From contig JAFVGZ010000023.1 in the NCBI GenBank assembly GCA_017478025.1, positions 1 to 53,144 of the forward strand: a DNA stretch of 53,144 nt. The letters run 5' to 3'. The notes below the pieces were generated by a model. The model had not been told where the DNA came from. It saw nothing but the letters and a program-made list of their open reading frames with translations, and searched no databases. Source of the stretch: Prevotella sp. Lineage in GTDB: Bacteria > Bacteroidota > Bacteroidia > Bacteroidales > Bacteroidaceae. A program made the translations under genes and the position numbers. Below are positions 1-53,144 of this stretch, piece by piece. Position 1 is the stretch's first letter. Every line of letters starts with the position of its first letter.

Positions 1-54
1 ATGACTCTCGAATTTAAGTGTAAAAGAATTGATGTAAGACTTTTGTTTACCCAT
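1..54 (-). CDS. 5' end of a leftward gene (partial)
   Basis: A leftward reading frame opens with ATG at 54-52 and stays open for 18 codons to the window edge. It begins MGKQKSYINSFTLKFESH. A good Bacteroidetes -7 element lies about 150 nt upstream at 211-204, which makes a real gene plausible. Nothing can be said about the product from so few residues. The alternative is an upstream in-frame ATG or plain non-coding leader. Confidence 0.35.
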   Translation of the reverse strand, partial: MGKQKSYINSFTLKFESH

Positions 55-203
55 TGACAACACATCCGAAGATGTACTGCCGATGCTTCTTGTACTACTA
101 CTTTCTGTTTATGTAAATCTTGTCAAAGAACTCTTTCTTTTCGCTTTGCTTTTCCGTCGTTCTCACCGGTGGTTGAATACCCGTGATTTTTGGAAAGCGA
201 GTG

Positions 204-211
204 CAAAGGTA
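204..211 (-). promoter_or_regulatory. leftward -7 promoter element TACCTTTG
   Basis: The bottom strand reads TACCTTTG, matching the Bacteroidetes -7 consensus TAnnTTTG, followed by CACTCG. It would drive the partial gene that leaves the window on the left. No exact TTTG -33 box was identified at the right distance. Confidence 0.5.
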
Positions 212-590
212 CACCTTTTCTGCGAACTGGCAAAATGTTTTCGCGTTTTTTTTTGAAAAAGGGGCATTTTGGGGCGTTTGTTTGATAAGGGTCAAGGCAA
301 AAGGGCGACAGAGAGGGGGAAACCCTGCGGGAAAGCCGCAGGGCACTCTATAAGGGGCGGTGGGAGCTATGAGGGGCGCGGCGGGGCATTATGGAGGGAC
401 GAGGAGGGGCATTATGGAGGGACGAGAAGGGGGCGGTGGGCACGGAATGGAAGGGAAAGGGAAGCGGAGAGGATATTGATGAGAGTTTATATAATAATAA
501 TGTACGCGCGAAAAAGGGGATTACTTGGGCTTGCTATAGTTAAACATGGTTAAAGCAATCACAGTTGAGCCGCTATGCAAAATCTTTTGA
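212..590. repeat. GC-rich intergenic spacer with hairpin and tandem repeat
   Basis: This spacer has no convincing gene. At 323-343 there is an 8-bp perfect hairpin (ccctgcgg / ccgcaggg) with a 5-nt loop. At 383-426 a 23-nt unit beginning ggggcattatggagggacga occurs twice in tandem. The run of GGGG-rich sequence is strikingly unlike the AT-rich sequence just downstream. Confidence 0.55.
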
Positions 591-591
591 T

Positions 592-599
592 TACCTTTG
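592..599 (+). promoter_or_regulatory. -7 promoter element TACCTTTG of the peroxidase gene
   Basis: TACCTTTG matches TAnnTTTG and lies 32 nt before the ATG of the glutathione peroxidase gene. The expected start of transcription is about 606, giving a leader of about 26 nt. Confidence 0.6.
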
Positions 600-631
600 C
601 ATTCTAAGCAATACGAACAGATTTCAACAAT

Positions 632-1114
632 ATGGAAAAGATTTATGATTTCAAGGCTCTTACGAGCAAAGGGAAAGAATTGGATTTCAAAGACTTTGAA
701 GGCAAGGTGCTGCTCATTGTCAATACTGCCAGCAAGTGTGGGTTCACGCCTCAGTTTGCTGGGTTGGAGGCTCTGAATAAGAAGTATAAGGATCGCGGAC
801 TCGTTGTGATTGGCTTCCCCTGCAATCAGTTTGCCTCACAGGACCCAGGCACGGACAGTGAGATTGAGGGGTTCTGTCAGCTGAACTATGGTGTCACGTT
901 CCAGATAATGAAAAAAGTAGATGTGAACGGCGAAGATGCACACCCCATCTTCAAGTATCTGAAAAGCCAAACGAAGGGATTCCTCACCAGCAGCATAAAA
1001 TGGAATTTCACAAAGTTCCTAATCTCCAAGGACGGCACCGCCATAAAACGCTATGCCCCAACAACAAAGCCGGAGAAGCTGGAGAAAGACATAGAGACAT
1101 TCCTCAGCATGTAA
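632..1114 (+). CDS. glutathione peroxidase-family thiol peroxidase
   Basis: The 160-residue product is a full-length, cytoplasmic glutathione-peroxidase fold enzyme that reduces hydrogen peroxide or organic hydroperoxides. The family signature is clear: NTASKCGFTPQ with the peroxidatic Cys36 (cysteine, not selenocysteine), then FPCNQFASQDPG with the second Cys and the active-site Gln, and the Trp-Asn pair in IKWNFTKFL. There is no signal peptide. Bacterial members usually draw electrons from thioredoxin rather than glutathione, which is family knowledge and not visible here. The gene has its own promoter and is followed after 62 nt by an esterase gene that looks functionally unrelated. Confidence 0.93.
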   Translation: MEKIYDFKALTSKGKELDFKDFEGKVLLIVNTASKCGFTPQFAGLEALNKKYKDRGLVVIGFPCNQFASQDPGTDSEIEGFCQLNYGVTFQIMKKVDVNGEDAHPIFKYLKSQTKGFLTSSIKWNFTKFLISKDGTAIKRYAPTTKPEKLEKDIETFLSM

Positions 1115-1176
1115 TCTCCTATGAAAGAGACTCATCACGGATAGGCGCTTAGAGCTATTATTGGAAATTACAGAAA

Positions 1177-2502
1177 ATGACAAGAAGCAATACAATCCTT
1201 ATTGCCCTCATTGCCATTATGGCGATGACCGCACACGCACAGAAATTCCAGCAGGAATTCGGCAATCCCCGCAAGGAGTATGTGGAAGTAGTGGCTACTC
1301 CCAATCATCCGGACAGCCATTATCTGCCTGGACAGACTGCTACACTACGCATCGTGGCGCGTGAGGGTGGCCGTCCCCTTGACGGAGTAAAGATTATCTA
1401 CAAGGCAGGTCCCGAGATGCTCATGTCCTCCCAAAGCGACACCACAGCTTTTGTGGCAGGCGAGGCGACGCTGTGTATGGGGACAATGCAGGAGCCCGGG
1501 TTCCTGGCATGCAAGTATGAGTTCAGCGTGGATGGTAAGAAATATGGTGACCTCGTAAAGGTTGCTTACACGCCCGATCAGATAAAGAGCTTCACCTCCA
1601 TGCCCCAGGACTTTGACAAGTTCTGGGCAAAGACAGTTGCGGCAGCACGCAAAGTTCCGTTGGAACCGGAATACAGTCCTGTGCCAGATGCCACCGATGA
1701 CAAGCTGGAGACCCAGCTGGTGCGCCTCCATGTTGGCAAGGACAAATGGATATACGGCTATCTCACCCGTCCCAAAGACGGCAAGAAGCATCCCGTGGTG
1801 CTCGTACCGCCTGGTGCTGGCAGCAACAAAATCTCCCCGTCAGACTATTTCTCGCTCGAAGGTTTTATCTATATGAAGATAGAGATACACGGCAACGACC
1901 CTCGCCTGCCTGATGAGGAGTATAAACGCATGAGCAAGGAAAAGTGTGAAGGATACATGCGTCGCGGCATGGAGTCACGCGACACGTACTACTATCGCGA
2001 TGTCTATGCAGGCTGCGCGCGTGCCGTTGACTTCCTGTGCTCGTTGCCCGATTGGGACGGTAAGAATGTCATCGTCACCGGCGGCTCACAGGGTGGCGCC
2101 CTTACCATCGTGACCGCCGCGCTCAACGAGAAGGTGACAATGTGTGCCCCGTTCTATCCCGCACTATGCGACCTGACGGGATTCCTGCACCACAGAGCCG
2201 GAGGATGGCCTAAGTTCTTCTCAGGGCTCTATGAGGACAGTCGCATCGACATCGCGCAAGAGCAGGCAGAAGCCACCCTACCCTATTATGATGTGGTAAA
2301 CTTTGCTCGCCGCCTGCGCGTTCCTACATTCATGAGCTGGGGATATAGCGACGACACATGCTCGCCGACCTCCGTTTGGTCTGCATGGAACGAGATCAGC
2401 TCAGAGAAAGTGTGTGACATAACACCCACAAGCGGACATTGGAGGTTCACAGCCAGCCAAAACCGCTGCATGCAATGGATAAAGAAACACCTGTCACAAT
2501 AG
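1177..2502 (+). CDS. secreted acetylxylan esterase / cephalosporin-C deacetylase-like (CE7)
   Basis: The 441-residue protein starts with a Sec signal peptide (hydrophobic ILIALIAIMAMTAHA, cleavage near residue 21). An N-terminal beta-rich region of about 120 residues precedes the alpha/beta-hydrolase domain. The nucleophile elbow reads GGSQGGAL, the typical CE7 GxSQGG form. The segments 'HPVVLVPPGAGSNK' and, near the end, 'TSGHWRF' (probable catalytic His) also fit. CE7 enzymes remove acetyl groups from xylan fragments and other small acetylated sugars. Location is periplasmic or outer envelope. The start ATG gives a complete signal peptide; an 8-bp GC hairpin follows the stop. Confidence 0.85.
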   Translation: MTRSNTILIALIAIMAMTAHAQKFQQEFGNPRKEYVEVVATPNHPDSHYLPGQTATLRIVAREGGRPLDGVKIIYKAGPEMLMSSQSDTTAFVAGEATLCMGTMQEPGFLACKYEFSVDGKKYGDLVKVAYTPDQIKSFTSMPQDFDKFWAKTVAAARKVPLEPEYSPVPDATDDKLETQLVRLHVGKDKWIYGYLTRPKDGKKHPVVLVPPGAGSNKISPSDYFSLEGFIYMKIEIHGNDPRLPDEEYKRMSKEKCEGYMRRGMESRDTYYYRDVYAGCARAVDFLCSLPDWDGKNVIVTGGSQGGALTIVTAALNEKVTMCAPFYPALCDLTGFLHHRAGGWPKFFSGLYEDSRIDIAQEQAEATLPYYDVVNFARRLRVPTFMSWGYSDDTCSPTSVWSAWNEISSEKVCDITPTSGHWRFTASQNRCMQWIKKHLSQ

Positions 2503-2525
2503 GTGGGGGGCTATTAACCCCCACC
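2502..2525 (+). terminator. possible terminator hairpin after the esterase gene
   Basis: GGTGGGGG pairs perfectly with CCCCCACC around an 8-nt loop, starting at the last base of the stop codon. There is no clear U-tract after it, so it may only protect the 3' end. Confidence 0.45.
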
Positions 2526-2605
2526 ACCATTAATCTAATAAAGCCAATTGATATAACACATGTAGTTTACAGTACTGATTAAATCTTCCATAAATTATAA
2601 TCACT

Positions 2606-4453
2606 ATGAACAGAACATTACGTTTATTACTTATTGTTACATTGGCAGCTTTTGTCGGCAGCATGAGTGCTCAGACCATTGTCACCTTTGATGCTACAGA
2701 AGACAAAGGTACCCGAACCACGGAGAATCCTGGCGAGGACATGATAACAAAGGACGGTGTCACCATAACCATCAGCAATGGCTGCATGGGACTGGATAAC
2801 CACTATCGTTGCTATGCAGGTGCCGATTTCACCGTTTCTTCTACAGGAGACAAGATCCTGAAGGTAGAGATAACATGCGCCGCCAAGGGTGAGGCAAAGT
2901 ATGGTCCGGGCTGCCTTACGGAGCCTTCGGAGGGTGCCTATGAATTTGAAGCAGACGGACATGTGGGTACATGGATTGGCAATAACGCCGCCTTCTCACT
3001 GACAGCCACGAAACAGGTTCGCATCACCAAGGTTGAGGTGACCGTAGGCGAGGCACCCGAAGCCCCTACACTCACCCTGCCTGAGGGACAGTATTTTGAG
3101 GCGAAGACCGTTTCGTTCGAACATGAACATGGATGCACCGTCCTCTATACCCTGAACGGCGAAGACCCAACCTATACTGACGGTACGCACTATACCGGAA
3201 CGCTATGGGACGGCAGCCCTCTGAACATTGCCCAGACCACGACCGTCAAAGCCATTGCCGTAAGCGGTGACGGGAAAAGCAGTGCCGTCGCTGCTGCCAC
3301 ATACACCATCGTATGCATACAAGGTGATGTGACATTTGAGGCTAAGACGGACAAGGGCAGTCGCACCTCAACAGACCCTGGCGAGGACATGATAACAAAA
3401 GACGGTTTTACCATCGCCGTCAGCAACGGCTGCATGGCATTGGACAACCACTATCGCTGCTATGCCGGAGCAGGCATGACATTCACTTCTATAGGAAACA
3501 AGATAGTGAAGGTGGAGATAACATGTACTGCCAAAGGTGACGAAAAGTATGGTCCTGGCAGCCTTTCTGACCCTTCAGAGGGTATCTATGAATTTGATAC
3601 AGACGGAAATGTGGGCACGTGGATAGGCAATGCCGAGTCCTTCACCCTGAACGCTGCGAAGCAGACGCGCATCACCAAGGTGGTGGTGACATATAGCGAC
3701 ACTCCTGTCATGCCTGTCTTCAGCGTAAAGGAGGGCATCTATTTTGGAGCACAGAAGATGACAATGAGCTGCGGAGCTGAGAATTTTATCATCTATACGA
3801 CAAACGGTGACGAGCCTGCATATACTGACGAGTCACACTATACCGGAACGAAATATGACGGCGCAGAGTTGGACATAACTGAAACAACTACCGTCAAGGC
3901 CATTGCCGTAAGCAGCATAGGCAAGAGCAGCAGTCCGGCAACAGCAACAATCAGCATCGTCAAAACCGAGGGCGAGGGCACCGCAGAAAAGCCATTCACC
4001 GTTGATGACTCAAGAAAGGTGATTGATGAACTGATAACAGAGGGGCTCACACCTCCATTCTATACCAAGGGCTATGTGGTTAGCGAGGTGACGACAGAGA
4101 ATGGAGAAGCCGAGTTCTGGATTGGCGCTACACCGGGCGCTACCACCAATCTGATGAATGTCTATAAGGCAAAGGGGCTGGATAACACAAAATACAAGGA
4201 GGGCGATGTGAAGATTGGTGACGAAGTAGTCATCTATGCACAGATGGAGCTCTTTGCAGGCGACTATGAGACATATCACGGATATATCTACTCCATCAAC
4301 GGCCAGACAGAACCTACAGGCATACAGACCATCGCCGCCGAGAAGATGGAGAAGGGTACCATCTACAACATTAAGGGCGAAAAGCAGAATGCCGCACTCA
4401 ACGCCCTGCCTCACGGTCTCTATATAGTAAACGGTAAGACGGTGGCGAAGTAA
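2606..4453 (+). CDS. large secreted protein with duplicated module, chitobiase-like linker repeats and DUF6359-like domain
   Basis: The 615-residue protein has a signal peptide (about residues 1-22, ending SAQT). A module of about 200 residues occurs twice in tandem (about 23-235 and 240-450). Each copy contains DPGEDMITKDG-type and NGCM(G/A)LDNHYRCYAGA motifs and ends in a beta domain with YT(L/T)NG(E/D)(D/E)P(T/A)YTD, typical of the chitobiase/hexosaminidase C-terminal (CHB_HEX_C) fold. A third region (about 455-560, GEGTAEKPFTVDDSRKVI and GYVVSEV) resembles the DUF6359 OB-like domain. The C-terminus (YNIKGEKQ, LPHGLYIVNGKTV) resembles the sorting tails of Bacteroidetes surface proteins. 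Function is unknown; a surface or secreted carbohydrate-binding role is my inference. It is followed by a strong terminator. Confidence 0.8.
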   Translation: MNRTLRLLLIVTLAAFVGSMSAQTIVTFDATEDKGTRTTENPGEDMITKDGVTITISNGCMGLDNHYRCYAGADFTVSSTGDKILKVEITCAAKGEAKYGPGCLTEPSEGAYEFEADGHVGTWIGNNAAFSLTATKQVRITKVEVTVGEAPEAPTLTLPEGQYFEAKTVSFEHEHGCTVLYTLNGEDPTYTDGTHYTGTLWDGSPLNIAQTTTVKAIAVSGDGKSSAVAAATYTIVCIQGDVTFEAKTDKGSRTSTDPGEDMITKDGFTIAVSNGCMALDNHYRCYAGAGMTFTSIGNKIVKVEITCTAKGDEKYGPGSLSDPSEGIYEFDTDGNVGTWIGNAESFTLNAAKQTRITKVVVTYSDTPVMPVFSVKEGIYFGAQKMTMSCGAENFIIYTTNGDEPAYTDESHYTGTKYDGAELDITETTTVKAIAVSSIGKSSSPATATISIVKTEGEGTAEKPFTVDDSRKVIDELITEGLTPPFYTKGYVVSEVTTENGEAEFWIGATPGATTNLMNVYKAKGLDNTKYKEGDVKIGDEVVIYAQMELFAGDYETYHGYIYSINGQTEPTGIQTIAAEKMEKGTIYNIKGEKQNAALNALPHGLYIVNGKTVAK

Positions 4454-4523
4454 TATGGCATAATACACACAGCATTACGCCAACCGTATTTTACGCTACC
4501 ATATCCGAATGGCTATTATTACC

Positions 4524-4578
4524 GAGCCCACCTGAAAAAGCCCATAATCGATGATTGTAGACTTTTTCAAGTGGGCTC
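4524..4578 (+). terminator. strong hairpin terminator
   Basis: GAGCCCACCTGAAAAAG pairs with CTTTTTCAAGTGGGCTC over 17 positions with one mismatch, around a loop of about 21 nt, then AATTATTGTTAT. It lies about 70 nt after the secreted-protein gene and before a long spacer. Confidence 0.7.
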
Positions 4579-5158
4579 AATTATTGTTATCATTATGCAA
4601 TTTCTTTCAAAAAAAAGCCCGATTTCCTCAACTACCCGATTTTACAAAATGACACTTTTTTAACAAAAAAATGAGCAAAATGACTTTTTGAAAGTTTCAA
4701 CTAAAAAATGAAATCTAGAGAGCCGGAAATGGAAAAATAATGCATAATTCTCAGTTCATAATGCAAAACTGAGGGTCGAGAAGAGAATTTGGGGGGTAAT
4801 AGCAGGTCTTTTAGGGTGTCCGCGATGGTGCGGAAGACCCTTCTCGCAGGTCTATTAGGGGGTAAAAGCAGGTCTTTTACCCTGATTTTCGTGGTCGGTT
4901 TTTCTGTTCTGTTGTTCTGTTTTGATGGGCAAACCATCAAACACTCTGTTATTCAGCGTGTTAGCTATTCGTGCTCTCTCGTGCGATATTTGCGAGCACG
5001 AGTGACTTTGCTCCGAAATTTGCCCAAATTTTGAAGGTTGAAAAATCACTTTTGTCACTTTTTTAACAAAAAAATGAACAAAATGACATTTTCCCTTTTT
5101 TCCATCAAGACGGCAAAACAGGCTCTCCTTTTTGGGTGGATATGCTCACATCTCCACC
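4579..5158. repeat. spacer bounded by a 32-nt direct repeat
   Basis: No gene is evident here. The 32-nt sequences at 4653-4684 and 5056-5087 (cacttttttaacaaaaaaat followed by gaNcaaaatgac) differ at one base. They bound a 400-nt segment. Inside it, a gcaggtct(t/a)tta motif occurs three times (4802-4813, 4846-4857, 4868-4879), the outer two identical. It may be a degenerate small mobile element or a local duplication. Confidence 0.6.
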
Positions 5159-5590
5159 TTACTTTATGCGCTTCAACACGTAGGTCTTATCGCCATCGTT
5201 GCACCTGAGCTGCTTGCCATTGTCCTCTATGGTGTAAACGGCATTGCCCTTTCCCTTCTTGCCGCCTCCGATGACGGTAATGGTGTTCTGCGAAACAGTA
5301 TATTTCAGTAGCGGTTTCTCAGCAACGGCCTTTGCCATCTTCTTCTGAGCCATCTTCAGGCCAAACTTCATCATGAAGTTCGCATCTGGCTTTGCCTTGA
5401 TTGAAGGTGTCAGACGAGCCTCCGTCCCGTTCACAAACTCCAATCTCACCGAAGCATCCACACTCGACTTCTCCTTTCCTTGGTTCATGATATCCTCACC
5501 AAAATAGACCCGCCCTGCCAGGCTCTGCCCATTTGCACCAACCAGCACCAATGACAGGAGAAATGTTGTTATTATTGTTTTGAGTGTCAT
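5159..5590 (-). CDS. small exported protein of unknown function
   Basis: The 143-residue product begins with a signal peptide (TIITTFLLSLVLVGANGQS, cleavage near residue 21). The mature part alternates charged and hydrophobic residues and ends in short beta-like stretches (NAVYTIEDNGKQLRC, KTYVLKRIK), suggesting a small periplasmic beta-sheet protein. I do not recognise the family. It has its own promoter (5662-5655) with a leader of about 60 nt. A longer leftward frame from 5975 overlaps its first codons in another frame. Confidence 0.75.
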   Translation of the reverse strand: MTLKTIITTFLLSLVLVGANGQSLAGRVYFGEDIMNQGKEKSSVDASVRLEFVNGTEARLTPSIKAKPDANFMMKFGLKMAQKKMAKAVAEKPLLKYTVSQNTITVIGGGKKGKGNAVYTIEDNGKQLRCNDGDKTYVLKRIK

Positions 5591-5975
5591 ACCTTTTCCA
5601 TCTCATCACAAAATAAGAGCATATAGCCATCTGACTCCTGTGAGAAATCAAAGGCAAAGGTACAAAAAAAAATTGAATCAGACAAGCGACCCGGGATTTT
5701 TTTTGCATGGAGTCATAGCGCATTCTTTGTAACTCGCTGAGAGTCTCCGCAACATCTGAATCTGAGCAATCTTCTGCTCCCGCGAGTAAGGATGCAATGA
5801 CATTTGTCTCACCGCTCGCTGAGCAGCCATACTGTTCTCGCGGTGAAAATCGTTGATATACAAGCCTTCCGCTAATAAACTGTTCTGCATAATAGTCAAG
5901 TTTGTGCAGTCCTTCAGGCGTAAAGCCCTCTGCAATGATAGATCTTATGGAAGCCCAAAAGTCTGCATTATTCAT
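5496..5975 (-). pseudogene. hypothetical protein, probably truncated or frameshifted at its 3' end
   Basis: From ATG 5975 the frame gives about 95 convincing residues, with a structured N-terminus (FWASIRSIIAEGFTPEGL, YQRFSPREQYGCS, NVIASLLAGAE). It then runs past an A8 tract (about 5699-5706) into a tail that has no protein-like character and overlaps both the promoter and the start of the next gene. I infer that the ancestral gene was cut or frameshifted near the A-tract. The family is not recognised with certainty. A shorter overlapping frame at 5678-5935 is its shadow. Confidence 0.4.
5655..5662 (-). promoter_or_regulatory. -7 promoter element TACCTTTG
   Basis: The bottom strand reads TACCTTTG 65 nt before the ATG at 5590. 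It lies inside the tail of the upstream hypothetical frame, which supports the view that the real upstream coding ends before this point. Confidence 0.6.
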
Positions 5976-6187
5976 AATGATAAAACAACTATTTTTGGGT
6001 GTAAATATACATGTTTATTCTGAAACCGCAAAATTTTACTATGTTCTATAGGTGGGGTTCTATTTATTTCCACTAATACACGATTTCTTTTCCTATATAC
6101 TCAACTTGCTCCATCAAGCCCACGAAATCACACATCTCTAATTGGCCTATACAAAGCATTGGAGTAATCATTTTTCTTTTCATATTC

Positions 6188-6218
6188 TTTGTTATTTGAA
6201 GTAATTATTGTACCTTTG
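6188..6218 (+). promoter_or_regulatory. complete Bacteroidetes promoter (TTTG-N19-TACCTTTG)
   Basis: TTTG at 6188-6191 and TACCTTTG at 6211-6218 are separated by exactly 19 nt, the ideal spacing. The start of transcription should be near 6225, which places the first ATG of the transcript at 6243. Confidence 0.8.
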
Positions 6219-6242
6219 CACCCAGACTTAATCGAAACGAGT

Positions 6243-6491
6243 ATGAAAACAGCAGCAGTCTATGACGCACAGTTCATGCACAATTTGAGCGTAATAGCTC
6301 AGAGCGAAGCATTGGCCAAACGATTGGTCAAGTATGTCAGTCGGCTCGCAAAGCCAGCAGCCGATCCAACGTTAATGACACGTGAAGAGTTCATGGCCAA
6401 CGTTGAGGAGGCAGAACAACAGATTGGACGTGGTGAAGGTAAGACGTTTTCTGACCTCAACGCTATGAATTCCTGGCTTAACTCTCTTTGA
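6243..6491 (+). CDS. orphan antitoxin-like small protein
   Basis: The 82-residue product starts MKTAAVYDAQFMHN and continues with a helix-rich body (SEALAKRLVKYVSRLAK, PTLMTREEFMANVEEAEQ) ending NAMNSWLNSL. I place the start at 6243 and not at the upstream in-frame codon 6189, because 6189 precedes the -7 element. The composition and length resemble antitoxin halves of Bacteroidetes type II toxin-antitoxin pairs, by memory of the general pattern only. No RelE/YafQ-type toxin frame follows; the next 140 nt carry only a 17-codon frame. It is either an orphan antitoxin or a misjudged small regulator. Confidence 0.6.
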   Translation: MKTAAVYDAQFMHNLSVIAQSEALAKRLVKYVSRLAKPAADPTLMTREEFMANVEEAEQQIGRGEGKTFSDLNAMNSWLNSL

Positions 6492-6631
6492 CTGCTTCGT
6501 TTCCACATGCCATCGGCACATCGTCAGACATCATATTCAGTCGTCGCATATAAGAATTAACCCTACCAAAAAAGAACCGGCAATTAACTACCATCGTTGC
6601 CAATCACCAGTCCTTTCTACCCATGTTACTT

Positions 6632-6877
6632 TTATTCATTATATACTAAAGTGCCGCTTTCGTTTTCCTCAACCCATAGCAATGCGCTTTTTTCTGTTAC
6701 TCCCTCATCATTCTCAATAATGACGTTCCCAGAGTAACATATCTTATGAGAAACTGTTGGCACGATTTGACATTTTTCTAAACGGCAAGAATTCTCCGAG
6801 GAGTCTTTCAAGTCGAATTCACAGGTTTCCATTCCATCCCTTCTATTTGTAATACGTACGATTTTCTTTATTTCCAT
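6632..6877 (-). CDS. small protein of unknown function, last gene of the AAA+/radical SAM operon
   Basis: The 81-residue product (MEIKKIVRITNRRDGMETC...) has no signal or membrane segment. It is predicted to be mostly beta (VRITNR, CEFDLKD, NVIIENDEG, ALLWVEENE, TLVY) and contains four Cys. It lies 77 nt after the 102-residue gene in the same direction, so it probably shares the transcript. I do not recognise the family. A small cytoplasmic accessory or substrate protein of the operon is possible. Confidence 0.6.
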   Translation of the reverse strand: MEIKKIVRITNRRDGMETCEFDLKDSSENSCRLEKCQIVPTVSHKICYSGNVIIENDEGVTEKSALLWVEENESGTLVYNE

Positions 6878-6954
6878 TTTGTTGCTTTTCTTATTATTGA
6901 TTGCTAATCATAAATTGTATCTGTGTGTCTGAAATTATAGGTTTATTTATTCTA

Positions 6955-7263
6955 TCACTCTGACGAAATGGTGGCATCGCTTCTATTAAAGAAGTAGTGC
7001 CCATCTGTTACGATTAATCTAAAATCAACATATTTCTTCTTATTTTTTAAAATGCGTAGGAAAACCCGCCACATATCATGATCACATAAGATGTTGAACA
7101 CCTGTTTACACAATTCTTTTAATGTCTCATTAGTATTATTGATAGAAGATATGTTAGACATATTATCTACCAATTTGAAGATTTTCTCCCTTTCTTCTTG
7201 AGGAAATATGTAAACCTCATTACAAAAGGCTTTAAAGTTTTGTATCAATGCTTCATCTTCCAT
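6955..7263 (-). CDS. small helical protein of unknown function
   Basis: The 102-residue cytoplasmic protein is mainly helical in the first two thirds (ALIQNFKAFCNEVYIF, EEREKIFKLVDNM, TLKELCKQVFNILC) with a short beta-like tail (FRLIVTDGHYFF). It starts 13 nt after the stop of the AAA+ gene, so the two are almost certainly co-transcribed and possibly translationally coupled. The family is not recognised. Its position makes it a candidate adaptor of the ATPase. Confidence 0.7.
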   Translation of the reverse strand: MEDEALIQNFKAFCNEVYIFPQEEREKIFKLVDNMSNISSINNTNETLKELCKQVFNILCDHDMWRVFLRILKNKKKYVDFRLIVTDGHYFFNRSDATISSE

Positions 7264-7276
7264 ACTGAATCTAAAA

Positions 7277-8905
7277 TTAGAAATCTAACTTCCTACCACC
7301 TATAAACTCTTCATTTTGCACAACACCATTTGGAGCACTTTGGCTTAAAGAGGCACTTACAGCATTCTCGTTTGCCCATGAACGGATCTTGGTAAACTCA
7401 TCCTTACGCATTTGGCCCATTGGGACAACACGCTTGATAGTTGTCTCAAAGTCTTTCATTGACAAGTCGGCACTATTGTCACCATCTATCTTTCGTGAGA
7501 AAGACTGAATCAACGAATCAGCCACCCACGCTTCAAGTTCTGCTCCAGCCAAAACGACATCTTTTCCGAAAGTCTGTTCACCACTTAGAGATGCTAATTT
7601 GTCCAAATCAAACTTGCTTACGTCGCGCCCTAATTTAGAGATATGGATACCTAAAATCTTTTTGCGCTCCTCCGCTGTTGGGAAGTCCACAAAGAATATT
7701 TCGTCAAATCTTCCTTTGCGTAACAACTCCGGGGGTAATCCATTAATGTTGTTTGCTGTGGCAAATACAAAGACAGGAGCTGTTTTTTCCTGCATCCATG
7801 TTAGCAAATTACCAAACACGCGGGTTGATGTTCCGCCATCACCGCCTCCGCCAGAAGCACCAGACAAACCTTTCTCTATTTCGTCTATCCACAAGATTGA
7901 TGGAGAGATGGCTTCTGCTGTCTTCAATGCCATACGCATATTCGATTCTGAAGAGCCAACAATGCCTTGGAATATCTTACCCATATCCAGCCTCAACAAA
8001 GGCATATTCCAAGCTGTTGCCACACACTTAGCAGTTAATGACTTACCACAACCAGGAATACCAGTCAGCAAGACACCTTTTGGCGGTTTTACACCAAACT
8101 TCAAAGCCTCATCACCAAAGCAATGACTACGCAACTCCAGCCATTTCTTTAATGTCTGTAAGCCACCTACATCATTCAGATTCAACTGGCTATCAAAATA
8201 CTCCAAGATTCCTGTCTTCCTGATTATCTGTTTCTTTTCAGAAAGAATACCCTTCAAATCATTAGCATCAATCCGCCTATTGGAAACTAATGCCCTTGCA
8301 AAACTGTTGTCAATCTCCAGTTTCGTTAAGCCAACAGAAGCATCCACAAACTTTTCAAGCAGTTCGTTATTAACATCAATGGTAACGCCCTGCATCCCTT
8401 TATAATTGTTCAGGAAGGACGATATAATCTCCTTTACCTCTTCTCTTGATGGAAGGGGAAAATCCACTAATGTTATTTCTTTCTGCAAATCTGTCGTTAT
8501 TTCAAAAGTTGGAGCAATGATAATACAATTGCTAACATAACCTTTCTTTCTTATATTAATAGCAAAGTCTCTGAGTCGTCTGCGATTTACCGCAGGAGCC
8601 TTACTATTCAAATAGCCATCAGCATCGCAGAACACGAAAATGTTCCTACTTCCTTGCTCTTTAGCTCGATTCTCGCAGAACTTCAAAGCAGCAGTGAAGT
8701 CAAGAGTCTTGTCCTGACTTGCACTGCTACCGTTTGCAAATGTCACGCCATCAGTGGAGTTCCATATATACAACTCATGGTTAATGCTTTGAGCAATACC
8801 TTGTAGCTCTCTCAATACTCTTTCTTCCTCAAATGACTCAATTACTAAAACCGCATAGCGAGCCTTGATGTAATCTATGAGGCTTTTATTAAATGACTGA
8901 TCCAT
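7277..8905 (-). CDS. Ycf46-like AAA+ ATPase
   Basis: The 542-residue protein (ATG 8905; the in-frame codon at 8911 is TTG) matches the Ycf46 family. An N-terminal half of about 230 residues precedes a single AAA+ module. Walker A is GIPGCGKS (about 282-289), Walker B ILWIDEIEKG (about 337), sensor 1 ATANN (about 382), and the arginine-finger region LLRKGRFDEIFF (about 394). LRLDMGKIF and GSSESNMRMAL are hallmark Ycf46 segments. The N-terminal part (YAVLVIESFEEERVLREL, NIFVFCDADG, IIIAPTFE) looks like a degenerate P-loop domain. The protein ends EEFIGGRKLDF, sharing its tail with the two membrane proteins upstream. Ycf46 proteins are poorly characterised; in cyanobacteria they have been linked to inorganic carbon use. 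Here it sits with Ycf35-like and radical SAM genes. Confidence 0.88.
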   Translation of the reverse strand: MDQSFNKSLIDYIKARYAVLVIESFEEERVLRELQGIAQSINHELYIWNSTDGVTFANGSSASQDKTLDFTAALKFCENRAKEQGSRNIFVFCDADGYLNSKAPAVNRRRLRDFAINIRKKGYVSNCIIIAPTFEITTDLQKEITLVDFPLPSREEVKEIISSFLNNYKGMQGVTIDVNNELLEKFVDASVGLTKLEIDNSFARALVSNRRIDANDLKGILSEKKQIIRKTGILEYFDSQLNLNDVGGLQTLKKWLELRSHCFGDEALKFGVKPPKGVLLTGIPGCGKSLTAKCVATAWNMPLLRLDMGKIFQGIVGSSESNMRMALKTAEAISPSILWIDEIEKGLSGASGGGGDGGTSTRVFGNLLTWMQEKTAPVFVFATANNINGLPPELLRKGRFDEIFFVDFPTAEERKKILGIHISKLGRDVSKFDLDKLASLSGEQTFGKDVVLAGAELEAWVADSLIQSFSRKIDGDNSADLSMKDFETTIKRVVPMGQMRKDEFTKIRSWANENAVSASLSQSAPNGVVQNEEFIGGRKLDF

Positions 8906-8925
8906 AAACAATGATAATTAGTAGA

Positions 8926-9924
8926 TTAGAATTCCAACGTTCTACCAGATTCTATTGGAGTAGCATCGCGCAAATTACCAAGAATAGTATCACTTATATC
9001 TATCGTTCGTACATCAATGCCTTCATTTTTATCACTTACTGAAGGCTTGGGTTCATTATTTACAGAAACTCTTCTTCGAGATGCAATTTTTTCGTCTGTC
9101 TTACCTAACACAACCGCATCTAATGTTGTAAGGAACTTCTTAAAAAATAAGTCAGGATTACTTGTAAGCTTGTCATACAAGTTCATATGTAAACTCAGGT
9201 TAGTATTATCTATAAACTCTACATACAAGCAAGACGAGCTTGAAGTCAAGTTAACTACTCCTTCTGTATTAATTCGTCCAATTTTCGCAATATCTTTTAG
9301 GAATTTATTCATTAATGACCATTTTGAGCCATCATAAAAAGCAAACAATAACTTCTTGTCTGTTAGTAGCATAATGTTACTACCATCGGAGGGCTTATTT
9401 GAAGTATCAAAATTGAGATAACTTGCTTGTATTTTCTCATCGACTTCCATTCCAAGTAAATCTGAGACTTCCATATTTGCCACGAAATCTACATCTTCAT
9501 GAACAGCAAACGACTTCTGTGCAGCATATAATGCGATCAATACTGCTACCAAATAGAAAATATTCTGGACTTTGAATTCATATAATGATAAAAGGACTAT
9601 TATTATAACACCTCCTATCGTGAAATACTTGTACAACTTTGACATTTTTTCCTTTGATAACCTCCAGAAAAAGAAAGACTTCTCAGGTTTGTATTTTCCA
9701 CCACTAAAAAGGACATATGCAGCAGCAATTCCCATCAGAAGAGCTACAAAAGCAAGAATCCCCGTGATAAAACCGTCAGCAAAAATAGCTACAAGGACTG
9801 CTGTTAATATCCATATGGGAAGAGACACCCACATCATGATTTTCATCATAGACCCTTTAAAACTTCCCATTATTCTGGGATACAAATTGATTGGCTTAAT
9901 AATCGAAATTGCATTCATAACCAT
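8926..9924 (-). CDS. four-TM membrane protein with cytosolic PH-like domain (paralogue A)
   Basis: The 332-residue protein has four predicted TM helices in two hairpins (about 28-48, 52-73, 101-117, 120-137), separated by a basic loop with KYKPEKSF. A soluble domain of about 190 residues follows, opening with SFAVHEDVDFV. Strand-rich segments such as IMLLTDKKLLFAFYDG and CLYVEFIDNTNLSLHM suggest a bacterial PH-like fold (inference). A linker (SRRRVSVNNEPKP) leads to a conserved C-terminus ending ATPIESGRTLEF. It is homologous over its full length to the product of 10104-11123. Its start overlaps a remnant of a radical SAM gene, and the ATPase gene follows after 20 nt. Confidence 0.85.
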   Translation of the reverse strand: MVMNAISIIKPINLYPRIMGSFKGSMMKIMMWVSLPIWILTAVLVAIFADGFITGILAFVALLMGIAAAYVLFSGGKYKPEKSFFFWRLSKEKMSKLYKYFTIGGVIIIVLLSLYEFKVQNIFYLVAVLIALYAAQKSFAVHEDVDFVANMEVSDLLGMEVDEKIQASYLNFDTSNKPSDGSNIMLLTDKKLLFAFYDGSKWSLMNKFLKDIAKIGRINTEGVVNLTSSSSCLYVEFIDNTNLSLHMNLYDKLTSNPDLFFKKFLTTLDAVVLGKTDEKIASRRRVSVNNEPKPSVSDKNEGIDVRTIDISDTILGNLRDATPIESGRTLEF

Positions 9925-10081
9925 TTGTTTTTTGATTGTTAATATTATTTGTTTTAAAAATTCCCGTTTTAGTTATCGTTTCTTTGTTTATAACATACTC
10001 TATAATTTGTTTCGGATTGAAGTGGTTTATATCTATCCTATCAGAAGATAGAACCAACTTCTTTCCACGACAAGACTTTTT
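9896..10081 (-). pseudogene. remnant of a duplicated radical SAM gene 3' end
   Basis: Between the two paralogous membrane genes, the bottom strand keeps an open frame of 61 codons with no start. It aligns closely with the C-terminus of the radical SAM protein encoded at 11110-11649. The remnant has GKKLVLSSDRIDINHFNPK, where the intact gene has GKKFVQTSERVDIDYFKPK. Both then continue with II/IVEYV(I/L)NK and TITKTGIFK / IITKTGIFK. The frame ends at 9896, overlapping the start of the downstream membrane gene just as the intact gene overlaps its neighbour. It is the scar of a tandem duplication of [radical SAM 3' end + membrane gene]. Confidence 0.85.
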
Positions 10082-10103
10082 TCATATTAATCAATATGCT
10101 TTA

Positions 10104-11123
10104 TTACAATTCTAATACTCTGCCTGATTCAACAGGTGTTGCATTTCTGAGTTTTTCTATCACATCATTGTTGAGATCCAATCTACGTGTTTCCTTATTC
10201 TCGCTTTGCTGACTTTCGGTAGGCTTTGTATCATGATTGACAGAAACTCTACGACGAGAAGATATTTCTTCATCTACAGTTCCTAAAACAACAGCATCTA
10301 AAACATTAAGGAATTTTCTCAAAAATAGCCATGAGTTACTTGTAGCTTTATCATAGGCCTCCATATGAAGCATAATACTTGTGTTATCCGCAAAAACCAA
10401 TTTAAAGTGTATTTTTTGATGATTATAGCTGTCATCAAAGATTCCTATTTTAACTATTTCATTTATATTTTTCTTCACGAAGGCCCATTTCCCATTTTCC
10501 AAGAAAGAGAAATAGATTTTCTTATCAGAAACAATCATTAAGTTCGCATCGTCTTGGAGACTATTGTTATTTGAGGAGTCGAAATTTTGATAAGTAGCCT
10601 GAATCTTTTCACCGATCTCTACACCCACAATACTTTCTATCTCTGACGAAGTAACAAAATCCACATCTTCATGAACCTTAAAAGATTTGTTTGTATAATA
10701 AATAGCATATGCTATACCAAAGATACCTGTGAATGCATATCCCATCCATGATTGTATCTTCTGCTCTTCCATATATCCAAAATAGCAAATCATACATATT
10801 ATTATGATTGCGGCAATTCCTACGTATGTTGTAGTTTTCAATATTTTTTTGTTAGTTCCTCTTATTCCCCCAAATGATTCTTTAGGTTTATATGTTGTCT
10901 CTTTGCCAAATAAGGTATATAGAAATAGCCATGTACAAAGCAGAAATAACAACAAACATAATACCATCATAAATGTTGCACCATCGTCAAAAGCTATCTT
11001 GCAACCAAATAATGAACATATTATAATTATAGGTATAAGTCCATAGTATATCCATTTCGATTTTCTATAGCCATTTATATCACCATACATTTCCTCTCCC
11101 TTACAAATTTTAATCTGTTCCAT
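10104..11123 (-). CDS. four-TM membrane protein with cytosolic PH-like domain (paralogue B)
   Basis: The 339-residue protein has the same plan as paralogue A. Four TM helices (about 25-45, 49-72, 97-117, 124-143) have a loop with TYKPKESF between the pairs. A cytosolic domain starts SFKVHEDVDFV and contains GEKIQATYQNFDSS and LMIVSDKKIYFSFLENGKW. It ends ATPVESGRVLEL, nearly the same tail as paralogue A. The start codon overlaps the last 14 nt of the radical SAM gene, so translation is probably coupled. No enzymatic motif is seen. A membrane anchor or sensor for the neighbouring cytosolic proteins is my inference. Confidence 0.85.
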   Translation of the reverse strand: MEQIKICKGEEMYGDINGYRKSKWIYYGLIPIIIICSLFGCKIAFDDGATFMMVLCLLLFLLCTWLFLYTLFGKETTYKPKESFGGIRGTNKKILKTTTYVGIAAIIIICMICYFGYMEEQKIQSWMGYAFTGIFGIAYAIYYTNKSFKVHEDVDFVTSSEIESIVGVEIGEKIQATYQNFDSSNNNSLQDDANLMIVSDKKIYFSFLENGKWAFVKKNINEIVKIGIFDDSYNHQKIHFKLVFADNTSIMLHMEAYDKATSNSWLFLRKFLNVLDAVVLGTVDEEISSRRRVSVNHDTKPTESQQSENKETRRLDLNNDVIEKLRNATPVESGRVLEL

Positions 11124-11649
11124 AATTGTTTAATTTAAATATTCCTGTTTTTGTTATAATATCTTTATTTAGTACATACTCAACTATCAGTTTTGGCTTG
11201 AAATAGTCAATGTCGACTCTTTCAGAAGTCTGAACAAATTTCTTCCCTAAATAAGGATGTGGCAAAGATGAATCATAGCGTCCTATTATTGACAGGTCTG
11301 CGAGCTTTATGACATTCATCAAATTTCTATTTGAAATGACATCTTCATAGTGATAACCAGAATAGAGAATTGTAGTAACACGTTTATCAACACCTGTCAA
11401 TAATGATTGCATCTGGTTCGGATAATCTAGCGGTTCGCCTCCAGAAATCGTAATGCCTTCTATACTATCGTCATCGTTAATCATTTTCACCAAATCAGCA
11501 ACATCAACCAAATGCTCTTTCGTATAAGGATGCGTCTCAGGATTGAAGCATCCCTTACAATTGAACTTGCAACCCTGTACCCAGATTACCAAACGATTAC
11601 CTGGGCCATTTATGCGAGAGTGGCATATGTTATTGATTGGTAAATACAT
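11110..11649 (-). CDS. NrdG-like radical SAM protein (4Fe-4S activase type)
   Basis: The 179-residue product is a short radical SAM enzyme of the NrdG/PflA activase type. It has Cys-x3-Cys-x2-Cys in WVQGCKFNCKGCFNPETH (Cys27, 31, 34) and the SAM-binding ISGGEPLDYP (about 68). I use ATG 11649; the upstream in-frame codon 11658 is TTG and overlaps the previous stop. Such activases use a 4Fe-4S cluster and S-adenosylmethionine to abstract a hydrogen from a partner protein, classically a glycine of a glycyl-radical enzyme. No glycyl-radical enzyme is encoded in the window, so the target is unknown and may be a product of this operon. A copy of its 3' end lies at 9896-10081. Confidence 0.87.
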   Translation of the reverse strand: MYLPINNICHSRINGPGNRLVIWVQGCKFNCKGCFNPETHPYTKEHLVDVADLVKMINDDDSIEGITISGGEPLDYPNQMQSLLTGVDKRVTTILYSGYHYEDVISNRNLMNVIKLADLSIIGRYDSSLPHPYLGKKFVQTSERVDIDYFKPKLIVEYVLNKDIITKTGIFKLNNYGTD

Positions 11650-11654
11650 TGAGC

Positions 11655-12278
11655 TCAAAAACTAAGACTTAACACTTGAATAACTTCATCGTCAACTTGC
11701 ATTTCGACTTCTTGCTTCCATTCTGTTTTCAGTTCTGACGTTGGCTGAGACAGTACGTCTTCAATATCTTCCGTCAACTTTGTACAGAAGTCACCCTTCA
11801 CACCTTTTACGTCCTCTACGATCTGATTGTTCTCTGAAAGAACAGATAGAGTGTATTCAAGATTAGGGCCGAAGTTAACTATTAAGCCATTAGGTTGTTT
11901 ATTCACTTCATACCTTGTAGCATTCAAATCAAGTTTTCTCAATACTTTGTCAACAGCTACTTCAATATAAGCATTCCGAAATTGGTCTGCTATTATCTTG
12001 TCCTCGTTAGGATTGTAACCTTGATGGTGCTCTACAAAGAGTTCATACTTGTCTTGCTCAACACGACAGACAAAGATATGCCCTCCTTCTATTTCACCAA
12101 CAATAGCACGATATTGCTTACTTCCAGCATATCCTAACCTTCCTAATATTTGCTTGGCAAAGTCTGAAGAAAAATCGCAAACCATTTCAGTAGAGCACTT
12201 GATGTTCATCTTCCGAAATGCCTTCACTATGGCATCCTCACTCGTATATGAGAAATCGAATTTTGTACAATGTGACAT
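11655..12278 (-). CDS. Ycf35-like DUF1257 + DUF2997 fusion protein
   Basis: The 207-residue cytoplasmic protein appears to fuse two families that are usually separate neighbouring genes. Residues 1-115 (MSHCTKFDFSYTSEDAIVKAF..., KIIADQFRNAYIEVAVDKVL) match the DUF1257/Ycf35 plan, including the characteristic MSH start and the C-terminal 'QxYAY'-like helix. Residues about 130-190 match DUF2997: a strand with GLIVNFGPNLEYTLSVL, then VEDVKGVKGDFCTKLTEDIEDV with the family's VxGVKG-x-C. Ycf35 and Ycf46 homologues co-occur in cyanobacteria, supporting a shared job here. The gene precedes the radical SAM gene by 5 nt. Assignments are from motif memory, not a profile search. Confidence 0.78.
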   Translation of the reverse strand: MSHCTKFDFSYTSEDAIVKAFRKMNIKCSTEMVCDFSSDFAKQILGRLGYAGSKQYRAIVGEIEGGHIFVCRVEQDKYELFVEHHQGYNPNEDKIIADQFRNAYIEVAVDKVLRKLDLNATRYEVNKQPNGLIVNFGPNLEYTLSVLSENNQIVEDVKGVKGDFCTKLTEDIEDVLSQPTSELKTEWKQEVEMQVDDEVIQVLSLSF

Positions 12279-12283
12279 ACACG

Positions 12284-12400
12284 TTATTTTTCTTCTAGAA
12301 TAATACCTTTACCCTTTGTATTGGGATTTACAATTGGTTTACGAGGAGTAGGTTCAACATCGTTTTTCTCACGTTTTACTTGTTCATTTAAATTACACAT
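12284..12400 (-). CDS. tiny basic protein at the head of the operon
   Basis: An ATG at 12400 opens a 38-codon frame starting MCNLNEQVKREKNDV and ending KGKGIILEEK, 5 nt before the DUF1257/DUF2997 gene. The longer frame from 12466 begins with TTG and runs into the leader RNA, so I prefer the ATG. No family is recognised. The A-rich 3' end of this frame supplies the ribosome-binding region of the next gene. It may be a real small protein or merely leader sequence. Confidence 0.45.
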   Translation of the reverse strand: MCNLNEQVKREKNDVEPTPRKPIVNPNTKGKGIILEEK

Positions 12401-12472
12401 AGTACAGATTGCATTATCATTGGCTCTATGATTATTTATATAGTTATAGGTTAATAGCCACAACAAAAAGAA

Positions 12473-12544
12473 GTGTGAGCCTGTCAGCTAATCTAACTGA
12501 TAGGCCTTGGACTGCCCGGAAAAAAGATTAGAAACAGCTCACAC
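12473..12544 (-). terminator. terminator-like hairpin with U-tract at the end of the leader RNA
   Basis: On the bottom strand GUGUGAGC pairs with GCUCACAC, then UGU with ACA, then UAAUCU with AGAUUA, about 17 bp in all around a loop of about 30 nt, followed at once by UUCUUUUU. This is the expected form of an intrinsic terminator and would end transcription before the operon's first gene. Confidence 0.6.
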
Positions 12545-12613
12545 CCTTGTATGATGTATTGGATACAATCCACTACTATCATAACCAAGGGAAGAACGTC
12601 CAAACCTTTCCAT
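12539..12613 (-). CDS. possible 24-codon leader peptide inside the leader RNA
   Basis: ATG at 12613 opens a 24-codon frame (MERFGRSSLGYDSS...) that ends with TGA inside the 5' arm of the terminator-like hairpin. A ribosome reaching that stop would cover the hairpin base and could favour read-through. This could be chance, since the same bases are strongly paired in the RNA. Confidence 0.25.
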   Translation of the reverse strand: MERFGRSSLGYDSSGLYPIHHTRV

Positions 12614-12701
12614 TTTTCCAGATGAGTGTCCAAGTTCATCAGTTTGGAAAAAGCTAAACGCTTCCTATGTTATGTTTGCGACGGTCCATCCGTCACAGGT
12701 G

Positions 12702-12709
12702 CAAAGATA
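12702..12709 (-). promoter_or_regulatory. -7 promoter element TATCTTTG of the leader RNA and operon
   Basis: The bottom strand reads TATCTTTG followed by CACC, matching TAnnTTTG. The -33 region has TTTC and not TTTG. It is the only good leftward promoter I found upstream of the operon. Confidence 0.55.
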
Positions 12710-12889
12710 AGCATTTATTTTGAAACGACGTTCATTGTGAGCTGTATATTTACATTTTTTAATACTCCATGCTTCATGGTCATGTTTTATTGTAATGCTG
12801 CATGGCTATCGCTTTTCAAGGGATTATAAGTGCGAAGTTATACATTCTTTTTCGGGGAAAGGCACCTTGCTCCGTTGTTTCTTTTCTTG

Positions 12890-13180
12890 TTAGCGTAACA
12901 TCTGTATCTGCACGGAGCCGCCTTTGGACATGAAGCGCATCTGGGAGCCGTTGTAGTTCTTAGGATAAACCACGCAGATGTTGCCTGTCCCCTCCCATAT
13001 CTCTACGCCACCATTGAGGCCTGTCTGCCTGAGGTCGCCATCATACCATATCAGTACCCCTCCACGACTCAGACATCTTGAGGGTTGAGAACCATAGAAA
13101 TAAGCCGTGCCATAGGTCCAATCTGCCTTTGCTGTTGTAAGTAAGCCGCAGAAGAGTAATAAGAACATCATTCGTTTCAT
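12890..13180 (-). CDS. small exported protein of unknown function
   Basis: The 96-residue product begins MKRMMFLLLFCGLLTTAKAD, a clear Sec signal peptide. The mature part of about 76 residues is rich in Gly, Tyr and Trp (WTYGTAYFYGSQPS, GGVLIWYDGDLRQTGLNGG, GSQMRFMSKGGSVQIQM), typical of a small beta-structured secreted protein. I choose ATG 13180 over 13207, because the promoter at 13228-13221 would leave only about 7 nt before 13207. The family is not recognised. It is a separate transcription unit from the operon at 6.6-12.7 kb. Confidence 0.7.
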   Translation of the reverse strand: MKRMMFLLLFCGLLTTAKADWTYGTAYFYGSQPSRCLSRGGVLIWYDGDLRQTGLNGGVEIWEGTGNICVVYPKNYNGSQMRFMSKGGSVQIQMLR

Positions 13181-13220
13181 AATCTCATAGTTTAAAATGT
13201 TAGACATAAATTTTCAACGG

Positions 13221-13228
13221 CAAAGGTA
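13221..13228 (-). promoter_or_regulatory. -7 promoter element TACCTTTG
   Basis: The bottom strand reads TACCTTTG, 41 nt before the ATG at 13180. It fixes the start choice of the small exported protein. Confidence 0.55.
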
Positions 13229-13390
13229 GGTAAAGAATATGAAAAATGGAAGAAACAGCGTGACCATTTCTTCCATTTTGCGAAAAAGTGTGGGAATCAT
13301 CTTCACGCCTTCGTTTCTTGATATTCTATCATCAATTCATCAGCCAGATACTCATCGCTTCGGCAATGCGCCAAATTAATTGCGATGTTT

Positions 13391-14635
13391 TTATTGTCGG
13401 GCGTTATTACGCATTTGATTGAATACCGATGAGACGAGAGATTGGAAACGAGTCTCACAATCCTGACGTATGGCGCTCTCTGGGATATTGGGATATTTCT
13501 CCGATAGACGATTGGCTATCTGGAGAGTATGATTGTGAAACGACGTTGTGGCATCAGCCCAGGCTTTGCCAGAGGAAGGCGTTTGAGGTGGAAAGACGGA
13601 ATCGCAGAATGTAACAATCGTTGCCCTATAGGCTTCATCAATCATGCGGTCTGTATCATCCTTTAATTGTGTCTTTTCATCTTTCTCTATGACCGGCTGG
13701 GGTTGTTTCTCTATTGCAGACAGAGATTGTTTGTCTGCATATACAGATGTCATCCGGTTTATTATTTCATCAGAATGCAAGGATGAGCCTTCAGGAAGCA
13801 CAGAAGAGTCTCGCTGGACAGGTGTGTTCTCATTCTTTGACATTTCATTCTCCTCTTGCAGATGGGGCAACAAGATGATGAATAGAAACGACAGAACGGC
13901 TACGAAAAAAAATACCGTCACATAGCGGAGATACCCTCTTCCGCGACTAATGTCGTGTTTGATTTCGTCTATGGATTGATAACGCTCCCGAGGGCTTTCC
14001 GCTATACATCGCGCTATCACCTTATTATATATATAGTGCTCAGGCAAGGATTCTATGATTTTACCAATAGCATAGATGTCGGTACGTTCATCTGTCGCCT
14101 CCTCTCGCAACTGCTCCGGGGCTGCATAGCCTTTCGTATGCCCCTGGGTGTCGGTAAAGGTATCGGTGTAGCAACAACCCAAGTCTATCAGCTTAACATC
14201 ATTGTCTATACGGGTCAGCAGGATATTGTCGGGTTTCAAGTCAAGATGTAGCACCTGATGGGCATGAAGATATTGCACTACATCCAACAACTGAAGGATA
14301 AATTTCCTCGTGTTCTTCTGATTAAAGTAAGATGGATTGCAGGTAATCCTCTCGGTAAGCGTCTCCCCGTCCACATATTCCATCATAATGCCATCATCTG
14401 TCTTTGAGATATAGCGTGGCAATCCTTGATGTTCTAAGCGATAGCCCGTCTCAAACTCCTTTTGGAAAGCCTCTTGATAACGAACATCGTTTACGCATTC
14501 TGCTTTCAGACGTTTGAGGAAATGCAGTTTACCGTATAACTTTACGCTATAAGTATCGCTGGTGGCACCTTGAAAGTCTAACTGTTCAATAGCGCCATCA
14601 GACAATTGAAGATTGGTAAACTGTGAGGATTCCAT
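13391..14635 (-). CDS. membrane-anchored Ser/Thr protein kinase
   Basis: The 414-residue protein has an N-terminal Hanks-type kinase domain (about 1-230), one TM helix (about 237-257, VTVFFFVAVLSFLFIILL) and a C-terminal extracytoplasmic region of about 155 residues. The catalytic loop HLDLKPDN (130-137) carries Asp132 and Asn137, the magnesium loop is DLG (151-153) and the APE motif is AAPEQ. A classic glycine-rich loop is hard to see; Lys41 or Lys43 in HFLKRLK is the likely ATP-binding Lys. The C-terminal part has no PASTA repeats and is of unknown fold. Its ATG overlaps the stop of the upstream gene (TAATG), which argues for translational coupling. Confidence 0.88.
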   Translation of the reverse strand: MESSQFTNLQLSDGAIEQLDFQGATSDTYSVKLYGKLHFLKRLKAECVNDVRYQEAFQKEFETGYRLEHQGLPRYISKTDDGIMMEYVDGETLTERITCNPSYFNQKNTRKFILQLLDVVQYLHAHQVLHLDLKPDNILLTRIDNDVKLIDLGCCYTDTFTDTQGHTKGYAAPEQLREEATDERTDIYAIGKIIESLPEHYIYNKVIARCIAESPRERYQSIDEIKHDISRGRGYLRYVTVFFFVAVLSFLFIILLPHLQEENEMSKNENTPVQRDSSVLPEGSSLHSDEIINRMTSVYADKQSLSAIEKQPQPVIEKDEKTQLKDDTDRMIDEAYRATIVTFCDSVFPPQTPSSGKAWADATTSFHNHTLQIANRLSEKYPNIPESAIRQDCETRFQSLVSSVFNQMRNNARQ

Positions 14636-15189
14636 TATCTCATTACTTTTATGGAGGAAAGACCAGATACACGACCAGCCGTAAACTGTCCGAGAGAGTC
14701 ACCATTACGCCATACCTGAGCGACCAACAAAGGATGATGAAGAATGAAGTTCTGTATCTCTACTTCATCTCCAACTTGCAGTTTGCTATTCTGGCTTTCT
14801 ACCACTTGATAATGCTCATTGCCCTGATACTCAAACACCAATTTACGGTCAGGAAGATAAGTGACCTGCACACAGTCGCCCTTTTGCAAAGAGTTAGAGC
14901 GTAATTCGTCAGAGAAGTTGTTGAAGTCAGAATTTCCCTGATCCTCTATCTTCATTACTTCATCCCAATGTGCAAAGCCTAAATAGTGAGCTATAGCATC
15001 GAGCGTACTCGTGTGTGGTTGGCGCTCATCCTGGGCAAAGCCGAGCAATCGCTTGAGAGTGGTAGCACCTATGCGAACTCCTGTCTTGCTCTGTATGTCG
15101 AGTGACAGAAGTTCGCAGTCAGATGGCAAGCGCAAGTCGTTTTCGGACTTGCGCTTTAATAGTTCTATAACATGGAATGGTAGTTTCAT
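14635..15189 (-). CDS. putative DNA-binding protein with C-terminal beta domain, partner of the kinase
   Basis: The 184-residue product (ATG 15189; the further upstream codon 15207 is TTG) has a helical N-terminal region. FHVIELLKRKSENDL, SKTGVRIGATTLKRLLGF and TSTLDAIAHYLGFAHWDEV look like a helix-turn-helix module of the type that reads 'conditions under which a domain pattern repeats'. A beta-rich C-terminal domain follows (GDCVQVTYLPDRKLVFEY, QVGDEVEIQNFI, AQVWRNGD). The start lies 30 nt after guaA, and the stop overlaps the kinase start. It may be the regulator or substrate of the kinase. The family is not named with certainty. Confidence 0.72.
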   Translation of the reverse strand: MKLPFHVIELLKRKSENDLRLPSDCELLSLDIQSKTGVRIGATTLKRLLGFAQDERQPHTSTLDAIAHYLGFAHWDEVMKIEDQGNSDFNNFSDELRSNSLQKGDCVQVTYLPDRKLVFEYQGNEHYQVVESQNSKLQVGDEVEIQNFILHHPLLVAQVWRNGDSLGQFTAGRVSGLSSIKVMR

Positions 15190-15219
15190 CTTATCACTCT
15201 CATTCAAAGGGATTTCTAC

Positions 15220-16827
15220 TTACTCCCACTCAATTGTGGCTGGTGGCTTTGAGGATACGTCATAGCAGACGCGGTTTACGCCGCGCACCTCGCGAATGAT
15301 GCGGTTTGAGACATCTGCCAAGAAATCGTATGGCAAGTGAGCCCAGTCAGCTGTCATAGCATCACTTGATGTGACGGCACGCAGGGCTACGGGATTCTCG
15401 TATGTGCGCTCGTCGCCCATGACGCCTACGGACTTTACATCTGAGAGCAATATCGCTCCTGCCTGCCATATTTGGTCATAGAGAGATACCTCAATCTCAC
15501 CGTCTTTCATGTCTGCCGGCACACCTGCAGCAAGTACTCTGCGTGCCTCTTCGCCTGATAGACGAACCTTATAGTCGCGCAGGGCCTGTATGTAAATGTG
15601 GTCAGCATCCTGGAGTACACGTACCTTCTCTGGGGTTATGTCGCCCAGTATGCGTACTGCAAGGCCCGGCCCTGGGAATGGATGACGCGTGATGAGGTGT
15701 TCAGGCATACCCATCGAGCGGCCTACACGACGTACCTCATCCTTGAAAAGCCACTTGAGGGGTTCGCAAAGCTTCAGTCCCATCTTCTCGGGCAGACCAC
15801 CCACATTGTGATGGCTCTTTATGACCTTGCCCGTAATGTTGAGTGACTCGATACGGTCAGGATAGATAGTTCCCTGTGCCAACCAGCAAGCTCCTTCTAT
15901 CTTCTTGGCCTCAGCCTCAAAGACATCTATGAAACCGGCACCTATAATCTTGCGTTTCTTTTCTGGTTCCGAAACACCAGCAAGCTCAGAATAGAATTTC
16001 TGCGATGCGTCAACACCTATGACATTGAGTCCAAGTCCCTCATAATCGCGCAACACATCGGTGAACTCGTTCTTGCGCAGGAGGCCGTTGTTGACAAAGA
16101 TGCAGGTGAGGTTTGAACCGACAGCCTTGTTGAGCAATACAGCTGCCACGCTACTGTCAACACCACCTGATAGGCCGAGGATTACACGATCGTTGCCCAA
16201 CTGCTCACGAAGTTCCTTTACGGTCTGCTCCACGAAGCTATTTGGCGACCAATCCTGACGGCTGCCGCAGACATCTACCACGAAGTTCTTGAGCAACTGA
16301 GTACCGTCTATTGAGTGATAGACCTCCGGATGATACTGCACGCCCCATATCTTCTCATTATCAGCAGCATATGCAGCATACTTTACAGTAGAAGTGGAAG
16401 CGATGCAATGGAACCCTTCAGGCAGTTTCGTAATGGTGTCACCATGTGACATCCACACCTGCGAATTGGGTTGGAAGCCTTTGAGCATGGGGTTGTCCTG
16501 CTCCATATACTCCAGGTTGGCACGACCATACTCACGAGTGCCTTCTGGCTCCACGTTACCTCCGAAGGTGTATGCCATGAGCTGGGCACCATAGCAGATG
16601 CCGAGGATAGGATATTTGCCTCTAATCTGATTGAAATCGAGTTTGAATGCCCGCTCTTCATATACAGAATAGGGCGAACCGGAGAGGATGACACCAATCA
16701 CATCGGGGTCATCAGCCGGGAATTTATTGTATGGCATGATTTCGCAGAAGGTGTTGAGCTCACGCACACGGCGTCCGATGAGCTGCGTGGTCTGCGAACC
16801 AAAGTCAAGAATGATGATTTTTTGCAT
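15220..16827 (-). CDS. guaA: GMP synthase (glutamine-hydrolysing)
   Basis: The 535-residue enzyme converts XMP to GMP with glutamine and ATP, the last step of guanine nucleotide synthesis. The N-terminal glutamine amidotransferase domain shows [13 protein letters not shown] with the catalytic Cys and GVQYHPEV with the His. The ATP-pyrophosphatase domain has [13 protein letters not shown]. The C-terminal dimerisation domain ends [16 protein letters not shown], the universal GuaA tail. Length is slightly above the usual 510-525. It is the first gene of a likely unit guaA, DNA-binding protein, Ser/Thr kinase. A hairpin lies in the leader region at 16864-16886. Confidence 0.97.
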
Positions 16828-16863
16828 ATTTATAAATGAGTTTTATTAATGGCTGCTATTTAA

Positions 16864-16886
16864 TGTCTGCCACATAGTGACAGACA
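16864..16886. promoter_or_regulatory. small inverted repeat upstream of guaA
   Basis: TGTCTG at 16864-16869 pairs with CAGACA at 16881-16886, extended by CCAC/GTG(A). It lies 37 nt before the guaA start. It could be a terminator of the upstream nucleotidyltransferase gene or an operator; no U-tract is visible. Confidence 0.3.
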
Positions 16887-16973
16887 ACATAACACTTTTA
16901 GGTTTATACGTGATATTTATTCCCGCTCTGTCGTTTAGTTTCTAACAAAGCAAATCAACACCCACATCAAGAA

Positions 16974-17786
16974 CTAACGGACAATGTCCTGCAGAAAGTC
17001 TGCTGCGGCATCGAGGGTATCGAGTTTGCCGACATCAAGGAGTCTGAGTCCTGGCTGTAGTACCCCGCGAATGCAGAAGGTGTCACAATTCTTCAGATAG
17101 AAGTCCATGATTGGGAATACATCCTGCTCCTCGTCCATCAGGGGGAAGAGCGACTGCGATATGACATGAATGCCCGAGAAAGCATACATGCTCAGCTCGT
17201 TACGGTTCATTCGTTCTCGTATGTCTGAGTACGGACTTTTCACCTCGCCTGTCTGAATGTTTGTCCATCCCATGAGGCGCATATCCTTATCAAACAACAG
17301 GTAGCGCGTTGTCTTACGTTCGCTGACGAGAAGTGCAGCCCCTACCCTATCGCTCTCTGAGGTTTCGGCAGCTGACGCATAGAGTGCCGTCAGGTCTGCG
17401 TTGCTCAAGATGTCGCAGTTATGGATGAGTATCGGCTGACCTTTAGCAAATATGCTTCGCGCCTTCTTTATTGCTCCACCTGTTTCGAGCAACTGCTCCC
17501 GCTCATCAGAGATACTGATAGAGAAGGGATAATGCGGCTGCGCCAAACGCAGGAAGTTGATTATCTGGCTGCCAAAGTGATGCACGTTGACCACGACCCT
17601 ACTCCCGCCTACCTCAGAAGCGACAGCCTCCTGTTCCTTATTTTTAAAGGCAGGTAGTTCAGCAACTTTGTCAAGCACATGCTGAAGCAAAGGCTTATCG
17701 CCGACCGGCACCAAAGCCTTAGGCAAGATGTCGGTCAGCGGTTTAAGTCGTGTGCCTCGTCCGGCAGCAAATATCATTACGTTCAT
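16974..17786 (-). CDS. nucleotidyltransferase (MurU/GlmU-like NTP transferase)
   Basis: The product is a 270-residue sugar-1-phosphate nucleotidyltransferase. I start at ATG 17786 because MNVMIFAAGRGTRLKPLTD puts the glycine-rich nucleotide-binding loop at the N-terminus; 35 extra codons upstream translate spacer repeats. LPKALVPVGDKPLL and NCDILSN (metal-binding region) fit the family. A stretch of about 18 residues around KNKEQEAVASEVGG, just before VVVNVHH, looks like an insertion compared with the family pattern. MurU-type enzymes act in cell-wall sugar recycling (family knowledge). The kinase partner gene is not in the window. Confidence 0.85.
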   Translation of the reverse strand: MNVMIFAAGRGTRLKPLTDILPKALVPVGDKPLLQHVLDKVAELPAFKNKEQEAVASEVGGSRVVVNVHHFGSQIINFLRLAQPHYPFSISISDEREQLLETGGAIKKARSIFAKGQPILIHNCDILSNADLTALYASAAETSESDRVGAALLVSERKTTRYLLFDKDMRLMGWTNIQTGEVKSPYSDIRERMNRNELSMYAFSGIHVISQSLFPLMDEEQDVFPIMDFYLKNCDTFCIRGVLQPGLRLLDVGKLDTLDAAADFLQDIVR

Positions 17787-17924
17787 ACGTTGAATTAACA
17801 AGATATCGAGATATCGAGATGTCGAGATAACGTAACATGAATTCTGAATTATGCATTCTGAATTCTTGCTCCGCTTCGCTCTGCTACGCAAGCGTCCCTA
17901 TAGGGCCGAGCGATGCATTTTCAC
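17787..17924. repeat. spacer with short repeat element
   Basis: The spacer contains an 8-nt tandem (agatatcg, agatatcg, agatgtcg), then gaattctgaattatgcattc, then ctacgcaagcgtc (17885-17896) and gccgagcga (17905-17913). The last two motifs recur at 40074-40099 and inside the rlmD gene at 52747-52774. Confidence 0.65.
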
Positions 17925-18638
17925 TTACTCTTCCGGCTCCTCTGGAACAATGAGTTTGTAACCCTTTCCGTGGATATTGATAATCTCGATGTTAGGATCA
18001 TCCTTCAGGTGCTTACGCAACTTGGTGATATACACATCCATAGAGCGGGCATTGAAGTAGTTATCGTCTATCCAGATGGTCTTGAGGGCAAAGTCGCGTT
18101 GCAGTATCTCGTTGGAATGACTGCAGAGGAGCGAGAGGAGTTCGTTCTCCTTCGTGGTAAGCTTTGTCTGCTGGTCATCAAGGGTGAGGAGCTGCTTCTG
18201 GGTGTCAAAGGAGAAGCGACCTATCTTATATTGTGTGCTCTCCTTAGACTTCTTACCGTGCACGCGACGCAGGATAGCCTCAATACGGAACACGAGTTCC
18301 TCCATGGAGAACGGCTTTGTGATATAATCATCTGCTCCTATCTTAAATCCCTCCAGAATGTCTTCCTTCAGCTGGCGTGCCGTGAGGAAGATGATAGGCA
18401 CATCGGCATTGGCCTGACGTATCTCAGTAGCCAACTGGAAGCCATCCTTCTTAGGCATCATGACATCAAGCACGCAAATATCATACTGTGTCTTGAGGAA
18501 AGCACGATAGCCTGCTTCGCCATCAGGACAGAGGTCTGTTTCATAACCCTTTGCCTGGAGATATTCTCTCAGCAACATTCCAAGGTTCTCATCATCCTCG
18601 CAGAGGAGGATCTTCAGGTTTTCTTCAAAGTTCTTCAT
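17925..18638 (-). CDS. OmpR-family response regulator (RprY-like)
   Basis: The 237-residue protein has an N-terminal receiver (ILLCEDDENLG with the acidic pair, YDICVLDVMMPKKDG with the phospho-acceptor Asp, PIIFLTAR with the switch Thr, and a conserved Lys in DYITKPFSMEEL). A C-terminal winged helix follows (LTTKENELLSLLCSHSNEI, SMDVYITKLRKHL, IHGKGYKL). It lies 51 nt after its cognate histidine kinase. The pair resembles RprX/RprY of Bacteroides by length and order. It acts as a DNA-binding transcription regulator on phosphorylation. Confidence 0.93.
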   Translation of the reverse strand: MKNFEENLKILLCEDDENLGMLLREYLQAKGYETDLCPDGEAGYRAFLKTQYDICVLDVMMPKKDGFQLATEIRQANADVPIIFLTARQLKEDILEGFKIGADDYITKPFSMEELVFRIEAILRRVHGKKSKESTQYKIGRFSFDTQKQLLTLDDQQTKLTTKENELLSLLCSHSNEILQRDFALKTIWIDDNYFNARSMDVYITKLRKHLKDDPNIEIINIHGKGYKLIVPEEPEE

Positions 18639-18689
18639 TGCGTTGTCTTGTTTTGAGTTTGTATGAGTGTCAGCACTCAGATTTGTTAT

Positions 18690-20249
18690 TTATGAATTAT
18701 TGTTTGAAAGATCTATTGTAATAGTAAACGTCGTTCCCTTTCCATACACGGAGTCAACATGTATCGTTCCCTTGTGCAGGTCTATGACTTTCTTCACATA
18801 CGCCAGTCCGAGTCCGAATCCCTTCACGTCATGACGGTTACCCGTATGCACTCGATAGAAGCGTTCAAATATCTTCTTCAGGTTTTCCTTCTTTATTCCT
18901 ATACCCGTATCGCGTATGGAAACTGCCACCTTTCCCTCTTCGGGGTTCCACGTGCGCAGATAGATGTTCAATGGCGTGTCGGGCTGACGATACTTTACCG
19001 CATTGTCCATCAGATTGAATATCACATTGCTGAAGTGTGTCTCGTCAACACATATAGAGGAGTCCACAGCCTCGGTCTCTGTATATATCTTACCGCCCGT
19101 ATGCTCCACGCGCAAGGCGAATGAGTTGGATATAGAGTCAACAAGCTCATTGAGGTCCAGCTCCTTCATCTTAAAGATGTTCTTTGTCTTGTCAAACATA
19201 GACATCTGCAGCACCTTTTCCACGAGGAAGCGCAGTCGCTTTGTCTCATCATTTATGACACCTCCGAGGTGATTGACCATCGTCTCGCTCTTGGTTACCG
19301 ACTTGTCGTTGAGCATCTGAGAGGCAAGGGATATACTGGAGATTGGAGTCTTCAGTTCATGGGTCATATTATTGATGAAGTCGTTACGCATCTCTGACAC
19401 TCGCTTCTGGCGGAATATGACCACAATAGTAAAGATGAACGTGATGAGCAGCACGATGGTGAATACCAGAGACGGTATCATGAAGCGTATGCTGGAGAAG
19501 ATATATTCGTCTATGTCTGGGAAATGCACATTCAGCACGCCATTCTTGGATTGCGGATCGTTGCGAAAAAGCATCTGCGAGTATGTCAGCTCCTTTCCCT
19601 TTTCCGAATAGTCAGGGCAACGGTATATCTCTTTTCCGTCGTATGAGGTGACGGAGAAATGGTACGGGATATCGATACCGTTATTCTGCAGCTCCACACG
19701 TATATCCAGGTCCAGTTGCTTAAAGTTTATCCTCTCCCTCAGGGGTTTATCACTTGCGGTATAGAGAATGCCATATACCACCTCGTCGAGCAGGGAGCGC
19801 TGGTAGATGTAACGGTTCTTTATAATCTCCTGAAAGGATTTCTGAGCTGTCACGATGGCGTTCTTATCCGTTTTTATGCCAAGTCCCGTGGGCTTTTTCT
19901 GCGGACTCATGGCAATGGTCTGTAGCTGAAAGGACGAATATATCGTACCATCGTCGCCGCTCACGGCATACTGATGCGAGTATTGTACCGGTCCCCCTAT
20001 CTGCCCCGATACAGAATCCACCTTCATGGCTTTGCGCTCCGTGTCTTCTACATCCTTTTCCAGGAACCGCAAGGTCTCGTTCAACTCCAGATTATGTGCT
20101 GCCTGATAGAGCGCACGTGTTACGGACTCGTCGAATTGCTCGCGCTTCATCTTTGCCATATCTTCCATATAGGAGATTTGGAGCGCAAGCAGACTCATAA
20201 ACGAGACTCCCATGATGATTGCTATTATCCAAATGACGGACTTCTTCAT
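18690..20249 (-). CDS. sensor histidine kinase (RprX-like)
   Basis: The 519-residue membrane kinase starts at ATG 20249 (MKKSVIWIIAIIMGVSF), which fits the promoter. TM1 is residues 5-25 and TM2 about 263-288 (SLVFTIVLLITFIFTIVVIF), with a periplasmic sensor of about 235 residues between. The HisKA box is NNMTHELKTPISSIS. The HATPase domain shows NLMDNAVKYRQ (N box), IRDTGIGIKKEN (G1) and KGFGLGLAYVKKVID (G2). It phosphorylates the response regulator encoded next. The translation start sits almost at the predicted transcription start, so the mRNA may be leaderless. Confidence 0.93.
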   Translation of the reverse strand: MKKSVIWIIAIIMGVSFMSLLALQISYMEDMAKMKREQFDESVTRALYQAAHNLELNETLRFLEKDVEDTERKAMKVDSVSGQIGGPVQYSHQYAVSGDDGTIYSSFQLQTIAMSPQKKPTGLGIKTDKNAIVTAQKSFQEIIKNRYIYQRSLLDEVVYGILYTASDKPLRERINFKQLDLDIRVELQNNGIDIPYHFSVTSYDGKEIYRCPDYSEKGKELTYSQMLFRNDPQSKNGVLNVHFPDIDEYIFSSIRFMIPSLVFTIVLLITFIFTIVVIFRQKRVSEMRNDFINNMTHELKTPISSISLASQMLNDKSVTKSETMVNHLGGVINDETKRLRFLVEKVLQMSMFDKTKNIFKMKELDLNELVDSISNSFALRVEHTGGKIYTETEAVDSSICVDETHFSNVIFNLMDNAVKYRQPDTPLNIYLRTWNPEEGKVAVSIRDTGIGIKKENLKKIFERFYRVHTGNRHDVKGFGLGLAYVKKVIDLHKGTIHVDSVYGKGTTFTITIDLSNNNS

Positions 20250-20257
20250 AACAGGTG

Positions 20258-20265
20258 CAAAGGTA
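20258..20265 (-). promoter_or_regulatory. -7 promoter element TACCTTTG, near-leaderless
   Basis: The bottom strand reads TACCTTTG, with TTTG at 20291-20288 (22 nt spacing). The expected start of transcription, about 6-7 nt downstream, is only a few bases before the kinase ATG at 20249. Confidence 0.65.
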
Positions 20266-20291
20266 CACCTTTTTAACTTTTCAGACGCAAA

Positions 20292-20317
20292 AAAGAGGAG
20301 CAAATATGCCCCTCTTT
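20292..20317 (-). terminator. intrinsic terminator after the acidic-tail protein gene
   Basis: On the bottom strand AAAGAGGGGC pairs with GCTCCTCTTT (one mismatch) around ATATTT, followed by a run of T. It separates the upstream operon from the kinase promoter. Confidence 0.7.
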
Positions 20318-20417
20318 ATACTTTTTATCATAATTTCTACCTTATAATTGCAATTTATGAATTATCCATAGCAATAAGATAGCTTTGATTCCTTCTCCTA
20401 TTTAATAATTATACCGT

Positions 20418-21344
20418 TTAATAATCGTCATCAGATATTTCCTCCGCATCATCAAGCGAGAGGTCATCTGGGTCTTGTTCTATTGTTGTACGATAGCTCT
20501 CTTCGGTCAGAGAATCGTCATCTGGCTCGTCGTCATCATCATCTGTCTGATAGTAATTGTCCTTTATTTCTACATCCTCATCACTATCATCGCCATCTGA
20601 GCGCGAGTTATACTTGTCCGCTTCGTCTCCGAATGTTATCTTGAGCTTGATGGCTTTCGGCTTCATTTTAGCGAATATAGCTTCCACCCATCCACCTTTT
20701 TCTATTTCCAGGACCTCATATCCGTCCTCTACCTTCATATCATAGAGTCCTCCGGGCTTGTGCAGCCTGTCCTTTGGTGTCGTTGTCGTAGAGATGTCAA
20801 AGGCTGAGAGGATTATGTCCTTGACTCCCTGATTGAGACTATCCCATCCACCACCAAAATTTCTGTCTATGATATCCAGCAACTTGGCAGCAGAGATATG
20901 GCGTATATTCTCGTATGACAGATCCGTGACCTTTGTTATCGGACGCTTGCGAATAGCATATATCGGCTCCGCAGGCTTCTGCGCTTTAGCCTTCGCCATC
21001 TCCTGCTCGACTTCGTTGGCATTCTCCTGACTATCCTTATTGCGTCCTCTGCGGGGTTTCTCTTTTTCTACGGGGCGTTCTTTTCTCATCGGCTCACCAC
21101 GAAGATACAGCACGCCGACCTTCATTCCGCGCTCCTCATACTTGGCTATAATCTCGCGCTTAGGTATCTTTATCTCTTCTACATCAAAGGCGGTACGCAC
21201 GATATCCATATAATGAGAACCGCGCTCGCTGATATTATCCTCCTTCTCCGGCTTGTGCCAAAGAGCAAAGATATCATTTTCCTGCAAATCCCACACATTG
21301 CTCTTGGTCAACGTACGGAGAGTGATATTGCTGTTTTCTTTCAT
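20418..21344 (-). CDS. protein of unknown function with long acidic C-terminal tail
   Basis: The 308-residue cytoplasmic protein has three parts. Residues 1-80 are conserved-looking (NVWDLQENDIFALWHKPEKED). A basic low-complexity stretch at about 82-122 (KERPVEKEKPRRGRNKD) follows. Residues 125-245 form a folded region (AKLLDIIDRNFGGGWDSL, VEDGYEVLEIEKGGWVEAIF). The last 60 residues are extremely acidic (DDDDDEPDDDS and similar). I do not recognise the family. It is the last gene of a Crp/Fnr regulator, YhcH-type protein, this gene series with 16-nt gaps. Confidence 0.75.
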   Translation of the reverse strand: MKENSNITLRTLTKSNVWDLQENDIFALWHKPEKEDNISERGSHYMDIVRTAFDVEEIKIPKREIIAKYEERGMKVGVLYLRGEPMRKERPVEKEKPRRGRNKDSQENANEVEQEMAKAKAQKPAEPIYAIRKRPITKVTDLSYENIRHISAAKLLDIIDRNFGGGWDSLNQGVKDIILSAFDISTTTTPKDRLHKPGGLYDMKVEDGYEVLEIEKGGWVEAIFAKMKPKAIKLKITFGDEADKYNSRSDGDDSDEDVEIKDNYYQTDDDDDEPDDDSLTEESYRTTIEQDPDDLSLDDAEEISDDDY

Positions 21345-21360
21345 AATCTGTATATTTTTT

Positions 21361-22011
21361 TTATTCTTTCCACCTTACTTTTATTACGCACACGCGTATA
21401 TGCTGATCATCTGTGTCGTTATTCACTTTGGCTACATGCCAATCTCCCGGGAAGAAAATGAAGAACTTATCGGGAGTAGAGTCATAGAAAAGAGCACGCT
21501 CCTTGTCATAGTTATAGTGTATGACGTCAACCTTATACTTGTCCTTTGGCACAGAGGTGACGTGGTCTATTATGCCAAAGCGCTCCGTTCCCTTCACGCA
21601 ATACTGGAAGTCTATATTGTTGTAATGGCTCTCGCTATTGCGTTTCTCCAAAGGTCCGTTCTCGCTATCCTCCACACTTATGGTGAGGTCACTACCCTCT
21701 ATCTGGTGCTTGCCCTTGGGGAGTGACAAGAGGTCAGTCTTTGCCAGATACTGAAAGAGCTTCGTCCATTGCTCCGGGTTCTTCTTGTACTGCATGTAGA
21801 AATCCACGATATTGACTGACTCATGCGGCTCTGCAGCCGTGAAGCCCTGTCGCCATTCGCCCTTCTTCAGCCAGGCCTTTGCCTCCTTGATGAGCTTCTT
21901 GTCATAACACTCATGGGTGTAGTAAGGCTTCTGCGCCGAGACTGAGATGCAAAAAGCCATCAGACATAATGCAACGCAATACTTTATATAGTCCATCCTT
22001 GTCCTTTTCAT
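21361..22011 (-). CDS. exported YhcH/YjgK/YiaL (DUF386) family protein
   Basis: The 216-residue product carries a signal peptide (YCVALCLMAFCISVSAQ, cleavage near residue 26) ahead of a DUF386 beta-barrel (cupin-like) domain. Recognisable segments are HESVNIVDFYMQYKKN, CVKGTERFGI and FFIFFPGDWHVAKVN, where the His and Asp/Glu residues form the usual metal site. Most family members are about 150-residue cytoplasmic proteins tied to sialic-acid or other sugar use. The exported form here suggests a periplasmic sugar ligand. It is co-transcribed with the upstream Crp/Fnr gene (16 nt gap). Confidence 0.82.
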   Translation of the reverse strand: MKRTRMDYIKYCVALCLMAFCISVSAQKPYYTHECYDKKLIKEAKAWLKKGEWRQGFTAAEPHESVNIVDFYMQYKKNPEQWTKLFQYLAKTDLLSLPKGKHQIEGSDLTISVEDSENGPLEKRNSESHYNNIDFQYCVKGTERFGIIDHVTSVPKDKYKVDVIHYNYDKERALFYDSTPDKFFIFFPGDWHVAKVNNDTDDQHIRVCVIKVRWKE

Positions 22012-22027
22012 TATCGTTATAAAATGC

Positions 22028-22630
22028 TTAATCTACCAACGTTGATGACCTCACGCGGCTCAATGTCTCGGGGGTCATCTGCAGATAGCTGGCGATATAT
22101 ACCAACGGAGCGCGCAGCACTATCTTCGGCATCTGCTTGCATATGCGGCGATACCTGTCCTGTGCTGTCTCAAAGCGCACAAGGTCCGCATGGCGCTGAG
22201 ACTCTATGAGCGCTTCCTCCAGTATCTTGCGATACAGAATCTGTATGTTCTGATTGTGCAGGGCGACAATCTCCAGGTGGCGCTTAGGCAGGGCATACAC
22301 ATAGCAGGGCTCAAGCGCCTCTATCGTCTCCATGCTAGGAGTTTCCCTGAACAGGCTCTCCACGCCCATGAACACATTGCCGTCAATGCCGAGATGACTG
22401 GTCATCTCCTTTCCGTTCTTGTAATAGAACTGTCTGATAAGCCCTTGATGCAGGTAGTATATGTGTTCGCATACTTCTCCCTCGGCAAGTATATTCTCCC
22501 CTTTCTTAAACTTCATCGGGATTAGGATACTGTCGAGCACATCAAGTTCTTCGTGACTCATGGTCGAGAAACGGCGCGCCAACTCGCGGGCTATTTCTCT
22601 CTTTGGGATGTTAAGATCCTTCAGTTTCAT
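22028..22630 (-). CDS. Crp/Fnr-family transcription regulator
   Basis: The 200-residue protein has a cyclic-nucleotide-binding-type beta roll (residues about 25-125: FKKGENILAEGEVCEHIYYL, GNVFMGVESLF, TIEALEPCYVYAL) and a C-terminal winged helix (about 150-195: YRRICKQMPKIVLRAPLVYIASYLQMTPETLSRVR). There is no Fnr-type cysteine cluster. The effector is unknown; the family in Bacteroidetes often lacks clear cAMP-binding residues. It heads an operon with an exported DUF386 protein and an acidic-tail protein, 50 nt downstream of lepA. Confidence 0.88.
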   Translation of the reverse strand: MKLKDLNIPKREIARELARRFSTMSHEELDVLDSILIPMKFKKGENILAEGEVCEHIYYLHQGLIRQFYYKNGKEMTSHLGIDGNVFMGVESLFRETPSMETIEALEPCYVYALPKRHLEIVALHNQNIQILYRKILEEALIESQRHADLVRFETAQDRYRRICKQMPKIVLRAPLVYIASYLQMTPETLSRVRSSTLVD

Positions 22631-22680
22631 ATTATTATCTTTTTTTAAGGTGGTTAATCCAAGGTGGGTACCTTAGCTGA

Positions 22681-24450
22681 TCAGTCGAGTTTCAGTACGG
22701 CAAGGAAGGCCTTCTGAGGCACCTCCACGTTGCCTATCTGCTTCATGCGCTTCTTGCCTCGCTTCTGTTTCTCCAGGAGTTTGCGCTTTCGGCTCACGTC
22801 GCCGCCGTAACACTTTGCCGTCACATCCTTACGGACGCACTTGATGGTTTCGCGCGCTACGATCTTGGCACCTATGGCGGCTTGGATAGCTATGTCGAAC
22901 TGCTGGCGCGGGATGAGCTCTTTCAGCTTCTCACACATACGGCGACCGAAGGTTACGGCATTATCGTTGTGGGTCAGCGTAGATAGAGCATCCACGGGTT
23001 CGCCATTCAGCAGTATGTCAAGCTTTATAAGCTTCGAGGGTCTGTAAGAGTCTATGTGATAGTCAAATGAGGCATATCCCTTTGATATTGACTTTAACTT
23101 ATCATAGAAGTCTATCACTATCTCTCCCAACGGGATGTAGAAGTAGAGCTCTACCCTATTGCCCGACACATATTCCTGCTTTATCAGCTCGCCGCGCTTG
23201 TCAAGACACAGCTTCATTATCGGCCCTATATAGTTCGCGTCCGTGATTATCGTGGCCTTGATATACGGCTCCTCTATGTGGTCTATCAACGCGATGTCGG
23301 GCAATCCTGAAGGATTGTGCACCTCGCGGCTCTCGCCATGCTTGTCATATACCATGTACGACACGTTGGGGACCGTCGTTATCACGTCCATGTTGAACTC
23401 TCTGTCCAGCCTTTCCTGTACTATCTCCATGTGGAGCAGCCCCAGGAATCCGCAACGGAATCCGAAGCCCAGGGCCACCGAGCTTTCGGGCTGGAAGGTC
23501 AGCGCGGCATCGTTCAGCTGCAGTTTCTCAAGCGAGGCGCGCAGATTCTCATAATCCACGGGGTCTATGGGATACACACCTGCAAAGACCATCGGCTTCA
23601 CCTCTTGGAAACCAGAGATTGCCTCGGCACACGGACGGGCAACATGTGTTATAGTGTCACCCACCTTCACCTCTTTGGCGTCTTTTATGCCCGAGATGAT
23701 ATAGCCCACCTCACCTGCTACGAGCTCCGTCCTCGGCACCATGTCCATCTTGAGCACGCCTACCTCGTCGGCCACATACTCCATTCCGGTATTAAAGAAC
23801 TTCACCTTGTCGCCCTTCCTTATCTTACCGTTCTCTATCTTGAAGTATGCAATGATGCCGCGAAAACTGTTGAACACAGAGTCAAAGATCAAAGCCTGCA
23901 ATGGCGCATCAGGATTGCCTTCAGGAGCGGGGATGCGCTCTACCACGGCTTTCAGGATGTCCTCCACGCCCTCTCCGGTTCTGCCTGAGGCACGGATGAT
24001 TTCGCTACGGTCACATCCCAAGAGGTCTATGATCTCGTCCTCCACCTCGTCAGGCATCGCCGCAGGCATGTCTATCTTGTTTATCACAGGGATAATCTCC
24101 AAGTCGTGATCTATCGCCATGTAGAGGTTTGATATGGTCTGTGCCTGAATGCCTTGCGTGGCATCGACAACGAGCAGAGCCCCTTCGCAGGCGGCAATGC
24201 TGCGGTTCACCTCATACGAGAAATCCACATGCCCCGGGGTATCTATCAGGTTCAGCTTATACCCCTGATACTCCATCTGTATGGCATGACTCTTTATCGT
24301 TATTCCACGTTCCTGCTCCAGATCCATATCATCGAGCATCTGACCCTGAGTCACCTCTATCGTCTTGGTATATTCCAGCAGGCGGTCAGCCAGAGTACTC
24401 TTACCGTGGTCTATGTGGGCTATTATGCAGAAGTTGCGGATATTCTCCAT
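22681..24450 (-). CDS. lepA: elongation factor 4 (LepA)
   Basis: The 589-residue GTPase is full length (family about 595-600). G1 is [10 protein letters not shown]2 lies around [11 protein letters not shown]3 is [12 protein letters not shown]4 is NKIDMP and G5 RASGRTG. The LepA-specific C-terminal domain ends [17 protein letters not shown] with the KKRMKQIG motif. LepA acts on the ribosome, where it has been linked to back-translocation and 30S biogenesis. It has its own promoter with a leader of about 135 nt. Confidence 0.97.
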
Positions 24451-24590
24451 TGATGTCTTATAGGGCGATGCTTGATTACCTTTATTCTTTATATATATAC
24501 GTGCGATTACAGATGATGTGTCTGAGAGTTATCTCATCTAATTGCGCGAGCAACGACACAGAGCATCCTAAATCATACTAATTCAAGGTA

Positions 24591-24598
24591 CAAAGATA
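24591..24598 (-). promoter_or_regulatory. -7 promoter element TATCTTTG of lepA
   Basis: The bottom strand reads TATCTTTG 141 nt before the lepA ATG. It is divergent from the lipoprotein gene promoter 76 nt away. Confidence 0.6.
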
Positions 24599-24673
24599 AT
24601 GCATTTTATGCAACCAACCAACGTTACACGTAATATTTTTACATTTTTTATTTATTTTGTTAGAAAAATATAC

Positions 24674-24681
24674 TAATTTTG
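24674..24681 (+). promoter_or_regulatory. -7 promoter element TAATTTTG of the lipoprotein gene
   Basis: TAATTTTG matches TAnnTTTG and is followed by CACC; the ATG at 24764 is 83 nt downstream. No TTTG lies at the ideal -33 distance (nearest 14 nt upstream). Confidence 0.5.
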
Positions 24682-24763
24682 CACCAAATTAGTTGATTTA
24701 CCTCAAACCAAGGTGCACTTAATCCATCTTTTATCACCCTTAATCCCCAAAAAACATTGTTCC

Positions 24764-25162
24764 ATGTCAATTAGAAAACATCTTTTCACGAAATCACTCA
24801 TGCTGTTCCTCTCGCTGGCAGCCATAATCAGTTGCGGCCACAAGAGCATCGACGACCAGGCAGAACAGGATGCCGAGGAATACAACAAGAAATTCTGTCC
24901 CACTCCGGTTGTTAACTTTTCGCGTACCGATAGCGTTAAATTTGACCGCAAGACCCGCACCTACACCTTCTATTGCTCGCTTGTAGATAAGGCGGACAAT
25001 GAGGAGCTCATCAATGCCAACCGTGAACAGCTCACCCATACCCTCACCCAAACCACAAAGCAGACACCCGGGATGAAGAAATTTATTGACGCCGGGATAA
25101 AGTTCAAGTTCATCTGCCGCTCCGGCAGCAATCCCCAGAAGATACTGCTCGTTGCGGAGTGA
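24764..25162 (+). CDS. small lipoprotein of unknown function
   Basis: The 132-residue product starts MSIRKHLFTKSLMLFLSLAA and has a lipobox ending IISC (Cys25), so it is a lipoprotein. I prefer ATG 24764 to the earlier in-frame 24713, which would put 17 residues in front of the signal. The mature part has YTFYCSLVDKADNEEL and IKFKFICRSGSNPQKILL, suggesting a small alpha/beta domain. The family is not recognised with certainty. It is monocistronic and diverges from lepA. Confidence 0.75.
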   Translation: MSIRKHLFTKSLMLFLSLAAIISCGHKSIDDQAEQDAEEYNKKFCPTPVVNFSRTDSVKFDRKTRTYTFYCSLVDKADNEELINANREQLTHTLTQTTKQTPGMKKFIDAGIKFKFICRSGSNPQKILLVAE

Positions 25163-26043
25163 TTGCTGGATGCATTCTCTGCCCAAGCGGACTAATTCTT
25201 CACTTTTCATTCTTCACCCTTCATTCTTCACTCCTAATTCTTCACTCTTCACTCATCCCTCACCCCTCTTCCATCATCCCTCTTCACTCTTCACTTAAAA
25301 GGGATAGGACAAAACGAGCATTTATGCAGATTTTGCATAATTATTCGTGCTCTACAGGCGCATATTTCCACGAAAAATCTGCTGCTCGCGTATATTCGCA
25401 AAAATCCGCAATTCATGTAACTCCCTATCATTGTGACTGTTACCGCAAAAACGGTCGAAACACGACCTTTCGGAAGGGTAAACAGGGAACAATATAGCCG
25501 CAAAATAGGCAAATTTTGGCCTTATCCGCGAGTAACTTTAAGGGTGTCGCCGAGTAACTTTAAGGGTGTCGCCGAGTAACTTTAACCCCCTTAAAGTTAC
25601 TTCGCAACCCTATGAAGCATCATTTTCGCTCTTGAGAAGGTGTCTTCCCGATTTTTTAGAGGTTTTTCCATAGGGAGTTGATGCATAATTATGCATAGGA
25701 CTTATGCAACATCCCCCAGCCCGTCCTTCCCATACCAAATATGCATATTACGAGCACATCATATTGAACTACCTAATTCCGAAAGTTGATGACACTTCAG
25801 TTATGTCAGTTTCATCAGCGAGCATCCACACGGGGTTTCCGCCCCCCGGGAAACGGGGGCTACGAACTTTGTTCGTCTGAGCTCCGCTAAAACATATATA
25901 ATGTGCGAAGAAATGGGCGCACTTCCGAATCTTGAATGAATTATGAATTGTTTTTCCGGCTGTTATGGCTAATATATGTTTATTTATGACTCATGTTAAC
26001 ATCTTTTAGCACCCCACAGGGAGCCTAAGTGGTTATTTTTGAT
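25163..26043. repeat. long repeat-rich spacer without a credible gene
   Basis: The first part (25195-25300) is a degenerate 'ttcttcactcttcactc' pyrimidine tandem. A 22-nt unit (gagtaactttaagggtgtcg then cc) stands at 25530-25551 and 25552-25573. A third partial copy turns into an 11-bp palindrome (agtaactttaa 25575-25585, ttaaagttact 25591-25601). A perfect 16-nt palindrome atgcataattatgcat is at 25681-25696. A GC-rich stretch (ccgccccccgggaaacgggg) lies near 25838. A short frame at 25159-25497 is translated repeat and not a gene. Confidence 0.7.
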
Positions 26044-26051
26044 TAACTTTG
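26044..26051 (+). promoter_or_regulatory. -7 promoter element TAACTTTG of the first FKBP gene
   Basis: TAACTTTG fits TAnnTTTG and is followed by CGCGCG. The transcript would begin near 26058 and carry the duplicated short frame at 26074-26136 before the FKBP start at 26143. Confidence 0.6.
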
Positions 26052-26073
26052 CGCGCGATTTACAAATTTAATT

Positions 26074-26136
26074 ATGAGTAATTCAGGATTTATCATTCAC
26101 GAAATGAGTAATTCAGGATTTATCATTCACCAATAA
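26074..26136 (+). CDS. short upstream frame made of a 30-nt tandem duplication
   Basis: ATG 26074 opens a 20-codon frame in which a ten-codon block (MSNSGFIIH plus E or Q) is repeated exactly, ending TAA at 26134-26136. That is 6 nt before the FKBP ATG. The two 30-nt copies (26074-26103 and 26104-26133) differ only in the last codon. It may be a leader peptide that couples translation, or a duplicated former start region of the gene. Confidence 0.35.
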   Translation: MSNSGFIIHEMSNSGFIIHQ

Positions 26137-26142
26137 CAGAAG

Positions 26143-26745
26143 ATGGATAAGACAAGTTACGCCCTTGGTATGGGTATTGGCTCGCAGCTGAAAGGCATGG
26201 GAGCAGAGAAGTTGAATATCGATGATTTTGCGCAGGCCATAAAGGATATTGTTGCAGGCAAGCCGCAGATGACTCATAGTGAGGCACAGAGACTCTCTCA
26301 GGAGTTTTTCGTGGAGCAGGAGAAGCTGCAGCGCGCCCGTGCGGCGGAGCTGGGCAAGGCGGCACGCGAACAGGGCGAGAAGTATCTGGCTGAGAATGCC
26401 AAGAAGGATGGTGTGATCACCACAGCCTCTGGCCTGCAGTATATGGTGCTGCAGGAGGGTACGGGCAAGTCGCCTAAGGCAACGGACAGCGTGATGTGTC
26501 ACTATGAGGGTTTCCTGATTGACGGCACGGTGTTTGACAGCAGCGTACAGCGCGGCACGCCTGCCACGTTCCCTCTGCAGGGAGTGATAGCAGGATGGAC
26601 CGAGGGTCTGCAACTGATGAAGGAAGGTGGCAAGACACGCTTCTTCATTCCTTACAACCTGGCATACGGCGAGGCAGGATCAGCAGGGGCTATACCTCCG
26701 TATGCTGCGCTGATCTTTGACGTGGAGCTCTTGCAGGTGAAGTAA
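26143..26745 (+). CDS. FKBP-type peptidyl-prolyl isomerase, cytoplasmic
   Basis: The 200-residue protein has an N-terminal dimerisation helix region typical of FklB/Mip (ALGMGIGSQLKGMGA, EAQRLSQEFFVEQEKLQ). The C-terminal FKBP domain (about 95-200) has GLQYMVLQEGTGKSPKA, VMCHYEGFLIDGTVFDSS, WTEGLQLMKEGGKTRFFIP and ALIFDVELLQV. It has no signal peptide, unlike the next two paralogues, so it likely acts in the cytoplasm. It is first in a set of three same-direction FKBP genes but is separated from the second by a repeat-filled spacer of 204 nt. Confidence 0.92.
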   Translation: MDKTSYALGMGIGSQLKGMGAEKLNIDDFAQAIKDIVAGKPQMTHSEAQRLSQEFFVEQEKLQRARAAELGKAAREQGEKYLAENAKKDGVITTASGLQYMVLQEGTGKSPKATDSVMCHYEGFLIDGTVFDSSVQRGTPATFPLQGVIAGWTEGLQLMKEGGKTRFFIPYNLAYGEAGSAGAIPPYAALIFDVELLQVK

Positions 26746-26949
26746 CCTCACCCCCCGACCCCCTCTCCCAAGGAGAGGGGGAGGAGGGAAGAGTGAAGAA
26801 TTAGCCTCACCTCCGACTGCTCTCCAAAGGAGCGGGGAGGGACGTGGATGGAAAAGTACTCTGATAAGTTCTCCCTCCCCTTGGGGGAGGGCTGGGGAGA
26901 GGTTTAAGTTGGTAAACAAATCAAACATTTATAAACAACAAAAAAGACG
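26746..26949. repeat. GC-rich inverted-repeat spacer
   Basis: CCCCTCTCC/GGAGAGGGG (26760-26780) and CCCTCCCC TT GGGGGAGGG (about 26873-26891) are two inverted repeats of a kind seen again at 38147-38227 and 44870-45050. They can act as terminator-like or REP-type elements between the FKBP genes. Confidence 0.6.
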
Positions 26950-27879
26950 ATGAAGAAATTCACATTTGCTGCTTGCATAGCTATTGCAGCAGCGGTTTTC
27001 ACTTCGTGTGGAAACGGAACTCCAAAAGCGAGTCTGAAGAATGATGTTGACACCCTGAGCTATGCTATCGGTATGGCACAGAGTGATGGTGTAAAAGAGT
27101 ATCTGGTGGAGCGTCTGGGTATTGACTCAGCCTACATCGACCAGTTCCTCAAGGGTGTAAACGAGGGTGCTTCTGCCGGTGACGACAAGGCTAAGGCTGC
27201 TTACTATGCAGGCATCCAGATTGGCCAGCAGATTGGCACACAGATGGTCAAGGGCCTGAACTATGAGCTGTTCGGCAACGACTCTACACAGACCGTTTCC
27301 CTGAAGAACATCCTTGCCGGTTTCGTAGCCGGTGCGACAGGCAAGAAGCAGCTTATGACCATCGACGTAGCACGTACTACCGCAGAGACCAAGCTGCGCG
27401 AGATCAAGGCTGCCGAGATGGAGAAGCAGTATGGCGACTACAAGAAGCAGAACGAGAAGTTCCTGGCTGACAATGCGAAGAAGGAAGGCGTTGTGACGCT
27501 GCCTTCAGGCCTGCAGTACAAGGTGATCACAGAGGGTAAGGGTGCCACGCCTACAGAGACCGCTACCGTTAAGGTGAACTATGAAGGCAAGACCATTGAC
27601 GGCAAGGTGTTTGACTCTACCGCCAAGTCCGGCAAGCCAGTAGAGATGCGCGCCAACGAGTTTATCAAGGGTTGGACAGAGGCTCTGACTCACATGCCTG
27701 TAGGCTCAAAGTGGGAGGTATATATTCCACAGGCTCTCGCATACGGAGAGCGTGCACAGGGCGAGGCCATCAAGCCTTTCTCTACTCTCATTTTCACCAT
27801 CGAGCTCGTAGAGGCTACGGAGAACAATACCCCAGCAGCTACTACTGTTCCTGCACCGGCAAAGGCTGTGGTTAAATAA
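26950..27879 (+). CDS. FKBP-type peptidyl-prolyl isomerase, lipoprotein
   Basis: The 309-residue protein has a lipoprotein signal (FAACIAIAAAVFTSCGNG, Cys about 20), an N-terminal dimerisation region (DTLSYAIGMAQSDGVKEYL) and a long helix (RTTAETKLREIKAAEMEKQY). The C-terminal FKBP domain (about 185-285) has GLQYKVITEGKGATPTE, VNYEGKTIDGKVFDS and GWTEALTHMPVGSKWEVYIP. The last 20 residues are Ala/Pro/Thr-rich. It should fold envelope proteins. Only 31 nt separates it from the next FKBP gene, so they form an operon. Confidence 0.92.
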   Translation: MKKFTFAACIAIAAAVFTSCGNGTPKASLKNDVDTLSYAIGMAQSDGVKEYLVERLGIDSAYIDQFLKGVNEGASAGDDKAKAAYYAGIQIGQQIGTQMVKGLNYELFGNDSTQTVSLKNILAGFVAGATGKKQLMTIDVARTTAETKLREIKAAEMEKQYGDYKKQNEKFLADNAKKEGVVTLPSGLQYKVITEGKGATPTETATVKVNYEGKTIDGKVFDSTAKSGKPVEMRANEFIKGWTEALTHMPVGSKWEVYIPQALAYGERAQGEAIKPFSTLIFTIELVEATENNTPAATTVPAPAKAVVK

Positions 27880-27910
27880 ACATACTAAGTAGCAATTAAG
27901 ACAGAAAACA

Positions 27911-28897
27911 ATGAAAAAGATAATTTTTGCTCTTTGCATGGCTACGGCTTGCGTGGTAAGCGTAGGTGCAAAGAAGAAAGCACCCAAAGAGGAGCCCAAG
28001 GCAGAGGCTCCGGTTGTGCTGACAACGGCTATGGACTCTGTTAGCTTTGCTGCCGGATATGCTCAGACAGAGGGCCTCATTCCCTATCTGCAGAACCAGT
28101 ATAATGTAGATACGACATACATGGCCGACTTCATCCAGGGCTTCAAGGATGGAAAGCAGAATGCCAACGACCCACGTTTCGTGGCTTATCAGGCAGGCGG
28201 CTCTATCGCCAAGATGGTACTGGACCGCATGATTCCCGGCATCGGCAAGGAATTTAAGACTGAGGGCGACTCGCTGAGCGCCGAGCTGTTCTATGCCGGC
28301 TTTGTCGCTTCGCTGATGAAGGACTCTACCGCATTCACCCAGGCAAAGGCAACCGAGTGTTTCCAGGGCAAGATAAAGGCTATTCAGGCTGCTCGCGAGC
28401 AGAAGCAGAAGGCTGAGGCAGAGGCTAACAAGCAGAAGGGCGAGCAATGGCTGGCTGAGAATGCGAAGAAGGAAGGCGTGGTAACACTCCCCTCAGGCCT
28501 GCAGTATAAGGTGCTGACCGCCGGCAAGGGTGTCACTCCTAAGGCAGAAGACGAGGTGACCGTGAAGTATGAGGGAAAGCTCATCGACGGTACCGAGTTT
28601 GACAGCAGCTACAAGCGTCCTGGCGAGACAACGAAATTCAAGTGCAACCAGGTCATCAAGGGTTGGACCGAGGCTCTGACAATGATGCCCGAAGGCTCAA
28701 AGTGGGAGCTCTACATTCCTCAGAATCTGGCATACGGAGAGCGCGCCCAGGGTGCTATCCCAGCCTGCTCTGCTCTGATCTTCACAGTAGAGCTGGTAAG
28801 CGTAACACCTGCTCTTGGTAGTGAGAGCAAACCCGCAACCGCAACGAAAACACCTGCTGCCAAGAAGAGCACAGGCAAGAAAGGCGGCAAGAAGTAA
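27911..28897 (+). CDS. FKBP-type peptidyl-prolyl isomerase, exported
   Basis: The 328-residue paralogue has a Sec signal peptide ([17 protein letters not shown]) without a typical lipobox position, then a Lys/Glu-rich linker. The N-terminal domain has [17 protein letters not shown] and a long Ala/Lys/Gln helix. The FKBP domain has [34 protein letters not shown] and [21 protein letters not shown] basic tail ([16 protein letters not shown]) ends the protein; such tails may bind RNA, LPS or acidic surfaces. It is directly followed by an intrinsic terminator. Confidence 0.92.
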
Positions 28898-28916
28898 GAC
28901 AATATAATTAAGACAG

Positions 28917-28957
28917 AAAAATGGCGATAGTGATGTCAAGTCACCGTCGCCATTTTT
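28917..28957. terminator. bidirectional intrinsic terminator
   Basis: AAAAATGGCGA pairs perfectly with TCGCCATTTTT, with an extra TGA/TCA in the loop. It lies between the convergent FKBP and lytic transglycosylase genes and has A- and T-tracts on both sides, so it can serve both. Confidence 0.85.
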
Positions 28958-28981
28958 GTTATCTATTGCTATGTGTGGGCA

Positions 28982-30283
28982 TTATCTCCATTTGTTTTTC
29001 TTTGCGGCCCGGTGGGGTACGGCATCTATGAGTGATGAGCCGCCAACGGATGGGGTGGAGGAATGTCCCACCTTGACTTTGGAGATAACTGTCGTACCCG
29101 TACGCAGGGCGTGACGGTACTGCCGTTGGCGCTCCACAATCATATCGACATAGTTTGCCGTTTCCGTACCTCTCATGTATCCACTCTTCACTACGGGATC
29201 ACGATAGAACTCCGGCTTGGAGAGAGCCAGGATGTAATGCCTTACATCGCCCCACCGGTATTGCACGCCACCATGTTTCTTTGTCAACGCCATAGCATCG
29301 CGCACATGATGCAATCCGCCATTATATGATGCCAGAGCAAACTTCAGTCGCTCTGCTGGATTGGCAACGTCTTTGAACTCCTCCTGCAGCTCTCTCATGT
29401 ATCTTGCTGCTGCCGCCACATTCGCCTCTGGGTCATAAATCCTGCTGCGGGGCAGGGCGAGATGATCTGCCGTGGAGGGCATAATCTGCATTAGGCCACA
29501 CGCTCCGGCCCAGGAATGCGCCTTAGGGTCAAAGCAGCTCTCCTGATAGCATTGTGCGGCAAGGAGAGTCCAATCCACCCCGGCATTGGGGGCATATTTC
29601 TTGAAGAGATTATCGTAGGTAGATACCTGTCCTTTCTCAGCTGAGAGCATCCAGGGATATACGTGTCGCGTCACGCTGCCTGAGGTGAGCAGATAGGTCT
29701 CCTGCTTCTGAGTCTCAGCAAGAAATGTCGGCTTATACCAGTTGCTAATTGCATCTGCCAAAGAAGGGTTATTGCTGTTTGTCAACCATCCGTTTGCCAC
29801 CACTTTGGTGGAAAAGCGCGAAGCCTTGCCCTGAGACTGATAGCTGTCCATAGGCACGGCAATCACGTCGCCCTCTCCGTTTTCAAGTCGCCGCAACATG
29901 TCAAGCGTATCGGTACACACATCGATACGCAACGTCACTCCGAGATGCGCGGCAAGCTTTTCGCACATGAGGTAATTCACGCCCATGCCTTTCCCATGAT
30001 AATCATAGTAGGTCTGCGGTCCTGAAATGGTGAGCATAATCATCTCGCCATTGGCCTTGATATCCTCGAGTGACAGGGCCTGATGCTTTTCTGTATCACT
30101 CCCCTGCCCTTCCTCTGTGGCTACGGTATCCACGGCATCGGTTGCGATGGTGGTTCCCCAGGGAGTCTTGATTACCGTTGGACGTTTCTCCTGACACGCC
30201 ACAAGAAGAATGAGAAGAAACAAGGGAATACTTCCTCTCAGCAGACTGACAAGCCGGCGCAAAACGGGAGATGTTGTAATCAT
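28982..30283 (-). CDS. MltF-like lytic transglycosylase lipoprotein
   Basis: The 433-residue protein has a lipoprotein signal (PLFLLILLVACQ, Cys about 30). A periplasmic substrate-binding-like (SBP family 3) region (about 75-200: YHGKGMGVNYLMCEKLAAH, IDVCTDTLDMLRRLENG) is followed by an SLT domain (about 230-380) with the catalytic Glu in CYQESCFDPKA and GLMQIMPSTA. It cleaves peptidoglycan glycan strands to 1,6-anhydro products. The two-domain order matches MltF. A basic C-terminal tail (HRAAKKNKWR) ends it. It is downstream of the gyrA/TPR unit but may have its own promoter. Confidence 0.9.
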   Translation of the reverse strand: MITTSPVLRRLVSLLRGSIPLFLLILLVACQEKRPTVIKTPWGTTIATDAVDTVATEEGQGSDTEKHQALSLEDIKANGEMIMLTISGPQTYYDYHGKGMGVNYLMCEKLAAHLGVTLRIDVCTDTLDMLRRLENGEGDVIAVPMDSYQSQGKASRFSTKVVANGWLTNSNNPSLADAISNWYKPTFLAETQKQETYLLTSGSVTRHVYPWMLSAEKGQVSTYDNLFKKYAPNAGVDWTLLAAQCYQESCFDPKAHSWAGACGLMQIMPSTADHLALPRSRIYDPEANVAAAARYMRELQEEFKDVANPAERLKFALASYNGGLHHVRDAMALTKKHGGVQYRWGDVRHYILALSKPEFYRDPVVKSGYMRGTETANYVDMIVERQRQYRHALRTGTTVISKVKVGHSSTPSVGGSSLIDAVPHRAAKKNKWR

Positions 30284-30364
30284 AGCTTAACCGTTCGTTA
30301 AATATCCTGAGAGAAAATACATACCTGAAGAGTTGATTATTCAGAGCATTAAGAACCTTGGGAG

Positions 30365-31582
30365 TTAATTGCCCAAAGAGTCAATCTCCCTGAACTTATC
30401 TCCCATATTGAGGTTGAGGTATATATCGTAGAGTATTGGTCGCCATCTTTCCGCATCATCCGGCTCCAAAGCTCTATAGCGTTCCATGTAAGGTAGGCTT
30501 TTCTTGTATTGTTTCTGCGCTTCCTTCATGCGCTGTCTCATGCTCTTATCCCTGTTTGCCATTGCGGCCTCGGCACGCAGGTAGTATATGTAGCCTATAT
30601 TATAATTGGGAGCAGCAAGGCTGTCATTCTGCAGAAGGACTTTCTTGCCATACAATAACGCCTCGCCATAATTCTTCTCATACATCAGTATGTTGTGCTT
30701 GGCATACAGGAAGAGCGGATTCAGCGAGTCCTTCTGCATCGCCTCGTCTGTAAATGAGAGCGCTGTCTTCAGCTCTCCTTTGCCGATATAGTAATCTATC
30801 AGTCGTGGGAAGAAATGTTCCGACTGAGGAAAGTACCTGAACCCCTTTGTGAGGATATCGACGTACTTTGCCGTATCTCCCTGAGCCACCTCCAGCTCGG
30901 CAATCTTTCGCAGCATAAACTCCCTGCGAGGAACGTAGTTTATGGCCTGAGAGAGATATTTTTCCGCCTTGTTCTTGTCATTGAGTTTATAGGCAGTCAT
31001 CACGGCCAGGAATGAAGCGAAGTCGGTATGCGTCGTATCCTGTGCCACTCCTGAAAAGAGCGGACTGCGGGGAACATTAAGATAGATGTCTAACTGGTCC
31101 CATGCGTCCTGCCATTGCTTGCGCGACATGAAGTATATCGCACCCTTCAGCATATTGGGGCGATACTGGGTGAGGTATTGTGAATTGCGTTTTCTGTAAG
31201 AAGGCGATGAGACGCCCTTGCTGTTTGGCCGCGCATCTATGCTGTCTAAGGACTCTGCGGCAAGAAACAGTCGCTTGCCCACCCTTGAATGCGCCGCGGT
31301 ATCGATGGATTCGGATCTGTACATCTTCTCGTTGGTCACCTCATACTGTCTCTTCAGCAGGTCAAAGAGCACCAGACGCAGATCCTTATTGTTTACGAAG
31401 AGGCTATCCCTGAGATAGCCTCGTATTGTGTTCTCGTTCTTCTCTAAGTCTTTAGTATTTTTTATCGCAGTCCTGGCTGCCTGTACGGCATATTTCATTT
31501 GCCTCGTCTTCTTATTGTCGAGAATAGAAGACGAGGCATTAATAGTCAGTACGGATAGTATGATGAGAATGATTCTTCTCAT
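30365..31582 (-). CDS. exported TPR-repeat protein
   Basis: The 405-residue protein has a signal peptide (ILIILSVLTINASS) and then helical repeats. Tetratricopeptide-like units are clear in the last 250 residues (AIYFMSRKQWQDAWDQLDIYL, KAEKYLSQAINYVPRREFML, HNILMYEKNYGEALLYGKKVL, NIGYIYYLRAEAAMANRD). It should be periplasmic and mediate protein contacts. It begins 30 nt after the end of the other TPR gene, which in turn follows gyrA, so the three probably form one transcript. No enzymatic motif is seen. Confidence 0.82.
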   Translation of the reverse strand: MRRIILIILSVLTINASSSILDNKKTRQMKYAVQAARTAIKNTKDLEKNENTIRGYLRDSLFVNNKDLRLVLFDLLKRQYEVTNEKMYRSESIDTAAHSRVGKRLFLAAESLDSIDARPNSKGVSSPSYRKRNSQYLTQYRPNMLKGAIYFMSRKQWQDAWDQLDIYLNVPRSPLFSGVAQDTTHTDFASFLAVMTAYKLNDKNKAEKYLSQAINYVPRREFMLRKIAELEVAQGDTAKYVDILTKGFRYFPQSEHFFPRLIDYYIGKGELKTALSFTDEAMQKDSLNPLFLYAKHNILMYEKNYGEALLYGKKVLLQNDSLAAPNYNIGYIYYLRAEAAMANRDKSMRQRMKEAQKQYKKSLPYMERYRALEPDDAERWRPILYDIYLNLNMGDKFREIDSLGN

Positions 31583-31612
31583 TAAAAAACTGTTATGTCC
31601 TTATATAATATA

Positions 31613-32746
31613 TTACATGTCGCCGAGCATCTTAGAGATCTCGTCGGCCTTTTCCTTCTGTCCTACTGCATTGTAGTACATACGAAGCTGCATTGGCCAG
31701 TTGGAGATTGTCTCGTGGTTAGGATCGAGCTCGCGTACCTTCTCCAGATTCTTGATGGCGCCCTGGAAAGCATCGTTGCAGTCCTGCAGGTCCTGTCCGA
31801 AGAGACGTCCGCTGCGGTCACCCTTTGTTGCCTGAATGTTGTCAGCCTTGTTGCCGTAGCACAGAGCCAGGTTGTACCAGCCATAGATGAATGTAGGATC
31901 AATCTCTGTCACCTTGATGTAGTCAGCAATAGCGCCGTCGAAATCCTTGCTGTCATTCTTGGTTGTGCCGCGCATGTAGTATGCGAACTTGTTGTTTGGA
32001 TTCTTAGCGATAGCTTCCTCTACCATCTTCTCAGCAGTAGCCTTCTCACCAATCTCGTTGTACATGGAACAGATCTGTACGAAATACTTGTCTGCGTCCA
32101 GGTCGCTCAGCACCTTGATGTACTGCAGAGTATCCTGCCTGGAGTTCAGGTTCATGCCTGCAGATGTGAGGTAGATAGCCTCAGCCTGCTCCTTCACTCT
32201 TTCATCATTCAGGGCACCCTTGGCATATTTTACTGCATTAGCATAATCCTTGTTCTGGTAGCTTGCAAAAGCTGCGAAGAATGAAGCCAGGCCTGCGAGA
32301 GGGTCACCGTCTTTTGCCGTAGCAAGGAATACGGTGCTGTATTTCAGCTTCTCATCTACGTTGTTTGTCTCATTAGCAGCATTAATCAGAGCTGGACGGA
32401 TGCTTGCGATTTCCTCTACTGCCTTAGCGCCCTTGTCAGGGTTGCAGTCAGCAAAGTTCTTTGCAGCCTCAATAGCGTTGCAGATGTCACCATAGTTAAC
32501 CTCGGCCATCTTGTTCTCCTGCAGAGCCGTGATTGACTTGTCTGCAACACCTTTAGCAAGCTTATACAATTCCTGCCAGGCCTTAGCCTTATCTTCCTGG
32601 GCCAGAGAGGATTCCTGCTGGCGGTACAGCTCAATACCGGCTTTGTAATCCTTTGTAGCCTTAATCTCCTTACCAATGTTAGGATTCTGGGCAAATGATG
32701 CGGTAGCTGATACAGCAGCCATCATCATAATGAAAAATTTCTTCAT
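31613..32746 (-). CDS. exported TPR-repeat protein
   Basis: The 377-residue product has a signal peptide (FFIMMMAAVSATASFAQN). Several TPR units follow (EDKAKAWQELYKLAKGVADK, YQNKDYANAVKYAKGALND, AEKMVEEAIAKNPNNKFAYYM, FDGAIADYIKVTEIDP, AFQGAIKNLEKVRELDPN). It is likely a periplasmic scaffold. It lies 69 nt downstream of gyrA in the same direction, an arrangement I remember as common in Bacteroidetes. Confidence 0.87.
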   Translation of the reverse strand: MKKFFIMMMAAVSATASFAQNPNIGKEIKATKDYKAGIELYRQQESSLAQEDKAKAWQELYKLAKGVADKSITALQENKMAEVNYGDICNAIEAAKNFADCNPDKGAKAVEEIASIRPALINAANETNNVDEKLKYSTVFLATAKDGDPLAGLASFFAAFASYQNKDYANAVKYAKGALNDERVKEQAEAIYLTSAGMNLNSRQDTLQYIKVLSDLDADKYFVQICSMYNEIGEKATAEKMVEEAIAKNPNNKFAYYMRGTTKNDSKDFDGAIADYIKVTEIDPTFIYGWYNLALCYGNKADNIQATKGDRSGRLFGQDLQDCNDAFQGAIKNLEKVRELDPNHETISNWPMQLRMYYNAVGQKEKADEISKMLGDM

Positions 32747-32815
32747 AGGGTCTTTGTTTTTTTAAGTTTGTGAGATTTTTTAGTTCTCGGATTAAGATTT
32801 TATGTTGTTATTACG

Positions 32816-35410
32816 TTACTCTGTAACTGGGTCTGTATTACCATCGATGAGGTTTTCAGGCTCTTCGTCCGTATCCTCGTCCGTCACATCCTCATGAGGC
32901 ACTACGCAGACGCTTGCAATCGTCTCGTTGCGCTTCTTCAGCTCAATCAGCTTCACGCCCTGGGTGTTGCGTCCCTTCTCGTTGCCTGCATCGGCAATAG
33001 CGAAACGGATAGCGATGCCGCTCTTATTGATTATCATAAGGTCCTCATCGCCCTTCACACACTTCATAGCGATAACCTTTCCGGTCTTCTCCGTGATATT
33101 CAGCGTCGTGACACCCTTTGAGCCGCGCTTGGTGAGGCGGTAGCCACCGTCCTCCACTTTCTTGTATGTAGTGCCGTCCTCGCGTGTCACCTCAGTAAGC
33201 ACGCCAATCTTTGAGCGCTTGCCGAAGCCATTCTCAGATATCACCATCAAGGACTGTTCGGGGTCGTAAGCCACAACCATCTCTATCACGGCATCGTCAT
33301 CGCCCTGGAGCTCCATGCCTTTCACGCCGGTAGCGATACGTCCCATTGAGCGGATATCATTCTCGTCAAAGCGTACAGCACGTCCGTTGCGGCTTGCCAG
33401 TATCAGCTCGTCATGTCCGTTGGTGAGCATTACGTTTACAACCTCGTCGCCTTCCAACACGTTGATGGCTCTGACACCCTTGCCTCTCACGCGGGAATAC
33501 TCCTTGAGGGCAGTACGCTTTACCAGACCGTTACGTGTGGCAAAGACTACGAAGTGGGTGTTCAGGAACTCCTCATCGTTGAACTTATGGCTCTGAATGC
33601 CGAGGAATGCGTTGACCGTATCATCGGGCTCCAGCTGCAGGAGGTTCTGCACGGCACGACCCTTCGCATCCTTTGCCTGCTCAGGTATCTCAAAGCAGCG
33701 CAGCCAATAGACGCGGCCCTTCTTGGTGAAGAAGAGTATCATGTCGTGAGCATCTGCAGCATATACGAACTCCGTGAAGTCCTGCTCTCTGGTTCTTGCG
33801 CCACGGGCACCCACACCGCCGCGAGACTGTGCACGGAAGTCTGACTGCAGGGTGCGCTTGATGTATCCGAGGTGTGACATCGTTATCACAACAGGATCGT
33901 TGGCATAGAACTGCTCAGGATTGAACTCAGCATTGGTGTATCTTATCTCTGTGCGACGCTCGTCACCATACTTCTCCTTTACCTCTATGAGCTCATCCTT
34001 CATCACCTTCTTGCACAGCTCCGGATCATCCAGAATCTGCTGCAGGTAAGCTATGAGTTTCATTATGTCGTCATACTCCTTCTTCAGCTCTTCCACTCGC
34101 AGACCTGTCAGCTGGCTGAGCCTCATATCCACGATAGCCTTTGACTGCAGCTCATCGAGCTCAAAGCGCTGCTCCAACGCACGCTGAGCATCGCTCGGAG
34201 TCTTGGATGCACGTATCAGGCGTACCACCTCGTCTATATTATCTACGGCGATAATCAAACCCTCCAAGATGTGTGCGCGGGCCTCAGCCTTTGCCTTCTC
34301 AAACTTTGTGCGGCGAATTGTCACGTCGTGGCGATGCTCCACGAAGTACTTCACGCACTCCTTCAGGGTCAGCAGACGTGGGCGGCCTTTTACCAGGGCA
34401 ATACAGTTGACAGAGAATGAGCTCTGCAGGGCTGTCATCTTGAACAGCTTATTGAGTATCACGTTGGCGTTAGCCTCTCTCTTCACATCTACCACGATAC
34501 GCATGCCCTGACGGCCCGTCTCGTCGTTCACGTTGGATATACCCTCCAGTTTGCCGTCCTTCACCAGCTCAGCGATGTTCTCAATGAGCTGCTGCTTGTT
34601 CACGCCGTAAGGTATCTCGGTCACCACAATCTTGTCGTGCGTGTCGCCGGTCTCAATCTCAGCCTTGGCACGCATGATGATACGTCCACGACCAGTTTCA
34701 TAAGCATCCTTAACCCCCTGAACGCCATAGATATATGCACCTGTAGGGAAGTCTGGCGCTTTAATATACTGCATCAGCCCATCGGTGTCTATATCGGGGT
34801 TGTCGATATAGGCGCAGCAGCCGTCAATCACCTCGCCCAGATTGTGCGTAGGGATATTCGTCGCCATACCCACGGCGATACCGTTACCGCCGTTCACCAG
34901 GAGGTTAGGAATCTTTGTAGGCATCACGGTAGGCTCTACCAACGAGTCATCGAAGTTGTTCATCATATCAACGGTGTCCTTCTCCAGGTCATCCATGATA
35001 TGCTCACCCATCTTGCTCAGTCGGCACTCCGTGTATCGCATCGCTGCGGCAGAGTCACCATCCACGCTACCAAAGTTTCCCTGACCGTCAACAAGCGTAT
35101 AGCGCATATTCCAGTCTTGCGCCAATCTTACCAGCGCTCCATATACAGAAGAGTCGCCATGAGGGTGGTACTTACCCAGAACCTCACCCACCACGCGGGC
35201 ACATTTCTTATAAGGCTGTGAAGAGGTGTTGTTGATGCCAAGCATACCGTAAAGTATGCGGCGGTGTACAGGCTTAAAGCCATCTCGCACATCAGGCAGT
35301 GCGCGTGCCACAATCACCGACATCGAGTAGTCGATGTAGCTCGACTTCATCTCGTCCTCAATGTTTATCACTTTGATTCTGTCGTGATCGTACGTCTGTG
35401 TCTCGTCCAT
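32816..35410 (-). CDS. gyrA: DNA gyrase subunit A
   Basis: The 864-residue type II topoisomerase subunit is full length. The winged-helix region has GDSSVYGALVRLAQDW, with the catalytic Tyr in AAMRYTECRLS. The coiled-coil gate follows. The C-terminal beta-pinwheel has the GyrA box QSRGGVGARG (in RAQSRGGVGARGART), which distinguishes it from ParC. An acidic tail ends it. In the quinolone-determining region the Ser83-equivalent is Ser and the Asp87-equivalent position reads Gly (SSVYG); the latter looks like a lineage feature and not proof of resistance. It heads a transcript with two TPR genes. Confidence 0.97.
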   Translation of the reverse strand: MDETQTYDHDRIKVINIEDEMKSSYIDYSMSVIVARALPDVRDGFKPVHRRILYGMLGINNTSSQPYKKCARVVGEVLGKYHPHGDSSVYGALVRLAQDWNMRYTLVDGQGNFGSVDGDSAAAMRYTECRLSKMGEHIMDDLEKDTVDMMNNFDDSLVEPTVMPTKIPNLLVNGGNGIAVGMATNIPTHNLGEVIDGCCAYIDNPDIDTDGLMQYIKAPDFPTGAYIYGVQGVKDAYETGRGRIIMRAKAEIETGDTHDKIVVTEIPYGVNKQQLIENIAELVKDGKLEGISNVNDETGRQGMRIVVDVKREANANVILNKLFKMTALQSSFSVNCIALVKGRPRLLTLKECVKYFVEHRHDVTIRRTKFEKAKAEARAHILEGLIIAVDNIDEVVRLIRASKTPSDAQRALEQRFELDELQSKAIVDMRLSQLTGLRVEELKKEYDDIMKLIAYLQQILDDPELCKKVMKDELIEVKEKYGDERRTEIRYTNAEFNPEQFYANDPVVITMSHLGYIKRTLQSDFRAQSRGGVGARGARTREQDFTEFVYAADAHDMILFFTKKGRVYWLRCFEIPEQAKDAKGRAVQNLLQLEPDDTVNAFLGIQSHKFNDEEFLNTHFVVFATRNGLVKRTALKEYSRVRGKGVRAINVLEGDEVVNVMLTNGHDELILASRNGRAVRFDENDIRSMGRIATGVKGMELQGDDDAVIEMVVAYDPEQSLMVISENGFGKRSKIGVLTEVTREDGTTYKKVEDGGYRLTKRGSKGVTTLNITEKTGKVIAMKCVKGDEDLMIINKSGIAIRFAIADAGNEKGRNTQGVKLIELKKRNETIASVCVVPHEDVTDEDTDEEPENLIDGNTDPVTE

Positions 35411-35517
35411 TGGTTTTTAATATATTTCTTGAATTTGTTACCTTCTTTTTCTGCAAAAATCTAATATTTCCCCTTTTTTAGGCTCTCTGAGGCCTTCAGG
35501 GGGTGCATAAGATTGTG

Positions 35518-35525
35518 CAAAATTA
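35518..35525 (-). promoter_or_regulatory. possible -7 element TAATTTTG of gyrA
   Basis: The bottom strand reads TAATTTTG about 108 nt before the gyrA start. No TTTG is found at a good -33 distance, so this is tentative. Confidence 0.35.
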
Positions 35526-35585
35526 ATAAAAAAAAACGATACATGCGTCAGCAGAGAGGCCAAAACATACTTTTTTTATAATTTC

Positions 35586-35617
35586 TTTGCATATTACGAA
35601 ACTTTGCCGTAACTTTG
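35586..35617 (+). promoter_or_regulatory. promoter TTTG-N20-TAACTTTG of the aminotransferase gene
   Basis: TTTG at 35586-35589 and TAACTTTG at 35610-35617 have 20 nt between them. The start of transcription near 35624 rules out the TTG start at 35615 and favours ATG 35645. Confidence 0.75.
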
Positions 35618-35644
35618 GCTTCGCATTGCTACTTTTGCTTCACA

Positions 35645-36820
35645 ATGATTACATTCTACGACCTTCCTGCCATTACAGCCCTCCACGCCGAGGAATATAA
35701 GAGTGCCATAAGCCGCGTCATAGACAGCGGTTGGTTCCTTCAGGGGCGTGAGACGCAGCTGTTTGAGCAGAGTTACGCTTCTTATATCGGCACGCGCCAT
35801 TGCATAGGCGTGGGCAACGGTCTCGACGCGTTGTGCCTCATACTGCAGGCCTATAAACAGTTAGGCTCTTTGAGCGACGGAGACGAGGTCATCGTTCCTG
35901 CCAATACGTTTATTGCCACCATCAATGCTATCACCCTCTGCGGCCTCAAACCTATTCTCGTTGAGCCGACATGGGAGAACCTGAACCTTGACATCAGCCG
36001 CGTAGAAGAGGCTGTCACGCCACGCACACGGGCCGTGATTACGGTACACCTCTATGGGCGACTTTCCTTTAGCGATGCCCTTGCAGACATCTGCAGGCGT
36101 CACGACCTCTTGCTGATTGAGGACAACGCACAGGCTCAGGGGTGCATGGTAAATTCAGAATGCAGAATGCATGATGCAGAATTAGGAACGAGGGATTCGG
36201 AATCAAGAATATGCCGCACGGGAAGCCTCGGGCATGCTGCCGCACACTCTTTCTATCCAGCAAAGAACCTCGGAGCCCTGGGCGATGCCGGAGCCGTAAC
36301 AACCGATGATGACAGACTCGCTGAGACGATACGCTCACTTGCCAACTATGGCACAAAGGAGAAGTACATATTCTGTTACGTGGGGCGCAACAGCCGCATT
36401 TCGGAAATTGATGCCGCCGTGCTCAGCATCAAACTGCGACACCTTGACGATGACAATCATCATCGCCAGCAGATAGCAGCCATCTATTATGACACCATCA
36501 GCAATCCTCATGTCACCTTGCCTCAGAGATTGCCTGATACTTGTAACGTATATCATCAGTTCCCCGTCTTCACAGAGCATCGTGACAGCCTGCGCCGTCA
36601 CCTTCTCTCTCGCGGCATCGAGACGATGATACACTACCCCGTAGCACCCCACCGGCAAGAATGCTATGCCGCCACGCTCGAACATCTGCACCTGCCCATA
36701 ACGGAGCGCATACACGCATGTGAGGTGTCCCTGCCCATCAGCCCCGTCATAACGCTTGACGACGCCGTAACCATCGCCAAAGCCATCAACAGTTTCTCAC
36801 CCCCTCTCTTAATTCGATAA
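35645..36820 (+). CDS. DegT/DnrJ/EryC1 family sugar aminotransferase with repeat-derived insert
   Basis: The 391-residue PLP enzyme is closest in pattern to FdtB/WecE-type dTDP-keto-sugar aminotransferases. Residues include GVGNGLDALCLIL, EVIVPANTFIATINAI, LLLIEDNAQAQG (PLP ring contact Asp) and SFYPAKNLGALGDAGAV with the Schiff-base Lys. The C-terminal segment HYPVAPHRQECY is typical. Between DNAQAQG and RTGSLGHAAA there is an insert of about 22 residues (NSECRMHDAELGTRDSESRI, DNA about 36149-36213). At the DNA level it is the same kind of 'attcagaatgcagaatgcat' repeat found between genes. The family expects only a few residues there, and the enzyme is otherwise intact. Confidence 0.9.
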   Translation: MITFYDLPAITALHAEEYKSAISRVIDSGWFLQGRETQLFEQSYASYIGTRHCIGVGNGLDALCLILQAYKQLGSLSDGDEVIVPANTFIATINAITLCGLKPILVEPTWENLNLDISRVEEAVTPRTRAVITVHLYGRLSFSDALADICRRHDLLLIEDNAQAQGCMVNSECRMHDAELGTRDSESRICRTGSLGHAAAHSFYPAKNLGALGDAGAVTTDDDRLAETIRSLANYGTKEKYIFCYVGRNSRISEIDAAVLSIKLRHLDDDNHHRQQIAAIYYDTISNPHVTLPQRLPDTCNVYHQFPVFTEHRDSLRRHLLSRGIETMIHYPVAPHRQECYAATLEHLHLPITERIHACEVSLPISPVITLDDAVTIAKAINSFSPPLLIR

Positions 36821-36838
36821 TTTGCTAATTCTTTAATC

Positions 36839-38146
36839 ATGTTACAAAAGCTCTTCGGTTTCGACCCCTCTACGATGGTACTGCGCAAAGAAGTCATCGG
36901 TGGCATCACTACATTTCTCACGATGGCCTATATCCTCGCAGTCAACCCCAGCATTCTCTCTGTCACAGGCATGGACGCAGGTGCCATATTCACCACCACC
37001 TGTATCTCGGCAGTTGTCGCGACATTGGTAATGGCTATCTATGCCAAACTGCCATTCGCCCTGGCTCCGGGCATGGGCATCAATGCTTTCTTCGCATTCA
37101 CCGTAGTTCTCACTATGGGCTACACATGGCAGTTTGCCCTCACCGCCGTACTGATAGAGGGACTCATCTTCATCCTCCTTACCATCACGGGGCTGCGTAA
37201 GCATATTGTCAATGCCATCCCCCTCATACTCAGACGTTCCATCGGTCCCGGCATAGGCCTGTTCATAGCCTTCGTGGGACTCAAGGGCGCGGGGCTTATC
37301 ACATCCTCAGAGTCCACATTCCTCACCATTGGTAACATGCACGACACAGGTGTGCTGCTGAGCATCTTTGGCTTACTGCTGACGGCTGCCCTGATGGTCA
37401 GGAAAGTCACGGGAGCCCTGCTTATCGGCATTCTCGCAACCACGGCCATAGGCATACCTCTCGGCATCACGCACTATAACGGCATCATATCCATGCCGCC
37501 ATCCATAGAGCCTATCTTCTGGAAGTTCGAGCTGCATAACATCTTTACCGTCGATATGGCCATCGTTGTGCTGACATTCCTGTTCATTGACATCTTTGAC
37601 ACCATCGGCACCCTCATCGGAGTGTCCAATCGCGCCGGCATGGTTGACGAAGACGGCAACGTAAAAAATCTCAACCAAGCCTTCATGGCCGATGCCATAG
37701 GCACTACCGTAGGAGCAATGCTTGGCACATCAACGGTTTCGTCGTATGTGGAGAGTGCCTCAGGCGTTGATGCCGGTGGCCGCTCAGGACTCACAAGCTT
37801 CACGACGGCAATATGCTTTATCGTTGCATTACTCTTTGCACCATTGTTCCTCGCCATACCCGAACAAGCTACGGCATCTACGCTCATACTCGTAGGCGTA
37901 ATGATGATGTACGACATGCGCAAGATTGACTTCTCTGACTATGTCACGGCAATACCATGCTTCCTGTGCATCATCCTCATGCCTCTGACAAACAGCATCT
38001 CCGACGGCATACTCATAGGCGTCATCTCCTATGTGCTCATCCACTTGTTCTCCGGACAATTAAAAGACAAAGACGAGCGCAACAACATGAACTGGGCCAC
38101 CATCCTTCTGGCAGTCCTCTTCATCTGCCGTTACGCCTTCCTGTAA
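36839..38146 (+). CDS. NCS2-family purine permease (AzgA-like)
   Basis: The 435-residue integral membrane protein has about 12-14 hydrophobic segments. Signature segments of the AzgA branch are present: KEVIGGITTFLTMAYIL and LAPGMGINAFFAFTVVL near the N-terminus, SIGPGIGLFIAFVGLKGAG, LFIDIFDTIGTLIGVSNRAG, and GTSTVSSYVESASGVDAGGRSG. Family members import hypoxanthine, guanine or adenine by proton symport. It starts 18 nt after the aminotransferase gene, so they may share a transcript although the functions seem unrelated. Confidence 0.93.
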   Translation: MLQKLFGFDPSTMVLRKEVIGGITTFLTMAYILAVNPSILSVTGMDAGAIFTTTCISAVVATLVMAIYAKLPFALAPGMGINAFFAFTVVLTMGYTWQFALTAVLIEGLIFILLTITGLRKHIVNAIPLILRRSIGPGIGLFIAFVGLKGAGLITSSESTFLTIGNMHDTGVLLSIFGLLLTAALMVRKVTGALLIGILATTAIGIPLGITHYNGIISMPPSIEPIFWKFELHNIFTVDMAIVVLTFLFIDIFDTIGTLIGVSNRAGMVDEDGNVKNLNQAFMADAIGTTVGAMLGTSTVSSYVESASGVDAGGRSGLTSFTTAICFIVALLFAPLFLAIPEQATASTLILVGVMMMYDMRKIDFSDYVTAIPCFLCIILMPLTNSISDGILIGVISYVLIHLFSGQLKDKDERNNMNWATILLAVLFICRYAFL

Positions 38147-38227
38147 AAACCTCTCCCCAGCCCTCCAACCTCTCCCCAGCCCTCCCCCAAGGGGAGGGAC
38201 TGAGGGGCTGGGCTTGAGTAACTCTAT
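38147..38227. repeat. GC-rich inverted repeats between convergent genes
   Basis: aacctctccccagccctcc occurs twice in tandem (about 38149-38180), then cccctccccc/aaggggaggg forms an inverted repeat. The element probably doubles as terminator between the convergent permease and hydrolase genes. It belongs to the same spacer family as 26746-26949. Confidence 0.6.
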
Positions 38228-39862
38228 CTACTTCCGTGGCTTGTAATTCTTGTGCATCATTGTGAAACCATCGTAAGTAGATAGGTCGCCATCGATAAAG
38301 AGTTTCTTGTTCTCTTCCTTCCCCTTCAGCTGCCAGTCCAGCCATGCTCTTACCATGCGTGCATTATCACCTCCGTGAGGTTGCTCGTATGTGCCGCCAT
38401 GTCCGCTCTGAGTATTGTCTGCCAGCACTACGGGTACATGCTTTATGGCCTTATAGTCCATCTGTGCATTCTGCCAAGCCACATCGCTCTTGCCTCCCAC
38501 GAGATACAGAATCGGAGCATGAAGCCTTTTCAACGACTTGCTGCTTGCATCAGCCATCGTCATCTTGCCCATGCCGGCGTTCAGGATGAGATAAGTCTTC
38601 AGTCTTGGGTCTGCGGCATTGGCCAGCACCTGTGCTCCTCCGCAGGAATGTCCTGCCGCAGCAATTTTGTCTGTGTCTATCTTATTGTAATAAGGTGAAC
38701 CTGGGGTTTTTGCCTGTTCTTCTATCCAGTCAAGTGCTTTCCTGACCATCGACGATGGAGTGTGCTGGTCTTTCTCATGCTGTGCTATCATCTGCATCTC
38801 TCCGATAGCCACAACGACATAACCATAAGAAGCCACCTCACTCAGCATATTTTCATATCCTATGCTGGTGTCCATACATCCCCCGTTGCACCATACAAGA
38901 ACCGGCAGTTTCTTCTTGGGCAGCTGCCTCGTCTCAAACATTCTTGGCCTGCCTTCAATCATGGCAGCATCCATGTTGAGGGGGCGATATACCACAAAGT
39001 CGGGCAAGGATTTCTCACGCACGGCGATGGCTTTATGGGGACCGTTGCCACCAAATTCCACCACCTTCATCTGCTCAAAGCTCGCCGTCTGGTCCTCATG
39101 CTTCAGGTGGCGTGCAAAGAAAGCATCCAATGCCGGACGGGTAAACTCCAGTTGCTTGTCAAAGGCTACGCCGTGGTCGCCGTGCACCTTTACGTAATCT
39201 ACACGTGCTCCGGCCTTTTGCATTTTCGTCACCCAGTCCTCTGTCAGATTAGGCTTCACAATAGGGTCTTCGCCACCTTGCAACACGAGGAAAGGCGTTT
39301 CCGATTGTCCTATGTAGCCAATAGGCCACCACTCAGGATGTTCGGACCATGGGATATTCGGATTGCCAATCTCCGTGGGAGGTGCACCGCCTGCAGCACA
39401 TGCCACTCCGGCTGTCAGTCCTGCCATAAGCGAGAGGTGTCCCCCAGCCGAATGGCCATACGTACCGATACGGTTCGCATCTATTCCAAGACGTTCGGCA
39501 TTGGATTTCATCCAGTTCACAGCACTCTTCACATCCTCTATGCAGGCAGGCATGGGTGCCTCCTGCACCAAGCGGTAATTCATGTTGCAAACCACATAAC
39601 CCTTCAAAGCCATATCGACCATCAGCGAACGATAAACCAGGTCATTCTTTGAGCCAGCACTCCATCCACCGCCATGTATGATGAGTATCGCAGCCCTGTT
39701 GGATTTCTCTCCAAACAGCGGCTCTGCCATATCAAGCACGGTACTTGGACCCACGTCTGTGCGATAGGCTATGTTTTCTGTCACCTTGATTTGTCTGTTC
39801 TCTGTCTGCGCTGTAACGGCTGCGCAGACCATTAGTGCCAACAACAGAAGTTTCTTTCTCAT
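38228..39862 (-). CDS. exported protein with two alpha/beta-hydrolase domains
   Basis: The 544-residue protein has a signal peptide (LLLLALMVCAAVTAQ). Domain 1 (about 25-270) is an esterase of the BD-FAE type: ILIIHGGGWSAGSKND with the oxyanion HGGG, nucleophile in GTYGHSAGGHLSL, and His in VKVHGDHGVAF. Domain 2 (about 300-540) is a second hydrolase: PVLVWCNGGCMD, nucleophile in IAAAGHSCGGAQ, and a late His in SGHGGTYEQPHGG. Both triads look complete. Such enzymes remove acyl or feruloyl groups from plant polysaccharide; the fusion suggests two ester activities on one substrate. The gene is monocistronic. Confidence 0.85.
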   Translation of the reverse strand: MRKKLLLLALMVCAAVTAQTENRQIKVTENIAYRTDVGPSTVLDMAEPLFGEKSNRAAILIIHGGGWSAGSKNDLVYRSLMVDMALKGYVVCNMNYRLVQEAPMPACIEDVKSAVNWMKSNAERLGIDANRIGTYGHSAGGHLSLMAGLTAGVACAAGGAPPTEIGNPNIPWSEHPEWWPIGYIGQSETPFLVLQGGEDPIVKPNLTEDWVTKMQKAGARVDYVKVHGDHGVAFDKQLEFTRPALDAFFARHLKHEDQTASFEQMKVVEFGGNGPHKAIAVREKSLPDFVVYRPLNMDAAMIEGRPRMFETRQLPKKKLPVLVWCNGGCMDTSIGYENMLSEVASYGYVVVAIGEMQMIAQHEKDQHTPSSMVRKALDWIEEQAKTPGSPYYNKIDTDKIAAAGHSCGGAQVLANAADPRLKTYLILNAGMGKMTMADASSKSLKRLHAPILYLVGGKSDVAWQNAQMDYKAIKHVPVVLADNTQSGHGGTYEQPHGGDNARMVRAWLDWQLKGKEENKKLFIDGDLSTYDGFTMMHKNYKPRK

Positions 39863-40117
39863 TCTCTTATAGTTTTTATTTGTGTGTGAACTGTTTTTGG
39901 GCCTTTTATTTTCGCCTGTTGGGGACTAATTATGTATCGCAAGCTTTGCTTGCTAAGGAATAGGAGGGAGATAAATGGAGATAGAGGACAAATGTCTTAT
40001 ACTGTCTGACAGCAAATAGCAATGTCTTCTAACTCCTTCAGACTCCTTCTAACTTCTTCGCTCGGCCTTCAGAGACGCTTGCGTAGCAGAGCCGAGCGAT
40101 GCATTATGAATTATGAA
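39863..40117. repeat. spacer with repeat element
   Basis: CTCGGC (40061-40066) and GCCGAG (40091-40096) form an inverted repeat enclosing gacgcttgcgta (40074-40085), the reverse complement of the tacgcaagcgtc seen at 17885-17896. gatgcattatgaattatg follows. I see no gene here. Confidence 0.6.
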
Positions 40118-43100
40118 TTATGCATTATTAATTACCACCGTCCCTTCTTGCTTCAGTCCGTCCATCATCAGCGTCGCCGGATGGGGCAGTCTCACATGGC
40201 GCACGTGCTTTGTCTCGCGCACGGCGGGGAGTTTATCAAGCACATCGCGGCGCAGTATCTCCAGTTCGCCGTTGCCATAGGCCTCACGGTCGCTTATGGG
40301 ATTGCCGTTGCGGTCGTGATATACGTCGATAGTGAAATATCCCACACCAAGGGAGGTGAGGTTCTGGAAGAAATGCGTTCCCTGCGATGGGTCAACATAG
40401 TGTGACGGCAGTATCTCCTCGACTATCAGTCTGGCAGCCGAGATATTAGGCCATTTGACGGGTATGCCGAGCCATTCATCGGAACTGCCCCAGCGTCCCG
40501 GACCGATGAGGATATACGAGTCAGGATGAGGGGTGAGGGGCGAGGGATGAGAGTCTGTTTGAGAATCTATATGAGGGTTTACCTGGGCAGCAAGGAAGGC
40601 ATCGTTGATGCTGTCTATCTCGTCCTGTATCATGCCGTTATTTGATGGCGAGTAGTCATCGTCCACCTTCACATACACCACATCCTGCAGGCCCTCTACC
40701 ACCCCGTGTCCCAGGGAGTTGTGCGAGCGTAGCAGACATTGTTCGTCAGGTATCTCAAGCAGGTCTTCGTTCAGCTCCTGCTTGGTATCTACTATCGGCC
40801 TTATCTGCAGCAGATAGAACGACAGGGAGCCCTCTTTACCGTTGTGTGGAGGGTGAATGTTGCATGCCATCTCTATCTCCACAGGTCGTCGCATCTCGTC
40901 GCTTCCCAGCTGCAGCGCCATCTGCATAAGCTCTGGGAAGGGGAACACCTCCTGCTCCAGAACGCCGTTCATCGAGACAATCTTCCTGCCACCCTCATAC
41001 ACTCCCGGGCGTATCACCTGGTCGTATGGGTCAAACGTTGAGGCGATATACCTCAGCGACCCCTCAGGCTCCGCATCGTTCACCCTGCGGCGTGTCAGAT
41101 TGAGGCCATCGTCGGTGGTGAAGGTCATCGTGGTGTCAGAGCGCTTTATGGCGAGAAAGCTGGTCTGCGTCTGTCGCAGGGCTGTTTCCATCTCAGACAT
41201 CTGCATGACCTTACGCGGATGAGCTGGCGAGAGGCATAATGTCTGACCTCCATCGACAATATACTTTCCCAGTCCCAAGGCGAGTGAGGCTATGCCTTCC
41301 TCGGGGCGTTCATCACCCACGGGGTAGTAGTTCAGGGAGCGTAGCACACCTGAGATATTCGGGTAGTAATAGTCGCCGAAGTCCTGCCCCACCACCTCTT
41401 GTATTATCACCGCCATCTTCTCCTGGTCTATCAGGTTCTGGGTGGCTGTCATATAGGCCTTCGAGTCGTGGTAATATACTGAGGCATAGACGCTCTTTAT
41501 GGCCTTGGAGAGGTTGCTCAGCATCTCGTCCCTGTTCTCCGAATAGGGTATCATGTATGTGGAATAGACACCCGCAAAGGGCTGATAGTGACTGTCCTCC
41601 AGCAGAGATGACGAGCGTACAGCCAATGGTTTGCGCGTTGCATCGATAAGGGTATCCAAGTCATCGCGCAGAGAGTCGGGCAGCTGTCCCTGCAGGAAGT
41701 GCTGCAGTATCACCTCGTCATCGGCATCGCTCAGCGCCACCTCCCACAGGTTGTTGTCAGTCATGAATGTGTCAAAGATATCCGTACACATCACCACCGT
41801 CTTGGGTATCATCACGCGAGCATTAGGGTACTGGTGCAGCTCGCTGTGCTTCTTGATGATATTGTCGAGGAAGGCCAGTCCCCTACCCTTTCCGCCCAGC
41901 GAACCGTCGCCGATGCGGGCAAAGTGTGAATAGCTGTCAAAGCGGTCTTTATTGAACACCGCCACCACGCCCAGGTTCTTCATGTGGCGATAGGCAACGA
42001 TTGCGTCAAAGATATACCTGCGATGAGTCTCCACGTCAGGATAGCGATGCCACGTGATCTCCTTCAGAAACTCCGACACGGGGAAGATAGCCCTCGCTGC
42101 CAGCCAGCGCGAGATGTGGTTTCGGCTCACGTGATAGGCCATACAGTCCGACGGTATCTTGTATATCTGGTCTTGCAACTCCTTGAGGTTCTTCACACGC
42201 TTTATCACCTCACGCGTCTGCGGATCGCGAAACAGGAAGTCACCAAAGCCGAAATGCTCTGCCATGATGGAGTGCAGATCCACGCTCAGCTTCTTCGAGT
42301 TCTTATCGACCATCTTCACTCCCCTCACGTTCAGCTTCAGTCCCTGCTCCGAAGTATCCATTATCATGGGCAAATACTCGTCGTGCTCTCTCACCGCCTG
42401 CAGGAATTTCACTCCTGCCAGCTCGTCTTCCACCCCGTCTTTGGGGAAGCGGCAATCGCTGATGATGCCGAGCAGATGGTCATGATACTGCTCATACATA
42501 GCCAACGCCTCCTCATAGTTACGTGCCAGCAGCACCTTCGGGCGTCCCCTCATGCGCAGCATCTCTGCCGTAGTGTTCAGCGCCTCGGTAGCAAAGTTCA
42601 GGCTCTGCGTCAGTATGTACTTATACAGGTGGGGCAATATGGAGGAATAGAACCTGATACTGTCCTCCACCAGCAGCACACACTTCACGCCGGCCTCGGT
42701 ATCGTTGACCACGTTCATCTTGTCCTCTATCAGCTTGATGATAGATAGTATGAGGTCCGTATTGCCCAGCCAGCAGAAGACGTACTCAAAGATGCTTAGG
42801 TCCAGGTTCTCCATACGTCTGCTGATGCCGTGCGAGAACGGTGTCAGCACCACGCAGGGTGTCTTGGGAGTTATCTCCTTTACCTCACGCGCCACGTCAA
42901 AGGCATCATTGTCCGCATTGCCCGGCATACAGATGATGAGGTCAAAGACGGCATACTCAATGGCATCGCGCGCCTCCTCTATCGTACACACCTGGGTGAA
43001 CGAAGGCGGGTAGCGCAGACCCAGCTGCATATACTCCGAGAAAATCTTCTCATCCACACGCCCGTCATCCTCCAGCATGAAAGCATCATACGGATTGGCA

Positions 43101-43165
43101 ATAATCAGCACATTGAAAATGCGCCGCTGCATCAGGTTAAGAAAAGTAACGTCCTTTAATTCCAT
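40118..43165 (-). CDS. PEP-synthase-like ATP-binding protein with receiver-like N-terminal domains
   Basis: The 1015-residue protein starts with two receiver-like domains (about 15-130, FNVLIIANPYDAFMLEDDG; about 160-290, VKCVLLVEDSIRFY and LLGIISDCRFPKDG). A pyruvate-phosphate-dikinase/PEP-synthase type ATP-binding domain follows (about 410-800: GSLGGKGRGLAFLDNII, LAVRSSSLLEDSHYQPFAGV, MAVIIQEVVGQDFGDYYYP). I find no TSHAA-type phosphohistidine domain and no PEP-binding barrel, so it cannot be a complete PEP synthase. Near residue 870 an insert (QTDSHPSPLTPHPDS, DNA about 40518-40580) looks repeat-derived, just before YILIGPGRWGSSDEWLG. The role is unknown; a nucleotide-dependent phosphotransfer or sensory function is an inference. 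Confidence 0.82.
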   Translation of the reverse strand: MELKDVTFLNLMQRRIFNVLIIANPYDAFMLEDDGRVDEKIFSEYMQLGLRYPPSFTQVCTIEEARDAIEYAVFDLIICMPGNADNDAFDVAREVKEITPKTPCVVLTPFSHGISRRMENLDLSIFEYVFCWLGNTDLILSIIKLIEDKMNVVNDTEAGVKCVLLVEDSIRFYSSILPHLYKYILTQSLNFATEALNTTAEMLRMRGRPKVLLARNYEEALAMYEQYHDHLLGIISDCRFPKDGVEDELAGVKFLQAVREHDEYLPMIMDTSEQGLKLNVRGVKMVDKNSKKLSVDLHSIMAEHFGFGDFLFRDPQTREVIKRVKNLKELQDQIYKIPSDCMAYHVSRNHISRWLAARAIFPVSEFLKEITWHRYPDVETHRRYIFDAIVAYRHMKNLGVVAVFNKDRFDSYSHFARIGDGSLGGKGRGLAFLDNIIKKHSELHQYPNARVMIPKTVVMCTDIFDTFMTDNNLWEVALSDADDEVILQHFLQGQLPDSLRDDLDTLIDATRKPLAVRSSSLLEDSHYQPFAGVYSTYMIPYSENRDEMLSNLSKAIKSVYASVYYHDSKAYMTATQNLIDQEKMAVIIQEVVGQDFGDYYYPNISGVLRSLNYYPVGDERPEEGIASLALGLGKYIVDGGQTLCLSPAHPRKVMQMSEMETALRQTQTSFLAIKRSDTTMTFTTDDGLNLTRRRVNDAEPEGSLRYIASTFDPYDQVIRPGVYEGGRKIVSMNGVLEQEVFPFPELMQMALQLGSDEMRRPVEIEMACNIHPPHNGKEGSLSFYLLQIRPIVDTKQELNEDLLEIPDEQCLLRSHNSLGHGVVEGLQDVVYVKVDDDYSPSNNGMIQDEIDSINDAFLAAQVNPHIDSQTDSHPSPLTPHPDSYILIGPGRWGSSDEWLGIPVKWPNISAARLIVEEILPSHYVDPSQGTHFFQNLTSLGVGYFTIDVYHDRNGNPISDREAYGNGELEILRRDVLDKLPAVRETKHVRHVRLPHPATLMMDGLKQEGTVVINNA

Positions 43166-43205
43166 GATTTAATTCATAATTCATAATGCATAATTAGCCC
43201 CACAA

Positions 43206-43262
43206 GCCCCGAAGGGGCTAAAAAAAGAGAGGCGAATAACACCATCGTTATCCACCTCCCAT
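43206..43262 (-). terminator. terminator of gdhA with adjacent GC hairpin
   Basis: On the bottom strand GAGGtgGATAAC...GTTATtcGCCTC folds with two small internal mismatches and is followed by seven T (43226-43220). A second hairpin, AGCCCC/GGGGCT (43206-43220), comes directly after. Confidence 0.75.
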
Positions 43263-43283
43263 TTTTCTATTGTTGTTCAATCT

Positions 43284-44624
43284 TTATACGATGCCCTGAG
43301 CCATCATAGCCTTAGCAACCTTGATGAAGCCTGCTACGTTAGCACCCTTCACGTAGTTGATGTAGCCGTCAGCCTCTGTGCCGTACTTCACGCAGTTAGC
43401 GTGGATGTCGTCCATGATTCTGTGCAGGTAGTTATCAACCTCCTCAGAAGTCCAGCGCAGACGCTCAGAGTTCTGTGACATCTCAAGACCTGATACTGAT
43501 ACGCCACCAGCGTTGGCAGCCTTACCAGGAGAGTACAGGATCTTAGCGTCCTGGAACACCTTGATAGCCTCTGGAGTGGTAGGCATGTTAGCACCCTCAG
43601 AAACAGCGATTACGCCGTTAGCTACGAGAGTCTTAGCTGCCTCCTCGTTGATCTCGTTTTGGGTAGCAGAAGGAAGTGCAATCTCGCAACCCTTCTCGCC
43701 CCAAGGCTTCTTTCCCTCAACGTACTTAGCGTTAGGATACTTCTCAGCATACTCCTTGATGCGGCCACGCTGTACGTTCTTCAGCTCCATGATGAAGTCC
43801 AGCTTCTCACGGTCAATGCCGTCTGGATCATAGATGTAACCGTTAGAGTCAGAGCAGGTCATAGGAATAGCACCGAGCTGGATGAGCTTCTCCATTGTGT
43901 ACTGTGCTACGTTACCTGCACCTGATACGAGAACCTTCTTGCCCTTGATGTCGATGTTGCGGGTCTTCAGCATGTTCAGCAGGAAGTAAACGTTACCGTA
44001 ACCTGTTGCCTCAGGACGGATCAGAGAACCGCCGAACTCCAGGCCCTTACCTGTCAGCATACCCGTGAACTGATGGGTCAGCTTCTTATACATACCGAAC
44101 ATATAGCCTACCTCACGGCCACCTACGCCGATGTCACCTGCTGGTACATCCTCGTCGGCACCTACGTGGCGATAGAGCTCAGTCATAAATGCCTGGCAGA
44201 AACGCATAACCTCTGCGTCGCTCTTGCCGCGTGGAGAGAAGTCAGAACCACCCTTTGCGCCACCCATAGGCAGAGTGGTCAGAGAGTTCTTGAATGTCTG
44301 CTCAAAAGCGAGGAACTTCAAAATACCGAGGTTCACAGACTTATGGAAGCGGATACCACCCTTGTATGGGCCAATCACGTTGTTGTGCTGGATACGATAA
44401 CCCATGTTGGTCTGTACGTTACCCTTGTCGTCAACCCATGACACGCGGAACTCAATAACGCGATCTGGAATGCAGAGGCGCTCAATAAGATTTGCCTTGT
44501 CAAACTCTGGGTGCTTGTTGTACTCCTCCTCAATCGTTGGGAGAACCTGGCTTACTGCCTGGATGTACTCTGGCTCATTCGGGAATCTCTGCTTGAGGTT
44601 CTCAATCACTTTCTGTGCATTCAT
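43284..44624 (-). CDS. gdhA: NADP-type glutamate dehydrogenase
   Basis: The 446-residue hexameric enzyme interconverts 2-oxoglutarate plus ammonia and glutamate. It has the glutamate-binding PMGGAKGGSDFSPRGKSD with the catalytic Lys, GGREVGYMFGMYKKL, and a Rossmann domain with KVLVSGAGNVAQYTMEK. The length matches the roughly 445-residue bacterial NADP class. It is monocistronic, with a leader of about 110 nt and a strong terminator. Confidence 0.96.
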   Translation of the reverse strand: MNAQKVIENLKQRFPNEPEYIQAVSQVLPTIEEEYNKHPEFDKANLIERLCIPDRVIEFRVSWVDDKGNVQTNMGYRIQHNNVIGPYKGGIRFHKSVNLGILKFLAFEQTFKNSLTTLPMGGAKGGSDFSPRGKSDAEVMRFCQAFMTELYRHVGADEDVPAGDIGVGGREVGYMFGMYKKLTHQFTGMLTGKGLEFGGSLIRPEATGYGNVYFLLNMLKTRNIDIKGKKVLVSGAGNVAQYTMEKLIQLGAIPMTCSDSNGYIYDPDGIDREKLDFIMELKNVQRGRIKEYAEKYPNAKYVEGKKPWGEKGCEIALPSATQNEINEEAAKTLVANGVIAVSEGANMPTTPEAIKVFQDAKILYSPGKAANAGGVSVSGLEMSQNSERLRWTSEEVDNYLHRIMDDIHANCVKYGTEADGYINYVKGANVAGFIKVAKAMMAQGIV

Positions 44625-44741
44625 TTTCTTTCTTTCTATTACTGTTTGTTGTTGTAATTAGTGTGCCTCCTACTATACCTTATTTATATATATAAGTCGT
44701 GTATTTTCGGCTGCGCACATACTTAATACCTGAAAACGCTG

Positions 44742-44749
44742 CAAAATTA
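44742..44749 (-). promoter_or_regulatory. -7 promoter element TAATTTTG of gdhA
   Basis: The bottom strand reads TAATTTTG 118 nt before the gdhA ATG. It is a good match to TAnnTTTG; the -33 box is not obvious. Confidence 0.5.
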
Positions 44750-45079
44750 CACATTTCTCCCGAAACCACCAAGAAAAAGTGGCAAAAATTTTGTTTTTGA
44801 ATGCAAAAAGTGACAATTTGCCTAAAAAAAGCCAATAAAAAAGTAATTTTGTCGGAAAGAAAACTCCACAGCCAACACCCCAGCCCTCCCCCGTGGTAGG
44901 AAGAGCAAAACGATAATTATGCATTACGCACTATGCATTCTGTATTAGCTGAGTCTCAGCCCGGGGACGTGGGCGTCCTCGCCCGCGCCAAAAAAGATTC
45001 GATTACTTCATCCACGTCCCTCCCCCCCTGGGGGGGGGACGGAGGGGGCTAATTATGAATTATAAATTATGCATTACAA
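44750..45079. repeat. AT-rich divergent promoter region and GC-rich inverted repeat
   Basis: A rightward TTTG (44817-44820) plus TAATTTTG (44844-44851), spaced by 23 nt, may drive the gene at 45080. Between that and the gene lie cagccctcccccgtgg (about 44880), gggcgtcctcgcccg (about 44967) and a large inverted repeat cgtccctcccccc/gggggggggacg (about 45016-45042). Then comes the repeat aattatgaattataaattat running to the start codon. Confidence 0.55.
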
Positions 45080-47152
45080 ATGTCCCTCCTCTTCATACTC
45101 ATATCTCTGCTAACACTTACTAACGCCATCACCCCCTCCCCCGTCGAGGACTCGCAGGAACTTCCATCCACATCCCTCCCCTCGCAAGACTCCCCCTCTC
45201 CTATAGAGGACAGTCAGGATTGGGCTTCCCCCCAAACGGAGGAGCTGCAGGACGGTTTCCTCATCCCCCTCTACGGAAACTCCGATGGCGGGGCAAAGGA
45301 GATGGAAGTGGCACACGAACAGCTCCTGGAACTCCAGCAGAATCCCCTTGACATCAACACAGCAGAGGCAGAAGATTTCCTGCAAATCCCCGGTCTCAAT
45401 ATCTCCCAGATTAGCGACATCATCGAATACCGGGAGCGCTACGGCCAGTTTCGGAGCCTCTATGAGCTCAACCTCATCCCTTCCCTTGACAGCCACCTCA
45501 TCCAATACCTCGCCCCCCTCCTCACCATAGCGCCATCAGACCGTTCCCGCGTCCCCACCCAGGCATCCATGCTCCTCACCGCCTCTCTGCCATTATACCG
45601 CAGACAGGGCGACATCGATGGTACATACCTCGGAGACCGCACCGCCCACTCCCTGCGTGTCAACGTCACGCATCGCAGCGGCATCAGCCTCAACCTCACC
45701 GGAGCAAAATCCAGCGGAGAGCCATTTGCCTCCAAAGGCAACCGATGGGGCTATGACAGCTATGCCTACAACCTCACCATTCGTAATCGCGGCCCGCTCA
45801 AGCAGCTCATCCTGGGCACATTCCGCGGACAGTTCGGCATGGGACTGACAATGAACAACAACTTCACCCTTGGCAAGCAGGCCATGCTCGCAGCAGCGGG
45901 GCGCCAGACCACCACCTTCTCGCCCCACAACGGCAGCTACGACGGCAAGCACCATCAAGGCATCGCCGCCGTGCTGGACCTATCGAGCGCCCTGCAGCTC
46001 GCCACCTACTTCTCTTGGAGATACGTTGATGCCACGCTCAATGCTGACAGCACCATCTCCACCATCATCACAGACGGCTACCACCGCACCGTCAACGAGA
46101 TGCAAAAGAAAAACAACAGCAGTCTCACGTCAGCAGGCCTCCATCTTCGCTACCATCACAAGACGAAACGGGGACTGCGCTATGACCTCGGAGCCTCATT
46201 CGTTTACTCACACTTCAGCCGCACCCACAACCCCACCTTCAGCAAAGCAGATACCGTACCCCAGTCAAAAGCCTATCGGCTCTACTACCTTCACGGCAAC
46301 AATCCGTGGAACGCCGCTGTGGATTACAGCATCAAGTGGAATCGCCTCACCCTTGCCGGAGAAACGGCTATGAGTCATAAAAAAGCCATAGCAACCATCA
46401 ATAGCCTGCTATGGCATGTCTCCTCACGTGTCGATATTACTGCAGTACAGCGCTTCTATTCCTATAAATACTACTCCTACTTTGGCAAGTCCTTTGGCGA
46501 AAACTCCACCCCAAACAATGAGAGCGGTGCATACGTGGCATTGCAATGGAGTCCCCTGCGACATCTCGTCATAGGCGCATATACCGACTATGCCTACTTT
46601 CCGTGGTATCGCTACCACCACCCTACAGGAACATACTCATGGGACAACGCGCTGACTGCCACCCTGGACGTAAAACGATGGACACTCGCCATGAAACTGC
46701 GCATGAAGTTCAAGGACGAGACAACAGAGAGGCTGCGGTTCACAGCTGCATATAAGGACACACGATGGCAGCTCACCACAATGCTCGAGGGGTGCTATTC
46801 AAAGGACGACAAAGCAAAGAACGGCCTCTCGGTGTCGCAGACAGCAAAATACTCCTTCAGCAAGAATTCCACACTTAGTGCCCAGGCAGCCTTCTTCTCT
46901 ACCGACGATTATGACTCAAGGGTCTATATTCGCACGTTGCCATTGCTCAACAGCTTTTCCTACACTCCATTCTTTTACAAAGGCATCCACGGCGCATTGA
47001 TGCTTTCCCTGAAACCGATACAACGCATCACCGTCCTGGTACGCCTGTCCCACACACATTATCTCAACCGCTCCACAGTGGCAACAGCAGACAGAATGAT
47101 AAACCACCCATACAAGACCGATATAGACATTCAGTTTAAACTATCTTTATAA
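45080..47152 (+). CDS. exported helix-hairpin-helix protein with outer-membrane-type beta region
   Basis: The 690-residue product has a signal peptide (LLFILISLLTLTNA). A low-complexity region of about 45 residues follows, containing PSPVEDSQE and PSPIEDSQD, then a ComEA-like double helix-hairpin-helix (about 88-155: NPLDINTAEAEDFLQIPGL, YRERYGQFRSLYELNLIP). About 520 residues of alternating hydrophobic/polar beta strands end in FKLSL, as in outer-membrane barrels. It may be a DNA-binding or uptake-related outer-membrane protein; that function is inference. The low-complexity part could derive from spacer repeats. Confidence 0.8.
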   Translation: MSLLFILISLLTLTNAITPSPVEDSQELPSTSLPSQDSPSPIEDSQDWASPQTEELQDGFLIPLYGNSDGGAKEMEVAHEQLLELQQNPLDINTAEAEDFLQIPGLNISQISDIIEYRERYGQFRSLYELNLIPSLDSHLIQYLAPLLTIAPSDRSRVPTQASMLLTASLPLYRRQGDIDGTYLGDRTAHSLRVNVTHRSGISLNLTGAKSSGEPFASKGNRWGYDSYAYNLTIRNRGPLKQLILGTFRGQFGMGLTMNNNFTLGKQAMLAAAGRQTTTFSPHNGSYDGKHHQGIAAVLDLSSALQLATYFSWRYVDATLNADSTISTIITDGYHRTVNEMQKKNNSSLTSAGLHLRYHHKTKRGLRYDLGASFVYSHFSRTHNPTFSKADTVPQSKAYRLYYLHGNNPWNAAVDYSIKWNRLTLAGETAMSHKKAIATINSLLWHVSSRVDITAVQRFYSYKYYSYFGKSFGENSTPNNESGAYVALQWSPLRHLVIGAYTDYAYFPWYRYHHPTGTYSWDNALTATLDVKRWTLAMKLRMKFKDETTERLRFTAAYKDTRWQLTTMLEGCYSKDDKAKNGLSVSQTAKYSFSKNSTLSAQAAFFSTDDYDSRVYIRTLPLLNSFSYTPFFYKGIHGALMLSLKPIQRITVLVRLSHTHYLNRSTVATADRMINHPYKTDIDIQFKLSL

Positions 47153-47471
47153 CTATTTATTGATGTCAATGTCTATTATGTCATTCATATGTCCCTGTGG
47201 TACTTCAACAATTCAATAATCTCCTGAAAAGAGTTTCGATATGGTTGTCTGCCTCATCAAACAACACGTGGTTCTCTGCAAACTCAGGACGTATGCCCCA
47301 GAAATTAACGTTTTGATATGCTGTGTTGGGGAGGATATAACTATCGATAGTGATGTCTGTATCACGAAATGTTAGCTCCACTTCTTCCTTTAGTGTTCTG
47401 TAAAACTGAATTTTGGGACCTTGCAGGAAAAATTAATAATTTCATAAATTTCGATTTGTCTATTTATAATG
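47153..47471. other. spacer holding a gene remnant
   Basis: Between the convergent genes the only protein-like sequence is the fragment at 47205-47432. I see no terminator with a clear U-tract. Confidence 0.5.
47205..47432 (-). pseudogene. C-terminal fragment of an unknown gene
   Basis: The bottom strand keeps a 75-codon frame with no start codon and a normal stop at 47205. It has strongly protein-like composition: KIQFYRTLKEEVELTFRDTD, YILPNTAYQNVNFWGIRPEF and HVLFDEADNHIETLFRRLL. A possible start, ATGAAATTATTAATTTTTCC, lies just upstream in another frame. It looks like the end of a gene whose 5' part was lost or frameshifted. I do not recognise the family. Confidence 0.5.
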
Positions 47472-48767
47472 CTATTCTCTATTGCTTGCAACGATATATG
47501 AGCAGTACTTACTAAGCAGATTTGACATAGGGAGGTTTCCTTTTTTGAATCGCTCCGCATCAAGTTTCAACAATCTTTCATTCACAGGTTTCTTTCCCTT
47601 GAATATGGCTTTTAGATACGGAATGCCATTCTCCTCGGAAATACTTACTTCAGTAAAGAACTGCGAAAGATCCTCTGCATCATAGACGATGGAGTAACTT
47701 GGACGCTTGGCTCCGGGAATGTCCTCTTTCAGTATGTTCTTGTCAACCAAGTCCTGTATGTCGCGTATGGCGGTGTCCTTCGAACACTTCGCCAATGTTG
47801 CCCATGTCTTGGATGTTATCTTTGTCTCGTAGCCGTCAAGGAACAGATTGAGCATCTGCGTTTGCCTTTCTGTCATTGGTACAGCGGAAGCTTTCTGCCA
47901 GAAGAAACTCTTGTTCAAGATGGTAGTGACAATGGTGTCTGCCTCATCGAGCGCATTCACCAATTTCTGCAGATACCACGTCAACCATTCCGTAATATCA
48001 CCATCACCATGCTGCATCCGCTCCAAGATGTCGTAATAGTGGTTCTTATCCTTGTTAATCTGTGATGAGACATTGTAGAAGCGGAACTCACTGTTTTCGC
48101 CACGTGCCAAAAGAATGTCGGAAAGGATGCGAGCCAAACGGCCATTGCCATCCTCAAAGGGATGAATACTCACAAACCAGAAATGTGCTATGGCTGATCG
48201 GATCACGCTGCTTACAGGCTCATCCTTGTCGAACCATGTGAGGAACTTTTGCATCTCTTCTTCTACACAATCTGGAGACGGCGCAATATAATGAATCTTC
48301 TCACGTCCGAACATTCCGCTGACAATATGCTCCTCGTTTGTACGGTACTGACCTATTTCTATCTGGCTTCCTTCTCTATAACCCGAAGGAAAGAAAGCGG
48401 ATTGCCAGGCGCACAACTTTTCTTTGCTAAGAGGCTGATTATAATTTTGTACAGCTTCCAGCATAACACCCACAACGGAATCAATATAGTGTGAAGGAGC
48501 AGTATATTTCACGTTATCAATGCCCAGCCTTCTGGCAATGGAAGAACGTACCTGATCCATGTTCAGCCGTATGCCTTCAATCTCCGAAGAATACACCACG
48601 TCATAAGTCAGGTTCTCGGCCATAGCACGTAACTTGCTATCAAAGCCCAACGAACTCAGCCTGCCGTATAGCAAGCCTTGCATACGGAATACTTTCTCCT
48701 GAAGGAGAGACACCTCAGAAGCGTCCCAACGGAAGTTTGTCCAATTGTCTCTTTCGTGTATATACAT
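47472..48767 (-). CDS. Fic-family protein (class II, with C-terminal winged helix)
   Basis: The 431-residue protein has an N-terminal helical domain with the inhibitory motif SSEIEG (60-65, matching (S/T)xxxE(G/N)). The Fic core has HPFEDGNGRLAR (His202), the full AMP-transferase signature. A C-terminal winged-helix region (about 320-370: LFLDGYETKITSKTWATLAK, IRDIQDLVDKNILKED) follows. Fic enzymes transfer AMP from ATP to target hydroxyls; class II members are autoinhibited by the N-terminal helix. The winged helix and the repeated TGCGAC sites at the promoter suggest autoregulation. Confidence 0.93.
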   Translation of the reverse strand: MYIHERDNWTNFRWDASEVSLLQEKVFRMQGLLYGRLSSLGFDSKLRAMAENLTYDVVYSSEIEGIRLNMDQVRSSIARRLGIDNVKYTAPSHYIDSVVGVMLEAVQNYNQPLSKEKLCAWQSAFFPSGYREGSQIEIGQYRTNEEHIVSGMFGREKIHYIAPSPDCVEEEMQKFLTWFDKDEPVSSVIRSAIAHFWFVSIHPFEDGNGRLARILSDILLARGENSEFRFYNVSSQINKDKNHYYDILERMQHGDGDITEWLTWYLQKLVNALDEADTIVTTILNKSFFWQKASAVPMTERQTQMLNLFLDGYETKITSKTWATLAKCSKDTAIRDIQDLVDKNILKEDIPGAKRPSYSIVYDAEDLSQFFTEVSISEENGIPYLKAIFKGKKPVNERLLKLDAERFKKGNLPMSNLLSKYCSYIVASNRE

Positions 48768-48784
48768 AACGCATTCCTGCTTTG

Positions 48785-48886
48785 TGCGACAATATAACAG
48801 TTATAACGCCGCAAATTCTGCGACAAAGATACGAAAATAATGCTGAACTACTAAATAAAAACGCAAAATATCGCATATCCTGCGAC
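48785..48886 (-). promoter_or_regulatory. operator-rich promoter of the Fic gene
   Basis: The -7 element TATCTTTG is at 48831-48824. The hexamer TGCGAC occurs three times on the top strand (48785-48790, 48819-48824, 48881-48886). Two of these belong to inverted repeats, CGCA-N5-TGCG (48810-48822) and TCGCA-N5-TGCGA (48871-48885). The sites lie in the leader, at the transcription start and upstream of the -33 region. Confidence 0.6.
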
Positions 48887-48926
48887 GTTTTTACCTCCAA
48901 ACGTCGAAAGCATACTTGAAGATACT

Positions 48927-48964
48927 AACAAAGGGACCTGCCCGAGCGGACAGGTCCCTTTGTT
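48927..48964. terminator. perfect 14-bp bidirectional terminator
   Basis: AACAAAGGGACCTG pairs perfectly with CAGGTCCCTTTGTT around a 10-nt loop. It lies just after ppdK (leftward) and upstream of the Fic promoter, insulating the two. Confidence 0.85.
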
Positions 48965-48983
48965 AATTATATCAGAGTGATAA

Positions 48984-51704
48984 TTACTCCTCTACAGCTG
49001 CCTGGGCGGCGGCGAGGCGGGCTATAGGCACGCGGAATGGAGAGCAGGATGCGTAGTTCATGCCGATCTTGGCGCAGAACTTCACGGAGCTTGGCTCACC
49101 GCCGTGCTCACCGCAGATGCCGCAACGCAGGTCTGGACGTACCTCACGACCCTCATTAACAGCATACTTGATGAGACGGCCTACACCCTTCTGGTCAAGA
49201 ACCTGGAATGGGTCAACCTTCAGAATCTTCTTGTCGAGATATACAGGCAGGAACGATGCGATGTCGTCACGGCTGTAACCGAAGGTCATCTGTGTCAGGT
49301 CATTGGTACCGAATGAGAAGTACTGTGCCTCCTCTGCGATGCGGTCTGCTGTCAGGGCCGCACGAGGAATCTCGATCATTGTACCAATCTCAAACTCTAC
49401 CTCGATGCCATACTCCTCAAATACCTCCTTAGCTGCGCTCTGGATTACCTCCTTCTGCTGCTTCAGCTCATAGAGTGTACCAATCAGCGGCACCATGATT
49501 TCCGGCATTGGGTTCTTGCCTTCCTTCTTCAGCTCGCATGCAGCGCCGAGGATAGCCTTTGTCTGCATAGCGGTAATCTCTGGGAATGTGATACCCAGAC
49601 GGCAACCACGGTGTCCCAGCATTGGGTTGTTCTCTGCCAGAGAGTCAACGCGGCGCTTGATATCCTCTACGCTTACGCCCATCTCCTTAGCCATAGTCTC
49701 CTGACCGGCCAGATCGTGTGGCACGAACTCATGGAGAGGTGGATCAAGCAGACGGATATTCACTGGCAGTCCGTCCATAGCCTCAAGGATGCCCTTGAAG
49801 TCAGCCTTCTGGTAAGGCAGCAGCTTAGCCAGCGCCTTCTCACGTCCTTCTACGCTGTCAGCCAGAATCATCTCGCGCATAGCGATAATCTTCTTATCCT
49901 CAAAGAACATGTGCTCCGTACGAGTCAGACCGATACCCTTAGCGCCGAAGTCGCGAGCCAACTGTGCGTCACGTGGAGTATCAGCATTGGTACGTACCTG
50001 CAGCTTGGTATATTTGTCGCAGAGGTCCATCAGCTCCTTGAAGTCACCAGACAGCTCAGCAGCCTTTGTGGGCACCTCACCGGCATAAACCTGACCCGTC
50101 GTACCGTTCAGAGAGATATAGTCACCCTCCTTATATACCACGCCGTCTATCTCAACGGTCTTGTCCTTATAGCTTACATTCAGCGAACCTACGCCAGACA
50201 CGCAGCACTTACCCATACCGCGAGCCACAACGGCAGCGTGTGATGTCATACCGCCACGTGCGGTGAGAATACCCTCAGCAGCTGACATACCTGCGAGGTC
50301 TTCCGGAGATGTCTCTATACGTACAAGCACCACCTTGTGACCATCAGCATGCCAAGCCTGTGCGTCGTCTGCATGGAATACAATCTGTCCACATGCAGCA
50401 CCTGGGCTTGCAGGCAAACCCTGAGCTATAACCTTAGCGGTTGTGAGGGCCTTCTTGTCGAATACTGGGTGCAGCAACTCGTCGAGCTTCTGAGGCTCGC
50501 AACGCATGATGGCAGTCTTCTCGTCTATCTTGCCTTCGTGCAGCAGGTCAATAGCAATCTTCACCATAGCGGCACCTGTACGCTTACCGTTACGTGTCTG
50601 CAGGAACCACAGCTTGCCCTCCTGCACGGTGAACTCCATATCCTGCATATCGTGGTAGTGCTCCTCCAGCTTCTCCTGTATGCCGTTCAGCTGCTGGTAA
50701 ATCTCAGGCATAGCCTCCTCCATAGAAGGATACTTGCTTACGCGCTCCTCCTCTGAGATGCCTGCACGCTCTGCCCAGCGCTGTGAGCCAAGCTTTGTAA
50801 TCTGCTGAGGTGTGCGGATACCTGCAACAACGTCCTCACCCTGTGCGTTCACAAGGTACTCGCCGTTGAACACGTTCTCACCATTGGCGGCATCACGGCT
50901 GAAGCAAACACCCGTAGCAGATGTATCGCCCATATTGCCGAATACCATTGCCATAACGCTGACAGCGGTACCCCACTCGTCAGGTATTCCTTCCATCTTA
51001 CGATAGAGGATGGCGCGCTCGTTCATCCATGAGCGGAATACGGCGCAGATAGCGCCCCACAGCTGTGTGATTGGGTTCTCAGGGAAGTCAGAACCGGTCT
51101 GCTCCTTGATGGCAGCCTTAAACAGCTGCACGAGCTTCTTCAGCGACTCTACAGAGAGGTCCTTATCCAGCACCACACCCTGCTCCTTCTTCACCTCTTC
51201 GATAATCTTCTCGAATGGGTCAATATCTTCCTTGTTCACAGGCTTCATGCCGAGCACCACATCGCCGTACATCTGCACGAAACGTCTGTATGAGTCGTAA
51301 ACGAAGTGAGGATTATTGGTCTTCTTCACCATACCCTCAGCCACCTCGTCATTCAGGCCCAGGTTCAGGATGGTGTCCATCATTCCCGGCATAGAAGCGC
51401 GTGCACCTGAGCGTACGCTGACAAGCAGAGGATTCTGTGCATCGCCAAACTTACAGTTCATCAGTGTCTCGATGTGCTTCACAGCAGCATTCACATCGTC
51501 CTGCAACTCCTCTACAATCTTCTCTTGTCCCACCTGATAGTACTCGTTACACGTATCAGTAGTAATGGTAAAGCCAGGAGGCACTGGAACTCCGATAAGG
51601 TTCATTTCTGCCAGGTTAGCACCCTTGCCACCCAATTGTTCACGCATCTGCGCATTACCCTCAGCCTGTCCGTTGCCAAAGGTGTAAACTCTTTTCTGTG
51701 ACAT
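48984..51704 (-). CDS. ppdK: pyruvate, phosphate dikinase
   Basis: The 906-residue enzyme interconverts pyruvate + ATP + phosphate and PEP + AMP + pyrophosphate. The N-terminal ATP-grasp part starts with LGGKGANLAEM and has SVRSGARASMPGMMDT. The phosphohistidine domain has GGMTSHAAVVARGMGKCCV with the catalytic His. The PEP/pyruvate barrel has GIGLTRTEHMFF, GHRGCRLGI, and FGTNDLTQMTFGYSRDD, ending with DLRCGICGEHGG carrying the catalytic Cys. It is complete. In anaerobic Bacteroidales it works between glycolysis and gluconeogenesis. It has a near-ideal promoter and a strong terminator, hence monocistronic. Confidence 0.97.
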   Translation of the reverse strand: MSQKRVYTFGNGQAEGNAQMREQLGGKGANLAEMNLIGVPVPPGFTITTDTCNEYYQVGQEKIVEELQDDVNAAVKHIETLMNCKFGDAQNPLLVSVRSGARASMPGMMDTILNLGLNDEVAEGMVKKTNNPHFVYDSYRRFVQMYGDVVLGMKPVNKEDIDPFEKIIEEVKKEQGVVLDKDLSVESLKKLVQLFKAAIKEQTGSDFPENPITQLWGAICAVFRSWMNERAILYRKMEGIPDEWGTAVSVMAMVFGNMGDTSATGVCFSRDAANGENVFNGEYLVNAQGEDVVAGIRTPQQITKLGSQRWAERAGISEEERVSKYPSMEEAMPEIYQQLNGIQEKLEEHYHDMQDMEFTVQEGKLWFLQTRNGKRTGAAMVKIAIDLLHEGKIDEKTAIMRCEPQKLDELLHPVFDKKALTTAKVIAQGLPASPGAACGQIVFHADDAQAWHADGHKVVLVRIETSPEDLAGMSAAEGILTARGGMTSHAAVVARGMGKCCVSGVGSLNVSYKDKTVEIDGVVYKEGDYISLNGTTGQVYAGEVPTKAAELSGDFKELMDLCDKYTKLQVRTNADTPRDAQLARDFGAKGIGLTRTEHMFFEDKKIIAMREMILADSVEGREKALAKLLPYQKADFKGILEAMDGLPVNIRLLDPPLHEFVPHDLAGQETMAKEMGVSVEDIKRRVDSLAENNPMLGHRGCRLGITFPEITAMQTKAILGAACELKKEGKNPMPEIMVPLIGTLYELKQQKEVIQSAAKEVFEEYGIEVEFEIGTMIEIPRAALTADRIAEEAQYFSFGTNDLTQMTFGYSRDDIASFLPVYLDKKILKVDPFQVLDQKGVGRLIKYAVNEGREVRPDLRCGICGEHGGEPSSVKFCAKIGMNYASCSPFRVPIARLAAAQAAVEE

Positions 51705-51773
51705 CTTGTTGTTTTTGTTTTAGATAATTATTATGGATTTAAGTTACGAAATCATTTTGATTAACGCATTGTG

Positions 51774-51805
51774 CAAAGTTAGCATTTTTATAATGTCCTA
51801 CCAAA
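51774..51805 (-). promoter_or_regulatory. promoter TTTG-N20-TAACTTTG of ppdK
   Basis: On the bottom strand TTTG (51805-51802) and TAACTTTG (51781-51774) are 20 nt apart. The ppdK ATG is 70 nt downstream. Confidence 0.8.
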
Positions 51806-51862
51806 TAGCACAGGCGTAATTTAGTGCAATTTCGTTGAATTTAAGTTTTTTTTGACTTATTC

Positions 51863-51894
51863 TTTGGCGTTGTCAAATATAATGCTTAACTTTG
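51863..51894 (+). promoter_or_regulatory. promoter TTTG-N20-TAACTTTG of rlmD
   Basis: TTTG at 51863-51866 and TAACTTTG at 51887-51894 are 20 nt apart. The ATG at 51920 follows after 25 nt. It is divergent from the ppdK promoter. Confidence 0.8.
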
Positions 51895-51919
51895 CGCCAA
51901 ATTCGTTTTTCCGCTTTTC

Positions 51920-53144
51920 ATGTCAAGAAAGAAGAAACCCCTGCCACTTTTACGAAACATCGTCATAGAGTCCGTTGCCGCAGAAGGCAACTGTCTTTTT
52001 CATGTCACAGCCGTCCCTCAGCCCGATGGCACCGTGCGCTATGAGCAGCCCCAGTCCTCTGAGGGCAAGCGCCCTGAGGGATCGTTTGTCGTCTTCGTGC
52101 CGTTCTGCGTCCCGGGCGACGTGGTTGACGTTCAGCTGCGCCGCAAGAAGCACTCCTACGCCGAGGGCGAGGTAGTGCGGCTCATCACCCCCGCGCCCCA
52201 ACGCATCACGCCGCAATGCGAGCACTTCGGCATCTGTGGAGGTTGCAAATGGCAGACACTCCCCTACCCCGAGCAACTGGCGTTCAAGCAGCAGCAGGTC
52301 TATGACCAGCTGACGCGCATCGGCAAGATAGAGCTGCCGCCATTCTGTGATAGTGACAACCCCAATGGCGGGTTCCGCCCCATCAAGGGTTCAGCAAACG
52401 TATGGGAGTATCGCAACAAACTTGACTTCGGTTGCAGCAACAAGCAATGGCTGACCCACGAAGACATGCAGAGCGGCGTACCCTTTGCCCCTGCCATAGG
52501 TTTCCACATCACGGGAGCCTTCGACAAAATCCTGCCCATAAGGAAGTGCTGGCTCATGGCCGACCTGCACAACGACATCCGCAACTCCATCTACCGCTAT
52601 GCCATTGATAACGGCCTGTCCTTCTTCGACCTGCGCCAGCAGACAGGCCTGCTGCGCGACATCATCATCCGTTGCAGCAACACCGGCGAATGGATGGTCA
52701 TCATACAAGTACATATTGAACATTTACCATTCTTGCTCCACGATGTTACGCAAGCGTCACAAAGTGCCGAGCGGAACATTGAACATTATGAAGAGCGCGA
52801 AAAAGAATCGGTCAATCGTCAATGGTCAATGGTCAATGGATTGTTGCAGCACATAGCTGATAAATTCCCACAGATCACCTCCCTCCTCTATCTCGACAAC
52901 CAGAAGTGCAACGACACCATCGGCGACCAAGAGATACTCGTCTTCAAGGGCAACGACCACATCTTTCTCGAGATGGAAGGTCTGCGCTTCAAGGTGGGGC
53001 CCAAGAGCTTCTACCAGACAAACACCGAGCAGGCCTACGAATTATATAAGGTGGTGCGCGACTTCGCCTTCGCTCCAATTGAGAATGGAGTATGGAAAAA
53101 TGAGGATTATGAAATGTCTCAGGTCAATGGTCAATGGTCAATGG
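51920..53144 (+). CDS. rlmD: 23S rRNA (uracil-5-)-methyltransferase RlmD-like, 3' end beyond the window
   Basis: From ATG 51920 the frame stays open for 408 codons to the window end. An N-terminal TRAM-like domain leads to a 4Fe-4S cysteine set (CEHFGICGGCKWQTLPY). The methyltransferase part includes DNQKCNDTIGDQEILVFKG and RFKVGPKSFYQTNTEQAYEL, typical of the RlmD/TrmA family that methylates U residues in rRNA or tRNA. Two in-frame inserts look repeat-derived. The first is about residues 272-310 (DNA 52735-52850, with tacgcaagcgtc and ggtcaat repeats). The second begins near 53079 and runs into the window end, again with ggtcaat repeats. The catalytic Cys lies beyond the end. Confidence 0.87.
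   Translation, partial: MSRKKKPLPLLRNIVIESVAAEGNCLFHVTAVPQPDGTVRYEQPQSSEGKRPEGSFVVFVPFCVPGDVVDVQLRRKKHSYAEGEVVRLITPAPQRITPQCEHFGICGGCKWQTLPYPEQLAFKQQQVYDQLTRIGKIELPPFCDSDNPNGGFRPIKGSANVWEYRNKLDFGCSNKQWLTHEDMQSGVPFAPAIGFHITGAFDKILPIRKCWLMADLHNDIRNSIYRYAIDNGLSFFDLRQQTGLLRDIIIRCSNTGEWMVIIQVHIEHLPFLLHDVTQASQSAERNIEHYEEREKESVNRQWSMVNGLLQHIADKFPQITSLLYLDNQKCNDTIGDQEILVFKGNDHIFLEMEGLRFKVGPKSFYQTNTEQAYELYKVVRDFAFAPIENGVWKNEDYEMSQVNGQWSM

Follow-up and report, generated by a model that had tools for sequence, protein, structure and literature searches.

The AAA+ ATPase encoded in this stretch of Prevotella DNA shares with partner proteins of unrelated families a linear motif, R-x-[ILVF]-[DE]-[FLIVMY], placed at the very C-terminus. 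This tail, which is absent from the initial annotation, is the feature that ties the parts of the locus together: in the window (the whole 53,144-nucleotide stretch analyzed), it ends the ATPase and two membrane partners, TM1 and TM2, and no other of the 47 non-overlapping ORFs of at least 80 aa. Our overall reading is of a four-part module, comprising a CDC48-type AAA+ ATPase, a DUF1257-like/DUF2997 adaptor, an NrdG-like radical SAM protein (rSAM), and at least one tailed partner (here two PH-domain membrane proteins), in which the tail would be the recognition element that joins ATPase, adaptor, and partner, and on which rSAM would probably act; as a whole, we put this reading just short of even. 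The shared tail points to a protein-control system, of which no description was found in the literature searched, nor was a paper describing the module found there. The features of the locus are as follows.

6632..6877, minus strand: 81-aa protein, no family match
6955..7263, minus strand: 102-aa accessory protein, no family above cut-off (family unknown)
7277..8911, minus strand: AAA+ ATPase (Pfam AAA), 544 aa from the listed TTG, ending ..GGRKLDF
7280..7294, minus strand: ATPase C-terminal tail R-K-L-D-F, from the sequence
8926..9924, minus strand: TM2, membrane partner with a PH-like domain, 332 aa, ending ..ESGRTLEF
8929..8943, minus strand: TM2 C-terminal tail R-T-L-E-F, read from the sequence
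8995..9009, minus strand: TM2 internal second motif copy R-T-I-D-I, from the alignment (R306 nearly invariant)
9944..10066, minus strand: remnant of the 3' part of an rSAM gene, between TM1 and TM2 (123 nt, 72% identity to the rSAM gene, E 1e-16)
10104..11123, minus strand: TM1, membrane partner with a PH-like domain, 339 aa, tailed, ending ..ESGRVLEL, 39% identical to TM2
10107..10121, minus strand: TM1 C-terminal tail R-V-L-E-L, read from the sequence
10173..10187, minus strand: TM1 internal second motif copy R-R-L-D-L, from the alignment of PH-type partners
11110..11658, minus strand: NrdG-like rSAM, 182 aa (Fer4_12, 93 bits; CxxxCxxC, SGGEP)
11655..12278, minus strand: DUF1257-like + DUF2997 fusion, 207 aa, proposed adaptor (Pfam DUF2997 and hhalign)
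13391..15207, minus strand: regulator and Ser/Thr kinase (Pkinase, 93 bits), recurrent neighbor, not core

The block from 6632 to 12709 is AT-rich, as the initial annotation had it (GC 0.362 versus 0.493 for the remaining window sequence, or 36% versus 49%). Its claim of seven or eight same-direction genes with tiny gaps or overlaps holds for seven intact genes, all on the minus strand from 12278 to 6632; their successive gaps and overlaps, computed from the coordinates, are –4, –14, 179, 14, 13, and 77 bases, and the gap of 179 bases is the site of the rSAM remnant (65% identity over 37 aa at the protein level). The pair arose by a tandem duplication that left the remnant behind: this piece of the rSAM 3' part remains between TM1 and TM2, and the membrane partner occurs in single copy in a related locus (L011). 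The two paired membrane proteins described initially are thus both present but belong to one tandem-duplicated family. They had also been described as four-TM proteins with a cytosolic beta domain; they are membrane proteins, but in the TM2 model long helices at the N-terminus lead into a PH-like domain, with residues 146-269 structurally matching a PH-domain fold of seven strands and a C-terminal helix. The two small unknowns indeed lack a family above cut-off, and they are poorly conserved in the fetched loci: the 102-aa ORF has a single relative there (L012, 34% over 64 aa) and the 81-aa ORF has none. A small upstream ORF (12284-12466) has no match elsewhere in the fetched loci. Relatives of the neighboring regulator (14635-15207) and Ser/Thr kinase (13391-14635) accompany the module in L011, L015, and L018, and others lie beside guaA without the module in L175-L177; the pair is a recurrent neighbor outside the module core.

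The ATPase matches Pfam AAA at 102.3 bits (cut-off 21.2), with GIPGCGKS and ILWIDE readable, so that the intact Walker A and B motifs reported initially stand; the Ycf46 label, which is that annotation's own, was matched by no model of that name in the libraries searched. CDC48/p97 chains are the best solved sequence relatives of the ATPase-family profile, and the ATG at 8905 is a more likely start than the listed TTG. For the fusion protein, described initially as DUF1257+DUF2997, DUF2997 (PF11211) scores 24.9 bits, above the Pfam cut-off of 24.1, and is matched by 12 of 13 aligned members of the fusion family (E 0.01 or better), but Pfam DUF1257 matches none of the 13 at E 0.01, the window protein included. 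We call it DUF1257-like since hhalign matches the fusion-family profile, starting at residue 1, to three proteins annotated as DUF1257 (82%, E 1e-5), a test separate from our detection of DUF1257 across loci, which used iterative profiles from hand-chosen seeds and is partly circular. The structure model of this protein has a pLDDT of 83.

The description of an NrdG-like radical SAM protein with CxxxCxxC and SGGEP was correct: besides Fer4_12, Radical_SAM (PF04055) matches at 36.4 bits (cut-off 29.5), and the three cysteines and GGEP are invariant across a seven-row alignment. Like NrdG and pyruvate formate-lyase activase, it is a single-domain radical SAM protein, and NrdG (TIGR02491) is its best named family, which is what one would expect if it were an ordinary activase present here by chance, with its glycyl-radical enzyme encoded elsewhere. 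Unlike those enzymes, however, it scores 98.1 bits, under the curated NrdG cut-off of 126.1, and its gene recurs near the module ATPase across phyla. In agreement with the initial annotation, Gly_radical (PF01228) has no match in the genome assembly, which is 84.7% complete; the same search found matches in 3 of 14 control genomes. We regard the activase explanation as largely refuted and very improbable.

To describe the tail across genomes, we used the best 80 of 450 confirmed ATPase places on genome contigs and the best 80 of 133 on viral contigs, with rSAM presence judged within about 8 kb (several contigs end sooner). Among the bacterial loci listed, 55 of the 60 with rSAM have a tailed ATPase; the five exceptions are L009, which has no tail, three ATPases with one extra Leu, and one with two extra residues. 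Of 163 genes lying no more than two places from rSAM, 50 carry the tail, compared with 7 of 663 genes farther away in the same loci, 2 of 289 in bacterial loci without rSAM, and, in viral loci, 3 of 1424 (no rSAM) and 0 of 206 (rSAM), again among the loci listed. Position is restricted, too: in the 163 rSAM neighbors, the motif lies at the C-terminus in 50, at offset 1 in 2, and at offset 22 in 11, with 0 or 1 at each other offset up to 59. At the level of loci, a tailed partner accompanies 44 of the 50 listed that have rSAM and DUF1257/2997, compared with 3 of 35 others (rSAM only, 1/10; DUF only, 1/14; neither, 1/11). The motif was derived from the same loci on which it was counted, so the p-values (5e-31 for genes within two places of rSAM versus far from it, 6e-9 for tailed partner by locus) are descriptive, and the loci are related and counted several times, so that the counts are not independent events. 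The choice of ORFs for the tail and neighbor counts was blind to the tail; 60 partner tails were compiled from a separate choice favoring tailed ORFs. L013 and L092 were excluded as duplicates from the tail, neighbor, offset, tail-versus-DUF/rSAM, and partner-by-locus counts, and L010 was also dropped from the tail-versus-DUF/rSAM and partner/internal-repeat counts and the four-way partner table. L054 has no partner under the tail-blind choice and one under the tail-favoring choice, and in L014 a neighbor that ends one residue past the motif was left uncounted.

The partner families that carry the tail are unrelated. PH-membrane partners, as in the window, are not universal: helix-hairpin-helix or ankyrin proteins replace them elsewhere (hhalign 5% between PH-membrane and HHH; other partners match Pfam ankyrin and HHH_3). 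The linker ahead of the ATPase tail varies from 19 to 48 aa, and the 55 ATPase tails use all six Arg codons in 47 distinct nucleotide 15-mers, a codon diversity which indicates that selection acts on the peptide. We consider it very likely that the motif has a function in recognition and that a common receptor reads it, most likely the DUF1257-like/DUF2997 protein, which would gather ATPase and partner on one scaffold.

What rSAM would do is less certain. We propose that it acts on the motif, altering the tails of both ATPase and partner at the Arg or close to it, and that this alteration would switch docking or ATPase threading; we favor this only tentatively, somewhat short of even. In this main reading, the module likely serves to control a membrane-associated client. 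Docking alone is a close rival. Here, the tail would be an assembly motif bound by the DUF1257-like/DUF2997 protein or another subunit, in a role comparable to that of HbYX, while the substrate of rSAM would lie elsewhere (e.g., the adaptor, a small molecule, or a cellular protein); we judge this a serious possibility, though well below even. It gains from the bacterial ATPases that have DUF1257/2997 and no rSAM, which keep a strict or core tail in 14 of 14 listed loci, while the tail is missing from 10 of 11 ATPases that have neither. Tailed ATPases also occur where no rSAM lies in range, in 11 of 26 bacterial and 13 of 69 viral loci listed, so that the bacterial ATPase tail tracks DUF1257/2997 or rSAM, not rSAM alone. 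A binding motif would also suit the internal repeats, as the motif recurs within the last 60 residues of 15 of 16 PH-type partners, the second copy mostly lying about 22 residues before the end. Against docking alone, tailed partners are nearly confined to bacterial loci with rSAM (45 of 60 versus 2 of 26 listed) and sit close to the rSAM gene.

Several loci depart from this pattern. Seven DUF-less spirochaete loci have rSAM and a tailed ATPase with no strictly tailed partner; L009, L014, L015, L054, L075, and L077 have rSAM and DUF with no partner by the count used; and in L032, where rSAM and DUF are both absent within range, a tailed partner adjoins an untailed ATPase. The receptor idea is at odds with the viral loci. 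Among those listed, 14 of 20 ATPases with both DUFs and no rSAM lack even the core tail, 12 strict ATPase tails occur with neither DUF nor rSAM, and the tail is missing in 6 of 10 loci with rSAM and both DUFs.

The initial annotation had proposed a membrane-tethered machine in which the ATPase would remodel, and the radical SAM enzyme modify, a shared partner; in the window, both partners are indeed membrane proteins, as that proposal supposed. Our preferred reading, that rSAM acts on the tail, could be carried further, to a new kind of post-translational control: rSAM may modify a portable C-terminal tag on the ATPase and on unrelated partners, with the DUF1257-like/DUF2997 adaptor reading the modified tag and deciding what the ATPase remodels. 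We offer this extension with reserve, as a conjecture we would sooner bet against than for. To our knowledge, no mechanism has been established for DUF1257 (Ycf35), DUF2997, or Ycf46-type ATPases, and the portable-tag reading, if true, would give Ycf35/DUF2997 proteins their first molecular role. With the shared motif, genes without known function come down to an event of binding or modification that can be tested, with one peptide, a candidate receptor, and a candidate enzyme. Should rSAM indeed act on the tail, a C-terminal tag on an AAA+ machine would be modified by radical chemistry, of which we found no case in the literature searched.

AAA+, rSAM, and DUF2997 genes occur together in several phyla, bearing out the conserved co-occurrence that the initial annotation supposed, and the module has a patchy spread and probably moves laterally. 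Anti-phage defense, with the ATPase and rSAM sensing or blocking phage, could account for such a distribution: the fusion protein is rare (present in 2 of 151 genomes of the family and in 1 of 395 of the phylum), and related loci also lie on plasmids. The ATPase weakly matches IetA models and rSAM viperin models, but the scores are far under the NCBIfam cut-offs (IteA, named IetA / IteA ATPase, 49.4 versus 510 bits; prokaryotic viperin, 20.3 versus 180 bits). Of 166 flanking proteins found, 107 were scanned; candidate PDC-S01 models pick up two (best E 4e-179) and mad3 likewise two, but no PADLOC model matches more than two, and some matches look housekeeping by name (SspA, DndA, ZorA/ExbB). 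Moreover, many viral contigs among the matches listed themselves carry related ATPases and both DUFs. These 107 proteins, from module loci only, give little sign of defense islands, and we consider a defense role unlikely. One mad3 match (L024, 9857-11782) is encoded on the opposite strand close to the ATPase.

Among known systems, the cyanobacterial cluster DUF2997–ycf35 (DUF1257)–fed7, as described in PMC4284462, resembles the module in that DUF1257 and DUF2997 genes adjoin a small iron-sulfur protein gene, but that protein is a ferredoxin, not a radical SAM enzyme; a Ycf46 paper is an entry among the references of PMC12172450. Two cyanobacterial plasmids carry, near DUF1257 and DUF2997, ATPases 39% identical to ours over about 520 aa, which unlike it end ..LDIRQ and ..LDIRS. 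Same-family ATPases and rSAM also lie beside contractile injection genes in spirochaete loci (annotated in L004; the others by eye), while none were seen among the ORFs adjoining the module in the window. HbYX C-terminal tails dock proteasomal ATPases and, like the module tail, are short conserved C-terminal motifs on an AAA+ ATPase; the module tail differs in its R-x-hydrophobic-acid-hydrophobic pattern and in being carried by unrelated partner proteins as well. Finally, some radical SAM maturases act on a tagged peptide or protein, and there, too, the enzyme gene lies beside genes sharing a short conserved segment, but in the module this segment stands at the C-terminus of full-size proteins, including an AAA+ ATPase.

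The window's AAA+ ATPase and its two membrane proteins, TM1 and TM2, end in a common short motif (GGRKLDF in the ATPase, ESGRTLEF in TM2 and ESGRVLEL in TM1), and these three are the ORFs that end in it among the 47 of the 53-kb window. Rhodococcus likewise has an ATPase ending GGRTFEF and a helix-hairpin-helix membrane protein ending PGRRLEF. The window genes concerned are:

6632-12709 block, minus strand: AAA+ ATPase, 544 aa
6632-12709 block, minus strand: DUF1257-like/DUF2997 fusion protein, 207 aa
6632-12709 block, minus strand: radical SAM protein (rSAM), 182 aa
6632-12709 block, minus strand: membrane proteins TM1 and TM2, 339 aa and 332 aa
6632-12709 block, minus strand: two small proteins, 102 aa and 81 aa

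The block is AT-rich, as the initial annotation described (GC 0.362 versus 0.493 in the remaining window), and profile matches bear out its ATPase (AAA family, 102 bits), its radical SAM protein (Fer4_12, 93 bits; Radical_SAM, 36 bits) and the DUF2997 domain of the 207-aa protein (24.9 bits, cut-off 24.1). The top named family for the rSAM is NrdG, at 98 bits, under the cut-off of 126. For DUF1257, Pfam matches 0 of 13 family members, but in a profile comparison three annotated DUF1257 proteins could be aligned, starting at residue 1, to the N-terminal half (hhalign 82%, E 1e-5).

We counted the motif R-x-[ILVFM]-[DE]-[FLMIVY] at C-termini in loci found by ATPase alignment, comprising a bacterial set (the best 80 of 450 confirmed in genome_contigs) and a viral set (the best 80 of 133 in viral_contigs). 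To these we added the window and the comparison loci L004-L006 and L009-L011; the duplicates L013 and L092 were left out, and ORFs were chosen blind to tails. In the bacterial set (including the best 80 of 450), the ATPase was tailed in 55 of 60 loci with an rSAM gene, as were 57 of 824 other ORFs, spread over 45 loci; 50 of 163 ORFs within two genes of the rSAM gene were tailed, against 7 of 663 farther away. Among those 163 neighbors the motif lay at the very end 50 times, at offset 1 twice, at offset 22 eleven times, and 0 or 1 times at each other offset up to 59; in the interior of the proteins counted here and below it occupies 0.05-0.1% of positions. The 26 bacterial loci lacking rSAM had 11 tailed ATPases and 2 of 289 other ORFs tailed. 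Among viral loci (best 80 of 133), the values were 13 ATPases and 3 of 1424 other ORFs for the 69 without rSAM, and 1 ATPase and 0 of 206 other ORFs for the 10 with it.

The 55 bacterial ATPase tails comprise 47 different 15-mers and use all six Arg codons, the tail follows the last conserved W-A element after a linker of 19 to 48 residues (55 sequences), and 60 partner tails comprise 56 different 15-mers (same set, including the best 80 of 450). Because tail 15-mers, Arg codons and linker lengths all vary, the sequences show that selection acts on the tail peptide and that the tail is not a DNA artifact.

In bacteria the ATPase tail follows the presence of DUF1257/2997 or rSAM. Counting strict and core forms together, it is present in 59 of 60 rSAM loci and in 14 of 14 with DUF proteins but no rSAM, and it is missing from 10 of 11 with neither, the one tailed ATPase (L087) being close to a contig end (set including the best 80 of 450). 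Viral loci (best 80 of 133) do not follow this rule: 12 strict ATPase tails occur with neither DUF nor rSAM, and the tail is absent from 14 of 20 loci with both DUFs but no rSAM and from 6 of 10 with both DUFs and rSAM. Tailed partners accompany the combination of rSAM and DUF: they occur in 44 of 50 bacterial loci with both, in 1 of the 10 that have only rSAM (L039), in 1 of the 14 that have only DUF (L045, a 6.9 kb contig) and in 1 of 11 with neither (L032), again in the set including the best 80 of 450. Of the ten loci with only rSAM, seven come from spirochaetes and two are contigs of about 4 kb; the tenth is L039.

The motif that these co-occurring genes share, carried by unrelated proteins and selected at the protein level, is probably a recognition element. 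We favor DUF1257/2997 as its putative receptor because bacterial ATPases with only DUF proteins beside them keep the tail; the viral loci argue against any strict rule of this kind. With less confidence, we propose that the rSAM may act on the motif, since tailed partners are nearly confined to rSAM loci and lie close to the rSAM gene, and since no glycyl-radical protein was found in the window's assembly. Its likely sites of action would be the Arg and the acidic residue. Nearly the same weight attaches to the tail serving for docking only, unmodified by the rSAM.

Regarding function, 166 flanking proteins were found and 107 of them scanned; at 1e-8 they gave matches to 17 PADLOC models, each in at most two of the 107. 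Two proteins strongly match candidate PDC-S01 models (best 4e-179) and two match mad3, one of them (L024 9857-11782) on the strand opposite the nearby ATPase; other matches resemble housekeeping genes by name, and Pfam matches are of many ordinary kinds. On the defence role, which had been left undecided, the flanks (107 proteins, no control set) offer little to suggest defence islands. Regulator-kinase relatives lie near the module in L011 (a relative in another genus), L015 and L018, and the pair also occurs beside guaA without the module. Because of the little defence sign, the ordinary flanking families and this separable pair, we propose membrane-linked client control as the module's role. 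The arrangement guaA, regulator, Ser/Thr kinase is seen in L175, L176 and L177, all without the module, and at window 13391-15207, with the module directly downstream. In L011 a 249-aa protein (15534-16283) follows the ATPase, and matches neither Pfam nor PADLOC models at the cut-offs applied; the window's 102-aa and 81-aa proteins occupy its place.

Window and L011 are 91% identical in the ATPase, 89% in the fusion protein, 67% in the rSAM, 39-46% in the membrane proteins and 37% in the kinase. Because TM1 and TM2 are 39% identical, the 3' part of a second rSAM gene lies between them (123 nt, 72% identity) and L011 has one membrane protein, we read the pair as the probable product of a tandem duplication that took in both rSAM and partner, after which one rSAM copy decayed. 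The fusion protein is present in 2 of 151 family genomes, and 395 sampled genomes of the phylum contain it once, in the genome of the window itself; the ATPase (E 1e-120 or better) is in 4 of 151 family genomes. The best 80 of 450 loci include ATPase relatives in Pseudomonas (65-68% identity, best segment) and rumen Alphaproteobacteria (53-56%). Plasmid-borne copies of the ATPase from Treponema, Paenarthrobacter and Rhodococcus lie close to an rSAM gene. This rarity in family and phylum, with ATPase relatives in distant bacteria and plasmid copies, suggests lateral transfer.

In spirochaete loci L004, L055, L062, L066, L068, L071, L075 and L077, ATPase and rSAM adjoin contractile injection system-like genes (annotated in L004, judged by eye in the others); the ATPase ends R[KQ]LE[MV], with different last residues in L075. 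Arrays of six (L031 69-6175) and four (L029 6051-10347) proteins all end R[RKH][LI]E[LFV], one with ankyrin repeats (Pfam), with one rSAM gene and one ATPase nearby. A Paenibacillus polymyxa plasmid (L181 6715-10937) has the order ATPase, DUF1257, DUF2997, rSAM and two proteins ending SRVIHF and KRVIRL, its ATPase being without the tail. On an Enterobacter plasmid (L010 1296-11179), a VWA protein, a related ATPase, DUF1887-CARF, a PP2C phosphatase and a kinase form one row together with hypotheticals. Plasmids of Gamma-, Beta- and Alphaproteobacteria (L179, L180, L008) carry a row of large AAA-domain protein, PIN-domain protein, hypothetical, other-type AAA ATPase and NrdG-like rSAM, in which no shared tail was seen.

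For radical SAM together with DUF2997, and likewise with conflict systems, with SpoVK or with NCBI product names, no publication was found; its pairing with contractile systems gave two papers with titles on other topics. DUF1257 or DUF2997 is named in three papers found. Papers found for Ycf46 and Ycf35 mostly concern plastid genomes, and passages of PMC12172450, PMC10954446 and PMC5874918 mention Ycf46. On cyanobacterial plasmids (L007 13127-15465, L178 10873-15663), an NrdG-like rSAM gene has neighbors with another common tail (VWDL, IWEL, IWDF), perhaps an independent shared-tail case. A Pseudanabaena plasmid (L173 580-8737) carries, in a row, GrpE, Hsp70, DUF1257, an ATP-binding protein, a hypothetical, DUF2997 and the related ATPase, and a passage of PMC4284462 places the cyanobacterial DUF1257/DUF2997 pair together with fed7.
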